Positions 1 through 64,000 of a stretch of 64,000 bases of DNA are shown piece by piece (position 1 is the first letter of the stretch; each line of letters opens with the position of its first letter). The translations under genes were made by a program, and so were the position numbers. The DNA comes from Gemmatimonadota bacterium. GTDB taxonomy: Bacteria > Gemmatimonadota > Gemmatimonadetes > Gemmatimonadales > Gemmatimonadaceae. The notes below the pieces were generated by a model that had not been told where the DNA came from, ran no database searches, and worked only from the letters and a program-made list of their open reading frames with translations. The stretch is taken from assembly GCA_021324775.1 (NCBI GenBank), contig JAJPIM010000006.1:124001-188000 (forward strand), read 5' to 3'.

Positions 1-404
1 GCGACCGGCGCGACGACCGCCGCACCCGATCCATCGGGATGCACGACCCAGAGGCCGTTCTGGTCGCCATCCGCGCCCTCGTACGCGATCCACTTTCCGT
101 CCGGGGACCAGTGCGGCGACGCCCCGTTGGCGTGCTCGCTGCCGATGCGCGTGGATTTCTGCGTGGCGATATCCGCCACCCAGAGCTGCGTGTACGGGCG
201 CCCCGGCTGGTCGCCCATGGTGACCGTGTAGGCGACGCTCCGCCCGTCGGGCGACAGCGCGACTTCCGCCACGGATCGGAACTGCGTGAGATCGGCGCTC
301 TGCAACAGGCCCTGCGCCTGGACGGACACCGCCGCGCCGGCCACACCGGCGCCCGCGAGCATCAGGGACTCCAAGACAATCGATAGCTGCCGGCACGTTC
401 CCAT
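1..404 (-). CDS. S9-type (prolyl oligopeptidase family) peptidase, N-terminal part only
   Basis: Leftward gene that starts with ATG at 404 and runs off the left edge, so only about 134 residues are visible. A hydrophobic, Ala/Gly-rich segment ending near VQAQG looks like a signal peptide, so the enzyme is probably exported. After it come beta-propeller (PD40/TolB-like) blades: a block with SPDGRSVAYTV and a second with WSPDGKWIAYEG, each followed by LW-V. This layout is typical of the propeller that gates the catalytic alpha/beta-hydrolase domain in S9 peptidases such as acylaminoacyl peptidases. The catalytic Ser-Asp-His part lies outside the window, so a TolB-like non-enzymatic propeller cannot be excluded. 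It is divergent from the gene at 777. Confidence 0.75.
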   Translation of the reverse strand, partial: MGTCRQLSIVLESLMLAGAGVAGAAVSVQAQGLLQSADLTQFRSVAEVALSPDGRSVAYTVTMGDQPGRPYTQLWVADIATQKSTRIGSEHANGASPHWSPDGKWIAYEGADGDQNGLWVVHPDGSGAAVVAPV

Positions 405-510
405 GAGCGATCTGGCTCCTCTGGAGGATCGGGCGACAGATGTATGAATCAGTGCAGGAAATGGCAAGCAGGACCAATTATTGGGACAGGATCGGCACCA
501 GTGCTGCGCT

Positions 511-640
511 TCTAGTCGCTGCCACCCACAGCCTGTCGCCGAGGGCAGCAGGCGCCGTTCGAGAACCGTAGGTCGCCCTGTCGGGCAACGGCGCTTCTGG
601 TCGCTGCCACCAACCGCCTGTCGCCGGCCCACGGGTCACC
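511..640. repeat. Dispersed structured repeat, copy A (one full unit plus a partial second)
   Basis: A full unit at about 511-597 begins CTAGTCGCTGCCACCCACAG and ends AACGGCGCTTC. It holds the long-range arms GGCGCCGTTC (551-560) and CAACGGCGC (586-594) around an inner GCCC-TGTC-GGGC hairpin. A second, truncated unit restarts at about 600 (GTCGCTGCCACCAACCGCCTG) and decays by about 630. Closely matching copies occur at about 2954-3165, 6817-6894, 8046-8172 and 10898-11005. It sits in the divergent space between the S9 peptidase and the gene at 777. No gene is visible in 405-776. Confidence 0.85.
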
Positions 641-776
641 GCACCAGTCGTTCGGCCGGTCGTCCCCGGCCGGACCCGTCCCAGCCCCCGGCGTTCTAGC
701 CTCCGAATGGTCCGCGTGATATTTCCACCCGATCGTCCGAGCCCCGGGAGCCCCTCACTTCCGCCAGAGGTCCGCT

Positions 777-1853
777 ATGCTGAGCGAACGGCGGTTTCTG
801 TACCTGTCAGCCGTAGTTGGGTTGTCTGCAACTCTGCCCCACGACATCGCGGTCGCGCGGCCGGATCGGCCCCCCGTCGCCGCCGCCGCCGTTGTCGCGC
901 CGCCCGAATGGGTCAAGTTCGAGGATCCGAACGAGCACGCCTTCGCCATGGACGTGCCGAAGGGATGGACCGCACGCGGCGGGTTGATCCGCCTCGGGTA
1001 TTCCGACCACCGGCCCATGGTCGATGTCACGTCGCCCGACGGCAAGATCAATGTCCGGTACGGCGACGCGGCAATTCCCATTTACTTCGTCCCTGATAAT
1101 CTCCACCGCGCCGGCGACATCTACGACCTCGGCGCACAGGCCCGCGGCACGCTCGCGCCCTACAAGGGTGGCGCGGAGTTCGCCACCGCGTACGGCCCGG
1201 CGCGATTCAAATCCGTATGCTCCACGCTCACCGCACGCCCAATCAGTGAGCCGTCGCCGGTGCCGCGCCTCGTCCTTCCACCCGGCGAGCTGCAGCCCTC
1301 CCAATCCTCGGCCGGCCAGGCGGGCTACGACTGTCCAGGCGCCGCGGGTCCCCGCGTGGCCTATGTCTCGACCGAGACGATGTCGTTCGGCGGGTTCTGG
1401 CTCGTGCCGCGCGTCGTCAGCTATGTCGCGCCCGCGGATCAGGCCGCGCTCGCACGCGCCGTCATGCTCCACATGACGGAATCGTACCACGAGCTGCCCG
1501 CGTGGGTGGCGCAGCAGAAGCAGTACGACGACTACGCGGTCGAATACCAGCGGCGCCGCCAGCAAGCCCGCAGGGTGCAGATCCAGCAACAGGTGGCGCA
1601 GTTCGAGACCAATATGCAGGCGATGCAGAACCAGGTGAACTCGTTCGAGCGCGGCCAAGCGGCGCAACAGAAGCAGGTCGATGGCTTCCTCAATGTCCTG
1701 AACGGCATCACGCCCACGGTCGATCCGTACGGCAATCCTCACAACGTCAATACCGGTCCCAAGGCGAATTACTGGATCAATGGTCTTGGCCAGACGGTGA
1801 ACTCTACGGACCGCCCCAGCCCCGACTATGTCCAGCTCACGCCGAAACAATGA
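777..1853 (+). CDS. Secreted protein of unknown function with C-terminal coiled coil
   Basis: 358 residues. ATG at 777 is preceded by AGAGG at 766-770. The N-terminus (about residues 1-30) is hydrophobic enough for a signal peptide, so export is likely. A segment around residues 45-85 (FEDPNEHAFAMDVPKGW) resembles the start of domains described as facilitating user-type or serine-hydrolase-associated lipocalin folds, but I do not recognise a named family. Residues about 235-310 are Gln-rich and strongly helical with repeated QQ-V-Q-M patterns, which suggests a coiled coil. Three Cys lie in the middle third. Codon use and GC match the neighbours. The GNAT gene starts 9 bases downstream, so the two are probably co-transcribed. 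Function unknown. Confidence 0.8.
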   Translation: MLSERRFLYLSAVVGLSATLPHDIAVARPDRPPVAAAAVVAPPEWVKFEDPNEHAFAMDVPKGWTARGGLIRLGYSDHRPMVDVTSPDGKINVRYGDAAIPIYFVPDNLHRAGDIYDLGAQARGTLAPYKGGAEFATAYGPARFKSVCSTLTARPISEPSPVPRLVLPPGELQPSQSSAGQAGYDCPGAAGPRVAYVSTETMSFGGFWLVPRVVSYVAPADQAALARAVMLHMTESYHELPAWVAQQKQYDDYAVEYQRRRQQARRVQIQQQVAQFETNMQAMQNQVNSFERGQAAQQKQVDGFLNVLNGITPTVDPYGNPHNVNTGPKANYWINGLGQTVNSTDRPSPDYVQLTPKQ

Positions 1854-1862
1854 CGCCCCGCC

Positions 1863-2327
1863 GTGAGCATCCGCCCTGTTGAGCAGCGCGATGCACCCGC
1901 CCTTGTCCCGCTGTGCGGGCAGCTCGGATATCCCGCGACGCTCCAGCAGGTCGAGCGGCGGCTGCAGATCCTCCTCGGCCAGCCTGGCCAGGAACTGTTG
2001 GGCGCGGAGACGGCCGCCGGCCAACTCGTGGGGTGGGTCCACGTGCAATCGCGATGGGTCTTCGCATCGGACCCTTTCGCCGAGATCTGCGGACTGGTCG
2101 TGGACGAGCACGCGCGCGGCCATGGTATTGGCGGCGACCTTGTCGCAGCCGCCGAACAATGGGCCGTCGCCGAAGGCCACACCGTGATCCGCGTCCGCTC
2201 GAACGTGATACGGACCGCCACGCATCGCTTCTACCAGAACCGCGGCTACGCCATCGCCAAATCCCAGATCTCGTTCACGAAGCCGCTCACTCCCAGAACC
2301 CCACTCACCCCCGGTTCGCCCGTATGA
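1863..2327 (+). CDS. GNAT-family N-acetyltransferase
   Basis: 154 residues with a GTG start at 1863. The GNAT core is clear: an N-terminal SIRPVEQRDAPAL strand-helix, then GLVVDEHARGHGIGGDLV, which contains the acetyl-CoA pyrophosphate-binding R/Q-x-x-G-x-G/A motif (here RGHGIG), and a C-terminal FYQNRGYAIAKSQI stretch typical of motif B. The acceptor substrate cannot be read from sequence. Its TGA overlaps the ATG of the next gene (ATGA at 2324-2327), so the two are likely translationally coupled. Confidence 0.9.
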   Translation: MSIRPVEQRDAPALVPLCGQLGYPATLQQVERRLQILLGQPGQELLGAETAAGQLVGWVHVQSRWVFASDPFAEICGLVVDEHARGHGIGGDLVAAAEQWAVAEGHTVIRVRSNVIRTATHRFYQNRGYAIAKSQISFTKPLTPRTPLTPGSPV

Positions 2328-2920
2328 CGCCGGACGCCATTGTATTTGAGACGCCGGCGGAGCTGCGGTCATGGCTCGCCAAGCGCCACGCGACGGAGCG
2401 CGAGTGCTGGGTCACCTTCTTCAAACCACACGCGAAACGAAAAGGGGTCACGTACCAGCAGGCACTCGACGAAGCGCTGTGCGTGGGTTGGATCGACGGG
2501 CTCGTCAAGCGGATCGACGACGACCGCTACGCGAGGCGGTTCAGCCCCCGCAAACCGCGGAGCATCTGGAGCGCCACCAACATCAAACGCGCCGGCGAGC
2601 TCGCGACACTCGGCCGGATGCGTCCCTCAGGACTCGCCGCGTTCGAGGGCCGCGATCCCAAGCGGGCCAACCTCTACTCCTACGAGAACAAGCCGCGGGA
2701 GTTCGAGGAACCGTACGCGAAGGTCTTTCGTGCGAATCGCCGGGCATGGACCTTCTTCCGCTCACAACCGCCCAGTTACCAGCGCACCGCGACCTGGTGG
2801 GTGATGAGCGCCAAACAGGACCCTGCCCGCACCCGCCGCCTGGCGAAACTGATGGCAGCCTCGGAAGATGCCGTCCGCCTCGATACCCTCGCATCGAAAC
2901 CCGCGCCACGGGGCAAATAA
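2324..2920 (+). CDS. YdeI/OmpD-associated (OmdA) family protein
   Basis: 198 residues starting at the ATG inside the ATGA overlap with the GNAT gene. Hallmarks of the YdeI/OmdA family: LRSWLAKRHATERECWV near the N-terminus, the conserved ALDEALCVGWIDGLVK block (about residues 47-62), then RRFSPRKPRSIWSATN, and a C-terminal region ending in a Lys/Arg-rich stretch. Family members are linked in the literature to resistance to peptides or bacteriocins, but the biochemical activity is unknown. The overlap with a GNAT gene suggests a shared job. An in-frame extension further upstream overlaps the GNAT gene completely and is not credible. Confidence 0.9.
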   Translation: MTPDAIVFETPAELRSWLAKRHATERECWVTFFKPHAKRKGVTYQQALDEALCVGWIDGLVKRIDDDRYARRFSPRKPRSIWSATNIKRAGELATLGRMRPSGLAAFEGRDPKRANLYSYENKPREFEEPYAKVFRANRRAWTFFRSQPPSYQRTATWWVMSAKQDPARTRRLAKLMAASEDAVRLDTLASKPAPRGK

Positions 2921-2953
2921 CCTGTTGCTGCCCGGCACCTGCTCGTCGTAGAG

Positions 2954-3165
2954 GCTAGTCGCCGCCACCCACAGCCTGTCGCCGAGGGCAGCAGGCGCCG
3001 TTCGCGAACGGCGCTTCTAATCGCTGCCACCCACAGCCTGTCGCCGAGGGCAGCGGGCGCCGTTCGAGAACCGTAGGTCGCCCTGTCGGGCAACGGCGCC
3101 TCTAATCGCTGCCACCCACAGCCCGTCGCCGAGGGCAGCAGGGGCCGGTCGAGACCGGCCCTCCC
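2954..3165. repeat. Dispersed structured repeat, copy B: three tandem units
   Basis: Three head-to-tail units in the convergent gap between the OmdA gene and the GGDEF gene. Unit 1 (about 2954-3016) lacks the inner segment, leaving the perfect 20 bp palindrome GCGCCGTTCGCGAACGGCGC at 2995-3014. Unit 2 (about 3017-3102) is full length, with outer arms and the inner GCCC/GGGC hairpin. Unit 3 (about 3103-3165) has the same head but ends in a near-palindrome (GGGCCGGTCGAGACCGGCCC, 3142-3161) that matches the second repeat family. The junctions read TTCTAATCGC or CTCTAATCGC. It may also act as a two-way terminator for the converging genes. Confidence 0.85.
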
Positions 3166-3189
3166 GCAGCTGCCACCGTCCCGTTCGGA

Positions 3190-6100
3190 TCAGTTCTTCC
3201 CTGACCCCGACCCCGCGCCGGCCAGCGAATTCACGCCTTCGGGCGCGACGATCTCCCGCACCGCGAACGACTCGCACGGTTCGCCCAGCGCGCGCACGAT
3301 CTGGACGAGATCAGGCGGATACGTGCGCAACACATCGATCCGCATCTGCGACGACATCTGCAGCGCGAGCGGCGACGGGAGGATCCCGACACTCTGGTTT
3401 CGCCCGCCGTGCTTGGCGAGGTAGAGCGCGTGGTCCGCGAGCTCGATCACATTCTCCACCGTCAGCCCGCTGAATCCGTCGCCAGTCCACGGGAACGGCG
3501 CCCATCCGACCGAGCAGGTCTTGTGGATCTTGATCCCGTTGCCGAGGTCGAACGGTTCCACGCTGACATCGGCGATCACGCGCCGGCCAAGAACCTCCGC
3601 GCCCGCGCGATCCGTCGCCCGGCAGATCATCAGGAACTCCTCGCCGCCCCACCGGATCAGCACATCCGACGACCGCATCAACCGGAGCAGCCGCTGCGCG
3701 AACTGTTGCAGCAGCCGGTCGCCGACGGCGTGGCCGTACATGTCGTTGACCGGCTTGAACGTGTCGATATCGACCATCCCGAAGATGATCTCGCCCGGGT
3801 GTTCCGGCTTCTCCCCGTTGGTATACGCGCCGCCGCGCATCCGGAGCACCTGTGCGATCTCCGCATCGATGGTCTCCTGGAGATAGCGCCGGTTCCGCAC
3901 GCGGGTGAGCGGATCCGTGAGCGACATCTCCCGGAGTTGGCGATTCTTCTCGACCAGTTCCGCGTTGCGGCTCGCGACCGCCTGGCGGAGAACCCGCCGG
4001 CGTGCCACGAGCGCCCGGGTCCGGAGCCGGACGACGCCCCAGACCAGCCCCCACGCGAGCACCGCCTCCAGGAGCCGCGCCCACCACGTCTCCCACCACG
4101 CCGGCAGCACCGTGAACGAGAACGTCGCCGCGTGGGGTGACCAGTCGGACGTGCCGCGCCGGCACTGCACCATGAGCGAGTAGCGCCCGGGCAAGAGTGA
4201 CGTGTAGTGGATCTCGCGGATCGTCGCCGTCGTGAACGCCTCGTCGAACCCGCTGAGGCGGTACCGGCACAGAACGGCGCTGGGATTGATCAGCGTCAGC
4301 GGCGTGAAGAACGCCGACAGCGTGTTCTCGTCGTGCTTGACCTCGATGCCGCTGCGGGCCGTCTGTTCGTGCCCGCCGAGCGACAGGCCGGTGAATGTGA
4401 CCTCCGGCGCCACCGCGTCGGAGAGCGCGGCCGCCGGGGCAAACCGCGCCAGACCGCGCGACGTCGCGATCATGTAGCTGCCATCGGCTTCTTCGCGGAC
4501 ACCTGTGGGGCTGATGTCGTCCCACACGAGCCCATCGGCATGATTGAGATCGCGGACGTCGCCGTCGGGCGACACGACGGTCAGCCCGGCCGTGCCGCTG
4601 AGCCACACGCGGTGTTTGGAATCCCGCCCCACCACGAAATAGTCCCAGTCGTGCTGCTCGGCGTGCGGCGCACCGTGGGCATCCACCTGCAGATGGGTGA
4701 TCATGACCACGTCGTCGTATCCGATCCAGACGTCGTTTCCGCCGAGCGCGGCGATGCTCGTGACCGACTTGCCGGCCACGCCATCCTGCTGCGTGAACAC
4801 GCGCCAGTTGTGCCCGTCGAAGCGCATGACCCGCGAGCGGCCGGTCACCCACAGGATGCCGTCCGGCGCGAACGCCAGCCGGTAGATCTCGCCCCGCGCG
4901 GTCGGCGGCAGCGGCACCTCGATGGGACGCGGGGTCGCCGAGTGCGGGTCGAACCGAATGAGTTTCTCCGGCGTCGTCGCCCAGATGCTCCCATCCGGGG
5001 CCACGGCCTCGAAGATGTATTTCTTCCCGTTGAACGACGGCGAGTACTGCAGCACGAGCGTGCGCGGATCGATGCGCACCATCCCGTCCACGGGCGACAG
5101 CGCCCAGACCGATCCGTCGGCCGCCTGCTCGAGTTGGCGCGTCTCGTGGGTCGCGAATCCGTGGCTGTCGTCCGGCATGAGCCACTTGTGTCGCCGGTGA
5201 TCCCAGATGCCGAGGCCGTGCGCCGTCGCGACCCACAGGCGGCCACCGCTGTCGCGAACCGTCGACCAGATCGCGTTGTCCGGCAGACCCTCGGCCGTCG
5301 TCCACGCCTCCCAGTCCCGGATACCCACGACCCGGTCGAGCCCCGCGCCGGATCCCGCCACCCAGATCACACCCTCACGATCCTCGAGCGCGGTCAGCAC
5401 ATCGTTGCTCGTGAGACCCTGCTGGTCGGTGATCGCTCGCCACCCGCCGTGATCGCGGATGTAGAGACCGGCGACCGACGGAAGCATCAGATTGCCCGCA
5501 TGGTCGGTGGCCGGCCGGCCGACGTCCGGATCCGATGCGGGGACACCCGCATCGTCATAGACCAGCGTGTGGCGTGCGAGATCGATGCGCACGACTCGGG
5601 TCGCCGTGCGGACCCACAACGTGCCCGCCCCGTCGAACCGGATCCCCGACACATCCTCGTCGGGAAGCGTGATGGTGGAATCGATGACCGGCGCGCCTGA
5701 CCCCGGGCGGAAGCGTCCGAGCCGGCGCCCGGCGGTAAACCAGACCGAATCACCAGGCCCGACGGCGATCGCGCCCGGCTCGCCCGGCAGCCCATTGTCT
5801 GCCGTGTACATCACCGGGTGCAGCGGGTCGCGAATCGAGGAGCGAAGGATCCCCGTCGCGAGGATCACGAAGAGATCGCCCGCGCGGTTGACCGCGAACG
5901 TCTGCCCGCTCCCGCGAATCTCCGTCGTGACCGGTGGCAGCGGAAAACGCTCGAAGGTGCCGTGCACGAGATGCGCCACACCGTACGACCCCTTCACCCA
6001 CAACGTGCTGTCCGGCGCGATCTCCAGCTCGTCGATGTAGTGGCCGACGATTTTCTCGACGGCCCTCATGTTCGTCACGCGCGACCCATCGTACCGGTAC

Positions 6101-6369
6101 AACCCCGTCTGCGTCGCGATCCACAGGAATCCCTCGGGGTCCTGGGCGAGCGCGTTGACCGTCACCACACTCAGGCCGAACTCATCGCCGAAGTGTTGCG
6201 TGGTGAAGCGCGGGTGATCCGGGAGGGCGAGCGCAGTCGCGCCCGCAGCCGGAGGCGGGCGGAGATCCGATGCCCGTTGCGCGCGCAAGCCCCCGCTGGC
6301 CATGAAGCCAGCGGCCGCGAATGCGAGCCAGATGGACATTCGCCTATGCTGTTGTCGATGCACTCTCAT
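3190..6369 (-). CDS. Two-component-regulator-propeller / Y_Y_Y / GGDEF membrane diguanylate cyclase
   Basis: 1059 residues. ATG at 6369; a second in-frame ATG at 6339 directly precedes the hydrophobic signal/anchor IWLAFAAAGFMASGG and may be the true start. About 600 residues of Reg_prop blades follow (repeats such as LWVATAHGLGIWD, IWATTPEKLIRFD), then a Y_Y_Y domain (YRLSGFDEAF...LLPGRYSLMVQCR), one TM helix (LLEAVLAWGLVWGVVRL), a short coiled coil and a GGDEF domain with WGGEEF. The product signal R-S-S-D sits five residues before GGEEF, a complete RxxD inhibitory site, so c-di-GMP feedback is likely. A tail of about 70 residues follows. The usual partner of this architecture is a histidine kinase; here the output is c-di-GMP synthesis from GTP in response to a periplasmic signal. 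No EAL domain and no cognate gene are adjacent. Confidence 0.95.
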   Translation of the reverse strand: MRVHRQQHRRMSIWLAFAAAGFMASGGLRAQRASDLRPPPAAGATALALPDHPRFTTQHFGDEFGLSVVTVNALAQDPEGFLWIATQTGLYRYDGSRVTNMRAVEKIVGHYIDELEIAPDSTLWVKGSYGVAHLVHGTFERFPLPPVTTEIRGSGQTFAVNRAGDLFVILATGILRSSIRDPLHPVMYTADNGLPGEPGAIAVGPGDSVWFTAGRRLGRFRPGSGAPVIDSTITLPDEDVSGIRFDGAGTLWVRTATRVVRIDLARHTLVYDDAGVPASDPDVGRPATDHAGNLMLPSVAGLYIRDHGGWRAITDQQGLTSNDVLTALEDREGVIWVAGSGAGLDRVVGIRDWEAWTTAEGLPDNAIWSTVRDSGGRLWVATAHGLGIWDHRRHKWLMPDDSHGFATHETRQLEQAADGSVWALSPVDGMVRIDPRTLVLQYSPSFNGKKYIFEAVAPDGSIWATTPEKLIRFDPHSATPRPIEVPLPPTARGEIYRLAFAPDGILWVTGRSRVMRFDGHNWRVFTQQDGVAGKSVTSIAALGGNDVWIGYDDVVMITHLQVDAHGAPHAEQHDWDYFVVGRDSKHRVWLSGTAGLTVVSPDGDVRDLNHADGLVWDDISPTGVREEADGSYMIATSRGLARFAPAAALSDAVAPEVTFTGLSLGGHEQTARSGIEVKHDENTLSAFFTPLTLINPSAVLCRYRLSGFDEAFTTATIREIHYTSLLPGRYSLMVQCRRGTSDWSPHAATFSFTVLPAWWETWWARLLEAVLAWGLVWGVVRLRTRALVARRRVLRQAVASRNAELVEKNRQLREMSLTDPLTRVRNRRYLQETIDAEIAQVLRMRGGAYTNGEKPEHPGEIIFGMVDIDTFKPVNDMYGHAVGDRLLQQFAQRLLRLMRSSDVLIRWGGEEFLMICRATDRAGAEVLGRRVIADVSVEPFDLGNGIKIHKTCSVGWAPFPWTGDGFSGLTVENVIELADHALYLAKHGGRNQSVGILPSPLALQMSSQMRIDVLRTYPPDLVQIVRALGEPCESFAVREIVAPEGVNSLAGAGSGSGKN

Positions 6370-6900
6370 TCACGTTCTGCCGGGCTTCTGCCGAAGGTCC
6401 GGCGCGGTTCTCAATGCGGCCGCGCACGGGAATCGATGACGGAATCCCGTGGTGGATGTCGTCCCCGCCACGGCGAGCCCGGGTTGGCACTCATTAGATG
6501 ACGAAGGAGTCACAGGAGCGGCACTCGGGGCACATGTGGCTGGGTAACCGGCTGCCGCGCAGCGCGGTGCCATTGGCCTCCCTCGGAAGCCCAACACAGA
6601 GACGCTACCTGTAGACGCTACCTGCCCCCGCCCGGCCGCTTTGCCGCCCCGCGGACTCCCGCGGACTCCCTCGGACTCCCAACCCCTCCTTCAGGCACGC
6701 GAGCCGGCTGGACCCGCGAAAAAGCCAGCCGCCCCCCGCGACCTGCGGAGGGCGGCTGGAACACCTGCGGATAGCGGCTCGAAACCGAGCACGATCAGCC
6801 GAACACGGGGCCATTCGTTGCCCCACACGCCGGTCGTCGAGGGCAGCAGGGGCCGTTCGTGAACCGAAGGTCGCCCAGTTCGGGCAACGGCCCCACCCGA
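6370..6900. other. 531-base intergenic region with short direct repeats and repeat copy C
   Basis: No convincing gene. At 6602-6626 GACGCTACCTG occurs twice, 13 bases apart. At about 6651-6680 a CGGACTCCC unit occurs three times in tandem (with small changes). The right end holds copy C of the dispersed repeat. The promoter of the GGDEF gene should lie in its left part. Confidence 0.6.
6817..6894. repeat. Dispersed structured repeat, copy C (diverged)
   Basis: Matches the family head (GTCGAGGGCAGCAG) and the hairpin block: GGGGCCGTTCGTGAACC, AAGGTCGCCC, GGGCAACGGCCCC. The outer arms are GGGGCCGTT and AACGGCCCC, so both arms changed relative to copies A and B while still pairing. Lies just past the stop codon of the outer-membrane protein gene. 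Confidence 0.75.
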
Positions 6901-7821
6901 TCAGAGCCTGACCGCGAGTCCCATGGAAATGACCGGATAGATCTTGGCGTATTTGTTCACGTCGGTCTGCGTCGATGCCTGCTGCGCCTGCACGTCGCTC
7001 TGCAGTTGCGGATTGCTCCCCGCGCCGGTCGCATTCAGCTCCACGTGAGGCGTCGAGATCATCGCGCCCAGGTCCACCGTAAACTCCATGAGAGAGTTCC
7101 GCGCCGGGGTTCCGAACCCGATACCGGCGTAGCCCGCCGTCGCGGGGTAGCGGATGGCCGCCGAGAGCGTGCCGACCTGTGACTGCGAGTACTCGTTGTG
7201 GTTGATCGAGAGGTCGCCCGACTGGTCAGGCTGCCCCGTGCCGGTGATCCGGTTCTGATCGAACACCACGCCGCCCGTGAAGTGGAAAGCGCCGCGCGAC
7301 CAGGGGAAGAGATCGAGCATCACCGGGATATTCTGGAAGCGCAGCCGCGCGCTGTACGAGACGTTGCTCACGGAGTTGTTCACGCCGTAGTTGAAGAAGT
7401 TGAAGGCCCCGCGCACGCCCAGATGGCTGAAAATCAGCTTGCCCGCCTGAACGCCGAAACCCATCGTACCGGCTTGCACCCCGAGCGACGCGTCGAGATG
7501 GCTCGGCCCGGGAAGTCCTGGCTGCGACGCGGACGTCTGCGCGGTGCTCTGCGCGGCAGGCGCGTTCACATCGGCTGCCGCCGGAACGCTCGCCTGCACG
7601 GTCGTCTGGGCCAGCGTCTGCGCTGTCGTCTGCGGCGCAGCGCTCGGCGAGAATGCCGTCTGCGACATCGCCGTTTGCTGTGCACCCGCCAATCCCGCGG
7701 CGCTCGCCAATCCCGCCGCCAGCGTCACCGCCCATCCAAGCCGCGCATGCCGGCCCGCTGTAAGGTCTCTCGCCGTACGGTCTCTCGAGTGTAGCACCTG
7801 CCGCATCAACTGCCCGCGCAT
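6901..7821 (-). CDS. Outer-membrane beta-barrel protein with Ala/Gln/Thr-rich N-terminal spacer
   Basis: 306 residues. I start it at ATG 7821 because GGAGG stands seven bases upstream of it; a longer frame to 7932 has no such site. A signal peptide (LGWAVTLAAGLASAAGLAGAQQ, split over residues about 27-48) is followed by about 70 low-complexity residues rich in Q, T, A and S, then alternating polar/hydrophobic strands (GVRGAFNFFNYGVN, YSARLRFQNIPVMLDLFPW, SMGLAVRL at the C-terminus), as in small porin-like barrels. It resembles annotated hypothetical outer-membrane proteins of 200-300 aa but no specific family is recognised. Faces the DUF5916 gene on the same strand. Confidence 0.8.
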   Translation of the reverse strand: MRGQLMRQVLHSRDRTARDLTAGRHARLGWAVTLAAGLASAAGLAGAQQTAMSQTAFSPSAAPQTTAQTLAQTTVQASVPAAADVNAPAAQSTAQTSASQPGLPGPSHLDASLGVQAGTMGFGVQAGKLIFSHLGVRGAFNFFNYGVNNSVSNVSYSARLRFQNIPVMLDLFPWSRGAFHFTGGVVFDQNRITGTGQPDQSGDLSINHNEYSQSQVGTLSAAIRYPATAGYAGIGFGTPARNSLMEFTVDLGAMISTPHVELNATGAGSNPQLQSDVQAQQASTQTDVNKYAKIYPVISMGLAVRL

Positions 7822-8045
7822 GAAACCTCCGAGTGGTAAATGGCCCACGATCGGCTCACGCGGCGAGCAGCCGGCGGGCCACCTTGCAGACGGCCGGCGC
7901 AGTGGCGTAGTCACACGCGTGCAGCCCTCCACCAGAGGGAAAACGCGAGCGGATTAGAGGATTCTAATGATCGATTGGGGCCGGTCGCGAACCGCCCGGT
8001 AGATGTGAGGTTGCCGTCCCGCCGCAGCCCGAGGTCTACGCCGCG

Positions 8046-8172
8046 CGGGCCGTTCGGGACAAGGGTCGCCCTGTTCCGGCAGCCACCAGTCGCTGCCACC
8101 ACCCGCCAGCCGCCGAGGGCTGCAGGCGCCGTTCGAGAACCGTAGGTCGCCCCCTTCGGGCAACGGCGCACT
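8046..8172. repeat. Dispersed structured repeat, copy D (degenerate unit plus full unit)
   Basis: A decayed unit (GGGCCGTTCGGGACAAGGG, TCGCCCTGTTCCGGCAGCCACC, about 8046-8088) runs into a full unit (about 8089-8172) with GGCGCCGTTCGAGAACCG, AGGTCGCCC, GGGCAACGGCGC. The inner loop differs from copies A and B (CCCCCTTCGGGC instead of CCCTGTCGGGC) but still pairs. Lies just downstream of the DUF5916 gene stop codon; the rest of 7822-8195 shows no gene. Confidence 0.8.
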
Positions 8173-8195
8173 CTGCCGCACCCAGGCAATCGCCG

Positions 8196-10778
8196 CTACA
8201 ACCGGAACAGATAGCTGAACTTCACGAAGAAGTTGTCCGCCGTCCGCCGCAGGGTCGTGAAGTGGAACGCTTCCGGCTCGTCCAGGTTGTTCCCGTACCC
8301 GATGAACGCCACGGTGCCGGGCACCGGCTGGTACGAGAACAGCCCCGAGACTTGGAGCTGGTTGCTGTTCGAAAGCCCCGCCCGCGTGTACGTACCGGTC
8401 GCGGGATTGAAGGTGAAGATCGGGAGCTCGGTCCGCGCGTCATCGCGCAGGCTGTCCTGGTATGCGGCATCGTACTGCGCGACGATCCGGAAGAAGATCG
8501 GCCGCGAAAGCTGGTACTCGACGTCGAGCCGCGGAATCAGCGTCCGCGCGACTGCCGTGCCATCGTCGTGGCGCAGATAGATCTGCGCATTGTACATGAG
8601 CTGCGCCCGCAGCTTGCCCGTCGGGCGATAGTCCATCGTCAGCTCGGTCACGAAGATGTCGGCCGCCGACCACTCGAAGAAGTTCTCGTCGCGCCCGCCG
8701 AGCTGCAGCAGCGACAGGTCGAACTTCGAGAACTCTGGCGTCGCGATCTGGAGGACGTAGTCGGTATTGGGGATCGTCGGCGTCCCGACGAACTTCGTGT
8801 ATGTCGTGTCGTGCGGCCCGATGTGGCCCAGAAAATAGTTGCCGTACAGGGTCGGGTCGTACCCGTACGACTCGAAGTAGATGCCCGCCTGGATGTTCCA
8901 GCCGCCGCGGAGCGACGTGATCCCCGTGAAATGATAGCGCCGGTCCTCGGGCGCCTGCGCCGAGGTGAATCGCCGGTAGTCCCAAGTGTCGTTCATCATG
9001 ACATCCGCACCGATCGTTTGCAGCAGCCCGGTGGGCGGCCCGTAGAGCGTGAAGCGATGATCCAGTACCATGTTGCCGACGCCCGCGCGGCTGATGAAGC
9101 CGCTCGCCGCCACGAACTCCGGATCGATGCCGATCACGTCGTAGTTCAACCCGAACGTCCGGCCCGCCCGCACGAAGTGTGTCTCCCAGAGCGGCCCCGC
9201 CGTCGCCTGCAGCGACGGCGCCGCCGACGGGCCGTAGAACGCCTGCGCCGTGTCGCCCCGCGTGCTGCTGCCGGCGGCCTGCACCGCGATCGAATACAGT
9301 TTCAGGAAGGTGAACCGGGCGTCGGCGCTTGCCATACGGTTGTACGATCCGCCGTTCTCCTTGTCGGTGAGCGCGACGCCGGCCTGCGAGGCCTCGCCGA
9401 GCGGCTGCTGCATCCGCAGAATGTCGAAGGTCGGATGACCCAGGCCGCCGGCGGCCGGCGAACCTTCATCATCCTGCGCGCCGAGGTACGCGACGCTGAT
9501 GTTGCCGATCTTCCCCACGAGCTTCGCGGCGTCGATCGGTGCCACGATCTGCCGCGTGTAGATCAGGTTGTTAGGCGTGTCGAACTGCTCCAGCCCCTCG
9601 AGGAAGAACGGCCGCTTCTCGGGATACTGCACGGCCTGGCGTGGATCGAGTACGAGTTGGGTCGCGTCGGACTCGACTTCGGCGAAGTCCGGCCGGTAGG
9701 TCCCGTTCAATGTCAGATTGTTCGTGATCCCCCACCGGACGTTCGTGCCGAGCTGCGGGCGCTCGGCGCTGTACTGCCATCCCGCGCCGGGCGCCACCAC
9801 GCCACTGCCCGCCACGTTCTCGGTCACGAACGGATTGAGGTCGAGCGTGAGACCACGCTGCAGCCCCGTGAGCCCGTCGAGTGTCCCCGCCTGCGCGAGG
9901 AACGATGCGGCCGCGAGCTTGGCCGGGTACCACGAGTCCGATATGCCCGAATGCTGCACTCTGCGGATGATGTTGAGTCCCCAGTCCTGCGTCGCGGCGG
10001 ACTGGTACTTGATGCTGCGAAACGGGATCCGGACCACGACTTCGTACCCGAAGGGCGTGAGATGCCCCTTCGATTCATAGACGAAATCGGGACTCAGGTC
10101 GGTCGGCGGCGGACCGGTCAGGTTGGTGACGCCGAACCCGCTCTGCGAGGTCGCGCCCTCGGTGATCGTCCCATCCTCCTGCACGCCGAACGGATTGACG
10201 GCGAACACCAGCGCCTGCCGCGAATGCAGGAACGGGCTCAGGATCAGTTGGACGTTGTCGTCGGCATCGATCGCGTCGCGGTTCGCGAGCGCCGCGTGCA
10301 CCGCGCCGTGCGGTTCGTACGCGCGGATCCCGAAGTAGATCGCGGAGTGCGAATACCACACCAGCACCTCGGTCGAATCCGCGGCCACCTGCCCATCGAC
10401 CGGGAGATACTCGGAGAATCCGGTGAGCACCGCGGCGTGCTGCCACGCCGGTGCCGTGAGCGTGCCATCGACATCGATGTCCGTATCCAGCCGCGGGATC
10501 GTGACCGCGAGCTGGCCCGCGCGGCCGTTGTAGACGGCGGGTGCAGGCACTGAATCCCGCAGTGAATCCCGGAGCAAATCCGGCCCCCGGCCGAAGCCGA
10601 GCATCATCCCGCGCGGCAGTCCGGCCGCGACGCCGGCGGAATCGCTCGCGAAAACGCCCGCGAAATCAGCCACGGCTACGCCTCGGGCGGGCGCGAGCGC
10701 CGGCACCGGTGCTGGTGGATCACGATGGGCGATGGCCAGCGACTTGACGGCCATCGCGGCACCGAGAATCAGAAGCAC
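8196..10778 (-). CDS. DUF5916 outer-membrane protein with N-terminal carbohydrate-binding-like domain
   Basis: 860 residues. The N-terminus has a hydrophobic segment but a Pro/Ala-rich stretch follows, so the exact signal peptide and start are uncertain. Residues about 90-265 form a CBM9-like sandwich (DVDGTLTAPAWQHAAVLTGF, VLVWYSHSAIYFGIRAYEP, DADDNVQLILSPF, GYEVVVRIPFRSI). The rest is DUF5916, a large beta-barrel region (FAEVESDATQLVLDPR, YPEKRPFFLEGLEQFDTPNNLIYTR is the typical signature and is split here into recognisable parts: YPEKRPFFLEG and LIYTRQI). It ends in an aromatic-rich strand FVKFSYLFRL as expected for an outer-membrane barrel. The family is common in Gemmatimonadota and Bacteroidota; its substrate is unknown. 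Confidence 0.93.
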   Translation of the reverse strand: MLLILGAAMAVKSLAIAHRDPPAPVPALAPARGVAVADFAGVFASDSAGVAAGLPRGMMLGFGRGPDLLRDSLRDSVPAPAVYNGRAGQLAVTIPRLDTDIDVDGTLTAPAWQHAAVLTGFSEYLPVDGQVAADSTEVLVWYSHSAIYFGIRAYEPHGAVHAALANRDAIDADDNVQLILSPFLHSRQALVFAVNPFGVQEDGTITEGATSQSGFGVTNLTGPPPTDLSPDFVYESKGHLTPFGYEVVVRIPFRSIKYQSAATQDWGLNIIRRVQHSGISDSWYPAKLAAASFLAQAGTLDGLTGLQRGLTLDLNPFVTENVAGSGVVAPGAGWQYSAERPQLGTNVRWGITNNLTLNGTYRPDFAEVESDATQLVLDPRQAVQYPEKRPFFLEGLEQFDTPNNLIYTRQIVAPIDAAKLVGKIGNISVAYLGAQDDEGSPAAGGLGHPTFDILRMQQPLGEASQAGVALTDKENGGSYNRMASADARFTFLKLYSIAVQAAGSSTRGDTAQAFYGPSAAPSLQATAGPLWETHFVRAGRTFGLNYDVIGIDPEFVAASGFISRAGVGNMVLDHRFTLYGPPTGLLQTIGADVMMNDTWDYRRFTSAQAPEDRRYHFTGITSLRGGWNIQAGIYFESYGYDPTLYGNYFLGHIGPHDTTYTKFVGTPTIPNTDYVLQIATPEFSKFDLSLLQLGGRDENFFEWSAADIFVTELTMDYRPTGKLRAQLMYNAQIYLRHDDGTAVARTLIPRLDVEYQLSRPIFFRIVAQYDAAYQDSLRDDARTELPIFTFNPATGTYTRAGLSNSNQLQVSGLFSYQPVPGTVAFIGYGNNLDEPEAFHFTTLRRTADNFFVKFSYLFRL

Positions 10779-10897
10779 GAGCTATGCTAACCCGAATTGG
10801 GACCAAGTGCCATATACGGAGCGATGACTGCGGGCCGCCGGCCAGTGGCCGCTCCCGAACGACAACTATCGGCATCGCGACAATTCGTCCCTGGTAG

Positions 10898-11005
10898 GGG
10901 CCGGTCGCGACCGGCCCTCTGTCGTTGCCGTCCCATCACTGCCTGTGGCCCACGCAGCGGGGGCCGTTCGAGAACCGAAGGTCGCCCTGTTCCGGCAACG
11001 GCCAC
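10898..11005. repeat. 20 bp palindrome followed by dispersed repeat copy E
   Basis: GGGCCGGTCGCGACCGGCCC (10898-10917) is a perfect 20 bp palindrome, preceded by AATTCGTCCCTGGTAG. The same palindrome recurs at 20015-20034, and its left flank recurs at 14563-14580. Copy E of the structured repeat follows (about 10921-11005): GGGGCCGTTCGAGAACCG, AAGGTCGCCCTG, GGCAACGGCC. No gene is visible in 10779-11175. Confidence 0.8.
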
Positions 11006-11175
11006 CAGACGGATGCCGCCGCGAATGATCTGTTCCCGGGGAGCCGGACATCGCCGAGCGCACACCGCACTTGGACCACGGCCCTGGCCTGGTGGTTGCT
11101 TGCGAGCAGCCGTCCAGAAATGTGAGACTCGATCCCACGCTCGCCGCCGCTGGCGGGCGGCGCGAGCGGGCGGTG

Positions 11176-11700
11176 CTAGTGTACGGCCGCGGCTCTCGCG
11201 ATCTGCGGCGTGTGGCGCCGGTCGTGGTACCCGAGCAGGACCAGCGACTGGTACATGTTCATCGGCCCGAACAGCGCATGGCGGGTCGGCACGCCGGCCA
11301 ACGCCCAGCCATCGGCCGACCGCAGCAGGCCGCGCACCTCGTCATGCGAGGCGCGGAGCGCGGCGATCGCATCACCGGCCGCCACCGCCGCCGCGGGCGT
11401 CACCACCTCGGGCGCCGTCAATGGACCCGCCGGCACAAACCCTTCGGCCGTGGCGAGCACGGACGACTCGTCCTGCTCGTGCCCCAACCCCGCCGCGATC
11501 GCCTTCCCAAGCCGCGCCGCGAGATACTGGCTGGTCTTCGACTCCGCCAGCGCCAGATGCTGCAGCACCTGCGCCGCAGTCCACCCCCCGCTCGCCGGCA
11601 CCCGCTCCAACCGCTCGGCACCAATTCCGTCGATCGCCGCATACACCCCAGCACGCGATTCGTCGAGAAAATCCGAGATCTCAGCCAGTCTGCGATTCAT
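11176..11700 (-). CDS. DinB-family protein
   Basis: 174 residues from ATG 11700. A second ATG two codons upstream (11706) directly abuts the Shine-Dalgarno run GGGGG; the 11700 start leaves a normal spacing of six bases and is preferred. Four-helix DinB-like fold: FLDESRAGVYAAIDGI, GWTAAQVLQHLALAE (first metal-ligand His), and GYHDRRHTPQIARAA at the end, where two His lie in the usual HxxxH-like spacing. DinB-like proteins are metal-dependent enzymes, several of them thiol transferases; others are of unknown role. Divergent from the barrel gene at 11862. Confidence 0.85.
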   Translation of the reverse strand: MNRRLAEISDFLDESRAGVYAAIDGIGAERLERVPASGGWTAAQVLQHLALAESKTSQYLAARLGKAIAAGLGHEQDESSVLATAEGFVPAGPLTAPEVVTPAAAVAAGDAIAALRASHDEVRGLLRSADGWALAGVPTRHALFGPMNMYQSLVLLGYHDRRHTPQIARAAAVH

Positions 11701-11705
11701 GGCCA

Positions 11706-11785
11706 TCCCCCTTTTTTCTACTTTCTACTTTCTACTCTCTACTTTCTGCCTTCTTCCTCTCGGTTTTCTCCTCTCTCCTCTCTCC
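11706..11785. repeat. 80-base pyrimidine-rich tract with TTTCTAC direct repeats
   Basis: On the + strand almost all bases are C or T; the few exceptions are isolated A or G. The left half contains at least four near-copies of a 7-mer (TTTCTAC, TTTCTAC, TTTCTAC, TCTCTAC); the right half is CTCTCTCCTC-like. The surrounding DNA is balanced and over 60 per cent GC. It separates the divergent DinB and barrel genes, and the complementary purine run supplies the DinB ribosome-binding site. Confidence 0.8.
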
Positions 11786-11861
11786 AAAACTACCCCACCC
11801 CAGCGCCCGCGCATCATTCGTGCGTATACGACAGTACACCCGAACCAAGAGGGGAACGGAA

Positions 11862-12473
11862 ATGAAGCAAATCATGGCGATCGCCGTCGCCGCGTCGGCT
11901 GTGCTGGTGGCATCTGCGCCCGCATCCGCGCAACGCATTGCGCCCAACCAGTTTGCAATCGACGGCGCGATCGGTTTCGCGATTCCGGCCGGTGCCTACA
12001 GTGACGGCTTGAACACGGGGCTCGATCTCCAGGCAGCGCTCGAATACCGGCCGGCCCGCACCGGCCCGTTCTCCTTCCGCGCCGAGATCGGGTGGGACCA
12101 CTTTGGCGTCACCGGCTTCACCGCAAGCTCCAACATCACCCATCTCGCAATCGACGGCCTCTACGACTTCGTGATCCCCAACAGCTTCCTCCAGCCGTAC
12201 GCCCTCGCGGGATTCGGCATCTACAACGTCTCCGAAGACGTGGCGGCGCTGTGCGGCACCGATGCCTTCGGCAATCCGATCGTCTGCAACACGAATACCG
12301 GCAGCAGCACCGGCGCCGGCATCAACCTCGGTGGCGGTATCCGCTACCTCCTCGGCCGCGGCGCACAAGCGTACTTCGAAGCGCGCTACACCCTGGTGTT
12401 CACCGGACCCGGCGAGCTGAGCGAGTCGCCGTTCTTCCCGTTTCAGTTCGGGGTCCGATACCTGCTGAGATAG
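11862..12473 (+). CDS. Small outer-membrane beta-barrel protein (OmpA/OmpW-like porin)
   Basis: 203 residues from ATG 11862, preceded by AAGAGGGG about seven bases upstream. A clear signal peptide ends at SAPASAQ (about residue 23). The mature part consists of eight or so short amphipathic strands: [97 protein letters not shown]. An insert with a Cys pair ([12 protein letters not shown]) may carry a disulphide in a surface loop. Family-level function only: outer-membrane protein beta-barrel domain. A longer frame from 10797 covers repeats and is not coding. Confidence 0.88.
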
Positions 12474-12546
12474 TTTGGCGCCCGTTGTTGGCATCCCCGG
12501 TGACCGGCGGTCCGGCCGGACACCGGCTCACGCAACCGGAGGCGAT

Positions 12547-13077
12547 ATGAAAGGCACGATAGGTACAGCGGGTATGTTGGCGGCGGCCATGATGCTCTAC
12601 GCGATCCCCGCGATCGCGCAAGACCACCATCAGGCGGCGCACCACGCACCGCCCGAGCACGGGCCGCCGCCCGCCCGCGAGTCACACGCACCGCCACCCT
12701 CTGGCGATCGTCATTTCGCCGACCAGCCGGGCCACCCGGACGTGCCGCACGTGCACGACAACGGAGAGTGGATCGGACACAACACCGGCCGCAACGACCC
12801 GCACTATCACCTGGACCACCCCTGGGCGCACGGCCACTTCAACGGTGGCTTCGGCCCGCGCCACGTCTGGCGGCTCGGCGGCGGTGGCCCCGGGCGCTTC
12901 TGGTTCGGCGGCTTCTACTTCAGCGTCGCACCGTTCGATGTCGGCTACTGCGACGGCTGGCTCTGGGATTCCGACGAGATCGTGATCTACGACGACCCCG
13001 ATCACGACGGCTGGTACCTCGCCTACAACACGCGAACGGGCACCTACGTCCACGTGGAGTATCTCGGGAACAGCTAG
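12547..13077 (+). CDS. Secreted His-rich protein of unknown function
   Basis: 176 residues; ATG 12547 has GGAGG at 12538-12542 upstream. Signal peptide of about 23 residues ends AIPAIAQ. A His/Pro-rich stretch follows (residues about 24-85, 17 or more His), then a compact C-terminal domain with conserved-looking runs [51 protein letters not shown] and [15 protein letters not shown]. Similar proteins annotated as hypothetical exist in Acidobacteria and related soil bacteria; I know of no function. The His-rich part could bind divalent metal (inference). Its TAG and the stop codon of the next, opposite gene overlap as CTAG (13074-13077). Confidence 0.85.
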
Positions 13078-13427
13078 CGGCCGGATCCAATCGGCTGCGG
13101 AGACACGGACGGTCGGCTATCGCGACTGATAGCCGGCCCCGTGAGCCCGGTCGTCTCGGTCGCATTGAAGGTCGGCGCAAGCGACGAGTAAGCCGGCCAC
13201 ACCGTGATGGTCTGGATCCGCGTCACCGCGAGGGCGCTGGCCGCCGGCAGCATCGTCCCATTCGCCGAACCGTGCACCAAGTTCGGCAGGAAGGCGCCAA
13301 GCCCGAGCATCGAGGTCGTGATGATCGCGAGCGCGATCATGACCTCGATCAATGTCATGCCGCGACGGGGCGATTGGTGAGCCGGCCGTGAGATCGGCGC
13401 GCGTCTCGATCGTTCGAAGCGTCTCAT
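13074..13427 (-). CDS. Type IV pilin-like protein with prepilin N-terminal methylation motif (PilV/GspI-like)
   Basis: 117 residues from ATG 13427; a GTG at 13454 in the same frame is an alternative. The prepilin peptidase site is clear: Arg-rich leader then [24 protein letters not shown], with Glu at +5 of the mature protein and a hydrophobic alpha-1 helix. The C-terminal part is short (about 80 residues) and Ser/Thr/Pro-rich, so this is likely a minor pseudopilin of a type IV pilus or type II secretion system. No other pilus assembly gene is nearby except the pilin at 15781. Its stop overlaps that of the convergent gene by four bases (CTAG). Confidence 0.85.
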
Positions 13428-13748
13428 ATGCTGGCCAGTCTCCGCGTTGAACACAAATACCGCGAGTACGTGGTACGTCCCGTCGCTGCGTCACCGGGAT
13501 CCTTCGGTGGTCTCCGTGTACAGAGGCGGGCGTACCGGGTCCGCGGGCGGTACGGCAGCGAATCTATCGAACGGCGTGCAGGCGGCTATCACGCCCTGCG
13601 GTCGTACTGTCACGGCCTGGCACTCGCGTGCGCATTCCCGAACCGATACGTCCCGCCAACTCCCACAGAGTGACCCCTGCGATGCCCGGACCGTCACGCC
13701 GGTAGCTTCTCGGACCGGCCCGGCACTCATCTCACCTCGACCCCGGCC
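13428..13748. other. 321-base region without recognisable gene
   Basis: Between the pseudopilin gene and the SGNH hydrolase gene. Short open frames exist on both strands but none has a ribosome-binding site or a recognisable product. Promoters for the two divergent genes should lie here. No repeat or strong hairpin noticed. Confidence 0.5.
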
Positions 13749-14378
13749 ATGTCATCTGGGCGCATCGTTTTGCTGGGCGACTCCACGTTCGACAATCAGT
13801 CGTACGTTGCGCCCGGGGCATCCACGATCGCCGCGATCGAGGCCCGGCTCCCCGCGGGATGGTCTGCGATCCTGCTAGCGCAGGACGGAAGCGCGATCGA
13901 CGAGGTCATGCGCCAGGCGATGCAGTTACCCGCTGGCGCATCGCATCTGGTCGTCAGCACCGGCATGAGCGACGTGCTCAGCGATGTCGGGATTCTCGCC
14001 GAGTGCACGGCGACGGTGGCGGACGCGCTCTGGAAGGTCGCAGAGGCCGGAGAGCGGTTCGAGCGCCGCTATCGTCGCATGCTGCGCAGTGTCCGCACGC
14101 GCCGCCTGCCGGTCGCCGTCTGCACGATGGGCAACGGCAACTTCGGCGGGCCGCAGTTGCAGGCCGTCACCACCACCGCCCTCGCCATCTTCAACGATGC
14201 GATCATCCGCTCGGCATGGTCCACGCACACGCCCATCATCGATCTGCGCGCGGCCTGCGACGAGCCGGAGGACTACGCCAACGAAACCGTGCCCTCCGCG
14301 CGAGGCAGCGCCAAGATCGCGGAGTTCGTGGTGAACGCACTCGTGAATGGAGCTGTGAACGCAGTCACAGGCGGATGA
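13749..14378 (+). CDS. SGNH/GDSL-family hydrolase
   Basis: 209 residues from ATG 13749. Block I with the nucleophile is IVLLGDSTFDNQSYV (GDS at residues about 10-12), followed by an oxyanion-type Gly region (VVSTGMSDVL replaces the usual GxND) and a C-terminal DYANETVPSARGSAKIAEFV stretch in the place of block V. The canonical DxxH of block V is not evident; several known SGNH subfamilies with an EPSxxGxAKIA ending share this layout. No signal peptide, so probably cytoplasmic. Esterase activity on a small acyl substrate is the family role; the substrate is unknown. Confidence 0.8.
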   Translation: MSSGRIVLLGDSTFDNQSYVAPGASTIAAIEARLPAGWSAILLAQDGSAIDEVMRQAMQLPAGASHLVVSTGMSDVLSDVGILAECTATVADALWKVAEAGERFERRYRRMLRSVRTRRLPVAVCTMGNGNFGGPQLQAVTTTALAIFNDAIIRSAWSTHTPIIDLRAACDEPEDYANETVPSARGSAKIAEFVVNALVNGAVNAVTGG

Positions 14379-14705
14379 GAGGGTGGCACGCGGCTACGGC
14401 CGGACGGGTTCTGTTGGATTCGCTGGTCTCTCACCTGCCCATTCTATTTACGGATGAGTTCGGTGACCCAGCCGCGAACAAATTGAAGGCGACTCCCGGG
14501 GACGCATCACGGCACTCCTCCGGCGTGGCGTTCGCACCGTCGACGGCCTGGCCCGCAGCGGCGAATTCGTCCCTGGTAGAGGCCAGTCGCGACCCGAAAC
14601 ACGCGCAATAGATTTGCCGTAGAATTAGGACGCTGACTCCGGCACGGTCCGGATCCCGGACCGTGGGACAGCCGGTTTCGATGGCACAAGGAGGCAACGA
14701 GCGAC
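14379..14705. other. 327-base intergenic region with a perfect inverted repeat
   Basis: No gene. At 14563-14580 AATTCGTCCCTGGTAGA matches the flank of the 20 bp palindrome at 10898, followed by a decayed palindrome (GGCCAGTCGCGACCCG). At 14643-14665 there is a perfect 10 bp inverted repeat (CACGGTCCGG, ATC, CCGGACCGTG). Confidence 0.6.
14643..14665. promoter_or_regulatory. Perfect 10 bp inverted repeat upstream of the small membrane protein gene
   Basis: CACGGTCCGG and CCGGACCGTG separated by three bases. No T-run follows on the + strand, so it does not look like a classical terminator; it lies 41 bases before the GTG start of the next gene and could be an operator or an mRNA hairpin. Role is inference. 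Confidence 0.45.
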
Positions 14706-14972
14706 GTGGGCGCAGAAATACTGGTACCGCTGATCGCTGTCCCCTGTGGGTGCGGCCTCGTGGCGTTCATGGCCGCGTTGGTCTTCCCATCCACCCGCGG
14801 CGCAATGGCCGCATGGCTCCATCGGAAGGCCAACCCCGACACCCTGGATTCGTCGGCGTCCGCCCAGCTCATGGCGTTGCGCAATGAGGTGTATGCCCTC
14901 CGCGTCGAAGTCGCAGCCGTCGCGCAGGCGCTCCCGGCGATCGACCCCGCTCGCCGCATCGCGCCGGGATAG
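14706..14972 (+). CDS. Small single-pass membrane protein with C-terminal helical segment
   Basis: 88 residues from GTG 14706, with AAGGAGG about 11 bases upstream. One TM helix (about residues 5-28, ILVPLIAVPCGCGLVAFMAA), then a basic linker RGAMAAWLHRKAN, then an amphipathic helix likely to form a coiled coil (LMALRNEVYALRVEVAAVAQAL). This topology resembles PspB- or BdrC-like small membrane proteins, but no signature identifies it. Function unknown. Confidence 0.7.
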   Translation: MGAEILVPLIAVPCGCGLVAFMAALVFPSTRGAMAAWLHRKANPDTLDSSASAQLMALRNEVYALRVEVAAVAQALPAIDPARRIAPG

Positions 14973-15124
14973 CCAGGGCACCGGCACCCAAAAACACTGC
15001 GCAACCCGGTAGATTGCGTGTAGCCCGGAGCGAGTTACGGCGCTCCGCGCATCCGGCCGCGGCACGCTGCATCACCCACGCGCCGTCAGACCGCCGGGCC
15101 GACACAAATAACCTGCGAGGAAGT

Positions 15125-15346
15125 GTGCCGAAGACATCCACGACCGCCGCGGCAAAGCCGAAGACATCGGTCCAGGCCGCGACGTCGGTGCAAGCCGAGC
15201 GTGAGCGCAAAGCCAAGGAGCAGCACGACGCCTGGGTCGCCAAGGCGAACGACATCGCCGCCCGCGTCGGTGTGCCTCCGCTCGTCTCGTCGGGTGTCGA
15301 CTTCCGGATCGCGTACGCGAAGACCCTCCGTCCGAACGGCCGGTAA
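15125..15346 (+). CDS. Small basic Ala/Lys-rich protein, function unknown
   Basis: 73 residues from GTG 15125, chosen because GAGGA ends four bases upstream; the open frame extends to 15014 without a ribosome-binding site. Composition is Ala/Lys/Thr-rich at the N-terminus, then a charged helix (AERERKAKEQHDAWVAKAN) and a short C-terminal part (VGVPPLVSSGVDFRIAY). No family recognised. Could be spurious, but start signal and codon pattern favour a real small gene. Confidence 0.5.
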   Translation: MPKTSTTAAAKPKTSVQAATSVQAERERKAKEQHDAWVAKANDIAARVGVPPLVSSGVDFRIAYAKTLRPNGR

Positions 15347-15539
15347 CCAGTAGGTGACCCGCGCGTAACCCGCGCGCCGACAACCTGCGACAGGCAGGGG
15401 CTGGCCGGGGCCGGTTCCCGGCGGCCCCGGCGGATGCGGTGGCCCATCCGGCACGGCATGTGCGTTAATCGAACCTGACGAGACCCTCGTAGAACGGTCT
15501 CGAATCTGGCCGATGTCGCATTGCCCGGAGGGCCGAACC

Positions 15540-15689
15540 ATGCTGTGGACTGTTGCGCTCGTGCTCTTTGTTCTGTGGATCCTCGGCTTCGGCGTGTTCC
15601 ACGTCGCCGGCGGCTTGATCCACATATTGCTCGTGCTCGCGGTGATCTCGATTCTGTGGAGACTGATCGCGGGCCGCCGCGTGGTCTAG
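15540..15689 (+). CDS. lmo0937-family small membrane protein (DUF5670)
   Basis: 49 residues from ATG 15540, with GGAGG at 15527-15531 upstream. Sequence pattern MLWTVALVLFVLWILGF, then VAGGLIHILLVLAVIS, ILWRLIAGRR matches the lmo0937 family of 45-50 aa proteins: two TM helices with a GG-LIH-LL hinge and a basic C-terminus. The family is widespread and often stress-inducible, with unknown molecular role. It is followed by a terminator-like hairpin, so it is probably a monocistronic gene. Confidence 0.88.
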   Translation: MLWTVALVLFVLWILGFGVFHVAGGLIHILLVLAVISILWRLIAGRRVV

Positions 15690-15718
15690 CGGCGCCGTAG
15701 CAGCGAGAGGCAGGAAGA

Positions 15719-15750
15719 AGGGCCAGCGCCGCTACGCGGATGCTGGCCCT
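15719..15750 (+). terminator. Rho-independent-like terminator after the lmo0937-type gene
   Basis: Stem AGGGCCAGC (15719-15727) with GCTGGCCCT (15742-15750), nine pairs, 14-base loop, followed by GTGTTTT on the + strand. It lies 30 bases after the stop codon of the small gene and before the convergent pilin gene. Confidence 0.7.
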
Positions 15751-15780
15751 GTGTTTTGGCGGTGGTGCGGTACCGTCGCG

Positions 15781-16245
15781 CTAGGGACAGTACACCGTGC
15801 CCGGATACTCCGATGACGTCGTCGCCGCCGACCCGTTCGCGATGTGGCAGGACGACGGCGCCGACACCATCGGCTGGCTCGTCGTCGCAACCGCCGACCA
15901 GCCCGTAACCGTGGCCGTCGTGATGCTGTACGTGTTGTTCACGGACGGCATGTAGTTCGCCGCGCTCAGCGATGGCGTATATGTCGCGTATTCGATGAAG
16001 TACGCCTCTTCGGCGGTCTCGAGATTCCGGAGATCCTCGATGAGGGTCGTCGTGTAGCCCTTGTCCTTGAGCGGCGAGAGGTGGAGGATCGCGATCCCGG
16101 CGAGAATGCCGATGACCACGATCACGACCATGATCTCGATCAGGGTAAAGCCCGGAACCGGCTCGTGTCCGGCTGGGCGTTCCACTACGCTGTTGCCAGG
16201 TACGTTGTTGTCAGGCTGCACACGTTGCGACCGAAGGAGGTGCAC
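15781..16245 (-). CDS. Type IV pilin-like protein (GspG/PilA-type prepilin)
   Basis: 154 residues as written; the true start may be further in, since the prepilin leader should be shorter than the 31 residues before the cleavage site. Motif: PGFTLIEIMVVIVVIGILAGIAI, with conserved Gly, Phe and Glu+5 and a 20-residue hydrophobic helix. Downstream LRNLETAEEAYFIEY resembles the alpha-1-C region of major pilins and pseudopilins, and two Cys near the C-terminus (about residues 137 and 153) would form the D-loop disulphide. It lies 2.3 kb from the other pilin-like gene, without an assembly ATPase or peptidase nearby. Confidence 0.88.
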   Translation of the reverse strand: MHLLRSQRVQPDNNVPGNSVVERPAGHEPVPGFTLIEIMVVIVVIGILAGIAILHLSPLKDKGYTTTLIEDLRNLETAEEAYFIEYATYTPSLSAANYMPSVNNTYSITTATVTGWSAVATTSQPMVSAPSSCHIANGSAATTSSEYPGTVYCP

Positions 16246-16336
16246 GCCGGGCCGCGGGTACGACCGCGCAGACCGCGAGGAAAATCCGTCTCTGGGGAGG
16301 GACGAGCCACCCTGAGCAACGTTGCGCCCTGGCGCG

Positions 16337-17599
16337 CTAGGGCCTCACCGCGAGGTGCGTGACGCCGTTCGCCGGCAGGAACGCGATGACCGGGCTCGGG
16401 CTCCCATCCCGCTGCAGTTGGCTCGGCAGAAACCCGAAGATCGAAGCGCCCGGCACCTGCGCGTATCCAGTCGCCACGAACAGGATCCCCGATGGGTCGA
16501 TCCCCACGTCGCTGATGCCGTTCAGGATCGGTTCGCCGAAGAGCAGGTGCCCGATCCGCACCGCCGGTACGGGATTGCTGCTCGTGAGCGAGGCGGCAGT
16601 GAATTTGGTGAGCGTCGCCGAGTCGGCGTTCGCGGTCCAGAGATTCCCGGCCGAGTCGAATGCGATCCCCGGGCCATATCCGCCGGGGAAGTCGCCGGGC
16701 ATGCCGATTGTGATCGCCGGTGTGGGCGCACCGCCGGCCGCGATCTGCGCGCTCGTGAACTTCGCGATCACGAACGCCGGCAGGCTGTCGCCGGATGCCG
16801 ACGCCGGGCGGCTCTGGATGTTCGCGGAGATCCAGAAATCGCCCTGCTTGTCCAACGCGAGCACCAGCGGCGAATACGTCGCCCCGCCGATGTTGAGCGC
16901 GGCGAGCGAGACGTTGTGCGCCGGAACAGGCGATCCCGCCTGCTTGAGCTGGTCGGGCGCGAACTCCGACACCCGGTCGGTCTGCCCGTCGAGCACCCAC
17001 AGATTGCCGGACTCGTCGAACGCGAGCCCCTCGGGATACTGCAGTCCACCGATGCCGACCGCAGGCGGAATCGAATCGCCGATCTTCTGCTGCACGGGTG
17101 TGTATTCGATGACCGATCCGTTGAACCCCGTGCCGTGGACCGAGACCCACGCGTTGCCCGCTTTGTCGAACGCCATGTACGTCGGGCTCCTGAGGTCCGT
17201 CCCCTTCGGCGGTCCCGTGATGACGAAGGTCGCCGTGATCGAATCGGCCCCGTTGGACCGCCCCGTCGCAGCACGGTTGTGCAGCACGGAGGCTGACGGC
17301 GTGACCTGGAACCCGCTGCCCGCCGCGGAGATGCCGGTGATCGTCGGCACGAACCCCACGAGGTCCCACGTCCCGTTGGTCACGACCACGTACATGTCCT
17401 GCTTGCCGGGCATCGTCTTGCCAGGATTCGGCGACGTCGCATGGATGCTGTTGCAGCCGGCAATCGCCGCCAGCACTCCCAGGACCACGATTGGCGTGCA
17501 GGCCGGTGCGCGGCTGCGTGCGCATGTGCGTGCGCATCTGCGTGCGCGCGCTCGTGCCCGCGCTCGTGTGCGAAACAGGGTCGCCTGCCTCTCGTTCAT
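16337..17599 (-). CDS. Lipoprotein with NHL/SBBP-like beta-propeller
   Basis: 420 residues from ATG 17599, chosen for the upstream GGGAGG. The N-terminus is unusual: about 30 residues rich in Arg/Ala (RTRARARARARR and onward) precede the hydrophobic h-region VVLGVLAAI and lipobox IAGC, so it is a predicted lipoprotein. The mature protein has Ig-like N-terminal strands (about residues 60-120) and then six propeller blades with repeated patterns MAFDKAGNAWVS, LAFDESGNLWVL, LALDKQGDFWIS, IAFDSAGNLWTA, VGIDPSGILFVA. NHL/SMP30-type propellers mediate binding or act as lactonases; catalytic residues cannot be assigned here. The Arg-rich part is encoded by a 12 bp tandem repeat at 17515-17572. Confidence 0.85.
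   Translation of the reverse strand: MNERQATLFRTRARARARARRCARTCARSRAPACTPIVVLGVLAAIAGCNSIHATSPNPGKTMPGKQDMYVVVTNGTWDLVGFVPTITGISAAGSGFQVTPSASVLHNRAATGRSNGADSITATFVITGPPKGTDLRSPTYMAFDKAGNAWVSVHGTGFNGSVIEYTPVQQKIGDSIPPAVGIGGLQYPEGLAFDESGNLWVLDGQTDRVSEFAPDQLKQAGSPVPAHNVSLAALNIGGATYSPLVLALDKQGDFWISANIQSRPASASGDSLPAFVIAKFTSAQIAAGGAPTPAITIGMPGDFPGGYGPGIAFDSAGNLWTANADSATLTKFTAASLTSSNPVPAVRIGHLLFGEPILNGISDVGIDPSGILFVATGYAQVPGASIFGFLPSQLQRDGSPSPVIAFLPANGVTHLAVRP
17515..17572. repeat. 12 bp tandem repeat inside the lipoprotein signal-peptide coding region
   Basis: Successive units TGCGTGCGCATG, TGCGTGCGCATC, TGCGTGCGCGCG, CTCGTGCCCGCG and a partial CTCGTGTGCG. The tract is almost strictly alternating purine/pyrimidine. 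Twelve bases equal four codons, so gain or loss of a unit keeps the frame and only changes the number of Arg/Ala pairs. Confidence 0.85.
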
Positions 17600-17943
17600 C
17601 ACCCTCCCACTCCCCATCGGACTCACTGTAGTCACGTGCACGGTCGCCCTGACTGTCGTTGTAGCTGTCGCTATGCCGGCCGTCCGCACCCGCGCGACGA
17701 CGGGTCGCTCCACCCAGTGCCGTCGCATGGGTGATGGTACCCGGTACACCGGCGGAATAATCAAACTGCTGGGCTCGCGCCGCCGCTACCCTCGGGACAA
17801 GCTAGAGATGGGACACGGGTGGGGCGAGTGGATACGCCCATTGGACACACGAAAAACGCGAGGCACTCTCCGGCGGCCACTCGGCCGTCCAGCCGCTCGC
17901 CGCGATGCGCCTCGGCGCGACGCCGCTCAGCGCGCGACGCCGC
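17600..17943. other. 344-base intergenic region, no gene seen
   Basis: Upstream of the lipoprotein gene and downstream of the DUF3592 gene. It holds a direct repeat, GCGACGCCGCTCAG at 17917-17930 and 17934-17947, the second copy running into the DUF3592 stop codon. No gene or terminator with a T-run was found. Confidence 0.5.
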
Positions 17944-19071
17944 TCAGTGCGACCCGGCGTCCCCCGGCAGGGCCGCCGGCGCCAGTATCGGCACGTTGAT
18001 GCCGCGCGCCAGGTCGGCCTGGCGATCGCTCCACCGCGTGGCCAGCATGAACACGCCGCCGAACACCGCGGGGATGAGGGTGATACAGAGCGGCAGCAAA
18101 CTGATCTCGTGTACCAGATACGAGCTGGCGGGATCCTGAGGGTTCACGTACGCGATCGTCCGCGCGCCTGGCACGAACCGGGTGCTCATCGACTCGGCCC
18201 ATCCGTAGCTGCGCGAGACCGAGAGCACGTTCACCTGGGTGGACGCATACCGGTGACCATTCACGGCGTATTGATACGTGACGACGGGACGGAAGCTCGT
18301 GCTGCCCTTGTTGCCACGCACCGCCTCCACGGAGCTCGCCTCCACCACCGCCGGCACCGGACGCCACACGATCAACCGCTCCGCTTCCACGATCATCATC
18401 CCCACGCCGACGAGCGAGAACGCGCCGAGCACGAATCCGACCAACTTCGCATTCTGCATGCGTTGCGGCACACCGTAGCGCGGCGGCTCGCCAGGAAATG
18501 AGGTCGCCGGCATCGCGGTCAACGGTGTCGGGCGCGAGCCCCCCGCACTCGGCGCGCTCCGCGCGCCGTGCTCCGATGCCGTACGGTCCCACCCGCCGAA
18601 TGCGCGCGCGGTCGCGACACATCGCGCCTGGCTCCCGAAATCACCGGTCGCTGCACTCGTCCACGGCACTCGCGTGCCGTCGCGCAATACGAACACGGAC
18701 CGATACAGTCCGGTCGAACGGCTGCCACGGCCCGTGGCGGAAACCTCGAGTCCGATATCCCGGATCGACGCGAACGGATACGACACGCTGGTCGTGCCGA
18801 GCAGTCCGCGGCGTACCATCTGGACGGCAGCCGCTGCGCCGTCGAAGTCGAGACGGCAATCCGCCGCGGTCAACGCCGCCGCCACGCCGACCATCAGGAA
18901 CGCCCCACCGACGACATACGCCACCCACACGCCGCCCTCCCCCCGGCTGTCAGCCGAAACGAGGAGGAGGATGCCCGCGCCAAGGGCGGCGAGGAGCGCG
19001 CCGATCGCGCGCAACCCCCACGGACTCTCGCCGAGGACGAGGCGGCCAGGGGCCTGTTCAACGGTCCGCAT
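17944..19071 (-). CDS. DUF3592 membrane protein
   Basis: 375 residues. Two TM helices near the N-terminus (about 22-40 and 46-66), a soluble stretch with strand-rich PH-like pattern (VSYPFASIRDIGLEV, SVFVLRDGTRVPW), a Pro/Ser/Gly linker (about 165-195), another TM pair around a DUF3592 domain (about residues 215-345: RPVPAVVEASSVEA, FRPVVTYQYAVNGHRYAS, YVNPQDPASSYLV) and a final TM helix. DUF3592 proteins are membrane proteins of unknown role. Divergent from the gene at 19196. Confidence 0.85.
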   Translation of the reverse strand: MRTVEQAPGRLVLGESPWGLRAIGALLAALGAGILLLVSADSRGEGGVWVAYVVGGAFLMVGVAAALTAADCRLDFDGAAAAVQMVRRGLLGTTSVSYPFASIRDIGLEVSATGRGSRSTGLYRSVFVLRDGTRVPWTSAATGDFGSQARCVATARAFGGWDRTASEHGARSAPSAGGSRPTPLTAMPATSFPGEPPRYGVPQRMQNAKLVGFVLGAFSLVGVGMMIVEAERLIVWRPVPAVVEASSVEAVRGNKGSTSFRPVVTYQYAVNGHRYASTQVNVLSVSRSYGWAESMSTRFVPGARTIAYVNPQDPASSYLVHEISLLPLCITLIPAVFGGVFMLATRWSDRQADLARGINVPILAPAALPGDAGSH

Positions 19072-19195
19072 GATCCTCCGATCTGACGATTGCGGCCCCG
19101 GGGAGACAACACCTCCCGCCTGGGGCCAACCGCGCCCCGCACCGCCAGTTACCCCCGGCGGTTACCTCGCCCGATCCGGTGCAGTCCATCAGAGG

Positions 19196-19969
19196 ATGGA
19201 ATGCCTCACGCCGATCAAGTCTCGGGAGCCAATCACCCAGGCCCTCCCGGTGTCGAAGGTCACCTGGTTTGTCATCGCCGTGGCCCTCGGCATCGCGATC
19301 GGCGGCGCCGCGGTCGTCGACTGGCACACGGTCATTGGGACGCTGGGCCAGCATCCGCTCGCCGAGGCCGAAGTCGCGATCGTCGCCGGCGCGATCCCCG
19401 GCTTCTTGCTGAGCCGCCGCAAGCCGGTACGCAGAAGCCGCACCCGCTCGCTCGACCGGTACTACCGCACCCTGGTCACTGCCGATCCGCCACCCGCGGC
19501 CGGCTACACGCACTACCTCCCCTGCACACTCCTCGGCCGCGGCCCCATCGAGGCGAGCCTGCCGGTACCCGCCGCCACCGTACGCCAGAACCCGTCGATC
19601 TCCGGAATTCTCTACGCCGGACCAGACGGCATCTGCTTCCGCCCCAACTCGGCTCTGCACCCCTCCTCCCCCCAGTCGCCCGCGGGAGCCGCGCCACGCG
19701 CCGAAAGCGGCACCGGCCTCGTTGAAGGAAATGGGCGCCCCGGCGATCTGTCCGCGGGCTTCGACATCGGCCCCGTCCGGATGGTGACCGCGGCAGCCGT
19801 CGAGATCGCGCCTGGAGGATTGTCGCCGGACCCGAACGAGCCGCCCGAGTTCGCGATGCTGATGGAATGGCCCGGCGGCCAGGCACTGTTCGCGGTGCCG
19901 TCGATCGGCGACACGCTCCCGCGCCTGCACGACTGTCTCGACACACTGCGCTGGGGGACGGCGAGCTAG
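19196..19969 (+). CDS. Membrane protein of unknown function
   Basis: 257 residues if started at ATG 19196; the AGAGG preceding it abuts the codon, so the start is uncertain (GTG 19250 is possible). Two TM helices at about residues 22-42 and 49-67 are followed by RRKPVRRSRTRS, then a soluble domain of about 170 residues with strands (ASLPVPAATVRQNPSI, GILYAGPDGICFRPN, MVTAAAVEIAPG, LMEWPGGQALFAVPSI) that resembles a PH-like domain. No family recognised. A frame open far upstream overlaps the DUF3592 gene and is rejected. Confidence 0.65.
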   Translation: MECLTPIKSREPITQALPVSKVTWFVIAVALGIAIGGAAVVDWHTVIGTLGQHPLAEAEVAIVAGAIPGFLLSRRKPVRRSRTRSLDRYYRTLVTADPPPAAGYTHYLPCTLLGRGPIEASLPVPAATVRQNPSISGILYAGPDGICFRPNSALHPSSPQSPAGAAPRAESGTGLVEGNGRPGDLSAGFDIGPVRMVTAAAVEIAPGGLSPDPNEPPEFAMLMEWPGGQALFAVPSIGDTLPRLHDCLDTLRWGTAS

Positions 19970-20014
19970 CAGGCCGCGGCGCTCTTCTCCGGCGCGCACC
20001 GGTTTGCCCTCTAG

Positions 20015-20034
20015 GGGCCGGTCGCGACCGGCCC
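20015..20034. repeat. 20 bp perfect palindrome, second copy; probable two-way terminator
   Basis: GGGCCGGTCGCGACCGGCCC, identical to 10898-10917. It stands between the converging genes ending at 19969 and 20052 and, preceded by CTAG, could fold into a hairpin; no T-run follows. This is the rightmost member of the repeat families seen in the window. Confidence 0.75.
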
Positions 20035-20051
20035 ACCAAGCCAGCTCTCAG

Positions 20052-21197
20052 TTATCGCTTGTCGTAGACCAGCACCATGTGCACCGGCTCCCAATCTCCA
20101 CGCTGTAGCTCCTTCAGATTGGTCTCGCGTATGAGCTGCTTGCCCCGCGCCGAGAGATAATCGCGGCCCGTCTGCTCGAGGATGGCCTTCCCCTCCACCG
20201 ACAATGTGGTCGTGAAGACAGACGTATCTCCCTTGATCGCCACCTTGACGTCGAGCACGGCGCCTTGCTGCATCGGCGTCGTCACTTCGCCGTCGGTCGC
20301 CGGCCATTTGAACGATGTCCGCTGCACGCCGCCATGCGTGCCGAAATCGCCGGTCTGGTCCATCTGATATACCGCGCCGCTGCGCTTGATCTTCGACGTG
20401 TCGTTTCTCGGCACTGGCGCCCCGCCGAAATCGCTCTCCGCCAGATTGAGCGTCCAGATCCCCGAGAAATCCGGACCTTTCGGTTTCTGCGCTGCGCTCT
20501 GCGCCGCCATCGTGCCGGCCGCGGCGAACGTCAGCACGCAGCACACGAGCAGCGCGAGGCCAGCGGCGAAAGATGCAGGCGTCGTCCGCGACGGCGACTG
20601 CTCCAGCCGCTCGACGGCGGAGCGCAGCTCGTCCATGATCGGCGCACGGAAGCCGGTCTCATACAAACGGTCGTACACGCGCCGGTACCAGTGCGCGGTC
20701 GGCTCCGCACCAGGGCTGAAGCGCGCCCACACGGAATCGGCGAACGACGTCCGCTTGAGGTCCGCCAGGATCGCACTCGCGTTGTGTAGCGTGTGCGCCG
20801 CGCATAACCAGCGGGCGGAGTCGCTGGCCTTGTCGAGCCGCTCGATCAGATCGTCCTTGCGCTCATCCGACGCCATTTCCACCCCGGCATCGTTGATGGT
20901 GCGCACCGTCACCGCCAGCACCGTCGCGAGGACATCCTGGCCGAACTTCGCGCCCACCCGCTCTTCGAGATCCTCATGCGTCTGCCCGTCGCGCACGCTG
21001 TCGGCGACAACGTCCCGCAGGATCCCCGCGAGCACGGTGTTCTCGTCGCGCTCGTAGCGCGTGAGAATGATCGCGACGTTCGCCGGGTGGGTCAGGTACG
21101 GAAGGGCCGTGCCCTTGCGTACCTGCTTGTCGTGGTGCTTGGCCGCAAAGGCGAATGCGTGATTGATCCGGTCGGAATAGCCTACGACACCAGCCAT
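20052..21197 (-). CDS. Degenerate SpoT-like HD domain fused to a membrane-anchored periplasmic domain
   Basis: 381 residues from ATG 21197; a longer frame adds 29 unrelated residues. Residues 1-200 align by eye with the hydrolase domain of RelA/SpoT: FAAKHHDKQVRKG (17-29), LTHP (35-38), then ILRDVVADS where SpoT has LLHDVIEDT, and AAHTLHN where SpoT has LADRTHN. So the HD His is Arg61, the ED Glu is Ala65 and a later Asp is His135; Asp62, Asp66 and Asn139 remain. A TM helix (about 209-229) follows, then a periplasmic domain beginning DFSGIWTLNLAESDFGG, related to standalone secreted hypothetical proteins of soil bacteria. ppGpp hydrolysis is unlikely; a sensing or scaffolding role is inferred. 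No synthetase domain is present. Confidence 0.82.
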   Translation of the reverse strand: MAGVVGYSDRINHAFAFAAKHHDKQVRKGTALPYLTHPANVAIILTRYERDENTVLAGILRDVVADSVRDGQTHEDLEERVGAKFGQDVLATVLAVTVRTINDAGVEMASDERKDDLIERLDKASDSARWLCAAHTLHNASAILADLKRTSFADSVWARFSPGAEPTAHWYRRVYDRLYETGFRAPIMDELRSAVERLEQSPSRTTPASFAAGLALLVCCVLTFAAAGTMAAQSAAQKPKGPDFSGIWTLNLAESDFGGAPVPRNDTSKIKRSGAVYQMDQTGDFGTHGGVQRTSFKWPATDGEVTTPMQQGAVLDVKVAIKGDTSVFTTTLSVEGKAILEQTGRDYLSARGKQLIRETNLKELQRGDWEPVHMVLVYDKR

Positions 21198-21222
21198 TCG
21201 GGAAGGATACAAGGGCGCCGGG

Positions 21223-22083
21223 TCACCGGTCAGGGGTAGCGGACCGAATCGCGGCGTCACTGCGGACGTACAATTCGCTGGCAAGGCTCTCGTCCATCGC
21301 CAACCGGCTCGGCCGGACCTCTCGGCACTTGTCGTAATAGCGTCCGGAACTAGTGCTCAGCTCGGGCGCAGTCGCGCAATACAGCGACGTCCGGGCACCC
21401 TCATCGTTCGAGATCATAAACTGCTTCATCACCCACTGGACCAGCCGCGGCATCTCACGCCAGATCTCGGACGCCACGACGCCGGGATGCAGCGAGTAGG
21501 TCGTGATCCGCGTGTCGGCGAGCCGCCGCGCCAGCTCCTTGGCGTGGAGCACATTCATCAGCTTGGAGGTACCGTATGTGGCGGCGAAGCCGTGGATCTC
21601 GGGTGGTCTCGCCAAGGCGCCCCAGTCGAGCCGCTTCACCCTGAAGTGGGCTTGGCTCGCGACGTTGACGATCCGGCCTTGCGTAGCCTCTCGGAGCGAC
21701 GGCAGCAGCAACTCCGTCAATAAGAACGGCCCCAGATGGTTCGTCCCGATGGTGAGATCGAAACCGTCCGAGGTCGTACCGTCGCGTCCCGCGCGGCCGG
21801 CGTTGTTGATCAGCACATCGAGTGGTCGCCCGAATGCCAGTACCATGCCGGCCGCTCGGCGGACGGAGGCAAGGCTCGCCAGGTCGATCGGCACGAACGG
21901 CAGCTCGGCGCGAGGGTAGAGCCGGCGCAGCACGTCGATGAACGACCCGGCCCTCTCCTCGGAGCGCGCGCCGATGATCACATTGGCAGCTCGCGCCGCG
22001 AGGGCCTGCGCCGTGCTACGGCCGATTCCACTGGTGGCCCCAGTGATGAAGAACGTTCGTCCCGCGAGGTCGTTGGTTGGCAT
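21223..22083 (-). CDS. Short-chain dehydrogenase/reductase (retinol-dehydrogenase-like)
   Basis: 286 residues from ATG 22083. Cofactor motif TGATSGIG at about residues 14-21, NNAG at about 93-96, and catalytic Ser (VASQAHF), Tyr and Lys in YGTSK (YxxxK). The order and length fit classical SDRs of the retinol dehydrogenase/WW-oxidoreductase-like group; NADP(H) is likely because of the Arg-rich segment GARSEER after the second strand. Substrate unknown. It starts 38 bases downstream of a small membrane gene on the same strand, with no clear ribosome-binding site. The shorter start is chosen because the upstream frame overlaps that gene. Confidence 0.9.
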   Translation of the reverse strand: MPTNDLAGRTFFITGATSGIGRSTAQALAARAANVIIGARSEERAGSFIDVLRRLYPRAELPFVPIDLASLASVRRAAGMVLAFGRPLDVLINNAGRAGRDGTTSDGFDLTIGTNHLGPFLLTELLLPSLREATQGRIVNVASQAHFRVKRLDWGALARPPEIHGFAATYGTSKLMNVLHAKELARRLADTRITTYSLHPGVVASEIWREMPRLVQWVMKQFMISNDEGARTSLYCATAPELSTSSGRYYDKCREVRPSRLAMDESLASELYVRSDAAIRSATPDR

Positions 22084-22120
22084 GGAGGAGTCGCTGTATG
22101 GGCCTTGGGCCCGCCCGCCT

Positions 22121-22555
22121 CTACACCAGCCCTTGGAGCTGGCCCAGGAATCGGGCATCCAGTACGAAAAATGCGGCAGCCTGCACAACGATACCGAGTC
22201 CCGCACCCACGAGGCCCAGACGCTGGCCCGGGTGCCAGCCGGTGATCGCCAGTGTCGTGCCCACGCCGATGCCTCCGAGGTCGAGCCCGATGGCCAGCCA
22301 GAGCAGATGGTCCATGCGCGTCGCCCCCGCGAGGTCGCGGAGCGCGAGGCCGTGCCACTGCCAGGCGGCCAGGGCGACGCCGAACGCGCCCCACGCGACG
22401 GTCTGCACGGCGAAGTGAAACAGGAGCGGCGACTGTTCCCGGCGGCGCACGAGCCAGAGCAGCAGCAGTGCACCCGAGAGCACGCTGATGTGCGCCCACA
22501 CGGCGAGGCGGATCAGGTAGTCGCGTTCGAATTGGAGCAGGGTATCGGCGAACAC
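22121..22555 (-). CDS. Four-TM membrane protein of unknown function
   Basis: 144 residues from GTG 22555. Four predicted TM helices (about 20-37, 45-64, 82-104, 112-134). An acidic-to-basic loop REQSP sits after helix 1; a polar HxxxWL pattern (MDHLLWLAIGLDLGGIGVG) is in helix 3. No named family recognised; similar unnamed proteins exist in Gemmatimonadota genomes as far as I recall. It lies between the SDR gene and the ATPase-like gene, all on the minus strand, spacing 33-37 bases. Confidence 0.75.
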   Translation of the reverse strand: MFADTLLQFERDYLIRLAVWAHISVLSGALLLLWLVRRREQSPLLFHFAVQTVAWGAFGVALAAWQWHGLALRDLAGATRMDHLLWLAIGLDLGGIGVGTTLAITGWHPGQRLGLVGAGLGIVVQAAAFFVLDARFLGQLQGLV

Positions 22556-22588
22556 GTGGTGGCTGGCTTGATGGTCGGCGGCGGGCGG

Positions 22589-23587
22589 CTACACGCGCGG
22601 CGGCGAATCCGCGTCCCACAACACGATGCCGCGTACGCGAAGTCCTGAATCCTGCAACACGGCGACCGAAGCCGCGAGCCGCGTGAGCGTGGTGAACGCC
22701 ACCCGCGCACACACGACGGCCTCGGACACCGGCAGGATGCTGTCGCTCCCGGTACGCGGCGCGCCGGGCGGCGCGGCCACCACGATCAGCTCGTACCGCC
22801 GCCCGAGCCGCAGCAACTCGGCGCGCAGTTCGCCCCGCGCGAGGTCGCCGGCCTCGCCGGCTGCATCGCTCAGGCGCCGCTCCGCCCTGCGGCGGCCAGC
22901 GGGTATCACGTCGAGCTTTCTGTCGCGCCCGGCGGAAGCCGGTACCGTCACCGCTGCCCAATCCGATCGCCCGGCCAGCACGTCGGCGACACCCGGCTCC
23001 CGCGGCACGGATACGATCCCCGCGACGAGCCCTGCGTCCGGATCCGCATCGATGAGCAGGGCGCTCCGCGAATCGTTGACGGCCGCGACGGCGAGGTTCG
23101 TCGCCACGGTCGCGACGATCGCGGCTTCGTCGCCGGTCACCGCCACGAATGGGAACGCGATGGGACTCGCCCCCTGCGGGTCGCTCACGTTGGCGTAGAT
23201 ACCGCGGTAGCTCTCCGCCGACGCGTCGATCAGAGGCGACAGCGCGCGGTCCGCGGCTCGCCGCGCGCGAACTGGATCGATCGGGCGCGAGGCGATCGTC
23301 GCGAGCGTTGGCACACCCGACACTCGCTCGGCCTCGGCGCCGTCCGCCACACGCGGGCGGCGCACCTCGGCTCCGAACGTCATCGCGAACCCGAGCGCCA
23401 GGCCGAGCACGAGCGCCGCGCCAGCGAGCGCGATCGGCGACGCGCTCTGGTCGTCGAGCGCCGCGTGGCGCGGGATGAGGAGCAGCAGGAGCGACGCCAC
23501 GGCGCAGACCGCGGCACTCACGCCGATAATACGCAACGGGCGGCGGAGCGCGTTGCGCGCCCTCGCCGCCAGCCACTGCGTGATCAT
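22589..23587 (-). CDS. Wzc/CpsD-like ATPase domain protein lacking the P-loop
   Basis: 332 residues. Two TM helices (about 19-37 and 53-72) enclose a short periplasmic stretch, as in bacterial tyrosine kinases and Wzz-type chain-length regulators. The cytoplasmic part follows the BY-kinase plan: GVPTLATIAS, ESYRGIYANV (usual EAFRTLRTNL), then strand FVAVTGDEAAIVATVATNLA where the Walker A motif GxGKST should be, and ALLIDADPD (Walker A'). The Gly-Lys-Ser/Thr is absent, and no C-terminal Tyr cluster exists. So it is probably not a kinase. Role in polysaccharide export is inferred from the family; no wza/wzx/wzy genes are nearby. Confidence 0.75.
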   Translation of the reverse strand: MITQWLAARARNALRRPLRIIGVSAAVCAVASLLLLLIPRHAALDDQSASPIALAGAALVLGLALGFAMTFGAEVRRPRVADGAEAERVSGVPTLATIASRPIDPVRARRAADRALSPLIDASAESYRGIYANVSDPQGASPIAFPFVAVTGDEAAIVATVATNLAVAAVNDSRSALLIDADPDAGLVAGIVSVPREPGVADVLAGRSDWAAVTVPASAGRDRKLDVIPAGRRRAERRLSDAAGEAGDLARGELRAELLRLGRRYELIVVAAPPGAPRTGSDSILPVSEAVVCARVAFTTLTRLAASVAVLQDSGLRVRGIVLWDADSPPRV

Positions 23588-23712
23588 CGCCGGGCGCGCC
23601 GGCGGTGGGTACTCGGGATCAGCCCCGCGAACGGCGCTCAGTGCCCGGTATGCGGCGCGCGCGCCGCACCTTGCCCGGCGTCGATCTGGCCATCCGGTGA
23701 TCGGGTCGTGAT

Positions 23713-24273
23713 CTACTGAACGGTGATCGTCCCCTTCATGCCGAGGGCGAGATGCGGCGTGCAGTTGAAGTCGTACTTGCCCGGCTTGACACCGGCAAAT
23801 GACACCGTGTAGGTGTCGTTGGGCGCCGTCAGGAGCGGGCTGCTCAAGTCACCGATCTTCGCGCTCGGACCCGCGCCGGTCTGCGCCGGCATGTTGGCGG
23901 CCAGTTGCTTCGCGTTGGCGGAATCCGCGCCCTCGGCGGGCAGCGTGTTGAACGCGACGTTGTGCGGACCACCGGTCACGTTCGTGAACTTGATGCCGTC
24001 GCCGACCTTGATCGTGAGGGTCGCGGGTTCGAAGCGATACCCTTTCTGATCACCGATCATCTGGACGTTCCAGGTCTTGCCCGTGATAGGCGCAGACTTC
24101 CCGGCCGTCGCGGCGGTCGTGGTCGCTGCGGCACCCCCAGCGGCCGGCGCCGGCGCGGCGGCCGCCGCGGCAGTCGTGTCGGGCGTGCTGGTACTCGCGT
24201 TCTTGTCGCCGCCCCCACCACACGCGCCGAGCGCGATGACGCCGGCCGTGAGCACTACTCCATGGAACCGCAT
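23713..24273 (-). CDS. Plastocyanin/azurin-like lipoprotein
   Basis: 186 residues from ATG 24273, with GGGGAGG nine bases upstream. Lipobox LGAC at about residues 15-18, then a low-complexity Ala/Thr/Gly linker (residues about 20-60), then a cupredoxin domain: GYRFEPATLTIKVGDGIKF, TGGPHNVAFN (first Cu-ligand His), and YDFNCTPHLALGMKGTITV, which supplies Cys, His and Met in the C-x2-H-x4-M spacing. A type 1 copper electron carrier tethered to a periplasm-facing membrane is expected. Neighbours give no clear redox partner. Confidence 0.92.
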   Translation of the reverse strand: MRFHGVVLTAGVIALGACGGGGDKNASTSTPDTTAAAAAAPAPAAGGAAATTTAATAGKSAPITGKTWNVQMIGDQKGYRFEPATLTIKVGDGIKFTNVTGGPHNVAFNTLPAEGADSANAKQLAANMPAQTGAGPSAKIGDLSSPLLTAPNDTYTVSFAGVKPGKYDFNCTPHLALGMKGTITVQ

Positions 24274-24775
24274 CCTTTCAAGCCTCCCCGAATCTCGTAT
24301 CAGAGTCGATCGGTCGGTGCACTGACCAGTTGGTGAGTGATCTGCCGCGCGAGTGTGCGCAGCTTGTCAAGGTATTCACGGGAGGACGGGAGTTCAATCG
24401 CGCAGGCACGCACGAATACACGTGGCAACCCGCGAATCCGCCCCGGTAGTACGCATGCCGCGCGCCACGGCGGCCCCGCGGGCACGCGTGGTCAGCAGGC
24501 GCGTCCGCCCCGGTCGTGCGCCGGACGGCGCACGACCTCGCCGCGCCGGCCGGCAGCCACGGCAGGGGATCGCGTGGCAGGGCCGGGTATAAGAGATTCA
24601 AGGGCAGGCGGTTGCGCCTGATGCCGCGCCAGACGTGTGTTTCTCTCGGCCCACACCCGGGTACGGCACCGGGCACCGCATCCCGCCAGCCGGATACCCC
24701 AGCGTCCGCCGTAGCCTGCGTGCCGCCGCGGCACGGGGCGCGACGCGGGCCCGGCGGACACACCGAAGGAGCACC
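24274..24775. other. 502-base intergenic region, hisA promoter side
   Basis: Divergent space between the plastocyanin gene and hisA. Long frames on both strands are fully overlapping shadows without recognisable product. No repeat of the dispersed family. A GTATAAGAG stretch at 24586-24594 is AT-rich for this DNA and might be a -10 element (weak). Confidence 0.45.
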
Positions 24776-24808
24776 ATGGACGGAGTACGGCGGGAGGGAG
24801 CCCAGTGA
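24776..24808 (+). CDS. Possible 10-residue leader peptide coupled to hisA
   Basis: ATG 24776 is preceded by GAAGGAG at a normal distance and reads MDGVRREGAQ, then TGA at 24806-24808, which overlaps the GTG start of hisA at 24805. The peptide has no His run, so this is not a classic his attenuator; translational coupling is the simplest role if it is expressed. hisA also has its own GGGAGG site inside this frame, so the leader could be chance. Confidence 0.35.
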   Translation: MDGVRREGAQ

Positions 24809-25518
24809 TCGTGATTCCCGCGCTCGACCTGCGCGCGGGCGCCGCGGTGCGGCTCGCCGGCGGAGAATACAGTCGCGAGCAACTGCGGATCGGGGATCCG
24901 CTGGCAGTCGCGCGCATGTGGGAGCGCGTCGGATTCCGGCAGTTGCATATCGTCGATCTCGACGCGGCGTTCGGCATCGGCGCGAACGAGCAGGTCATCG
25001 GCGACGTACTAGCCAGCACGCGGATGGATGTCCAGGTCGGCGGCGGTATTCGGACCGACGACCATATCGAGGGCCTGCTCGAGCGCGGCGCGCGGCGTGT
25101 CGTCGTCGGCACGCAGGCGCTCGAGGACGCGGAGTGGCTCGACGACGCCGCGGCCCGATTCCCGCACGAGTTGATTGTTGCGGCGGACGTCCGCGACCGG
25201 CGCGTCGTCACCCGGGGGTGGCTTCACACGCTGCCCGCGGACATTATCGAGACGGTGCACGAGCTCAATGACCTCCCGCTCGCCGGTGTGCTGGTGACCG
25301 CGGTTCACCGCCAGGGTCTCCAGCGCGGGACGGATCTCGCGTTGATGGAAGACGTGGCCGGTGCGGCCTCCATCCCGGTGTACGCGGCCGGCGGGATCGC
25401 GTCGCTCGATGACCTGCGCGCGCTGTCGGACCGCGGCGTCTCCGCCGCGATCGTCGGCCTGGCACTCTACTCCGGTGCGATCGACCCGCGCGCGGCCGCG
25501 GGAGAGTTCGAGGAATGA
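24805..25518 (+). CDS. hisA: Phosphoribosylformimino-5-aminoimidazole carboxamide ribotide isomerase
   Basis: 237 residues from GTG 24805, with GGAGGGAG upstream. Converts ProFAR to PRFAR, step four of histidine synthesis. (beta-alpha)8 barrel: PALDLRAGAAVRL at the start carries the general acid/base Asp8, VQVGGGIRT is the first phosphate-binding loop, LIVAADVRDRRV carries the second catalytic Asp (about 128), VTAVHRQGLQRG is loop 5/6, and YAAGGIASLDDL with VGLALYSG is the second phosphate-binding half. Length matches the family. The stop overlaps the next start as ATGA (25515-25518), so hisA and hisN are coupled. The other his genes are not in the window. Confidence 0.96.
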   Translation: MIVIPALDLRAGAAVRLAGGEYSREQLRIGDPLAVARMWERVGFRQLHIVDLDAAFGIGANEQVIGDVLASTRMDVQVGGGIRTDDHIEGLLERGARRVVVGTQALEDAEWLDDAAARFPHELIVAADVRDRRVVTRGWLHTLPADIIETVHELNDLPLAGVLVTAVHRQGLQRGTDLALMEDVAGAASIPVYAAGGIASLDDLRALSDRGVSAAIVGLALYSGAIDPRAAAGEFEE

Positions 25519-26489
25519 CGCCCCGCCGGACGAGTCGCGGCTCGGGCGCGGCACGCGTGACGGACGGCATGGACGGCGGGGTATCCGACCGCGCGAGCCG
25601 CCCCGTCCCCGACGATGTGGGACGCGACCACGTGGCTGAAGGCTCGCCGGCGCTCCTGCACGCGGTCGCGGAGCTCGCGCGCCTCGCCGGCGATGTCGCA
25701 CTCGGGTATTTCGATCAGGCGCGGCGCTCCGAGCTGCCGGTCAGTTACAAGGCCGACGGCTCCCCCGTGACGGCTGCGGACCGGGGGGCCGAAGCCGCGG
25801 CCCGCGAATGGATCGAGCGCCACTTCCGGATGGACGGAATCCTTGGCGAAGAGCTGGGCCTGATCCGGCCCCGCGCGCGCCGGCGCTGGGTGCTGGATCC
25901 GATCGATGGGACGAAGAGCTTCCTGCGCGGCGTGCCGCTGTGGGGCACGCTCGTCGCGGTGGCCGAAGGCGAGGCGGTGCTGGCGGGCGCGATCTACTGC
26001 GCCGCCGCCGGGGAGATGGTCGCGGCCGCCGTGGGCCAGGGCTGCTGGTGGAACGGCGCGCGATGCCGCGTGTCGGCCGAGGATGATCTCTCGCGCGCCA
26101 CGGTGCTGACCACCGACGATCGCTTCCCCGTGGTGACCGCCGACGCCGGTGCGAGTGCGGCGCTCGTGCGCAGCGAGCGTGAGCGAATGCTCGCCGGATG
26201 GAATCGCGTGGCGGAGCGCGCCGCCATCGGCCGCACCTGGGGCGATTGCTACGGATATCTCCTCGTCGCCACCGGCCGCGCGGAAGCGATGATGGATGCG
26301 GTGATGGCGCCGTGGGACACCGCGGCGCTGCATCCCGTCATTACCGAGGCGGGCGGATGGTTCACCGACTGGGCCGGCGTGCCGACGGCATTCGGCGGCA
26401 GCAGCGTCGCGACCAATGCCGCGCTGGGCCCCAGGATCCGCGCGTTGCTGCACGTCGGGCGCAAAGCGGCCATGGGAACGAAGACCTAG
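25515..26489 (+). CDS. hisN: Inositol-monophosphatase-family phosphatase, probable histidinol-phosphatase
   Basis: 324 residues. The ATG sits in the ATGA overlap with hisA; the first 40 residues are low-complexity, so an internal start is possible. IMPase motifs: GEELG (111-115), DPIDGTKSF (128-136, metal ligands Asp128, Asp131), and APWDTAALHPVITEAGGWF (WD motif, third metal Asp). Mg2+-dependent removal of phosphate from L-histidinol phosphate is inferred from the hisA pairing and matches the HisN branch of this family; by sequence alone it could be an inositol or sugar phosphatase. The insert RWVLDPIDGTKSFLRG with Arg-Gly-Val-Pro-Leu-Trp is shared with HisN-type enzymes. Confidence 0.88.
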   Translation: MTPRRTSRGSGAARVTDGMDGGVSDRASRPVPDDVGRDHVAEGSPALLHAVAELARLAGDVALGYFDQARRSELPVSYKADGSPVTAADRGAEAAAREWIERHFRMDGILGEELGLIRPRARRRWVLDPIDGTKSFLRGVPLWGTLVAVAEGEAVLAGAIYCAAAGEMVAAAVGQGCWWNGARCRVSAEDDLSRATVLTTDDRFPVVTADAGASAALVRSERERMLAGWNRVAERAAIGRTWGDCYGYLLVATGRAEAMMDAVMAPWDTAALHPVITEAGGWFTDWAGVPTAFGGSSVATNAALGPRIRALLHVGRKAAMGTKT

Positions 26490-26500
26490 CACCCGGGCCG

Positions 26501-27799
26501 CTAGAACTCGTCCACGACGCCCCGCGACACGCGCGTAGTGTCGCCCGCGTAGGCGAACGCCACGTGCTTCATGTAGGTGCGAGCCACACGCTGGATGTCG
26601 GTGGGCGTGACTTTGCGCAGCTCATCGACGAACCGGTCCGCTTCGCGATAGTCGCCCCGATACAGCTCGGCGCGCACGAGCAGGTTCGCCTGGTCCGCGT
26701 TGGTCTCGTTGTCCAGGAAGTATTCGGTGATGAATTGCTGGACCAGGCGGTCGAGCGCCCCGGGATCGACCAGGTTGCTCTGCAACGCGCCCAGCTCGTG
26801 ACGCATGATCTGGAGCACCGAGTCGGGCGCGACGGTCGTGACGTAGAATCCACCCGATGAGAGCGCCCGGTCCACGAACGGCGCGTTGACGGCGTACGAC
26901 AGATTGCGCCGCGACCGGATCTCCTGAAAGAACTGGCCGGAGAGCGCCGCGGCGGCCACGCGGAGCGCCTGATAGTCCGCGCTCGACGCGGGCGGTCCCT
27001 GGTAATATCCGAGGATGTAGTTCGTCGGCAGCTCGCGTTGGCGCGCCACGAGCACGCTCTGCGCGAGCGGCGACGCTTGCGGGACCGTCCAGTGGTACGT
27101 ACCGGCGGGGAGATGCCCAAGTGTCGCGTGCACGATCTGCGTAACGCGCGCCGGCACTACGTTGCCGACCACCACCACGAGCAGGCGTGACCTGACGATC
27201 TGCGTCTGCTCGTACGCGCGGAGCTGCGCCCGCGTGATGCCGCCGATGGAATGCTCGGTCCCGGCCAGCGGCCGCCCGTACGCGGTGCCGGCGTAGGTCG
27301 CGCTGTCCGCGAGATACTCGACGAGCGCGTCCGGACTGTCGCCGCGCTGCCGCACGGCCGAACGGTACTGCTCCCGGATCAGTTCCACGTCCGCGGAGTC
27401 GAGCAACGGATACATCAGGCGGTCGGCCATGACGGCCCACGTCGAGTCGAACGTCGCGGACGTGGCCCGCACGCCCAGTGTGGTCCAGTCGGCCGCGGGC
27501 TCCACGACGATCGCGGTGCCGAGCCGCGCCATCGTCTGCCGGAGCCGGTCGCGGCTGTAGTGCCGCGTCCCCCGCTCGGAGACGTCGAGCAGGAAGGATT
27601 CGATGCCGGCGTTGTCGTTCGTCACCTGCCGGAGTCCGCCCAGCAGGTACACGTTGGCCGTCACGACGTCGTTGGCGGAGACGCGCCGGACGATCACCGG
27701 GATCCCGTCCACGACAATGCGGCTCGTCGCAGTGTCCGGTGCCGCGGGCACCGCGCCGGAGGACGCGAGGGCGGCCGCCAGGGCCAGGACGGCGATCAC
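26501..27799 (-). CDS. M16-family peptidase-like protein, non-catalytic partner
   Basis: 432 residues. GTG 27799 lies in a GTGA overlap with the upstream gene's stop and has GGAGG six bases before it, so this start is secure. Signal peptide: VLALAAALASSGAVPAA. The M16 fold is recognisable (NVYLLGGLRQVTNDNAG, LLDVSERGTRHYSR, VVVVGNVVPARV, FQEIRSRRNLSYAVNAP, the last being the conserved R-x-x-x-x-x-Y near the C-terminal half) but the metal motif HxxEH is replaced by NDNAGIESFLL, so there is no zinc site. This matches the beta-type subunit that pairs with an active partner, here the gene upstream. A periplasmic heterodimer is inferred. Confidence 0.9.
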   Translation of the reverse strand: MIAVLALAAALASSGAVPAAPDTATSRIVVDGIPVIVRRVSANDVVTANVYLLGGLRQVTNDNAGIESFLLDVSERGTRHYSRDRLRQTMARLGTAIVVEPAADWTTLGVRATSATFDSTWAVMADRLMYPLLDSADVELIREQYRSAVRQRGDSPDALVEYLADSATYAGTAYGRPLAGTEHSIGGITRAQLRAYEQTQIVRSRLLVVVVGNVVPARVTQIVHATLGHLPAGTYHWTVPQASPLAQSVLVARQRELPTNYILGYYQGPPASSADYQALRVAAAALSGQFFQEIRSRRNLSYAVNAPFVDRALSSGGFYVTTVAPDSVLQIMRHELGALQSNLVDPGALDRLVQQFITEYFLDNETNADQANLLVRAELYRGDYREADRFVDELRKVTPTDIQRVARTYMKHVAFAYAGDTTRVSRGVVDEF

Positions 27800-29253
27800 T
27801 GGACGCCTCCGGTGAGGTCCGCTTCGGTCAGGTTGATCGACTGCCGGTCGGCCGGCGAGATCACCACACCGGTCACGCGCGGCTTCCCGACGATGTACTT
27901 GCGGGCGTACGCCGCGAGGTCGGTGTTGGTCTGGTTCGCCATGTTGTCGACGTAGCCGAGGTAGTACTCGATGCTCGCGACGCTCCACCAGAACCCGACG
28001 GTGTGGGCGTATCCGGACGCGCGCTCGCGCCCGAATGCCGAGTTGACGGCGCGCTGGGCTTTGACTTCGGCGAGTTGCTCTGGGCTGACGTAGCCCACAC
28101 TGTCGAAGCGCGCGATTTCCTTGTCGAGCGCCGCGAGCGCCGCGCGCAGTTTCCCGGGCGTCGTCTGGCCGCTGATGCTGATCGGCCCCGTGTGATCCAG
28201 CGTGTAGTAGTTGACGCCGATGTCCTGGAATAACCCGCTGTCGACGAGGCGCTGCTGGAACGCCGAGACGGGCTGGTTGAGCGCGTCGGAGAACACGTCC
28301 GCCGCGTATGTCGATGCCGGATCCGACCGCACGCTCGGCCCCTGCCATTCGATGAGGATCGTCACTGCCCCGACCGGCGCCTCGGCGATCACGGCCTGGC
28401 TCCCGGTCAGCGGCGGGATCGGCGGAATCGGATACGCGACGAACGGGTCGGGCTGGCGCGGCCAGTCGCCGAAGATCTCCTGCGCGAGTAAGAACACGCG
28501 TTCCGCGTCGACGTCCCCGGTGACGATGAGCGCCGAGTTGTTGGGGACGTAGTAGCGATGCTGGATCTCGCGCATCTGCTCCGGCGTCACGTGACGGACC
28601 ACGTCACGGTCGCCGATCACGTTCTTCCGGCTCCAGTTTCCGGGATACAGTTTCTGGTCCATCGTCTGCGTCATCTGGAAGAACGGGCTCGCCTCCTGGC
28701 GGTCGTACTCGCCCAGGACGACCTCTTTTTCCCGCGCCAGCTCCGGCGACAGAAAGAGCGGGCCGCGAAGGGCCGCCGCCATGAAGCGGAGCGCGCCCGC
28801 GAGGCTGTCGGATGGCAGCGTGAGGTAGTAGCTCACGCTCTCTTCCTTGGTGGTGCCGTTGAAGACGGCGCCGAGATCGGCGGCGTGCTCGACGAACGCG
28901 TCGGGCTCGGGGTAGGTCTCGTTCGCCTTGAAGAACATGTGCTCGTACATGTGCGCGAGGCCGGCGTATTCCGGACTCTGCGTGAACGATCCGTTGCGCA
29001 CGTCGATCTCGACCGTCGCCAGCGGCACGCCGTGGTTCTCGACGACGACGAGTTGGAGCCCGTTGTCGAGGACGCGACGCCGCGTGGCACGCTCGAGTAT
29101 CGCCCGTTCCGATGCCGGTCCGGTCCCGGGTACGGCCGGCCCGGCGCTGGCCGGCGTACCCGCCGTGGCCTTGGCGGGCCTCCCCGGCGGCGTGGCCTGC
29201 TGCGCGTGAACGCCGGCGACGGGGATCGTGGCGGTCGTGACGATCGCGGCCAT
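27796..29253 (-). CDS. M16-family zinc metallopeptidase, catalytic partner
   Basis: 485 residues from ATG 29253; a TTG at 29286 would add 11 residues (HQARPAAACA...) and give a better signal peptide, so the start is uncertain. A signal sequence (IVTTATIPVAGVHA) leads to the peptidase domain: the zinc motif HMYEH (HxxEH, about 30 residues after VVENHG) with the distal Glu in the usual region (TTKEESVSYYLTLP). Second-half features: IVTGDVDAERVF, and the substrate-binding R-Y region. Probably a processing or quality-control protease of the periplasm. Paired by GTGA overlap with the non-catalytic gene downstream. Its 5' end lies close to that of murB on the other strand. Confidence 0.9.
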   Translation of the reverse strand: MAAIVTTATIPVAGVHAQQATPPGRPAKATAGTPASAGPAVPGTGPASERAILERATRRRVLDNGLQLVVVENHGVPLATVEIDVRNGSFTQSPEYAGLAHMYEHMFFKANETYPEPDAFVEHAADLGAVFNGTTKEESVSYYLTLPSDSLAGALRFMAAALRGPLFLSPELAREKEVVLGEYDRQEASPFFQMTQTMDQKLYPGNWSRKNVIGDRDVVRHVTPEQMREIQHRYYVPNNSALIVTGDVDAERVFLLAQEIFGDWPRQPDPFVAYPIPPIPPLTGSQAVIAEAPVGAVTILIEWQGPSVRSDPASTYAADVFSDALNQPVSAFQQRLVDSGLFQDIGVNYYTLDHTGPISISGQTTPGKLRAALAALDKEIARFDSVGYVSPEQLAEVKAQRAVNSAFGRERASGYAHTVGFWWSVASIEYYLGYVDNMANQTNTDLAAYARKYIVGKPRVTGVVISPADRQSINLTEADLTGGVQ

Positions 29254-29347
29254 GGCGCACGCGGCCGCCGGCCGGGCCTGATGCAATGCCCATGATATGC
29301 TACGCGTTGTGGCGGACCACGCGCGGCGGCACATTCTACCTGACTGC

Positions 29348-30298
29348 ATGGCGACGATTCTCTCGGATGACACGCTTGGCGCGCTGGCAGCGCGGCTGGA
29401 CGGCTCGCGGCTCCGCCGCGACGAACCGCTCGCGCCGTACACGACGTTCAGGATCGGCGGACCCGCGGATCTGCTGTACGATGCCACGTCGGCGGACGAT
29501 CTCGCAAATGCCGTGCTGTCCGCTCGCGCGCTCGGCGTACCGTATTTCGTGCTCGGGCTGGGTGCCAACATTCTGGTCGGGGATCGGGGTGTACGAGGTC
29601 TCGTGATTCGGAACACCGCTCGCCAGTTCGCGTTCCATCACGACGGCCGTCTGTGGGTGGAAAGCGGCGCGGTGCTCGGCCGGCTGATTCCCGAGGCGGT
29701 CGTGCGTGGATGGTCCGGGCTCGAGCATTACGTGGGCATTCCGACGACGATCGGCGGCGCGATCTGGCAGAATCTCCACTTTCTCTCGCCGGCGCCAGCC
29801 CGCGAACGCACGATGTTCATCGAGGAGATCTTCACCTCGGGCGATTTGCTGAAAGAATCGGGAGAACGCGCCAGCGCCGATCGCGAGGCCATGGCGTTCG
29901 GGTATGACACCAGCGCGCTGCATCACACGAGGGACGTCGTGCTGTCGGTGACCTTTCAGCTCGCCCGCGGCGAGCCCGCGGACATGCACCGGGTCATGCA
30001 GGAGAACCTGAGCTGGCGCGGTGCCAAGCACCCGTGGCTCGCGCTCTATCCGAGCGCGGGATCGATCTTCAAGAAGATCGAGGGCGTCGGTGCCGGGCGG
30101 CTGATCGACCAGGCGGGCCTCAAGGGGTTTCGGCACGGCGATGCGCAGATCTCGAATGTGCACGCCAACATCGTCGTCAATCTCGGTCACGCGACGGCGA
30201 GCGATGTCCGCGGCCTGATCGCGATCGCGCAGGATTCCGTCTGGGAGAAGTTCCAGCAGCGGCTCGAGCCGGAGATCGGGTTCATCGGAGAGTTCTGA
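29348..30298 (+). CDS. murB: UDP-N-acetylenolpyruvoylglucosamine reductase
   Basis: 316 residues from ATG 29348; an in-frame ATG at 29297 would add 17 residues and neither has a clear ribosome-binding site. Reduces UDP-GlcNAc-enolpyruvate with NADPH and FAD to UDP-MurNAc in the cytoplasm. FAD-binding domain: YTTFRIGGPADLL, VLGLGANILVGDRGVRG (typical G-x-G-S/A-N-x-L), EHYVGIPTTIGGA. C-terminal MurB domain: YPSAGSIFKKIEG with the catalytic Ser in the SxGSxFK context, QAGLKGFRHGDAQISNVHANIVVN, and a terminal Glu near GFIGEF. The insert between the domains is short, as in type II MurB. It is monocistronic and divergent from the M16 pair. Confidence 0.95.
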   Translation: MATILSDDTLGALAARLDGSRLRRDEPLAPYTTFRIGGPADLLYDATSADDLANAVLSARALGVPYFVLGLGANILVGDRGVRGLVIRNTARQFAFHHDGRLWVESGAVLGRLIPEAVVRGWSGLEHYVGIPTTIGGAIWQNLHFLSPAPARERTMFIEEIFTSGDLLKESGERASADREAMAFGYDTSALHHTRDVVLSVTFQLARGEPADMHRVMQENLSWRGAKHPWLALYPSAGSIFKKIEGVGAGRLIDQAGLKGFRHGDAQISNVHANIVVNLGHATASDVRGLIAIAQDSVWEKFQQRLEPEIGFIGEF

Positions 30299-30337
30299 GG
30301 AGAGTGCGGCCGGAGCCCTGAGAGTGGCGCCGCACGG

Positions 30338-32671
30338 CTAGAGCGCCGCGCCAAGCCGCACCACGAATTGGACACGGGCACCCCGGTCGAAGGATCGCGC
30401 GATGCCGGCTCCCGCGGCACCGCCGAAGAACCGGAGGATGAGGTCGGCCGACGTGCGAATGCCGTTGGTCGGGCTCGACGCGGGAATGGGAGTGCCGGCC
30501 GAGTCGCGCAGCACCACGTTCGTCGCCGGATCGACCCGTGAACCAAGCGCGATCAGCGCGCGGCGCGCCGATGCGGTCGATGCGTCGGCCCATCCGCTCT
30601 GCAGGCCGGCCGCGAGCGCGGGCGCCGGGCTGGGGAGCACGACCCCGCCCAGGCGGAGCGGCGCGTTCCAGAATGGCAGCGCGTACAGCACTTCGCCCTG
30701 CACCACCGCCGCACGGTCACCGCCGAATTGCTTGTAGTCGTAGGCGAGCAATCCCTCGGTGATCCCGATCTCGAACAGTTGCTGCGGTGGGATCACGGAT
30801 CCCGCCACGATCCCCCCATCGGCACGGCCGAGGAAAGTGAACGGTCCGAACGCCCGGTCGCCCGACACGCGCGCCTCGGCGCGCTGCCACCCGATCTCGC
30901 CGCCCGCTGCCTCGTAGTGCAGCCGCACTCCCACGCCCTGCTGGACGAACCCCGCGTCCACACCCGGATGGATGTCGATCGTGAACGCACCACGGAGGTA
31001 GCGGCCGGGGAGCACGTTCCGATTGGGGCGGAATAGCGAATCGGCCAACAGCACTCGCGGCGGGAAGATGCCACGCGTGATGCGCGCACGGTCGCCCGCG
31101 TCCTCGCCCGGACCGCCCTCGATTCGCACCACGACGCCAGGGCCGTCGCCCGTACCGAGCCATCGGTGCACCGCATACGCGGTCGCGGCGCGACGGTCGA
31201 CGTAGTCGTAGTCATCCTGGACGAGGAGCGCCTCGAGCAGGGGACCGCTCGTGAACACGGTGCGGAAGTCGTTCGTGTTGTCGAGGGTGCGCGACGCGCC
31301 GGCGCCGAGGAGCCACGGCCCCTGTCTCCATTCGAGCGTGGTGCCGGCCCGCGCGGTACGCTCGGTCCACGCCCATCCGGCGTTGGCGCGCAGCACGAGC
31401 CCGGGGGCTGCATCGCGGAACCGGAGGGTGCCGCCAGCGCCCGTGAACAGCCCCTCGACGCGATCGAAGTGGATGAAATCCGCGACCTGCCGGGTCCCGA
31501 AGTCGGCTCGCGGAGGACCCGTCGTGCGCCACTGGTCCGGCATGAATGCGGCGAAATCATCGGCACGCACGCTGGTGGTCGCCGCACCGAGGGGCGCCTG
31601 CCACGCCGTAAACCCCGACACACTGTCGGCCGGGGCAAAGGTGAGTGTGTGCGGAAGCATCCGCATCCGGCCGGCCGCTGGTATGCTGTCACGGAAGTTG
31701 GTGTCCGGCGTCGCTGCGCCCGCGCCCAGGGCTGGGCCGCCGGCCGTCACGCTCGTGTCCGCGCTCGTGTCGTTGACGGCGTATTCGCCGAAGTGCGACA
31801 CGATGCGCAGGAGTGTCCGGCTCTCCCCGGCCACGGGCGAACCCACTTCGACCTCGATGCGCTGGGCCGATGGAAGCCAGTACCGGCCGCTGGCCTCACG
31901 GTTCGTGAGATCGATGAATGCGACTCCCTGGATCGCGAGCGCCTCGAGGCGCGCGCCGAGTTTGGCGTGGCCGCCCACCGCCTCGAACGCGCCGCGCATT
32001 CGCACGATCTCGGCGTACCGGAGATCGACGTCGATGTCGCCCTCGAACACCACGACGCGGCGCGCGAGATGCGTGCGCGGCGCGATGTGGATGCGCGCCA
32101 CCGGGATCGTCTGGCCGTTCACGCGGATGGTGACCGCGGTGTCGCCGCCCCAATAGCGATAGACCTGTTCCCGGTCCCGCCCGAACGGATGAACGACTCG
32201 CACGAGGGTGTCGCGCGCGGCCGCCCGCCGGGCGCGGCGCGTCGTGTCGCCACCGAGGAACAGACCGAGCCGGTTGCCGTAGAGGACGGGAACAGCCCAC
32301 GCCTGTTTGAGGACGCTCAGCGCCGAGATGTCGAACCCAGCCAATCGCGACCGGTATCCGACGACGCGCTGCGTGAACGCGCCGCTCCGCTGCCATCGCG
32401 CGACGGTCGCGACCTGCTCGACCTGTGTCGCGCCTTCTCTCCCATCGGGACTGCGCAGCAATACCGAGAGCTCGCTCTCGATGGTCACGCGATAGGAATT
32501 GAGCCCGGGCGGCACGGTGGCATTCCGCGCCGCAACCCGGCCAGCCAGCGCGCGCAGCATCGGCGTCGCATAGACGGAATCCGGCGCGGAGTCGGGCAGC
32601 GGCACGCGGGGCACTCCCTGAAGCGCCTGCGGTCCGATGACGGCCGCGAGCACCGCAAACAGGGGTAACAC
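30338..32671 (-). CDS. Large secreted protein with C-terminal Omp85-like beta-barrel
   Basis: 777 residues from GTG 32671 (no good Shine-Dalgarno). Signal peptide LPLFAVLAAVIG. An N-terminal domain of about 330 residues has a jelly-roll-like strand pattern (VVVFEGDIDVDLRYAEIVRMRG), a Ser/Thr/Asp-rich stretch follows, and about 350 residues of outer-membrane barrel end in LILRFFGGAAGAGIARSFDRG, VQFVVRLGAAL. The final FVVR-LG strand and the late R-S-F-D-R-G resemble the last strands of Omp85/patatin-associated barrels. I do not recognise a named family. Convergent with murB; a weak seven-bp stem (GTGCGGC/GCCGCAC, 30304-30335) lies between them. Confidence 0.7.
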   Translation of the reverse strand: MLPLFAVLAAVIGPQALQGVPRVPLPDSAPDSVYATPMLRALAGRVAARNATVPPGLNSYRVTIESELSVLLRSPDGREGATQVEQVATVARWQRSGAFTQRVVGYRSRLAGFDISALSVLKQAWAVPVLYGNRLGLFLGGDTTRRARRAAARDTLVRVVHPFGRDREQVYRYWGGDTAVTIRVNGQTIPVARIHIAPRTHLARRVVVFEGDIDVDLRYAEIVRMRGAFEAVGGHAKLGARLEALAIQGVAFIDLTNREASGRYWLPSAQRIEVEVGSPVAGESRTLLRIVSHFGEYAVNDTSADTSVTAGGPALGAGAATPDTNFRDSIPAAGRMRMLPHTLTFAPADSVSGFTAWQAPLGAATTSVRADDFAAFMPDQWRTTGPPRADFGTRQVADFIHFDRVEGLFTGAGGTLRFRDAAPGLVLRANAGWAWTERTARAGTTLEWRQGPWLLGAGASRTLDNTNDFRTVFTSGPLLEALLVQDDYDYVDRRAATAYAVHRWLGTGDGPGVVVRIEGGPGEDAGDRARITRGIFPPRVLLADSLFRPNRNVLPGRYLRGAFTIDIHPGVDAGFVQQGVGVRLHYEAAGGEIGWQRAEARVSGDRAFGPFTFLGRADGGIVAGSVIPPQQLFEIGITEGLLAYDYKQFGGDRAAVVQGEVLYALPFWNAPLRLGGVVLPSPAPALAAGLQSGWADASTASARRALIALGSRVDPATNVVLRDSAGTPIPASSPTNGIRTSADLILRFFGGAAGAGIARSFDRGARVQFVVRLGAAL

Positions 32672-32789
32672 TCAGCGGGCCACAGGTTTGCGTTGTCGCA
32701 TGAGAGGCAGAAAGATGACCGCTGTCGCAGTCCTGAGGCGGACGGCGAGCGCTGGTCAGATCCGGCGCAGCGAGGTCATCTTTGAAGAT

Positions 32790-33599
32790 ATGGCTGCTCG
32801 CGCGAGACCGGCGTTGGTACCACCCGGCATGGCGTCGTATTGGCAGGCGACCCGGGCGCCACGATACAGCGTGCTCTTTGCGCTGCCGCTGCTGCTGCTG
32901 TACGAAGCGATGGCCGCGTTTCTCCCCACGGGCCGCGGGCCCGAGCTGCGTAACGGCGCCGACGTATTGCTCTGGGATTTCTTTCTGACGGTGGCGGGCA
33001 AGCAGTACGCGCCACTCGTGTTCGGCCTGTCGCTCATCGGGTTCGGTGTGTGGCTGGTCGCCCGCGACTTGCGCTCGACGCGGGCGCCGCTCGAAGGGCG
33101 GTTCTTCCTCGGCATGGCCGGCGAGTCGTTCGTGCTCGCGCTGTGCTTCGGCTCCGTGGTGGGTACGCTCACCGCGCACCTGGTGCAGTCCGTCGTGCGG
33201 CCCGGCGCCGCTGCCGCGTGGGTGATGATGGCGTCGTCGCCGGCCGGCGGCGGCCCGCTTGCGAGCGCACCGGCTGCCACGCGCGTGATGCTCTCACTCG
33301 GCGCCGGTCTGTACGAGGAGCTGCTCTTTCGCGTGATTCTCGTCTCGGGGATCGCGCTGATCGCGCGGCGCGTGTTCGGCTGGCGGCCGTGGATCGCCGG
33401 CACGGTCGCGGTGAGCGTGTCGGCGCTGACCTTCGCGGCGTTCCATTACATCGGTCCCTACGGCGACCCGTTGCGCCTCGACTCGTTCGTGTTTCGCCTG
33501 CTGGGGGGCATCGCTTTCAGCATTCTCTACGTGAGTCGTGGATTCGGCATTACCGCCTGGACCCACGCCTGCTACGACCTGCTGGTACTCGTAGCGTAG
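32790..33599 (+). CDS. CPBP-family intramembrane metalloprotease (CAAX protease-like)
   Basis: 269 residues from ATG 32790; the frame is open further left (ATG 32715 is possible). At least seven TM helices. All three catalytic motifs are present: EELLFR (Glu176, Glu177), FAAFHYIG (His219), and THACYDL (His259, Asp263). Family members process prenylated or signal-bearing proteins or protect against bacteriocins; in bacteria the substrate is usually unknown. It is divergent from the Omp85-like gene, without adjacent bacteriocin genes. Confidence 0.92.
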   Translation: MAARARPALVPPGMASYWQATRAPRYSVLFALPLLLLYEAMAAFLPTGRGPELRNGADVLLWDFFLTVAGKQYAPLVFGLSLIGFGVWLVARDLRSTRAPLEGRFFLGMAGESFVLALCFGSVVGTLTAHLVQSVVRPGAAAAWVMMASSPAGGGPLASAPAATRVMLSLGAGLYEELLFRVILVSGIALIARRVFGWRPWIAGTVAVSVSALTFAAFHYIGPYGDPLRLDSFVFRLLGGIAFSILYVSRGFGITAWTHACYDLLVLVA

Positions 33600-33665
33600 G
33601 AGCCGCGGCTGGCGGCTGGCGGCCAGTAGCTGGCCGCACATGCGCCACCAACCGCCTCGCGATTG

Positions 33666-35768
33666 CTACCAGATCGACACGCGTTTGTCCGCCGGGCGGA
33701 CCATGGGATCACCTGCCTGGCAGTGGAACGCCGCGGCGAATTCCGGCATGTTCGACATCGGGCCATTGACGCGCCAGCGCCCCGGAGAATGCACGTCCGT
33801 GAGGATCAGGTTGCGCGCGAATTCCGGACGAGACGTCGTCGCCCAGATCCGTGCCCACGAGAGGAAGAACTGCTGTTCGGGCGTGAATCCGGCATCCATC
33901 TCCCGCGGCTTGTTCGCCAGAGACCGCTCCAGCGCCGCGTAAGCGATCCTGAGGCCGCCGAGGTCGGCGATGTTCTCGCCCTGGGTGAGCTTGCCATTCA
34001 CGTGCAGCGAATCGTTGACCGTGTAGCCGTTGAATTGGTCCACGATTCCCTGCGCCCGCTCCTGAAATCCCTTGGCATCCTCCGCCGTCCACCAGTCGTG
34101 CAGGTTGCCCTGCGCGTCGAACTTCCGCCCCTGGTCGTCGAAGCCGTGTGTCATCTCGTGCCCGATCGCCGCACCAATGCCGCCGTAGTTGACCGCGTCC
34201 GGCGCTTTTGGATCGAAGAACGGTGGCTGCAGGATTCCGGCCGGGAACACCACTTCGTTGATGTTCGAGTTGTAATAGGCGTTCACTGTTGGCGGCGACA
34301 TCGTCCATTCCATACGGTCCGGTGGATGGCCGATCTTGTTGATGCGGCGCGCATACTCGAAATCGCTGGCCGCTATGAAGTTTTCGATGAACGGCCGCCG
34401 CTTCACCTCGAGCTTGGAGTAGTCGCGCCACGTGTCGGGGTACCCGATCTTGTTGAGATAAGCGTCGAGCTTCGTGATGGCCTGCTGCCGCGTCGCGGGG
34501 CTCATCCAGGCCAGCGTGCCGAGGTCCTCGCGCAGGACCGCCTCCATGTTGCGAACCATCGCCAGCGCCCGGGCCTTGGCCTCGGGCGGGAACGTGCGCG
34601 CGACGTAGGCCTGGCCGAGCGCTTCACCCATCGACTGGTCCGTAACCCGCACGCAGCGCTGCCACCGGGGCAGCATTTCCTTCGTGCCGTTGAGAATGCT
34701 CTCCATGCGGAAATCCTCGTCCACGAACCGTGTATCGAGCCACGGCTCGGCGCCGGCGAGGAAATGCCACCGGAGATAGGTCCGCCAGTCCGCCATTGGG
34801 ACCGTGGTGAGCAGCGAATCGAGTGACCGGAAGAAATCCGGATCTGCGACGTTGGCCGACGTCACGTGCGGGACGTCCGCTTCCGCGAGCCACTGGGCGA
34901 GATCGGCGTGCGGCACCAGCTTCTCGGCGTCGGCCAGCGGCATGGGGTGGTACACCGCGTACGGGTCGCGCCGCTCCACGCGCGGACGGGAGATGCGCGC
35001 GAGCGATGTCTCGAGAGCCATCACGCGGTCCGCCTCACCCTTGGCCGTCGCATCGTCGTCGCCCGCCAGCGCGAGGCTTCGCGCGATGTGGGCGACGTAC
35101 GCGGCCCGCACGGCCGCGGATGCCGAGTCGGGCTTGAGGTAGTAGTCGCGGTCGGGAAGGCCAAGGCCGCCCTGAGAGAGTTGGAGAATGACCTCGTTGC
35201 TGTTCTTCGGGTCCTGCTGCGAGGCCACGCCGAACACGACGTTCCCTCGCATCGCCTGCAAACGTGCCGCCTCACGCCGGAACTCCGCTGGAGTGGCGAC
35301 CGCCGCGAGCCGCGCCAGCTCCGGCTTGATCGGCGTGATACCCGCCGCTTCCACGGCGGCCGAATCCATGCACGTCGCGTAGTAGAGCCCCACTTTCTCC
35401 GTCGCGCTGCGCGCGGCGTTGCCGGCGGACGATCCGGACGAACTAGCCGCCGGCGGAGAACCGGCAGCCTCCCGCGCCGCCTCGTCGAGTACGTCGCGAA
35501 CGGTCTCCCGGTTGTGCTCCTGCAGCACGTCGAAGCTGCCCCACCGCGGATACGCCGCGGGGATCGGGTGATGCGCCCGCCACCCACCCGTCGCGAACTG
35601 ATAGAAGTCCGTGCAGGCGGCGCAGGTCGTGTCGAGATCGGCGCGATCGATCCCGTGCACGATGACCGACGTGTCGGATGACTGCGCCGGACCCGCGGGC
35701 TGCTGGGCCAACAGCGCCACCGGCGTGCCGGCGATCAGGACGGCGAGGATGACCGAATTGACAGACAT
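33666..35768 (-). CDS. M13-family (neprilysin/PepO-like) metallopeptidase
   Basis: 700 residues from ATG 35768; the frame extends 20 residues further. Signal peptide SVILAVLIAGTPVALLAQ. Zinc site HEMTH (HExxH), the third ligand Glu in GENIADLGG, and conserved NAYYNSNINEVVFPAGIL plus C-terminal FHCQAGDPMVRPADKRVSIW (the CxAGDxM-R end and final Trp). Cys pairs TTCAACTDFYQF are typical for M13. All catalytic residues are present, so an active secreted oligopeptidase cutting on the N-side of hydrophobic residues is expected. Between the N-terminus and the catalytic domain is a Ser/Gly/Ala-rich loop (AASSSGSSAGNAARS). Confidence 0.96.
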   Translation of the reverse strand: MSVNSVILAVLIAGTPVALLAQQPAGPAQSSDTSVIVHGIDRADLDTTCAACTDFYQFATGGWRAHHPIPAAYPRWGSFDVLQEHNRETVRDVLDEAAREAAGSPPAASSSGSSAGNAARSATEKVGLYYATCMDSAAVEAAGITPIKPELARLAAVATPAEFRREAARLQAMRGNVVFGVASQQDPKNSNEVILQLSQGGLGLPDRDYYLKPDSASAAVRAAYVAHIARSLALAGDDDATAKGEADRVMALETSLARISRPRVERRDPYAVYHPMPLADAEKLVPHADLAQWLAEADVPHVTSANVADPDFFRSLDSLLTTVPMADWRTYLRWHFLAGAEPWLDTRFVDEDFRMESILNGTKEMLPRWQRCVRVTDQSMGEALGQAYVARTFPPEAKARALAMVRNMEAVLREDLGTLAWMSPATRQQAITKLDAYLNKIGYPDTWRDYSKLEVKRRPFIENFIAASDFEYARRINKIGHPPDRMEWTMSPPTVNAYYNSNINEVVFPAGILQPPFFDPKAPDAVNYGGIGAAIGHEMTHGFDDQGRKFDAQGNLHDWWTAEDAKGFQERAQGIVDQFNGYTVNDSLHVNGKLTQGENIADLGGLRIAYAALERSLANKPREMDAGFTPEQQFFLSWARIWATTSRPEFARNLILTDVHSPGRWRVNGPMSNMPEFAAAFHCQAGDPMVRPADKRVSIW

Positions 35769-36007
35769 GGGAAAAAGGGACCTCGGCTGTGGAAGCGAAC
35801 GGCGCGGTGTGGCGGCGGAGGCGAGCAAACCGGCTGTTTCAGCAGCAGAATCTGCGCCGCGTCCAGCCCGAGCGCGGCAAATGCCACCAGCCTATGGGTA
35901 CGCATACGAAGCGCGGCCCGTTGACGGCCCTCATGTCCGCTGTGGCCGTTACGGTGCCATCCCGTCCCCGGATGCCCCACCCCGTGCCGCGGGGGCGGCG
36001 GTGCTAC

Positions 36008-36520
36008 CTACTGCGACGACGAATCCGGCGGCGGCGCGCCGATGCGCCGCGCGCTGAAGTGGAGCAGTTTGGGATTGGTGGGATCGCGCTGCAGCGCGCT
36101 CGCCAGCAGGCTCTGGGCACGCCGGCCGTCACCGTCCTCCACCATCATGCGCGCCAGATCCACCACGGCGTCGCTGCACCGGTAATCCTCGTCGAGCGCC
36201 TTTTCGTAGGCGACGCGGGCAGTGTCACGCATCCCGGCCCGGAGCGCGGCTTCGCCACGCGCCACGTACACCAGGGCGCGAGCCGCGCGCGCAGTGCTGT
36301 CACCGGAAGCGACATGCTCGGTGGGCTCGGGCGGCAGCACGACGCCGCCGGTGGGCCGTGGCATACGCTGCGCACTGTCTCCCGCCTCCGGACGCTGCGC
36401 TGCGGTCTGCTGGGCCTGGATTGGCAGAGCGGCGCACGCCGCCGCCACGACACCCACGAGCATCAGTCGCACGACGCTCAAACTATGGCCGGATGCGAAG
36501 CGCCGGTAGATGCGGCGCAT
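36008..36520 (-). CDS. Secreted protein with tetratricopeptide-like repeats
   Basis: 170 residues from ATG 36520 (GGGA nearby). Signal peptide RLMLVGVVAAACAALPIQAQ; a Cys in AACAAL is not in a lipobox context. C-terminal part reads as two or three TPR-like helix pairs (ALVYVARGEAALRAGMRDTARVAYEKAL and DAVVDLARMMVEDGDGRRAQSLLASAL, both broken in the listing here), ending DPTNPKLLHF. Protein-protein binding in the periplasm is inferred. Next gene on this strand starts 37 bases beyond its other side and has a different class. Confidence 0.8.
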   Translation of the reverse strand: MRRIYRRFASGHSLSVVRLMLVGVVAAACAALPIQAQQTAAQRPEAGDSAQRMPRPTGGVVLPPEPTEHVASGDSTARAARALVYVARGEAALRAGMRDTARVAYEKALDEDYRCSDAVVDLARMMVEDGDGRRAQSLLASALQRDPTNPKLLHFSARRIGAPPPDSSSQ

Positions 36521-36556
36521 GCAGGTCCCGCCCGCCACGGTTGGCACGCCCCGCGG

Positions 36557-38506
<1,950 letters not shown>

Positions 38507-38614
38507 GGATTCAGAAAGGAGACTGCCGCGGCCACGGAATCCGGCTGGCCGAAATATCGGTGCCTGGGTGCACGCACGGGGCCGTCGCGTCGCGGCCGGA
38601 ACCGGCCCGTCGTG

Positions 38615-39001
38615 TCAGGCTTTGCTGCGCGCCTGGCCCGGGGCAGTGCTGGCGTCCGCCGCGATCCATTCCTTCCACGCCGCTTCGTCGAGGCCGATCG
38701 TGAGACGCTGCTGCCAGCGCGCGAGGGGGACGCGGAGCAACATCGGATCGCCAGCGAGAAGCTCCACCCATCGCTCATCCGAGTACCGAGCGGCTCCGAG
38801 CCCCCGCTCGGCGAACCGGCTTCCCGTCCGCGCGATCAGCGCGTCCGCTCCGAACTTCTGCGCGAAGCGTTTGAGCTCACCCGGCGAGGCCGCGCGCTCC
38901 TGGAGGTCGACGAAATGCACGCGGATCCGGCGCTCCGAAAAGAACCGGAGCGCCTTGCGCGTGTCCGAATCCTTCTTTGTGCCGAAGATCTGGACTTCCA
39001 A
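38615..39001 (-). CDS. ArsC/Spx-superfamily protein without catalytic cysteine
   Basis: 128 residues from ATG 39001. Thioredoxin-like ArsC pattern: VQIFGTKKDSDTRKALRFFSE at the start, then HFVDLQERAASPGELKRF, LIARTGSRFAERGL, PMLLRVPLARWQQRLTIGLDE. In arsenate reductases or Spx the loop after strand 1 carries Cys; here it reads TKKDSDTR and the protein contains no Cys at all. A Cys-less branch of this family exists in several phyla, so the loss is likely old, and arsenate reduction is improbable. Role unknown. It begins 55 bases before the next gene's end on the same strand. Confidence 0.85.
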   Translation of the reverse strand: MEVQIFGTKKDSDTRKALRFFSERRIRVHFVDLQERAASPGELKRFAQKFGADALIARTGSRFAERGLGAARYSDERWVELLAGDPMLLRVPLARWQQRLTIGLDEAAWKEWIAADASTAPGQARSKA

Positions 39002-39055
39002 TCTGTATGCCTGCCGCTCGGGTGAACGGGGAGTCGCGCCGCGTGGTGGCGGTGG

Positions 39056-39844
39056 TCACGCCGTTGACGGCGTGACAGGCTGCCCGCTTGGCGCCAGCTC
39101 GGTGGCCATCATCTCGAGGTCGAATCCTTCCTTGCGAATGCGGAGATCGTAGTAGAGCAGCGTGATGACGACGGTGAAGAACGGATAGATCAGCAGATTG
39201 GCAAGGTTGGCGCCCAGCGTCGTGAGCGCCGCGCCGGCATGGATGAACACCCCGGCGATGCTCACGAGGAAGAGAGCGATGAACTCGATAGTCACCAGGA
39301 TGATGGCCGTGAGAAAGAGCACACCGAGGATGCGGCCCACCGATCCGGCAGCGAGCTGCCGGGACCGCATCAGCGCCGCCCGCGCAGTCTTGCCTTCGAC
39401 CACCACGACGACCGTGCACGCGAAGAACCAGGCCAGGCACAGGAAGCCGGGGATGACGAACAGGATGAAGCCGATGAACGTGAAGATGGATTGAAGCAAT
39501 GCGGCGGCGAATACGGACCAGAACCGGTTGATCACACGCTGCACGGCACCGATGATGGAGATCTCGCGGCCGAGATAGCTGTCCGAGATCACGACGACCA
39601 CCGCGGCTGTCGACACGATGCTGAAGATCGCCGTGATCAGGAGCCCGAGGGAGAACAGCAACGCTTGGTCGCCGCCGGGTAGCTGTCCAGAACGAACATC
39701 CGGCAGGAACAGCCTGAGGATGTACGCCGGAATCAGGAAGATGGCCGACGCCGTGACGATCTCCATGTAGTGCTGCCGCAGCAGCTGTACGGCGGCATCG
39801 ATCAACTCCGTCGTTGAACGCGGACGTAGAGCGACTGGCGGCAT
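39056..39844 (-). CDS. Six-TM membrane protein (YciC-like/GDPD membrane-domain-like)
   Basis: 262 residues from ATG 39844, with CCGGAG six bases upstream. Amphipathic N-terminal segment (STTELIDAAVQLLRQHY), then six predicted TM helices with a central FILFVIPGFLCLAWFF region; the F-x-x-P-G-x-x-L/W-x-x-x pattern recalls the membrane domain fused to some glycerophosphodiester phosphodiesterases and YciC/DUF7544-type proteins. No catalytic motifs. Function unknown. Divergent from the YheT-type gene. Confidence 0.8.
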   Translation of the reverse strand: MPPVALRPRSTTELIDAAVQLLRQHYMEIVTASAIFLIPAYILRLFLPDVRSGQLPGGDQALLFSLGLLITAIFSIVSTAAVVVVISDSYLGREISIIGAVQRVINRFWSVFAAALLQSIFTFIGFILFVIPGFLCLAWFFACTVVVVVEGKTARAALMRSRQLAAGSVGRILGVLFLTAIILVTIEFIALFLVSIAGVFIHAGAALTTLGANLANLLIYPFFTVVITLLYYDLRIRKEGFDLEMMATELAPSGQPVTPSTA

Positions 39845-40031
39845 ACACGCTCCGGACGCAGGGTGGGCGATCACGGACGCAGCGGCGAGCGGCCGGCGTT
39901 CCTGCGCGCACGACCCACTCGCACGAACCATGGAATTTCAATCCAGGCAGTGGCGCTTACGACGTCGCAAATGTAGCATTGCCGAGCTCGCCTCGCACGC
40001 GCCCAGACCGCCATCGCCACTGGAGTTCCTG

Positions 40032-41051
40032 GTGCCCCCATCACCGCCCGGACCCGATGCTCCCAGACGGTACCGGCCCGCTTGGTGGTTGCCAGGCCGG
40101 CACTTACGGACCCTCTGGGGCCGGCTGGGACGGCCGCTTCCAGTCGTCGCGACCCGCCGGGAGCGGCTCGAAACACCTGACCGCGATGTACTGGAGCTCG
40201 ACCGGCTCGATGGGTCCTCCAGCACGGCCCCACGCCTCGTGATCCTCCACGGCCTCGAGGCGACGCCGCAGTCGCGGTATGCCCGGGGCATGCTGGCCGA
40301 GGCAGCGCGGCGCGGGTGGGGCGCTGACCTGATGTACTTCCGGTCATGCGCCGGCGCGCTCAACCGCGCGCGGCGGCTCTACCACTCCGGTGAAACCGGC
40401 GATCTGGCCTTTGTCGCCGATCACCTCGTCCGCGAGTTCGAGCACGCTCCCCTGGTGTTCGCGGGATTTTCGCTGGGCGGCAACGTGCTGCTCAAATGGC
40501 TCGGGGAGCGCGGCGGGGATGTTCCCCCGCAGGTGCGTGGCGCCGCCGCGGTGTCCGTTCCGTTCGATCTGGCGCGGGGCGCCCGGCACATCGGACAAGG
40601 ATTTGCGCGTATCTACGAGGCGAGCTTCCTTCGCTCTCTCAAGCGCAAGACGCTCGCGAAGCTCGAGCAATACCCCGATCTCGCGGATCCGGGCCGCCTG
40701 GCGCGGTCGCGGTCGATCTATGAGTTCGACGACGCGGTGACGGCTCCGGTCCACGGATTCCGGAGCGCCGATGACTACTACGCCCGATCGAGTTCGCTCG
40801 GCTATCTCGCGGCGGTCCGTGTGCCCACGTTGTTGCTGAGCGCCATCGATGATCCGTTTCTGCCGCCGGACGTGCTCGGCGAGGTCCGCGCGATCGCCGC
40901 GCGCGTGCCCGCGCTCACACTGGAGTTCGTGCCGCGCGGCGGCCACGTCGGGTTCGTGATGGGTCCGCCGTGGCGTCCGTTCTATTACGCGGAATGGCGG
41001 GTGGCGGAGTTTCTCGCCGGCGTACTCGACACCGCGCGAGTGCCGGCATAA
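40032..41051 (+). CDS. YheT-family alpha/beta hydrolase
   Basis: 339 residues from GTG 40032, chosen because GGAG (40022-40025) precedes it; the frame stays open to 39930. YheT/UPF0017 hallmarks: PAWWLPGRHLRTL, LVILHGLEATPQSRYARGML, RSCAGALNRARRLYHSGETGD (usual RGCSGxPN-x-RxYHSG, here the first block is shortened as RSCAGALN), nucleophile GFSLGGNVLLKW, Asp in SAIDDPFLPP and His in RGGHVGF. A full Ser-Asp-His triad is thus present. Bacterial members are esterases or uncharacterised; substrate unknown. Nearby ggt starts 20-80 bases later and may be co-transcribed. Confidence 0.9.
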   Translation: MPPSPPGPDAPRRYRPAWWLPGRHLRTLWGRLGRPLPVVATRRERLETPDRDVLELDRLDGSSSTAPRLVILHGLEATPQSRYARGMLAEAARRGWGADLMYFRSCAGALNRARRLYHSGETGDLAFVADHLVREFEHAPLVFAGFSLGGNVLLKWLGERGGDVPPQVRGAAAVSVPFDLARGARHIGQGFARIYEASFLRSLKRKTLAKLEQYPDLADPGRLARSRSIYEFDDAVTAPVHGFRSADDYYARSSSLGYLAAVRVPTLLLSAIDDPFLPPDVLGEVRAIAARVPALTLEFVPRGGHVGFVMGPPWRPFYYAEWRVAEFLAGVLDTARVPA

Positions 41052-41133
41052 GATCGGGGCCGGACGGACGATGGCAGGCTGCCCGGCGTCCAGCGGCCGC
41101 CGCCACGCGGCCACCATCCTCCGGCACAGGCCC

Positions 41134-42981
41134 ATGTATGACCGCCAACCGACTCGAGGTCGCGTGCTGCAATCACGCCAGAGCATCGCGCGCGTCTGGA
41201 TTCGCCAGCGCGCTGTGGTCGCGATAGTGGCCGCCGGAATCCCGGTGGCGGCGCTCCCCGCGGGGGCACAAGGCGCGCCCGTCGCGCCCGCGCATCCGGT
41301 GGTGGGCCGCTCCGTCGTCGCGACGACATACGGTATTGTCGCGACGAGCCAGCCACTCGCATCGATGGCGGGCATCCAGATCCTCGAGCGCGGCGGCAAT
41401 GCCATCGATGCGGCCATTGCCGCCAACGCCACACTCGGGCTGATGGAGCCCATGATGAACGGCATGGGAGGCGATCTCTTTGCGATCGTCTATGAGGCCA
41501 AGACCGGAAAACTCTACGGTCTCAATTCCAGCGGCTGGGCTCCGGCGGGCCTCACGCCCGAGCTGGTGAATGCCCGCGGAGCTGCGCACCCAGGCGAGAC
41601 AGGCGCGCCTCGCATGCCGAATCGCGGCATCTACACGGTGACCGTGCCTGGCGCGGTCGCGGGATGGGACGCGCTGCACGAACGCTTCGGGCATCTCCCC
41701 TTCTCCACCATACTCGCCCCGGCCATCCGTTACGCCGAGTCGGGGTTTCCCGTGAGCGAGGTGGACGCTCGCATGTGGGGCGAGGCGCTGGCGGTGTTGT
41801 CGGCGGATCCCGGCGCGAGGGCGACCTATCTCCCCGGAGGCCAGCCGCCCGCCGCTGGTACGCTGTTCCGCAACCCCGATCTGGCGGTATCGCTCCGCGC
41901 GGTCGCGGCGCACGGGCGCGATGGCTTCTATCGCGGCCGCACCGCGGACACACTGGTGGCGTTCTGGCATGCCCAAGGCGCCACGCTCACGCATGGCGAC
42001 CTCACGGAGTTCCGGCCGGAATGGGTCACGCCGGTCCAGACGACCTACCGGGGCTGGACCGTGAGCGAGCTGCCGCCCAACACCCAGGGCGTCGGCGCGC
42101 TCATGATGCTCAACATCATGGAGCGGTTTCCGCTCGGCGAATACGGATTCCACAGCGCCCGGGCGCTGCATGTGATGATCGAAGCGAAGAAGCTCGCGTA
42201 CGCCGATGTGCTACGGTACGTCGGCGATCCGCGGTTCAGCGAGATTCCCGTGCAGGCGATGCTGAGCAAGGGTCACGCGGCCGCCCGCGCGGCGCTCATC
42301 GACCCGCAGCACGCCCACTGCGATGTACAGCCGTCGGTGCTGGCCGGTGGCCCGCCGTCCGCGGGAAGCGAGACGATCTATCTGAGCGTCGTCGACCGCG
42401 CGGGCAACATCGTGTCGCTGATCCAGAGCAACTATTCGGCGTTCGGCTCGGGACTCGTCGCACCGGGCACGGGGTTCGTCCTGCAGAACCGCGGCGCCTT
42501 GTTCAGCCTCGCGGCCGGCCAGGCCAACACGCTCGCGCCGCACAAGCGGCCGCTGCACACGCTGATTCCCGGGTTCATGCAGAAGGGGGAGACCCGGATC
42601 GGCTTCGGCATCATGGGCGGATGGAACCAGGCGCAGGCCCACGCGCAGTTCGTCGCCGGCATCGCGGACTTCGGCCTCGATATCCAGGAGGCGCTCGAGG
42701 CCGGGCGTTTCACCAAGCCGACGTTCGGGGGCTGCGACGTCGAAATCGAATCGCGGGTGAGCGACTCCGCCCGCGACAGCCTCACCGCTCTGGGCCATCA
42801 GCTCACCGTCCTGCCCCCGCGAACCGGGGAGTTCGGCTACGGCCAGGCCGTGATGAGCGATTCGGCCGGTGTGCACTTCGGTGCGTCCGACCCGCGCCAC
42901 GACGGCGCTGCCATACCCGAAGGCCCCGAAGACGCCTTCCCGCTACCCCCCGCGCCTACACCGCATCGGACAGGCTCGTGA
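41134..42981 (+). CDS. ggt: Gamma-glutamyltransferase (YwrD-like)
   Basis: 615 residues from ATG 41134; an ATG at 41071 is possible. A signal peptide (IVAAGIPVAALPAGAQ) sends it to the periplasm. Ntn-hydrolase fold: ASMAGIQILERGGNAIDAA and PMMNGMGGDLFAIVYEA for the large subunit, then the cleavage and nucleophile region SETIYLSVVDRAGNIVS, where the Thr begins the small subunit after autocleavage, followed by QSNYSAFGSG and GTGFVLQNRG. Transfers or hydrolyses gamma-glutamyl groups, mainly of glutathione. The C-terminus overlaps the end of the opposite tldE-like gene by 26 bases. Confidence 0.93.
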   Translation: MYDRQPTRGRVLQSRQSIARVWIRQRAVVAIVAAGIPVAALPAGAQGAPVAPAHPVVGRSVVATTYGIVATSQPLASMAGIQILERGGNAIDAAIAANATLGLMEPMMNGMGGDLFAIVYEAKTGKLYGLNSSGWAPAGLTPELVNARGAAHPGETGAPRMPNRGIYTVTVPGAVAGWDALHERFGHLPFSTILAPAIRYAESGFPVSEVDARMWGEALAVLSADPGARATYLPGGQPPAAGTLFRNPDLAVSLRAVAAHGRDGFYRGRTADTLVAFWHAQGATLTHGDLTEFRPEWVTPVQTTYRGWTVSELPPNTQGVGALMMLNIMERFPLGEYGFHSARALHVMIEAKKLAYADVLRYVGDPRFSEIPVQAMLSKGHAAARAALIDPQHAHCDVQPSVLAGGPPSAGSETIYLSVVDRAGNIVSLIQSNYSAFGSGLVAPGTGFVLQNRGALFSLAAGQANTLAPHKRPLHTLIPGFMQKGETRIGFGIMGGWNQAQAHAQFVAGIADFGLDIQEALEAGRFTKPTFGGCDVEIESRVSDSARDSLTALGHQLTVLPPRTGEFGYGQAVMSDSAGVHFGASDPRHDGAAIPEGPEDAFPLPPAPTPHRTGS

Positions 42982-44401
42982 AGTTGAAGTCATGAGCTTT
43001 GACGGCGGGCATGGCCACATCGCCGCCCGCCTCTGTGCCAGCGAGCCGCACTGGCTCGCTCATGGCTTCGACGTTGTTGAGCAGGAAGATCGGTGAATCG
43101 TTGAACCGGAAGTTCTTCACGGGGTGCGTGACCGCGCCGTGCTCGATCAGGTAGGTCCCGTCACGCGTCAACCCCGTGAACAGCGCCGTGCGCGGATCCA
43201 CGGGGCGGAGGTACCACAGCCGCGTGACGAGCACCCCGCGCTCCGTCCCCTTGATCATGTCGTCGAGTGTCGACGAGCCGCCCGCCAGCTTGATCGAGTT
43301 GCGGATTCCCGAGAATGGCTTGTTCTGCTTCTTCGCCCAGAACCGGGTGTAGGACAGGTTGGCCAGGACACCCTTGTCGATCCAGACCTGCCGGGCGAGC
43401 GGATAGCCCTCATTGTCAAAAGGCGCTGCGAGCAGTTGGGGATCGGCCGGATCGGCGAACAGCGTGACGCTCGAATCCGCGACCTTCTGCCCGATCTTCG
43501 ATCCGCCGGAGGCGCTGGTGAAGGGGCTGCGCCCTTCGTCTGCCTGCCGCGCGTCAAGGAAGAAATTCAGGAGCTGCACGAGATCACCGACCGCCTGCGG
43601 CTCGAGCACCACCGTGTAACGTCCGGGCTCCACCGCGACGGCATCGCGCGACCGGCGCGCCTTGTCGAGCGCGTGGGCCGCAATCGCACCCGCGTCGATC
43701 TTGCCCCAATCCCGCTCGTCCGCGCCGGCCCAGCCCGAGCCCGTTCCGTCGGCCGTCCGGACGGTCAGGGTGTAGTTGGCGTCCGTGTCGCGATGGTAGG
43801 CAGCCAGCCCGGCTTTGTTGGCGAGAAGCGTCGCGCGGGTCGTGACGATGATGTATCCGGCGGCCACCGACGCCTCGGCGCCCGATGACGCGCGTGCCGG
43901 CTGCAGGGCCGTCAACGCGGCGCGCGCCCGCTGCTCCGGAGTCACAGAGGCCGTCGTATCGAAGTACGCCTCGACCGCCGCGTATTGTTGCGGGCCGAGC
44001 GGCGGCACGGCATCCGGATCGTCGGGGGCGAGCTTCGCCAGTTCTTCGGACCGCGCGACCGCCGCGGCAACGGCATCGTCCGACGTGTCGTTGATCTGGA
44101 CGACGGCATGCTTGGGGCCGAACGACGTGTTGATCGTCACGACCGTGTCCGTGACGTCGCCCGCCGTGGCGAGCTGGTTTGCCGCGAAGCGCGTGTTGCC
44201 GGCCACGGTGCTGGTGACGGTGATCTCGCATCCGTCGGCGGTCGAATGCTTCAGCGCGCGGCCGGCGATATCCTGCATCTCATCACGCGTGAGCACTGTG
44301 AATCCGTCGCTCTCGCGATGGCGGCGCCCGCCCAGCGTCGTGACGGCGTCGCGGATCACTTCGCGGCGGGAGAGCCGCGCGGAAGTCGTGAAGCGGCTCA
44401 T
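42956..44401 (-). CDS. tldE: TldE/PmbA-like subunit of the TldD/E protease
   Basis: 481 residues, starting at the ATG of an ATGA overlap with tldD (44398-44401). PmbA/TldE fold: ALKHSTADGCEITVTSTVAGNTRF, GYTVVLEPQAVGDLVQLL-like segment (about residues 255-275), SFTSASGGSKIGQKVADSSV and the C-terminal YLIEHGAVTHPVKNFRFNDS (E-x-G-x-x-x-x-P-V-K/R-x-x-R/F). It lacks the HExxxH of TldD, as expected for the non-catalytic partner. It has an SRRE stretch near the N-terminus but no following hydrophobic helix, so it may ride with TldD. Ends in a 26-base convergent overlap with ggt. Confidence 0.9.
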   Translation of the reverse strand: MSRFTTSARLSRREVIRDAVTTLGGRRHRESDGFTVLTRDEMQDIAGRALKHSTADGCEITVTSTVAGNTRFAANQLATAGDVTDTVVTINTSFGPKHAVVQINDTSDDAVAAAVARSEELAKLAPDDPDAVPPLGPQQYAAVEAYFDTTASVTPEQRARAALTALQPARASSGAEASVAAGYIIVTTRATLLANKAGLAAYHRDTDANYTLTVRTADGTGSGWAGADERDWGKIDAGAIAAHALDKARRSRDAVAVEPGRYTVVLEPQAVGDLVQLLNFFLDARQADEGRSPFTSASGGSKIGQKVADSSVTLFADPADPQLLAAPFDNEGYPLARQVWIDKGVLANLSYTRFWAKKQNKPFSGIRNSIKLAGGSSTLDDMIKGTERGVLVTRLWYLRPVDPRTALFTGLTRDGTYLIEHGAVTHPVKNFRFNDSPIFLLNNVEAMSEPVRLAGTEAGGDVAMPAVKAHDFNFTSLSDAV

Positions 44402-46044
44402 GCCTTTCTCCCCGTGTTGATCACGTTGACCTGCGAGAAGTGTACGGGGACCGCGCCGTGGCTCACCGCGTTGATCTGCGGAGGTTGGCCTTTGCCGTCG
44501 AAGAACGAGCCGTTGAGCTCATATGAGCGCTTGCCGCCGATCATCTTCATGCTGTTCCAGAAGTCCGGGGTCCTGATCTGATAGGCGACGTCTTTGAGCA
44601 TGCCCGCGATCTTGCCGCCTTTGATCTCGTAGAAGAGCTGGCCGCTGAACTGCGCGTTGTAGCGCTGCTGGTCGATCGAGAAGGACCCGTCGCCGATGAT
44701 CGCGATGCCGCGGTCGGTGGCCGCGATCACATCCTCCCAGGTGTGGTCTTCCTTCCCCGGGAGCAGCGACACGTTGGGCATCCGCTGGAACTGCACGTTG
44801 GCCCAATCCTGCGCGTAGCAGCAGCCGTGCGACCGCGTCGGCCGTCCCTGCTTGTCATACCACCACTTGAGCCAGGGCGCCTGCTCGCGATTCGTCTGGT
44901 AGTCGTTGAGGATACCGTCCTTGATGATGAGGAAATCCTCGGGACGGACGCCGTCGTCATCGTATCCCATCGTCGAGAGACCGCCCGCCTGCGAGCGGTC
45001 GCCCTGGATGTTCATCATCGGCGGGCCGTAGCGGAGATGCCCGAGAGTTTTCTGCGGCGGCGTCACGAAGCTCGTGCCGGCGTAGTTCGCCTCGTACCCC
45101 ATCGCGCGATCCAGCTCCGTCGGATGGCCGATCGATTCGTGGATCGTGAGCCAGATGTTCGACGGATGCAGCACGAGATCGTAGCGGCCCACCTCGACCG
45201 GCTTGGCCGAGAGGCGCTGGTTGGCTTCCTCGCCCCACTGCTGGGCATGGCCCGCGAGATCCTGTTCGATCACGTACTCCCAGCCGCGGCCCATCGGCGC
45301 CACGACGTTCGTCCGGTTCTGGAAGTCGGTGCGGTCGGCGGATACCGCCGTGATCTGCATCGTCGGATAGCTGCGAATCAGAGTCTGGCGAATCGCCGAC
45401 CCGAGGGTCGAGGCGTAGTTCCGCTCTTCCTTCGCGAAGAACAGACCGCTCGTGACGAACTTGACGTTGGGCGCCTTGAGGGCCGCCGCGTTGGCCTTGA
45501 GCAGGACGTCGGTCTTCTGCTCGAGCGGGATCGTCCACGGATCCGTCGTGAAGTTGCTTTGCCATGTGACGTCGGCATAGGCGGGCGCCGGCGCCAGGGT
45601 CACCGCGGCGTCACGCGCCACCCGGGTACCGCGCGCCGTCGCCACCGCCTGGCGTGCCGCGGCCGCGACGGCGTCCGTCGTCAGTGCGCGTGTGGCCGCG
45701 AATCCCCACGTGCCATCGGCCAGCGCGCGGACGCCACATCCGATCGTGTCGAGATCCACGACGTTGAGGATCTGCTGCTCGCGCGTGAAGACGAAGTTGC
45801 GCTGGAGGCGCTGGATGCGCACGTCGGCATATTGCGCGCCGGCCATGGTCGCGGCGTTGAGCGCGGCCGCGAGCAACTCCTTGACCGCCGGCGGGTCGCC
45901 GATGACGGCGGCGGCATCGGCCGGCGCATCATGCCTCACGACCCCGAGTACCGGGGATTCCCAGAGGGGGCCGCGGCCAGTCTGCACGGCGAGCACGGCG
46001 GCGGCAGCGGCACCTTGCTTCAGGAACTCTCGACGGTCTGCCAT
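44398..46044 (-). CDS. tldD: TldD-like metalloprotease with twin-arginine signal
   Basis: 548 residues from ATG 46044. N-terminus MADRREFLKQGAAAAAVLAV is a typical Tat signal (D-R-R-E-F-L-K, then a hydrophobic Ala/Val run), so the folded protein is predicted to cross the membrane. Catalytic motif HESIGH (HExxxH) in LTIHESIGHPTELDRAMGYE, with the downstream Cys/His region SHGCCYAQDW. C-terminal strand set QQRYNAQFSGQLFYEIKGG, GKRSYELNGSFFDGKGQP, INAVSHGAVPVHF is standard. Degrades unfolded peptides with TldE. In E. coli the pair is cytoplasmic; an exported version is the notable point. Confidence 0.93.
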   Translation of the reverse strand: MADRREFLKQGAAAAAVLAVQTGRGPLWESPVLGVVRHDAPADAAAVIGDPPAVKELLAAALNAATMAGAQYADVRIQRLQRNFVFTREQQILNVVDLDTIGCGVRALADGTWGFAATRALTTDAVAAAARQAVATARGTRVARDAAVTLAPAPAYADVTWQSNFTTDPWTIPLEQKTDVLLKANAAALKAPNVKFVTSGLFFAKEERNYASTLGSAIRQTLIRSYPTMQITAVSADRTDFQNRTNVVAPMGRGWEYVIEQDLAGHAQQWGEEANQRLSAKPVEVGRYDLVLHPSNIWLTIHESIGHPTELDRAMGYEANYAGTSFVTPPQKTLGHLRYGPPMMNIQGDRSQAGGLSTMGYDDDGVRPEDFLIIKDGILNDYQTNREQAPWLKWWYDKQGRPTRSHGCCYAQDWANVQFQRMPNVSLLPGKEDHTWEDVIAATDRGIAIIGDGSFSIDQQRYNAQFSGQLFYEIKGGKIAGMLKDVAYQIRTPDFWNSMKMIGGKRSYELNGSFFDGKGQPPQINAVSHGAVPVHFSQVNVINTGRKA

Positions 46045-46207
46045 TCAACGTCCTCGAACGGAAGAAAGTGTGCGGGCAAGTACAGCCTTCATGGGACACG
46101 GCATCCGCTGCTGCGGTTGCCCATGAGGCAAAACCGGACGGACAGAAAGGGGAGCGAAGATAGCCGGCGGTACCACGGGCTGCGAGACGACTGGTTGGGC
46201 CCCGGGC

Positions 46208-47689
46208 TCAGCCTGGGACGGCAGCCGGAAGACGAAGGGTGGCGAGACAACCCGGTGCGCCTTCGCGATTCGCCAGCGTGAGCGTGCCGCCGTGGGCCTC
46301 CGCAATCTGGCGGCTCAGCGCGAGGCCGATGCCGGATCCCTGTGGCTTCGTCGTAAAGAACGGAACGAACAGGTTCGCGGTCGCAGTCAGCCCCGGTCCT
46401 TCATCCGACACCGTGACATCCACGTGCCCATCGCCGGCGGTCCACGCCATGGCGAGCCCGCCGCCGGTCTCGAGTGATGCATCCGCGGCGTTTCGCACCA
46501 GGTTGATCAGCAGTTGGTCGAGCTGGTCGGCGTCGCCGGCGATCGTGACCGCCGGCCCGCTGTCCACGTGCACCGGCACGCGCGTCTCGAGCGTTGCCGT
46601 GCGCTGCACCCAACTGCCCACGTCCATCGGCGCGAGCCGCGGCCGCGGCAGTTGTGCCAGCCGCGCGTAGGCGGACATGAAGCGGGACAGCGCTTCGGAG
46701 CGCGATCCGATGATCGCGAGCCCGCGGCTCACGTCGCCGCCGAGATCGGCCGGCGGCGGCTGGCGGGTGACCATCTCGCGAAGCGTGTACGCGATCGACT
46801 GGATGGGAGCCAGTGAGTTGTTGATCTCGTGGCTCAGCACCCGTACGATGCGCTGCCACGCCGCGAGTTGCTCCTCGCGCAATGTCCGGCTGAGATCCGT
46901 GAGCACGAGCAGCGTATGCGAGCGGCCGCCCCGGCGGATGTGGGTGCGGCGCACGCCCCAGCGCCCTGCACCGCCCGGCAGTGCAAAGTCCTCGACGCGG
47001 GGCACTTCGCCCGTCAGCGCGGACGCCAGTTGCAACGCCGCCGCCTCGCGCCCGATCAATCGTTCGCCGGGCTGCGCCAGCAACCGCTCGCCGGCCAGAT
47101 TGACCAGTCGCAGCCGTCCGTCTTCGTCGAAGGCGAAGACGGCGACGTCGATCTCCGTCATCACGGTGCGGAGCAGCGCCGTGGCTTCCATCTCACCGAG
47201 CCGCCGCGTGCGGAGCTGGTCGCCGAACAGATTCGTTTCGAGCAGCGTCAGGCCGAGCGCGTCATCGGGCCGCGCGCCGCGGACGCGCAAGGTATAGTCC
47301 CCGTCGCGGAGGCCGGCGATCAGGTTCGAGAGCGTTCGCAACGGATGCACCACGACGGCGCGCACGGCGAGGGCACCGCCGATCCAGGCGGCGCCGAGCG
47401 CGGCCAACGCCGCCCAACGGGCCGGAGCCGGCATGGTCGTGCGCTCGAGAAACACGGCCGCGACGATCAGGGCGGGAAGCGCGGGGAGAAGCGCCAGCGC
47501 GAACACCCGGCGTTCGTGCCGCACGCGTTGCCACCAGTGATCGGCTGGCTCGCCCTCGAGCGAAACCTGCGCCGCTGCGACGGACGGCGCGGGAGCGTTA
47601 GTCTCGGCGGCCTCGGCTACCGCGACGCCGGGTATGCCCCGCGCGGCCGGCGGCGTGGCCGGTATCTGCGTGCGGACCTCACTGGCCAT
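46208..47689 (-). CDS. Membrane sensor histidine kinase (NtrY-like)
   Basis: 493 residues. Two TM helices (about 62-80 and 92-112), a HAMP-like linker (HPLRTLSNLIAGLRDGDYTLRVRG), a PAS-like domain (VAVFAFDEDGRLRLVNLAGERLL), a HisKA dimerisation domain with the phospho-His in RVLSHEINNSLAPIQSI, and a HATPase domain (N box LVRNAADA, G1 DEGPGLT, F box FVPFFTTKP, G2 GSGIGLALS). Gene overlaps the preceding response-regulator gene by 11 bases, so it is the last gene of the operon and the partner of the NtrC-type activator. Confidence 0.95.
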   Translation of the reverse strand: MASEVRTQIPATPPAARGIPGVAVAEAAETNAPAPSVAAAQVSLEGEPADHWWQRVRHERRVFALALLPALPALIVAAVFLERTTMPAPARWAALAALGAAWIGGALAVRAVVVHPLRTLSNLIAGLRDGDYTLRVRGARPDDALGLTLLETNLFGDQLRTRRLGEMEATALLRTVMTEIDVAVFAFDEDGRLRLVNLAGERLLAQPGERLIGREAAALQLASALTGEVPRVEDFALPGGAGRWGVRRTHIRRGGRSHTLLVLTDLSRTLREEQLAAWQRIVRVLSHEINNSLAPIQSIAYTLREMVTRQPPPADLGGDVSRGLAIIGSRSEALSRFMSAYARLAQLPRPRLAPMDVGSWVQRTATLETRVPVHVDSGPAVTIAGDADQLDQLLINLVRNAADASLETGGGLAMAWTAGDGHVDVTVSDEGPGLTATANLFVPFFTTKPQGSGIGLALSRQIAEAHGGTLTLANREGAPGCLATLRLPAAVPG

Positions 47690-49055
47690 TGCCTTCCAAG
47701 CGGCGGTAGAGCGCGCTCCGGCTCAATCCCAACGCCTTGGCCGCCTGGCTGACATTCCCGCCGAACCGCGAGAGGGCGCGCTCGATGATCGCTCGCTCGG
47801 CTTCGGCCAGCGTGAGGTCCTCGAGACGCGCGGGCGGACCCGGGGGGCGAAGCCCGAGATCTCCCGCACGCACGGTGGCGCCCTGCGCGAGGAGCACGCC
47901 GCGCTCCACGGCGTGATCCAGCTCTCGCACGTTGCCCGGCCAGTTGTGCGTGAGCAGCGCCTGCGCGGCACCGGCATCGAGCGTGAGCCCGCGGCGGCCG
48001 TAGCGCAGCGCATGCTGATCGAGGAAATGGCGGGCGAGCGGCAGGATGTCCTCGCGGCGATCACGGAGTGGAGGGAGCGCGATCTCGATCGTGTTGATGC
48101 GGAACAGCAGGTCCTCGCGGAAGCGGCCGCCGATGACTTCGTCGCGAAGATCGGCGTTCGTGGCGGCCATGATGCGGACGTCCACCCGCTTGGTTCGCGA
48201 CGACCCGACCCGCTCGACTTCTCGCGTCTGCAGCACGCGCAGCAGCTTGGACTGCTGTCCCATGGAGATATTGGCGATCTCGTCGAGAAAGAGCGAGCCC
48301 CCGTCGGCCAGCTCGAAGCGGCCCGCGCGGTCGGTCTTGGCGTCGGTGAACGCACCTCGTACGTGGCCAAACATCTCGCTCTCGAACACGCCCTCGGACA
48401 GGCCACCAAGGTTGACCGCGGTGAACGGCCGCTGTGCGCGTCCCGACGCGGCGTGCAGCCACTGCGCGACCAGCTCCTTGCCGGTCCCGTGCTCCCCGGT
48501 GATGAGCACGTTGGCCTCGGATGGCGCGATGCGCGCCATGAGATCGAGCACGGGCCGCATGCGCGGCGACTCGGCGATCAGGAGCGGACGCCCGGGGCTC
48601 GATCGCAGTGTATCGATCTCGGTCTGGAGCTGGCGGCCCGCGCGGAGCGCCCGCCCCATCTCCACCTGGCGCCGCAAGGTGAGAACCAGGCGGTCGTTGC
48701 TCCACGGCTTCTCGACGTAGTCGTACGCCCCGCGCCGCATCGCTTCCACCGCGCCGTCGACACTGCCCCAGGCCGTCATCACGGAGACCGGCAATGTCGC
48801 GTCCGCCGCGCGGATGCGGCCGAGAAGGTCGATCCCTTCGTCGCCCGACGTGGTGTCCCGCGCGTAGTTCAGATCGATGAGCGCGGCATCGAGATCGCCG
48901 CTTTGCACCGCGAGCAGCACGCCGGCCGGGGACAGCGCCGTCTCGACCTCGTAGTCCTCGCCCTTGAGGAGAAGCCTGAGCGCTTCGAGAATGTCGGGCT
49001 GGTCGTCGGCAACGAGAATCCGCGGGCGCCGGACTACGACGGTCGTGTCGGTCAT
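47679..49055 (-). CDS. NtrC-family sigma-54-dependent response regulator
   Basis: 458 residues. Receiver domain (1-120) with acidic pair Asp17/Asp18, phospho-acceptor Asp61, Thr in MTAWGS and Lys in VEKPW. AAA+ domain: Walker A GEHGTGKE, the sigma-54 contact loop reads GAFTDA instead of GAFTGA, Walker B LFLDEIAN, second-region RFREDLLFR (R-finger region). C-terminal Fis-type HTH VSQAAKALGLSRSALYRRLEG. It should activate transcription by sigma-54 polymerase when phosphorylated by the following kinase. Starts 16 bases after the permease gene, in the same operon as its probable targets. Confidence 0.95.
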   Translation of the reverse strand: MTDTTVVVRRPRILVADDQPDILEALRLLLKGEDYEVETALSPAGVLLAVQSGDLDAALIDLNYARDTTSGDEGIDLLGRIRAADATLPVSVMTAWGSVDGAVEAMRRGAYDYVEKPWSNDRLVLTLRRQVEMGRALRAGRQLQTEIDTLRSSPGRPLLIAESPRMRPVLDLMARIAPSEANVLITGEHGTGKELVAQWLHAASGRAQRPFTAVNLGGLSEGVFESEMFGHVRGAFTDAKTDRAGRFELADGGSLFLDEIANISMGQQSKLLRVLQTREVERVGSSRTKRVDVRIMAATNADLRDEVIGGRFREDLLFRINTIEIALPPLRDRREDILPLARHFLDQHALRYGRRGLTLDAGAAQALLTHNWPGNVRELDHAVERGVLLAQGATVRAGDLGLRPPGPPARLEDLTLAEAERAIIERALSRFGGNVSQAAKALGLSRSALYRRLEGNGQ

Positions 49056-49071
49056 TCCATCCTCCAGGGAT

Positions 49072-51555
49072 TCATTCGGCCCTCAGGGCAATGACCGGAT
49101 CGATCCGTGCGGCACGCCGCGCCGGGATGAAGCACGCGAGCGCCGCGACCCCGCCAATCACGGCGACGACTGTGACGAACGTTACGGGATCGCTGGGAGT
49201 CACTCCGTAGAGCCGGCTGCGTAAGAACCCGGACGCGGCGATCGCGATGAGCAGCCCCACAGCCACACCGCCGCCGATGGGCGCCAGTCCCTGCCACATC
49301 ATCGACGTCACTACGCGCCCCGAGTCCGCGCCGAGGGCCATGCGGATCCCAATGTCTCGCGTGCGCTGCAGGACGACGTAGGCGACGACGCCGTACAGGC
49401 CGAGCGCCGCGAGGATCAGCGTCGCGACGCCGAAGCTCGTGAACAGTAGCGCACCGGTCCGGTACGGCCGGATCTGCCCTGCTAGCTCGTGGCTGACCGG
49501 CCGCACGTCGGCGTACGGAAGATCGGCAGCAGTGCCGCGCATAGCGCCACGGATGGAGGTGAGTAGCGCTGGCGTAATCTCGGGCGTCCGGATGACGATG
49601 GTCGGGAGCCACCACTGGCTGTGCTGCGCCCGCGGGATGAAGTAGCGGGGTATTGCCACCTTCGAGATGTTCGTCCTCGACTCGGCGGCCACGCCAACCA
49701 CCTCGCTGCATGGTGTCGGGGGCGGCGCGCCGAGCGCGATCTTCAGACACTGGCCCAACGGCGCCTGGCCCGGCCAATAGCGTCGCGCGAGCGCTTCGGA
49801 CACGACGACGACTGGTTGGCTGCCCGCCCGGTCTCCGTCCGTGATGTCGCGCCCCTTGATGAGGCGAATGCCGGACGCCAGGAGATAGTGAGGCCCGACG
49901 AAGTCCACGAGCGGCCCGAGTGGCAGCTTGGGAGCCGGGCCGGTCGCCAGTGATACCGGAAAAGCTTCGCTGCCGCTGAACATTGGTATATCCTCGATCG
50001 CGGCCGCCGTGACACCCGGGAGCGACACGATCCGCTCCAGCATCCGGTCGTAAAGCGCCGCCGCTCCTGCCGAGTCGTAGTGTGCCGACTTGAGATCGGC
50101 GGAGGCCAGCACCACATGGCCGGTATCGACACCAATGTCGGCCCGCGTGGCCAGTTGGAGCGATCTCACGAACAATCCGGCCGCAGCGAGGACCGCGAGT
50201 GAGAGCGCGGCCTGGCCGCCCAGAAGCCACGACTGGACCCGAAATGTCGCGGTTGAGCCGTGGGTCGCGCCATCCCGCAACGACACCGAGACACCAGCCC
50301 GGCTCACGATAATGGCAGGTGCGATACCGGCCACGATTGTCGCAGTGGCGATCGCCGCAAGCGTGAAGAGCAGCACGCTGCCGCTGAACGCCGGGCGCGA
50401 ATCGGCGATCTCGAAATACCGCGCGACGTCGGTTCCCCAGAGTCGCACGACGAGGCCGAGCAATCCCCCGGCGCCTGCGATGACCCCGCACTCGGCGATG
50501 AGCTGGCGGATGACGCGTCCGCGGCTGGCCCCCAGAGAAATCCGCACTGCGAGTTCCTGGCGCCGCCGGGTACCGCGCGCCAGGAGCAGGTTGGTGAGGT
50601 TCAGACACGCGACGAGCATCACGCAGATCACCGCGCCGAAGAGCCACAGCGCGAGCGATGCCTGTGCCGGACGCCCAGGACCAAGCGCCTCGATGAGAGG
50701 AGCGCTAATGACGACAGGATGGGGATCGAGCGCTCGTTGCGGCGGGGCGCCGGGGCCGAGGCTCGCTGCGGTGGTGTCGCTGGCGTCGCCGCGGGCGACG
50801 AATGTCGTCGCTTCCCGCAGGGCGCTGCTAACCGGGATATTCGGTGCCAGATGCCCGAGAAACCGAAACAACGTCGTCAGACGGTTGCTCGCAAGCCCAT
50901 CGAACTGGCTCTGCATCTCGCGGAGCTCGCTGATCGGCACCCAGACATCGATGTAGTCGCTGGACTCGCCGCGGAAGTTCGGCTCGGTGACTCCCACGAT
51001 TGTGTACGGCTGGTTGTCGAGGATGAGCGTGCGGCCCACCGCATCCGGCCGCCCCCCAAACTCTGATTGCCAGAGCCGGTGGCTCACGACGACCACGCGG
51101 TGCGGGCCCGGGGGGGTGTCCTCGTTGTCCGCGAAGAATCGTCCGGCGATGGGACGCGCGCCGAGCACAGTGAAGTAGCTCGCCGAGACTGCTTTGCCGG
51201 CGACGCGGTGGGCAGCTGCCCCGCGGCCCGCGCTGTACGTCTCGTCCGAGTAGATAGCGACACTCGAAAACGCGTGCGTCGCCTGGCGGAGGTCGAGGTA
51301 GTTCGGGTACGAACCCCCGGCCCCCTCAGGACCCGAGGTCAGCATCCCGGTTTGCCGGACGATCGCGAGCCGGATGACCCGTGCCGGATCGTGCACACCC
51401 GGCGGTGGCTGCAGGAAGACCGCGTCCAGCACACCGAACATGAGAGTGCTGGCGCCGATGCCCGCTGCCAGACAGAACACCGCCGTCAGCGCAAAACCGG
51501 GGCTCCGGAGCAGGGATCGGATCGCGTGGCGGACATCCAGTGTGAGCGCATCCAT
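49072..51555 (-). CDS. Large FtsX/MacB-type ABC permease of the ADOP group
   Basis: 827 residues. N-terminus with the ADOP signature (LRHAIRSLLRSPGFALTAV, read here from RHAIRSLLRSPGFAL; FCLAAGIGASTLMFGVLDAV), first TM helix, a periplasmic MacB_PCD region (about 60-280, e.g. VVVSHRLWQSEFGGRPDAVG), TM helices around 295-430, then a second periplasmic domain and three C-terminal TM helices (LLFTSFGVATLILAALGLYGVVAYVV, IAIAASGFLR, FVTVVAVIGGVAALACF). Duplicated FtsX-type permease of about 800 aa, common in Acidobacteria and Gemmatimonadota. The adjacent two ATPases and MacA-like adaptor make a tripartite-type efflux or lipoprotein-related ABC system. Confidence 0.93.
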   Translation of the reverse strand: MDALTLDVRHAIRSLLRSPGFALTAVFCLAAGIGASTLMFGVLDAVFLQPPPGVHDPARVIRLAIVRQTGMLTSGPEGAGGSYPNYLDLRQATHAFSSVAIYSDETYSAGRGAAAHRVAGKAVSASYFTVLGARPIAGRFFADNEDTPPGPHRVVVVSHRLWQSEFGGRPDAVGRTLILDNQPYTIVGVTEPNFRGESSDYIDVWVPISELREMQSQFDGLASNRLTTLFRFLGHLAPNIPVSSALREATTFVARGDASDTTAASLGPGAPPQRALDPHPVVISAPLIEALGPGRPAQASLALWLFGAVICVMLVACLNLTNLLLARGTRRRQELAVRISLGASRGRVIRQLIAECGVIAGAGGLLGLVVRLWGTDVARYFEIADSRPAFSGSVLLFTLAAIATATIVAGIAPAIIVSRAGVSVSLRDGATHGSTATFRVQSWLLGGQAALSLAVLAAAGLFVRSLQLATRADIGVDTGHVVLASADLKSAHYDSAGAAALYDRMLERIVSLPGVTAAAIEDIPMFSGSEAFPVSLATGPAPKLPLGPLVDFVGPHYLLASGIRLIKGRDITDGDRAGSQPVVVVSEALARRYWPGQAPLGQCLKIALGAPPPTPCSEVVGVAAESRTNISKVAIPRYFIPRAQHSQWWLPTIVIRTPEITPALLTSIRGAMRGTAADLPYADVRPVSHELAGQIRPYRTGALLFTSFGVATLILAALGLYGVVAYVVLQRTRDIGIRMALGADSGRVVTSMMWQGLAPIGGGVAVGLLIAIAASGFLRSRLYGVTPSDPVTFVTVVAVIGGVAALACFIPARRAARIDPVIALRAE

Positions 51556-51604
51556 GAGTGAGCCTGGTGCAGCCGGAGTCCGCGTGCGGGGACCGGCCGG
51601 CGGA

Positions 51605-52351
51605 TCACGCCATCCAGCCGTCTCGCAATTGGATCACACGCTTCCCGCGCGCGGCGTTTTCCTCGGAGTGCGTGACCTGGACGATCGTCGTACCCGCGGC
51701 GTTGAGCTCGGAGAATAGATCCATGATCTCGCGCCCCTGGCTCGAATGGAGATTGCCCGTGGGCTCGTCCGCAAGGATGACCGCGGGACTCGCGATCAGC
51801 GCGCGCGCGATGCCGACGAGCTGCTGCTGGCCGCCCGAGAGCTGCCTCGGATACAGGTCCTTCTTCCCCACGATGCCGAAGCGGTCGAGCGTGTCGGCGA
51901 CCAGTGACTGCCGCTGCGCCTTGGGCACATCGCGGTACGACAGCGGCACGTCGAGGTTCTCGGCCACCGTCAGCTCGTCGAGGAGATGGTACTGCTGGAA
52001 TACGAAACCGATGTGCCGGCGTCCGAGCGCGGTGCGCGCTTTGACCGGGAGCGTATGGACGGCGGAACCGGCCAGGTGGTACTCCCCTGCCCATCCGCTG
52101 TCGAGGATGCCGAGCACGTTGAGGAGCGTGGATTTTCCGGCTCCCGACGGGCCCATGATGGACACGAAGTCCCCGCGCTCGATGTCGAGCGTGATGCCGC
52201 GCAGCACGTAATTGCGCTGGCCGCCCGCATCGTACGACCGCTCCACGTTGCGGAGCGAGATCAGCGGACCGTGGAACTCGGCGAGCGCGTCGGCTTTCGC
52301 GTCAGCGACGGCAGCCGCGCCGGCGGCCGCGGAGCGGCGCGGCCAGATCAT
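51605..52351 (-). CDS. ABC transporter ATP-binding protein (LolD/MacB type), second copy
   Basis: 248 residues; ATG 52351 overlaps the stop of the first ATPase gene (ATGA 52348-52351). N-terminal 30 residues are Ala-rich. Walker A GPSGAGKST, Q-loop GFVFQQYHLLDELTVAEN, signature LSGGQQQLVGIARAL, Walker B VILADEPTGNLHS, H-loop VTHSEENA. MacB/LolD-type subfamily. Two ATPases for one permease suggest a heterodimeric or alternative pairing; which one pairs with the permease cannot be read from sequence. In the operon with adaptor and permease. Confidence 0.95.
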   Translation of the reverse strand: MIWPRRSAAAGAAAVADAKADALAEFHGPLISLRNVERSYDAGGQRNYVLRGITLDIERGDFVSIMGPSGAGKSTLLNVLGILDSGWAGEYHLAGSAVHTLPVKARTALGRRHIGFVFQQYHLLDELTVAENLDVPLSYRDVPKAQRQSLVADTLDRFGIVGKKDLYPRQLSGGQQQLVGIARALIASPAVILADEPTGNLHSSQGREIMDLFSELNAAGTTIVQVTHSEENAARGKRVIQLRDGWMA

Positions 52352-53136
52352 GAGACCCCGAATCCGCTCTGGCCAAGAGTCTGCGCATCGGCGTCCCGCT
52401 GCGGGCCGTGCTCCTCCTCGACCACCCGCCCGTCGAACAGATGCACCGTCCGCTCGGCGTGCCGCGCGAAGCGCGGGTCGTGCGTCACCATGCAGATCGT
52501 CGCGCCGCCTTCGTGCAGCTCGCGAAGGAGGCCCATCACCGCCTCGCCGTTCTGCGAATCGAGATTTCCCGTCGGCTCGTCAGCGAGCAGGATCAGCGGC
52601 TCGCCGGCCACGGCGCGCGCGACGGCCACGCGCTGCTGCTGGCCGCCGGAGAGCTGGGCAGGATAATGCTTGGTTCGGTGTGCCATCCCGACGCGTTCGA
52701 GTGCGGCCTGGACGCGTTGCCGCCGGTCGGCGGATGGCATCCCGCGATACGTGAGTGGCAGCTCGACGTTTTCGGCGACTGTCAGATCGCCGATCAGATT
52801 GAACGCCTGGAAGATGAAACCGATCTGGCGGTTCCGGACCCGCGCCCGGTCGGCCGCAGATAGCGAGTCGACCGGCTCCCCTGCCAGTTCATAGCGGCCA
52901 CTCGTCGGGGTATCGAGGAGACCAAGGATCGAGAGTAGCGTCGTCTTGCCGCAGCCGGACGGTCCTCCAATCGCGACGTACTCGCCTTCGCGGATCTCGA
53001 GATGGATCTCCGCGAGCGCGTGTGTCTCCATTTCGTCGGTGAGGAAGACCTTCTTGACGCCGTCGAGCCTGATCAGAGCGGCGGCGCCTGTACCGGCGCC
53101 GGGCTGGGGCTGCGGAGCAGCAGACGCAGTGGTCAT
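52348..53136 (-). CDS. ABC transporter ATP-binding protein (LolD/MacB type), first copy
   Basis: 262 residues; ATG 53136 lies in an ATGA overlap with the adaptor gene (53133-53136). Ala/Pro/Gln-rich N-terminal 20 residues, then Walker A GPSGCGKTT, GFIFQAFNLIGDLTVAEN, signature LSGGQQQRVAVARAV, Walker B LILLADEPTGNLDSQ, H-loop VTHDPRFA. This is a closer match to canonical MacB/LolD than the second copy. A long frame continuing upstream over the adaptor gene is a shadow. Confidence 0.95.
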   Translation of the reverse strand: MTTASAAPQPQPGAGTGAAALIRLDGVKKVFLTDEMETHALAEIHLEIREGEYVAIGGPSGCGKTTLLSILGLLDTPTSGRYELAGEPVDSLSAADRARVRNRQIGFIFQAFNLIGDLTVAENVELPLTYRGMPSADRRQRVQAALERVGMAHRTKHYPAQLSGGQQQRVAVARAVAGEPLILLADEPTGNLDSQNGEAVMGLLRELHEGGATICMVTHDPRFARHAERTVHLFDGRVVEEEHGPQRDADAQTLGQSGFGVS

Positions 53137-54377
53137 TCGATGCGCACCTTGTTGACGTTGTCCCAGGCCGACATATCGGAGATGATGACGTGGTCTCCGG
53201 CCGAAAGGCCCTGCCGGATCTCGATCGTAGTGACGGACGCGCGCCCGAACGTCACCGGTACTCGCGACGCAGTGTTGCTTTTGGGATCCAGCTTGAACAC
53301 GCCGACAGTCAGGTTGTTCTGCGCGAACGCGGGCCTGCCGACGTACAACACGTTCTCGAGCCGTTCGACCTCGATCGTGCCGTCGACGCTGAGGTCCGCT
53401 CGCGCGCCCGCAGGCAGCGTACCGGGCAGCGATACCTCCACTTCGACGGTGCCGTTCTGCGCCGCCGGCGCGATCCGCACGACCCGGCCGGGGACGACGC
53501 CATTGCGCGTATCGACCGACACGACCTCTCCCACCGTGACGTCGACGACCTGCGTCTCTGGCACGTTGAGGAGCGCCTTGAGCTTCCCAGGTTGGGCGAC
53601 CTTGGCGAGGATCTGGCCCGGCACCACCCATTGGCCGAGGTCGAGCGATGATTCCTGCAGAACCCCGCTGTCGCCGGCGACCACGCGCATCGACGCGACT
53701 CGGTCCTCCTGGAACTGGGCGATTGCCTGCAGCCGCTGGATCTGCTGCTGCTGCAACACGAGCTGCCGGCTGACGGACTCGGTCAGCAGATGCAGATGGT
53801 CGCGCTCAGTGGACAGGCGCGAATCGAGCTCCCGCAACCTGTCGTGCGCCTTCGCCAGCTCCATCCCGCCCGCGAATCCCTTCTTGTCGAGCGCATCCAT
53901 CATGGCGGCATTGCGGGCCGCTTCAGCCGAATCCGACAGCACCGTCGCGAGCTGCGACGACTCGGTCAGACGCTGGGTCTCAAGTGCGGTCTGCGTCGTC
54001 ACGAGTGCGGCCTTGGCTTCGGCGAGTTGTTGCTGGGCGGTGAGTGCTTGGTACTGCACGTCCGGGTTAGACAACTCGACCAGGACAGTGGTTGGACTGA
54101 CGTGCGCGCCGGGCAGGACATCGCGCCGCTCGACCCGGCCCGCCGTCACGGCGGACACAAAGCGAACGTGCTCCGGTTCGAGCTTGCCCGGGGCCCGTAC
54201 CTGGCGAAGCATCGTTCCGCGGCGGACGGTGTCGATCCACAGGGTACCGCGCTCGACTGATGGGGCGCGGGATTCCAGACGGCTGACCGAAACGGTCACC
54301 GAGATGACGGCCACCACCGCGAGGGCGATGATGAGGTAGCGGCGCCGGCGTTTCGGCGGAGTGCGGACGATATCCAC
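53133..54377 (-). CDS. MacA-like periplasmic adaptor (membrane fusion protein)
   Basis: 414 residues from GTG 54377; CTTAAGGTGA precedes it. One N-terminal TM anchor (about residues 14-32, YLIIALAVVAVISVTVSV). The adaptor plan is visible: RAPGKLEPEHVRFVSAVTAGRV (lipoyl half 1), a long coiled coil rich in Gln/Ala/Leu (about 110-240, e.g. LVLQQQQIQRLQAIAQFQ), lipoyl half 2 (GDSGVLQESSLDLGQWVVPGQILAKV), and beta-barrel/MP domains (VETQVVDVTVGEVVSV-like segment, GVVPGRVVRIAPAAQNGTVEVEV). First gene of a six-gene operon; three of five junctions overlap by 4-11 bases. Confidence 0.93.
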   Translation of the reverse strand: MDIVRTPPKRRRRYLIIALAVVAVISVTVSVSRLESRAPSVERGTLWIDTVRRGTMLRQVRAPGKLEPEHVRFVSAVTAGRVERRDVLPGAHVSPTTVLVELSNPDVQYQALTAQQQLAEAKAALVTTQTALETQRLTESSQLATVLSDSAEAARNAAMMDALDKKGFAGGMELAKAHDRLRELDSRLSTERDHLHLLTESVSRQLVLQQQQIQRLQAIAQFQEDRVASMRVVAGDSGVLQESSLDLGQWVVPGQILAKVAQPGKLKALLNVPETQVVDVTVGEVVSVDTRNGVVPGRVVRIAPAAQNGTVEVEVSLPGTLPAGARADLSVDGTIEVERLENVLYVGRPAFAQNNLTVGVFKLDPKSNTASRVPVTFGRASVTTIEIRQGLSAGDHVIISDMSAWDNVNKVRIE

Positions 54378-54392
54378 GGTGACTTCACCTTA

Positions 54393-54408
54393 AGGAAGTA
54401 CCGTGCCG
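54393..54408 (-). promoter_or_regulatory. Candidate sigma-54 (-24/-12) element of the efflux operon
   Basis: On the minus strand CGGCACGGTACTTCCT compared with TGGCACG-N4-TTGCA: GGCACG is exact, the spacing is exact, TT is exact, but the -13 G is C. Predicted start would be at about 54382, only five bases before the GTG, so either the transcript is almost leaderless or the match is fortuitous. The operon encodes an NtrC-type activator, which makes the site plausible. Confidence 0.4.
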
Positions 54409-54457
54409 AACGCAAAGACTGGCTTATCTGCTGTAGTCCCAGCGATTTAGAATCATC

Positions 54458-54511
54458 CAGGCTGACTCGGGATTCTCCAGCCTGATCCGCGCTTGGGACC
54501 GTCAATCCCAA
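54458..54511. promoter_or_regulatory. Two inverted repeats, candidate activator-binding sites of the efflux operon
   Basis: IR 1: CAGGCTG (54458-54464) and CAGCCTG (54478-54484), 13-base spacer. IR 2: TTGGGA (54493-54498) and TCCCAA (54506-54511), seven-base spacer. Their centres (54471 and 54502) are 31 bases apart, close to three helical turns, and lie about 89 and 120 bases upstream of the start predicted from the sigma-54-like site, the usual distance for NtrC-type enhancers. Confidence 0.45.
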
Positions 54512-54692
54512 AAACGAACACCAACCTCTGCGCGTCCCCACGGCTCGGACACCCGCAAAATTGACGCTGGGCGGTGCTGGGCAGCATCCAGCCGCGGTTG
54601 GCTCCTGCGCCTCTTCCACCCGCCAGCGGCCAAACACGAATCGCTAACTTTCCTGCCCAAACTCTGCCTAAACATTGCCAGGAGTCATTGCC

Positions 54693-55121
54693 ATGCCGAC
54701 GCGCCGAGCAAGCGCTGTGTGGGAAGGGGGACTGCGATCCGGTAAGGGAAACGTCAAGACTGAGACGGGCACGCTCGACGCCGCGTACTCGTTCGGGTCT
54801 CGTTTCGAGAGTGGGAAAGGAACGAACCCCGAGGAGCTCCTGGCAGCCGCGGAAGCCGCGTGTTTCGCCATGGCGCTGAGCGTCGGCCTCGAAGGCGCGG
54901 GTACACCGCCGGCGCGCATCGACGCATCGGCGGCATGCACGATCGACAAAGTGCCCGAAGGCTTCAGGATTACGACGATGAAGCTGACCGTCCGCGCGAC
55001 CGTCCCCGGTGCGACAGCGGAGTCGTTTCAGAAGATCGCCCAGGCGACCAAGGACGGTTGTCCCGTGTCGAGCGCGTTGAAGGGAAACGTGAAGATCGAT
55101 TTGGACGCGACGCTGACCTAG
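54693..55121 (+). CDS. OsmC/Ohr-family peroxide-resistance protein
   Basis: 142 residues from ATG 54693; AGGAG stands eight bases upstream. OsmC fold: ASAVWEGGLRSGKG (OsmC-type N-terminal strands), NPEELLAAAEAACFAMALSVGLE with the first catalytic Cys, and EDG-type second region ATKDGCPVSSALKGNVKI with the second Cys. The Arg that activates the peroxidatic Cys is likely in the first third. Reduces organic peroxides with thiols; the OsmC rather than Ohr group is favoured by SGKGTNPEELLA. Divergent from the efflux operon, whose regulatory sites lie between the two. Confidence 0.92.
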   Translation: MPTRRASAVWEGGLRSGKGNVKTETGTLDAAYSFGSRFESGKGTNPEELLAAAEAACFAMALSVGLEGAGTPPARIDASAACTIDKVPEGFRITTMKLTVRATVPGATAESFQKIAQATKDGCPVSSALKGNVKIDLDATLT

Positions 55122-55169
55122 CTCGCGCGCGGAGTTCCCGAGAGGGAGAAACGACAGACGGAAAAAATC

Positions 55170-55199
55170 AGGCCGGCCACGCTGATATGTGGCCGGCCT
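55170..55199 (-). terminator. Rho-independent terminator of the PadR gene
   Basis: Stem AGGCCGGCCAC (55170-55180) and GTGGCCGGCCT (55189-55199), 11 pairs, eight-base loop. On the minus strand it is followed by GATTTTTTCC, a proper T-run, so it terminates the leftward PadR transcript; on the + strand the OsmC side lacks a T-run but the hairpin could still act. Confidence 0.85.
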
Positions 55200-55250
55200 T
55201 GCGTCATCGGCCGAATCGTGATGGCGCGTGCCGCTGGCCGAGTGCCGACG

Positions 55251-55877
55251 CTAGCTGCCGGTCTTCTCCCCTGCCTTCTCGATATCCACCACGGCGCGGT
55301 CGAGGGCTTCCTTGATCCGCTTGAGCTGCTCGGGATCCTTGAGGCGCGTCGCCGTTGCGTACGTCGCGCGCGCCACGTTCTTGAATGCCTGGTGCACCTC
55401 GAGCATCGGCGGCCCGAAGAAGCTCGTCGCGAACTCCGAGATCCGGTCGAAGATCTCGTCGACGGAGCTCTTGTTCTGCTCGAGATAGGCGCGGCCTTCC
55501 GCGGTGATCTCGTACACTTTCTTCCCGGCCTCGTCGGTCGTGCCACGGGCATACCCCATTTCTTCCAGCATGGTCAGCGTGGGATACACCGCGCCAGGGC
55601 TGGGTGAATAGGTCCCGCCGAGCCGCTCCTCGAGCGCCTTGATGATCTCGTATCCGTGACGGGGTTTTTCGCTCAGCAGATGCAGGATCACATACTTGAG
55701 ATCGCCCTGCTCGAACATTCGTCCGCCCCGGCCCCAATGCCGGCCCCCTCGGCCTGTGCCGGGTCCCCGTCCCCACGATCCGCCTTCACCCCACCCGCTG
55801 CCCCACGCCCACGAACCCCCGCGAACCCCCCGGGCACCGCGCGGGCCGCACCCGCCGCCCCAATCGCCACCGAACAT
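55251..55877 (-). CDS. PadR-family transcriptional regulator with Gly/Arg/Trp-rich N-terminal extension
   Basis: 208 residues from ATG 55877, with CGGAG nine bases upstream. Residues about 1-53 are almost only Gly, Arg, Trp and Ser (MFGGDWGGGCGPRGARG and onward to RGGR), then the winged helix starts: MFEQGDLKYVILHLLSEKP, HGYEIIKALEERLGGTYSPSPG, AVYPTLTMLEEMGYARG, KKVYEITAEGRAYLE. A helical C-terminal dimerisation part follows (SVDEIFDRISEFATSFF and beyond). PadR-type regulators with such Gly-rich N-termini are known (often annotated near ABC or membrane genes). Four GATATATC palindromes lie 30-85 bases upstream, so autoregulation is probable. Confidence 0.93.
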   Translation of the reverse strand: MFGGDWGGGCGPRGARGVRGGSWAWGSGWGEGGSWGRGPGTGRGGRHWGRGGRMFEQGDLKYVILHLLSEKPRHGYEIIKALEERLGGTYSPSPGAVYPTLTMLEEMGYARGTTDEAGKKVYEITAEGRAYLEQNKSSVDEIFDRISEFATSFFGPPMLEVHQAFKNVARATYATATRLKDPEQLKRIKEALDRAVVDIEKAGEKTGS

Positions 55878-55907
55878 AAGAGCCACTCCGTTGAAGTAAT
55901 TACGTGC

Positions 55908-55961
55908 GATATATCTTGATGATATATCTCCGATATATCTTAGCACGTTCGACGATATATC
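55908..55961. promoter_or_regulatory. Four GATATATC palindromes, candidate PadR operator
   Basis: Exact copies at 55908-55915, 55921-55928, 55932-55939 and 55954-55961. Start-to-start distances 13, 11 and 22 bases; the last two are one and two helical turns. In DNA of over 60 per cent GC this AT-only-cored palindrome is very unlikely by chance. It lies just upstream of the PadR gene and may also cover the promoter of rightward genes. Confidence 0.75.
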
Positions 55962-56376
55962 GCAATAGGGAGTTAGCTGCCCGGTGAAGGGGCTGGCTGC
56001 ACGACCTCGGGTGGGCTTGATGCGGCCATGGCCGAGATCCGCACCGTCGATCCGGCCGCGGCGCAACGGCACATCGACGCCGCCGCGGCGTACCCGACCC
56101 ATTTCGCAACCGAGATGCCCGGGTACGCAACGGCCGGATCTGGTAGGGACCTACGAGTTCAAGATCTACGACTGGGCCAGTCACAGATTCCTTCGTGCCC
56201 GGGAGGACATGTCCGGCGCAACACGACGGCGACCCAGGACGCGTGGACACGTAGCATCGCCTCGTTTCATAAGTACCTTCCTAAGCAGGAGTGGACGCAC
56301 AGAGCAGGGGCCGGGCCGGCCGCAACGCGCCGGCATCGGGTTGCCTCAGTATCGGTTCACGCGACGGAATTTCCGC
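55962..56376. other. 415-base region before the NfeD-like gene, no secure gene
   Basis: A + frame opening at 55984 (GTG) reads through to the NfeD-like gene, but its first 131 residues are Arg/Pro-rich with one non-random patch (DLVGTYEFKIYDWASHRFL). It could be a decayed reading frame or a long leader. No repeat found. Confidence 0.45.
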
Positions 56377-56937
56377 ATGTCCATCGTGTTTCTCGCATCG
56401 TTCGTCATCGGGCTTCTGCTCGCCGTTCGCGCGATGCTGCACGGAATCGAGCGGCCCGCGAAGGTGGCTCGCATCCCACGGGCGGCGGCCGGCGCGCGGG
56501 TACCGGCGCCGCCTCGGTTCGTGATCAACCTCCCGACCACCGCCGGCTTTGCCACGGCGTTTGGGGCAACGGGATATCTGCTCGCCCGCTACACGACGCT
56601 ATCGCCGGTTCCTGACGTGCTGATCGCGGTGGTGGTTGGGGCGGCTGGGGCGGCTGGGGCGCTGACTCTCGTGGCGGCCTGGGCAATCCCCGCCGCGAAA
56701 GCCGAGATCGTCGATGAGCGCTATCTGCTCCAGGGTGCGCCGGCGCGGGTCCTTTCGATCGCCGGTGGCGGGTCGTCGGGGACGATCGAATACCAGAACG
56801 ACGGCGCGACGTTGACGGCGCGCGCGGCAGGCTTGGATGGAGTGCTGCTCGTAGCGGGCGCCGAAGTCGTCATCGAGCGCATCGAGGACGGCATCGCGTA
56901 CGTCGAGCCATGGGATCGGGTCGAGGCACGATTGTAG
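56377..56937 (+). CDS. NfeD-like membrane protein
   Basis: 186 residues from ATG 56377. TM helices at about residues 2-18 and in the middle third (FATAFGATGYLLARYTTL, VLIAVVVGAAGAAGALTLVAAWAI, both shortened here), then a C-terminal OB-fold domain: EIVDERYLLQGAPARVLSIAGGGSSGTIEYQND, where G-x-V-A/V-x-x-x/GxxGxI is the NfeD pattern, and GAEVVIERIEDGIAYVEPW at the end. NfeD proteins act with stomatin-like or ClpP-type proteins in membrane quality control; none is adjacent. Possibly under PadR control (inference). Confidence 0.8.
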   Translation: MSIVFLASFVIGLLLAVRAMLHGIERPAKVARIPRAAAGARVPAPPRFVINLPTTAGFATAFGATGYLLARYTTLSPVPDVLIAVVVGAAGAAGALTLVAAWAIPAAKAEIVDERYLLQGAPARVLSIAGGGSSGTIEYQNDGATLTARAAGLDGVLLVAGAEVVIERIEDGIAYVEPWDRVEARL

Positions 56938-57029
56938 CGGTCGATAAAGACCGTGTGCTGAGCGCACACGGCGAGAGGAGCGAGTCGGGAGCACGCTGAA
57001 CCACCGGGGCGCCGGGAGGTAACGGGCAG

Positions 57030-57305
57030 ATGTCCGACATCGTGATCTTCGCTCTGGTCCTTGGAGGAATGTTCGTGCTGCGCATCATCGCTGCCACGGT
57101 CCTCTTTTACTACATCCTCCCGAAGGGTGACCGGTGTCCGAATTGCGACGCGGCGACGGCCCGCGTGCAAGCCGGCGTGATCGGCCGCCTCCTTCCCCAT
57201 CTGCGCAACAGTTGGTGCCTGCGCTGCGGCTGGGAGGGATTCCTCAGAGAGGGCGCGTTAACCCCCGAGCCGCATCCGATCGAGCTGACGAAGGCCGGCG
57301 GATAG
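57030..57305 (+). CDS. Small TM protein with zinc-ribbon
   Basis: 91 residues from ATG 57030; GGGAGG is about 10 bases upstream. One TM helix (about 4-30, VIFALVLGGMFVLRIIAATV), then CPNC (36-39) and CLRCGWEG (63-66), CxxC-x23-CxxC, a zinc-ribbon that should face the cytoplasm if the N-terminus is out. No named family recognised. Possibly co-transcribed with the NfeD-like gene, 92 bases upstream. Confidence 0.85.
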   Translation: MSDIVIFALVLGGMFVLRIIAATVLFYYILPKGDRCPNCDAATARVQAGVIGRLLPHLRNSWCLRCGWEGFLREGALTPEPHPIELTKAGG

Positions 57306-57328
57306 CGATTGGCGCCAATCGCCAATTA

Positions 57329-58237
57329 CTACCCGCCATTCTCCCCTTGCTTGGCCCGTGACCGACGGCGGGCCAAAGCGTGAGCGGCGAGTCTGCGGAC
57401 TGTGGCGTCCGAGTCCGATGCAGCTTCGGTCAGGGCCGCGAGCGCCGTTCGCGATGTGTCGGATGACTCGCTGAGCACGTAGGCGGCCTCCTCGCGGACG
57501 CCCACTGCGGGATCACGCAGGGCGCGAACTGCCAGCGGGACGAGTACGCCCAGCTCGACGGGCGCACGGCCCAACGCGTCGATCGCGACCCCCCGCACGT
57601 TCTCGTCGTCGTCAGCGGTGGCCCGCACCAGAGCGGTGATGACGGCGCTGTCTCGGCTTGCACCGCCATCGTCGAGAGCGGCGATGGCGGCAACGCGGAG
57701 CGGTGACTCGAGCGCGGCGGCCGCGCGGATGAGTGCGGGCACGGCGGAACGCGCTGCCGGCCCCACAGCCCCGAGTGCGTGTGCGGCTTGCACCCGAGAC
57801 TCGAGCCGGGGCGACTGCGTCAAGACTGTGACTATCGCGGGTACGATGTCCGGTGACTCGGTGGCCATGCCGGCGACGGCAGCCGTGGCTTCCGCGCGAA
57901 CGCCCGCGTCAGAATCGTCGAGTAAATGAACTTCGGCCTGGGCGATTCGCGGTTGGAGCGAGCGCGCCACGGGCCAGAGATAGTCGAGCGCAGCTGCTGC
58001 GGTCATACGAATTTTGGCCGATGTGTCGGAACTCAACACAAGCCACGCTGCAGCCGAGCGCCCATCGTACCGGCTGTCGTTGTTGATCCTGCCGAGCGAC
58101 AAAACGACGCAGAGGGTGATGGTCAGGATGATGACAACCATCGCCGCCTCAGCCCGTACGCCGTCGTGGCGACCCCCTGCCGCGCGGACCAGCGTTGCGC
58201 GCATGACCTGTGTGATGCGCGCGGCTGCCGTCGCCAT
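57329..58237 (-). CDS. HEAT-repeat membrane protein
   Basis: 302 residues from ATG 58237 (frame open to 58339; start uncertain). One TM helix (about 34-52, VVIILTITLCVVLSLGRI), then about 240 residues of Ala/Asp/Arg-rich helix pairs: SDAGVRAEATAAVAGMA, PRLESRVQAAHALGAVG, SPLRVAAIAALDDGG, DENVRGVAIDALGRAP, PAVGVREEAAYVLSESS, SDATVRRLAAHALARR. These are HEAT/PBS-lyase-type repeats with the typical D-x-x-V-R at turns. A membrane-anchored protein-interaction scaffold is likely. Function unknown. Confidence 0.87.
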   Translation of the reverse strand: MATAAARITQVMRATLVRAAGGRHDGVRAEAAMVVIILTITLCVVLSLGRINNDSRYDGRSAAAWLVLSSDTSAKIRMTAAAALDYLWPVARSLQPRIAQAEVHLLDDSDAGVRAEATAAVAGMATESPDIVPAIVTVLTQSPRLESRVQAAHALGAVGPAARSAVPALIRAAAALESPLRVAAIAALDDGGASRDSAVITALVRATADDDENVRGVAIDALGRAPVELGVLVPLAVRALRDPAVGVREEAAYVLSESSDTSRTALAALTEAASDSDATVRRLAAHALARRRSRAKQGENGG

Positions 58238-58361
58238 GGCACTACGGAACGGAGCACGGGCATGCCGCGAGGTGGAGCGGGGCACGGTGTGCCCCGGCCC
58301 ACTTCGGTGACCGGACAAGCGGCCTGATCGCGGGGCCATCGCCCGCGACCGTGAGCGGGCG

Positions 58362-60848
58362 CTACACGCCGAGGCTCAGCCGGAACTGAATCATGAACGG
58401 ACGGCCGACGGATTCGCCGCTGAAGAAGGCGCCCTTCAGCAGGTACGTGTGGTCGAACAGGTTGGTGACGTAGATCTCCGGACGGATGTAAGTCGTGCTG
58501 GCGTAGACCGTGTAGCCCAGGCTCAGGTTCTGGATGTAGCTGGGAGGAACCTTGAAGGCGCGGTTGAAGCAGAAGAGACTAGTGCAGTAGCTCTTGTTCC
58601 CGGGCTGGAACGTGCCGTTGGCGACACTCCCCGTGTCATTGGGGACGTTGGCATCAGGTGTGAAGCCGTTCGTGAGGCCCGTGCCGAAGATGCCGGTCGC
58701 GCTGATGTAGAACCCATGCAAGCTGTACATCACGTTCGCGACGGCCGAGCCGCGCTGGTCGTGGTCGAGGTCGAACGCCTCGTTCGGCGTCTGGATCGGG
58801 AAGAATCCACCGGTGATCGGCCCTTCGCCATACGCATGGTTGAGGGCAAGGTTGAGATAGCCGGATACAGGCCCCACGGGCTTGAACTCAACGACGCCTT
58901 CGAGGCCGGTGATCCACACGTGATGGATGTTGACGTCGGTCGTGATAGCCGACCCGGGGATCGTATTGTCGTCGATCCCGGGCGTGCTCTCTTTGTGGTA
59001 GCCTGAGAATTTGGTCACGATCCCGTACGGGAACCGGTGGATGTACCCGGCCTCGTAAAAGGCGTCGCGCTCCGGGAGGGTCGGCGAAGTGATGACGTTC
59101 TGGTCGGCCTGCTGCGTGATCGACCGCAGGTCCTCGATGTTGGTTGGCATGAAGAGGCGGCCGAAGTACAGATAGAACGTGTTCGACGGCGTCGGGAAGA
59201 AATTGAGCCGGATGCGCGGGCTCACCTGCGTTTGATTCGACGCAGAGGGCTCCACGTGGCTGTCGAAGCGTAGGCCGGTGCGAAGCTCGAACCATTCGGC
59301 TGGCCGGATCGACGTCTCCGCGTACGTACCCCAATCGTACCCGTCGAGCCCGGACACTGACGCGATCGGCGGCTGCGCGCCGGTCGGGTCGGTGAGCTGG
59401 AAGTTTTCTTGGCCGAAGGTGTGCGAATATGTCGTGCCGATCTTACCGTCCATGAGCCCCGTCACGATCGGAAAGGAGAAATCGGCCTTGACGCCACCAA
59501 TGTCGAAGTTCCGGTCCTCGAACACGTCGCGCGGCGTCTTCGTCGGATCGTTCGCATCGACGAACGACGGTGCGTCCACCGAGCCTGGGCGGTAGTTCAG
59601 CGATCCCTGGCGGAAGTACGGCCCGATGAACAACTCGGGCGGCTGGCTGCGCTCGTCCGTGCCGAGCGAATCGCCGAACCGGTGGCGATAGGACAGGTTC
59701 ACGAACGCGTTGACGTCGGTCTGGTGGTCGTTGAGCGTCTGCAACGTCGAATCGTACGGCACGTCGAAGTGCGTCGTCGAGTAGTTCCCGTCCAATGAGA
59801 TGAGATCGTGCGGGCCGGCCGAGTATTGCAGCTTGCCGAACCCGAAGAGATCCTGGCCGTGATTGTGATAGTTGATCGGATCGTTGTTGGTTCCGGCGAC
59901 GACCGGCTCGAGCCGCATGTCGGTGCCCTGGGCTTCGCCCGAGAAGAACATCCCCAGTTTGCCCTTGTTGGCGCTCAGCGTGAGCGACTGGCCCATCGCG
60001 TTGTAGGTCCCGTCGTACGTCGACTCCTCCATGTGGAATGGACCGGCTGGGACCTTGGTCTGGATGTTGATGACGGCGGAGATGCGGCCACCGTACTCGG
60101 CATCCCACCCTCCGGTCTGGAAGTCGATGGCCTGGACGACGTCCGGATCGAACAGCTCATTGAGCGAGCCCGAGATTCCGGGAGGCACCGGTACGCCATC
60201 GATGAAGTAGGTGTATTCCGCGTGCTGCCCTCGGATGTGCACTTCTCCCGTGGGCGCTCGCGCGGCACCGGCGATGGCTTGCTGGATGACTCCCGATGTC
60301 GTCGTGCTGGGCGCCGTTCGGGAATCGGCCTGATTGTACGTCTGATCGCCGCTCCTGGTATCGACTGACACCGGCGACTGCCCGGAGACCTGCACCGCTT
60401 CGAGGGCCGCCGCTGATGGCGTGAGTTGGAAATCGATCCGCGTCGTTCCGCTCGCGATGGTGAGCGGGTGCGTATTCGCCGCGTAGCCGATGAAATGCAC
60501 GCCGATCATGTAATCGCCGGCCGGCAGGTTGTGGATGATGAACCGGCCGAATTGATCGGTGGTCGTATTGGCAACGATGTTGGTGGCCCGCTGGACGGTC
60601 ACCTCGACACTCGGCAGCGGCCGGCCGTTCGAGCTGTCTGTCACCGTACCGACGACGTCGCCGGACGGTGGTGGATCGGACGGCCGCGATCTGCCGGCGG
60701 CGGGCGTGGATGCGGCACGCGGAGCCGCTGACGACGCGGCGTGGGCTGGAACGGCGAATACTCCGAAAGCGAACATCTGACAAACGGACAGCATCCACGC
60801 ACGCCGGGTACGGCATGACGCGCGGAGTCCGCGAAGCACAGTGAGCAC
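58362..60848 (-). CDS. TonB-dependent receptor with carboxypeptidase-like N-terminal domain
   Basis: 828 residues from GTG 60848, for which GAGGA seven bases upstream is the best start signal. Signal peptide ends AVPAHA. Residues about 60-140: CarboxypepD_reg-like beta-sandwich (GTVTDSSNGRPLPSVEVTV, DQFGRFIIHNLPAGDYMI). Plug about 160-290: VQVSGQSPVSVDTRSGDQTY, RGQHAEYTYFIDGVPVPPGI, FQTGGWDAEYGGRISAVINIQTK. A 22-strand-type barrel follows, ending FMIQFRLSLGV. Imports a large nutrient across the outer membrane with TonB-ExbBD; substrate unknown (no riboswitch or transporter adjacent). Confidence 0.95.
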   Translation of the reverse strand: MLTVLRGLRASCRTRRAWMLSVCQMFAFGVFAVPAHAASSAAPRAASTPAAGRSRPSDPPPSGDVVGTVTDSSNGRPLPSVEVTVQRATNIVANTTTDQFGRFIIHNLPAGDYMIGVHFIGYAANTHPLTIASGTTRIDFQLTPSAAALEAVQVSGQSPVSVDTRSGDQTYNQADSRTAPSTTTSGVIQQAIAGAARAPTGEVHIRGQHAEYTYFIDGVPVPPGISGSLNELFDPDVVQAIDFQTGGWDAEYGGRISAVINIQTKVPAGPFHMEESTYDGTYNAMGQSLTLSANKGKLGMFFSGEAQGTDMRLEPVVAGTNNDPINYHNHGQDLFGFGKLQYSAGPHDLISLDGNYSTTHFDVPYDSTLQTLNDHQTDVNAFVNLSYRHRFGDSLGTDERSQPPELFIGPYFRQGSLNYRPGSVDAPSFVDANDPTKTPRDVFEDRNFDIGGVKADFSFPIVTGLMDGKIGTTYSHTFGQENFQLTDPTGAQPPIASVSGLDGYDWGTYAETSIRPAEWFELRTGLRFDSHVEPSASNQTQVSPRIRLNFFPTPSNTFYLYFGRLFMPTNIEDLRSITQQADQNVITSPTLPERDAFYEAGYIHRFPYGIVTKFSGYHKESTPGIDDNTIPGSAITTDVNIHHVWITGLEGVVEFKPVGPVSGYLNLALNHAYGEGPITGGFFPIQTPNEAFDLDHDQRGSAVANVMYSLHGFYISATGIFGTGLTNGFTPDANVPNDTGSVANGTFQPGNKSYCTSLFCFNRAFKVPPSYIQNLSLGYTVYASTTYIRPEIYVTNLFDHTYLLKGAFFSGESVGRPFMIQFRLSLGV

Positions 60849-61092
60849 AGAGCGATCCTCGTCGGCAGGAGATGGCGAGGACGCCGCATATACGCCGTCC
60901 CCGGCCACGGCGCGGCGGGCCGCGGACGCGGGCGCCGGTTGTGGCGACTGCTGCGGAGGCCGGATCGCGGAACAACCGCTCGTGTGACGGGAACTGGCAG
61001 CGGCGGCCCGAATGAGGCCGCAGTCCAGACACCGATCAGCGAGTCGAGGCGCGCGCCATCGCGTCAGCGACGCGCGCGGTTACGCGGTCCGG

Positions 61093-61482
61093 CTAGACGA
61101 GGTCCGGTGGTCCGCGGGAATACGGAAGCGCCCCGAGTGCGGTGGGCGCGTAGCCGAGGATCTCGGCCACCGGCGGCCGGATAGCCGCGAGGGCAGCCGG
61201 TGCGGGGGTGACCGGGGGTGCCGGCTGGCCGAATGCAGTCGCGAGGTACTGGCAGAGCGCGCAGTCATCGGTATGGACTCGTGCGCACTCGGGCCGGCTA
61301 TGCGCCTCGATGTGCGAGGCCGCATTTGGACCGTTGCCCGCCGCCTCGAGCTGCGCATCGGCCAACGACGCGGCGGCCGGTCCGATGAGTTGGACCAGCG
61401 CGACAACCAGCGCCAGGAGCCGTAACTGCAGTTTGCGCAGCCGCACGAGTGGGATGGTAATGCAGTTTGAGCCAATTGCCAC
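61093..61482 (-). CDS. DUF2946-like small secreted protein
   Basis: 129 residues. Hydrophobic signal/anchor (LQLRLLALVVALVQLIGPAAA), then a short mature part with ECARVHTDDCALCQYLATAF, i.e. a His next to Cys-x-x-Cys, and a Pro/Ala-rich end. DUF2946 proteins have such a C/H motif and often stand next to copper or cobalamin TonB receptors. Family assignment is by pattern, moderately sure. Divergent from the His/Met-rich secreted gene and next to two TonB receptors. Confidence 0.6.
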   Translation of the reverse strand: MAIGSNCITIPLVRLRKLQLRLLALVVALVQLIGPAAASLADAQLEAAGNGPNAASHIEAHSRPECARVHTDDCALCQYLATAFGQPAPPVTPAPAALAAIRPPVAEILGYAPTALGALPYSRGPPDLV

Positions 61483-61588
61483 CCGCCATCATGCCGCGGG
61501 ATCGGTTACTGAGACTTTGACGCATGCCACGCCCATCAGGTTTCCAGGCGCTTGGCCTTTTTCGGAGCGTCCCCGTAGATTGGCCCTC

Positions 61589-62035
61589 ATGCAGCGGTCC
61601 CTGGCACACCGGTTCCTGGCGGGACTTTTCGGACTCTGGATGATCGTGACGGTCTCCGGTGTCTCCCTGCAGGCGTGCCCGGAACACGGGGGTGGATGGC
61701 TCGGCGGAGTGGCGTCGGCCCACATGGACCACCACGATGCAATGCCGGCCAGCGGCCCCATGATGGATGCGATGCCGGCCAGCCATCAGGGGCACCATGA
61801 GGGCGCGCCCGATGCTGGACATGGTGGGGGCCATCACGGGCATCAGTGCACGTGCCCGGGTGCGTGCTGCACGACCGGTTTGGTGAGTGTTCCAGCCGGA
61901 CGTTTGGTCGCAATTCCTGTCGTACCGGTCGCGATTGCCGCGGCCGCTCCGCTCGTTTACCGTGACGTCGCGCCGCGTGCCGCGCCCGACGTCGTCATAC
62001 CGCCTCCGCTCGGCCCTCCCGCACAGAGCGTCTGA
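61589..62035 (+). CDS. Secreted His/Met-rich protein, probable metal binding
   Basis: 148 residues from ATG 61589. Signal peptide (LFGLWMIVTVSGVSLQAC). The middle (about residues 45-90) is crowded with His and Met: AHMDHHDAMPASGPMM, HQGHHEGAP, HGGGHHGHQCTCPGACC. The last is a Cys-rich cluster; then a hydrophobic strand pair. Pattern fits periplasmic copper- or silver-binding proteins and resembles the neighbouring DUF2946-like protein in layout. The TonB receptor gene starts 100 bases downstream, likely same transcript. Metal specificity is inference. Confidence 0.7.
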   Translation: MQRSLAHRFLAGLFGLWMIVTVSGVSLQACPEHGGGWLGGVASAHMDHHDAMPASGPMMDAMPASHQGHHEGAPDAGHGGGHHGHQCTCPGACCTTGLVSVPAGRLVAIPVVPVAIAAAAPLVYRDVAPRAAPDVVIPPPLGPPAQSV

Positions 62036-62134
62036 CCCCGTTCGCGGGGTCGCGCTGACGCGGCGCGTGATTCACACGCCGCACCGGGCAGGGGACATCC
62101 CGTCTCCGCCCGTGCTAACTGTGCGGAGACCCAC

Positions 62135-64000
62135 ATGTCACTCGATAGTGATGAGCGCGCCGCTTTCGCGGCCGCTCATGTACGCGGCACCCGGCCGACG
62201 CAACGCCGGGGGCGACTCTGGATCCAGCGCGGTATCCGCCGAGTCGCGGTGCAGTGTTTTGTGGGCTTGGCCAGCGCCGGCGGAGTAGCCGGAGCAGCGC
62301 ACGTGGCGGCTGCCCAGGTTCCCACCGCGCGGCCCGACACCAGCGGCCGGCCTCAGACCACCTCCGCGGACAGCGCGGCGGCAACTGCATACGCCGACAC
62401 GCTCGCGGGTAAAGCGCCGCGCAAGCAGACACACGCGCTCTCTGCACAACGCGATTCCCTGGCCCGCCGTACCGCGCGTCTCGGAGCCGTGACCATAACG
62501 GCGACCCCGGTGCAGCCGACCGAACCGATCAGTGCCGTGACGGTGACACCGGATGCCATCGCGCAGACCCCGGCAAACTCGCCCTACGAGCTGCTTCGCG
62601 AGACGGCCGGCCTGGAATCCCACGAGCAGGGGCAGGGACCGGGCTTCGCGTCCGACCTGTCGATCCGCGGATTCAGCTCCGACCACTCGACAGACATCGC
62701 GCTCTGGATCGACGGCGTGCCGATCAACGAACCCGTCAACGGCCACGCCGAAGGCTACAACGATTTCAATCTGATGTTCCCGGAAGCGGTGAGCGGGATC
62801 GACGTGATCAAGGGGCCGGCCAGCGCGCTGTTCGGCAACTTCGCGTTCTCGGGCGTAGTCAACGTGCGCACGCTCGAGCACTTCGATGGAACGCAGGTCC
62901 AACTGACCGGCGGCGCCTACGGCAATGGCGAGGGTGTCGTGATGACCGGATTCGACAATGGCGGCACCCGAGGCGTGCTGGGAATCCGTGTGACCCGCGA
63001 CGACGGGTGGCGGCCGCACGCGGAAGACCAGATCGGCCAACTGCATGGCCGGTTTCTGCACGACGTGACACACTCGGTCACGCTCGACCTGGGGATCGAA
63101 GGATTCATCACCAGCTACAACTCACCGGGCTTTCTCGATACCGCGTCCTATTTGGCGAAGAACGACGGCGTCGTGTCGAACTTCGGTGATGGCGGCTTCA
63201 AGCGCCACGCCCAGGAGCGGGCCAGCCTGCGCGTGGTGTTCTCGCCCTCGTTGTTCTGGCGGAGCACGGTGTATGCGACAGAGGGAACCTGGAACTTCTG
63301 GTTGAGCACTCCCCCAGGCCTGGGCGGCGAGCTCGAGGGGTCTGGCATCGAGACCCACGAATACGACGGCCGCTACGGCGGCGGCGCGACGAGCGCGCTC
63401 ACGTACAGCGTGCCGGGCGTCCAGATCACGGCCGGCGCAGAGACACGATACGATCACGCGCACTACGAGAATTGGGGCGAGGCCGTGAGTGGGTTTCGCG
63501 AAGACTCCGTGCCGTTCGCACTCGTGCAGGCCCACCAGGTGTCAGGCGGGTTGTTCGTTCAGAGCAACTTCGACGTCACCAGGTATGTGCGGGTGGACCT
63601 GGGTGCACGCGTGGATCAACTCTCGAGCACGTCGCTCCAGCCGGCGTCGCTCGCACCCGACACGATCGGCCCGTTGGCGCAGTCGCAGTTCAGCAAGGGG
63701 ATCTTCTCGCCGAAATCCGGACTGCTGTTCCGGCTTCTCCCGTGGGCCGGCGTTTACGCGAACATCTCGCGTGGGTTCCGCCAAGCGGACGGCGTGATCC
63801 TCGATCCCACCACCCCGTTTATCACTTTGTGGGACTATGAGACGGGTGTGAAGGTGGCCCGCGGCCCGGTCGACATCGATGCGTCGGTGTTCCGGATGGA
63901 TCTCAGCAACGAACAGTCGTTCAACGGCGTGACCACCATCAGCGGTGGCCCGAGCCGCCGGCGTGGGGTGGACCTCACGGCGCGCGCGGCGGTGACGCCG
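62135..64000 (+). CDS. TonB-dependent receptor, N-terminal part (cut by window end)
   Basis: 622 codons without a stop; continues past 64000. ATG 62135 with GGAG at 62125-62128, spacing six. N-terminus is basic (RGTRPTQRRGRLWIQRG), followed by a hydrophobic signal region (VQCFVGLASAGGVAGAAHVAAAQ, broken here), then a low-complexity stretch and the TonB-box-like/plug region: ELLRETAGLESHEQGQGPG, LSIRGFSSDHSTDIALWIDG, NEPVNGHAEGYNDFNL, IDVIKGPASALFGNFAFSG, VVNVRTL. Barrel strands with aromatic girdles follow. OM receptor for a chelated metal or vitamin; neighbours (DUF2946-like, His/Met-rich protein) favour copper. Confidence 0.93.
   Translation, partial: MSLDSDERAAFAAAHVRGTRPTQRRGRLWIQRGIRRVAVQCFVGLASAGGVAGAAHVAAAQVPTARPDTSGRPQTTSADSAAATAYADTLAGKAPRKQTHALSAQRDSLARRTARLGAVTITATPVQPTEPISAVTVTPDAIAQTPANSPYELLRETAGLESHEQGQGPGFASDLSIRGFSSDHSTDIALWIDGVPINEPVNGHAEGYNDFNLMFPEAVSGIDVIKGPASALFGNFAFSGVVNVRTLEHFDGTQVQLTGGAYGNGEGVVMTGFDNGGTRGVLGIRVTRDDGWRPHAEDQIGQLHGRFLHDVTHSVTLDLGIEGFITSYNSPGFLDTASYLAKNDGVVSNFGDGGFKRHAQERASLRVVFSPSLFWRSTVYATEGTWNFWLSTPPGLGGELEGSGIETHEYDGRYGGGATSALTYSVPGVQITAGAETRYDHAHYENWGEAVSGFREDSVPFALVQAHQVSGGLFVQSNFDVTRYVRVDLGARVDQLSSTSLQPASLAPDTIGPLAQSQFSKGIFSPKSGLLFRLLPWAGVYANISRGFRQADGVILDPTTPFITLWDYETGVKVARGPVDIDASVFRMDLSNEQSFNGVTTISGGPSRRRGVDLTARAAVTP

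Follow-up and report, generated by a model that had tools for sequence, protein, structure and literature searches.

Gemmatimonadetes have been listed with Rel plus Mesh1-L (Atkinson 2011; PMC3153485). The catalytic motifs of Mesh1-L/RelH SAHs are reported to be very strongly conserved (PMC5954133), and the HD-motif Asp mutation D74A abolished the activity of Tde-SAH, a homologue of the protein described here (PMC10434055). In E. coli RelA, a pseudo-hydrolase (HD) domain regulates the synthetase domain of the same chain (PMC8012599). We found no standalone pseudo-SAH in the open-licence papers searched, where the inactive cases among the entries seen were the RelA pseudo-HD and laboratory mutants.

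We examined a 64,000-nucleotide stretch of a Gemmatimonadaceae genome (hereafter the window), in which a single open frame runs from 21197 to 20052 on the minus strand, as do all window features given below, and encodes a protein of 381 aa (381 codons). The N-terminal half of this protein matched Pfam HD_4 (E 1.2e-11), and the closest solved structures to its SAH domain were 7qoe (E 2e-17) and 7qoc (E 1e-13; phmmer), whose annotations read HDc-domain protein and guanosine-polyphosphate pyrophosphohydrolase; 4yf1 was also among the structure matches. 7qoe is a Leptospira SAH (L. levettii SAH; PMC10434055). The predicted pseudo-hydrolase domain, of the Mesh1-L SAH type, spans residues 1-200 (20598..21197), and standalone orthologues end near this point. 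A first-pass annotation had called it a SpoT-type HD domain; the hydrolase fold stands, but the domain is an SAH/Mesh1-L orthologue, and a SpoT fragment was rejected because the orthologues occur as SAHs on their own and a full-length Rel is encoded separately.

The window SAH resembles the Mesh1-L/RelH SAHs (C. glutamicum RelH, L. levettii SAH 7QOE) in fold, in the size of its N-terminal part and in its HD_4 match. It differs from them in its broken catalytic motifs, in a signature, GYSDxINHAxAFxxK, that is absent from 7qoe and 7qoc, and in size: SAHs are standalone proteins of ~200 aa, as are the other distinct orthologues, whereas the window protein is a 381-aa fusion. It is a descendant of the Mesh1-L SAHs that, judged by its residues, fails their catalytic definition. 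By analogy, it would work most like the RelA pseudo-hydrolase domain, which likewise keeps the alarmone-hydrolase fold without catalytic residues; the dead HD of RelA, however, sits in a long RSH, and the SAH of this family is a separate small protein (in the window, fused to an unrelated secreted domain). We found no match to a ppGpp synthetase domain in the window protein, and for this reason place its SAH outside the RelA pseudo-hydrolase group.

Metal-ligand and catalytic-carboxylate positions were assigned from established RSH structures, by way of RelSeq H53, H77, D78, E81, D82 and D144. Compared with 87 canonical family orthologues, the window SAH carries Arg61 (21015..21017) in place of the HD-motif His, Ala65 (21003..21005) in place of the ED-motif Glu and His135 (20793..20795) in place of the metal-ligand Asp, which bears out the three altered positions reported in the first-pass annotation as well as its reading of an alarmone-hydrolase fold whose catalytic site is broken (HD_4, 7qoe/7qoc and the residue changes). 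Y117 and K136, like E65, are also changed. D62, D66 and the metal-ligand position His37 (21087..21089), lost in many relatives, are retained. The window SAH thus has neither an intact HD...ED nor the metal-ligand Asp, and with R61, A65 and H135 together, (p)ppGpp hydrolysis by it is very unlikely on these residues. The sister species palsa_1248 (genome G002, locus L031) has an SAH that is 82% identical, with the same three changes. All three occur together in these two species only, and G001, the next relative in the genus, is canonical. Conservation of the triple change, for which the first-pass annotation had proposed to look, therefore extends to the sister and not to G001, and a triple change conserved across the family was rejected.

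The retained residues leave room for a different reading, namely a rebuilt site (H37, D62, H135, H138) with a different phosphate ester as its substrate. H37, D62 and H135 could bind metal, His being able to do so; D135H required ~4 independent changes on the tree, and none of the 14 representatives of the degenerate clades has lost D66 or H138. Against such altered chemistry, the window SAH has Arg in place of the HD His and departs from the canonical residue at E65, Y117 and K136, and the substitutions in other lineages differ widely, with no convergence on one new site, which makes it decidedly improbable. D135H accompanied by K136T (AAHTLHN; window 20790-20795; L020, L131, L133) was observed in two genera, that of the window and a separate one (L020).

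Across the window's family (Gemmatimonadaceae), an SAH orthologue was found in 157 of 179 genomes. We define these as the GYSD-type SAH orthologue group by the GYSDxINHAxAFxxK signature, a within-family identity of ~50% or higher and a conserved gene cluster, all of which are found for the window SAH. At six catalytic positions, 87 of the 150 distinct sequences are canonical and 63 carry at least one change; a metal ligand is lost in 49 and three or more positions are changed in 19. On a tree built without the catalytic-position columns, parsimony gave at least 14 changes of state at the metal site, 6 of them forced by strongly supported branches. The window species and palsa_1248 form one loss event, adjoining their congener G001, which is canonical. 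No stop or frameshift was seen in the orthologue ORFs that were read.

The N-terminal signature, which in the window reads G6-Y-S-D-R-I-N-H-A-F-A-F-A-A-K20 (21138..21182), is kept even with the active site gone. A search of 395 genomes from the phylum for its DNA pattern gave matches in 141, all of them belonging to the window's family or to one sister family (f2); the reversed pattern, run as a control, gave none. All 21 of the f2 copies read have a broken site, with R27, D62 and D66 all lost and the signature retained. These copies were collected by the signature, so that its presence in them is not independent evidence, although several had been found earlier by plain homology; its survival alongside a wholly dismantled site is informative. 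In the f2 copies (L192-L212), HH, HL, HR or other pairs replace HD, and the RK motif is absent. Within loci of 2-3 kb around them we did not find the window-type gene cluster.

Beyond residue 200, the window frame continues through a fusion junction, SPSRTTP (20577..20597), into a hydrophobic segment (20514..20576; residues ~208-228, Kyte-Doolittle 2.29 over 19 residues) and then a DFSGxWxLN domain of the secreted type (residues 236-381; 20052..20492), whose homologues are secreted proteins. No credible Pfam match was obtained for the C-terminal part of the window protein, nor for the sister protein L031:5714-6397. In palsa_1248, the SAH ends after 211 codons at its own TGA (L031:5634-5636), and the secreted protein is encoded further downstream by an ORF of its own (from 5714), complete with start and signal peptide. 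A DNA alignment with L031 showed that the stretch L031:5634-5716, which holds the SAH stop, the spacer and the downstream start, is absent at the window junction; with these gone, the SAH frame reads on directly into the signal peptide's hydrophobic part. The DFSGxWxLN proteins of the same family (L031:5714-6397 and five further homologues, L222-L226, all separate proteins with ordinary signal peptides) share the domain and the relative position of the signal peptide with the window copy. Each begins at its own start codon; the window copy lies behind the SAH and shows no obvious start of its own. The first-pass annotation had read the segment as a TM helix leading to a periplasmic domain; the segment and the secreted-type domain are real, but by homology the segment is the signal-peptide h-region of a separate secreted protein, now internal. 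In palsa_1248, a tandem 12-base repeat (VASL units) lengthens the secreted-protein leader (L031:5795-5860).

The fusion occurs in 1 of 150 distinct orthologues; all others are 179-219 aa long and the window protein alone exceeds 219 aa. No second copy of the fused protein was found in its own genome. A fusion conserved across the family, for which the first-pass annotation had proposed to look, was absent in every relative examined and was rejected, the sister being unfused; this is the outcome that the annotation itself had named as refuting its idea. Its proposal of a membrane-anchored envelope sensor, in which a TM helix couples an inactive cytoplasmic alarmone-binding domain to a periplasmic sensor domain, is accordingly not upheld. 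The frame is open through the whole joint, with homology of both halves in that one frame, and an internal signal anchor could adopt an N-in/C-out topology. Nonetheless, with a single fused orthologue, a sister that carries the same dead domain and the secreted protein as two separate genes, a TM segment that is a signal-peptide remnant and a secreted domain that evolves faster (dN/dS 0.257), we regard a functional fusion of this kind as highly improbable.

The joint could also be an artefact of sequence or assembly, with DNA between two real genes wrongly missing: the window genome is a draft of 46 contigs, and the leader is repeat-rich in the sister, where assemblies may collapse. The joint is, however, in frame, retains the hydrophobic segment in full together with a likely cleavage region, and is internal to a 240 kb contig. 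An artefact is thus unlikely, and it could not touch R61, A65 and H135, which are common to an independent genome. The joint is most simply explained by a natural deletion. The fusion appears to be a one-lineage deletion product or an assembly artefact, not a conserved device linking the envelope to the stringent response, and is itself probably of little importance.

Of 20 wide loci that were inspected, most have the SAH in the same gene cluster, which comprises a plastocyanin-like protein, a Wzz/BY-kinase-like protein, a DUF6992 membrane protein or GAF protein, and the SAH, with ispG on the opposite strand. In the window, the conserved cluster starts with a plastocyanin-like lipoprotein (23713..24273), followed by a Wzz/BY-kinase-like protein of 332 aa without the Walker A lysine (22589..23587) and a DUF6992 membrane protein of 144 aa (22121..22555); Pfam matches for the first and last of these were obtained on the sister copies. 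A short-chain dehydrogenase gene (21223..22083) lies immediately upstream of the SAH. The Walker A lysine is absent from each Wzz/BY-kinase-like copy read (window 22589-23587, L032:2775-4469, L169:4803-6527; e.g. VTGDEAAIVATVATNLA), and on this motif the protein is likely a second pseudoenzyme beside the SAH. The window gene, at 332 aa vs 548-637 aa in most relatives, has lost most of the periplasmic part. Just upstream of the palsa_1248 SAH, a remnant of the short-chain dehydrogenase is left, its last ~48 codons (L031:4823-4965). Deletions around the SAH are common, as seen in the dehydrogenase of palsa_1248 and the BY-kinase-like gene of the window.

These deletions bear on whether the SAH is simply decaying. 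Since Rel hydrolyses ppGpp, the SAH might be dispensable, and a copy with a dead site, then fused by read-through, might be on its way out. A full-length Rel was found in 12 of the 14 genomes checked (in the window's own genome with HD/ED and the later Asp intact), no SAH match was found in 22 of the 179 family genomes, and further deletions lie nearby (the dehydrogenase remnant and the shortened BY-kinase-like gene). Set against neutral decay is the constraint that persists after loss: dN/dS (NG86) between the window and palsa_1248 SAHs is 0.107, and the medians are 0.121 for metal-lost pairs (15 pairs) and 0.104 for canonical pairs (52 pairs). Losses are also concentrated in the pocket. Positions H37, H61, D62, E65, V93, T97, Y117, D135, N139 and F160 fall to 7-43% in the degenerate representatives, whereas of the 80 positions that are near-invariant in canonical sequences, 36 show no change in any of the 14, among them G6, Y7, S8, D9, H13, K20, H21, R80, D116, R120, W130, D146, R149 and E190. 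Given this pattern, the orthologue ORFs free of frameshifts and stops, and the sister-family copies, all dead among those read yet retained, neutral decay is quite unlikely. The loss of the active site, a frequent event in this family, probably does not reflect neutral decay. An AlphaFold model from a four-sequence alignment was poor (mean pLDDT 42.9).

We consider it likely, on the residues and their constraint, that the SAH has repeatedly become a pseudoenzyme while keeping a non-catalytic role, and that catalysis was lost before one lineage acquired a fusion. The ancestor of the window species and palsa_1248 would have lost the HD His, the ED Glu and the metal-ligand Asp, and with them (p)ppGpp hydrolysis; both species keep the protein under purifying selection, most likely as a pseudoenzyme. 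The folded domain may use its conserved N-terminal helix, together with residues outside the pocket, to bind a ligand or partner, and ppGpp would instead be made and degraded by the full-length Rel encoded elsewhere in the genome. In the window genome, deletion of the SAH stop, the spacer and the next start would then have joined the ORF to the secreted protein's signal peptide and mature domain. If one chain is made, Sec targeting would export the secreted domain while the pseudo-hydrolase stayed cytoplasmic, either tethered or freed by signal peptidase; such a tether would be an accident of one lineage and not the design of the system, and we saw no sign that it serves as a sensor. The retention that reveals selection leaves the selected function unspecified. 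More tentatively, and with somewhat less than even confidence, we suggest that the GYSD-type SAH of the order is a dual protein, kept for a non-catalytic function (alarmone sensing, or binding of a partner such as Rel via the N-terminal helix) and repeatedly relieved of hydrolysis.

Were this dual-protein reading true, the order would hold a stringent-response pseudo-hydrolase that stands alone and has arisen many times. With more than 100 orthologues, the family sequences allow catalytic residues to be told apart from non-catalytic ones, and offer D9, H13, K20, H21, R80, D116, R120, D146, R149 and E190 as candidate residues for a non-catalytic role. It also cautions against labelling every Mesh1-L gene an active hydrolase. 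Repeated loss of the active site under strong constraint would make this family a natural experiment in pseudoenzyme evolution.
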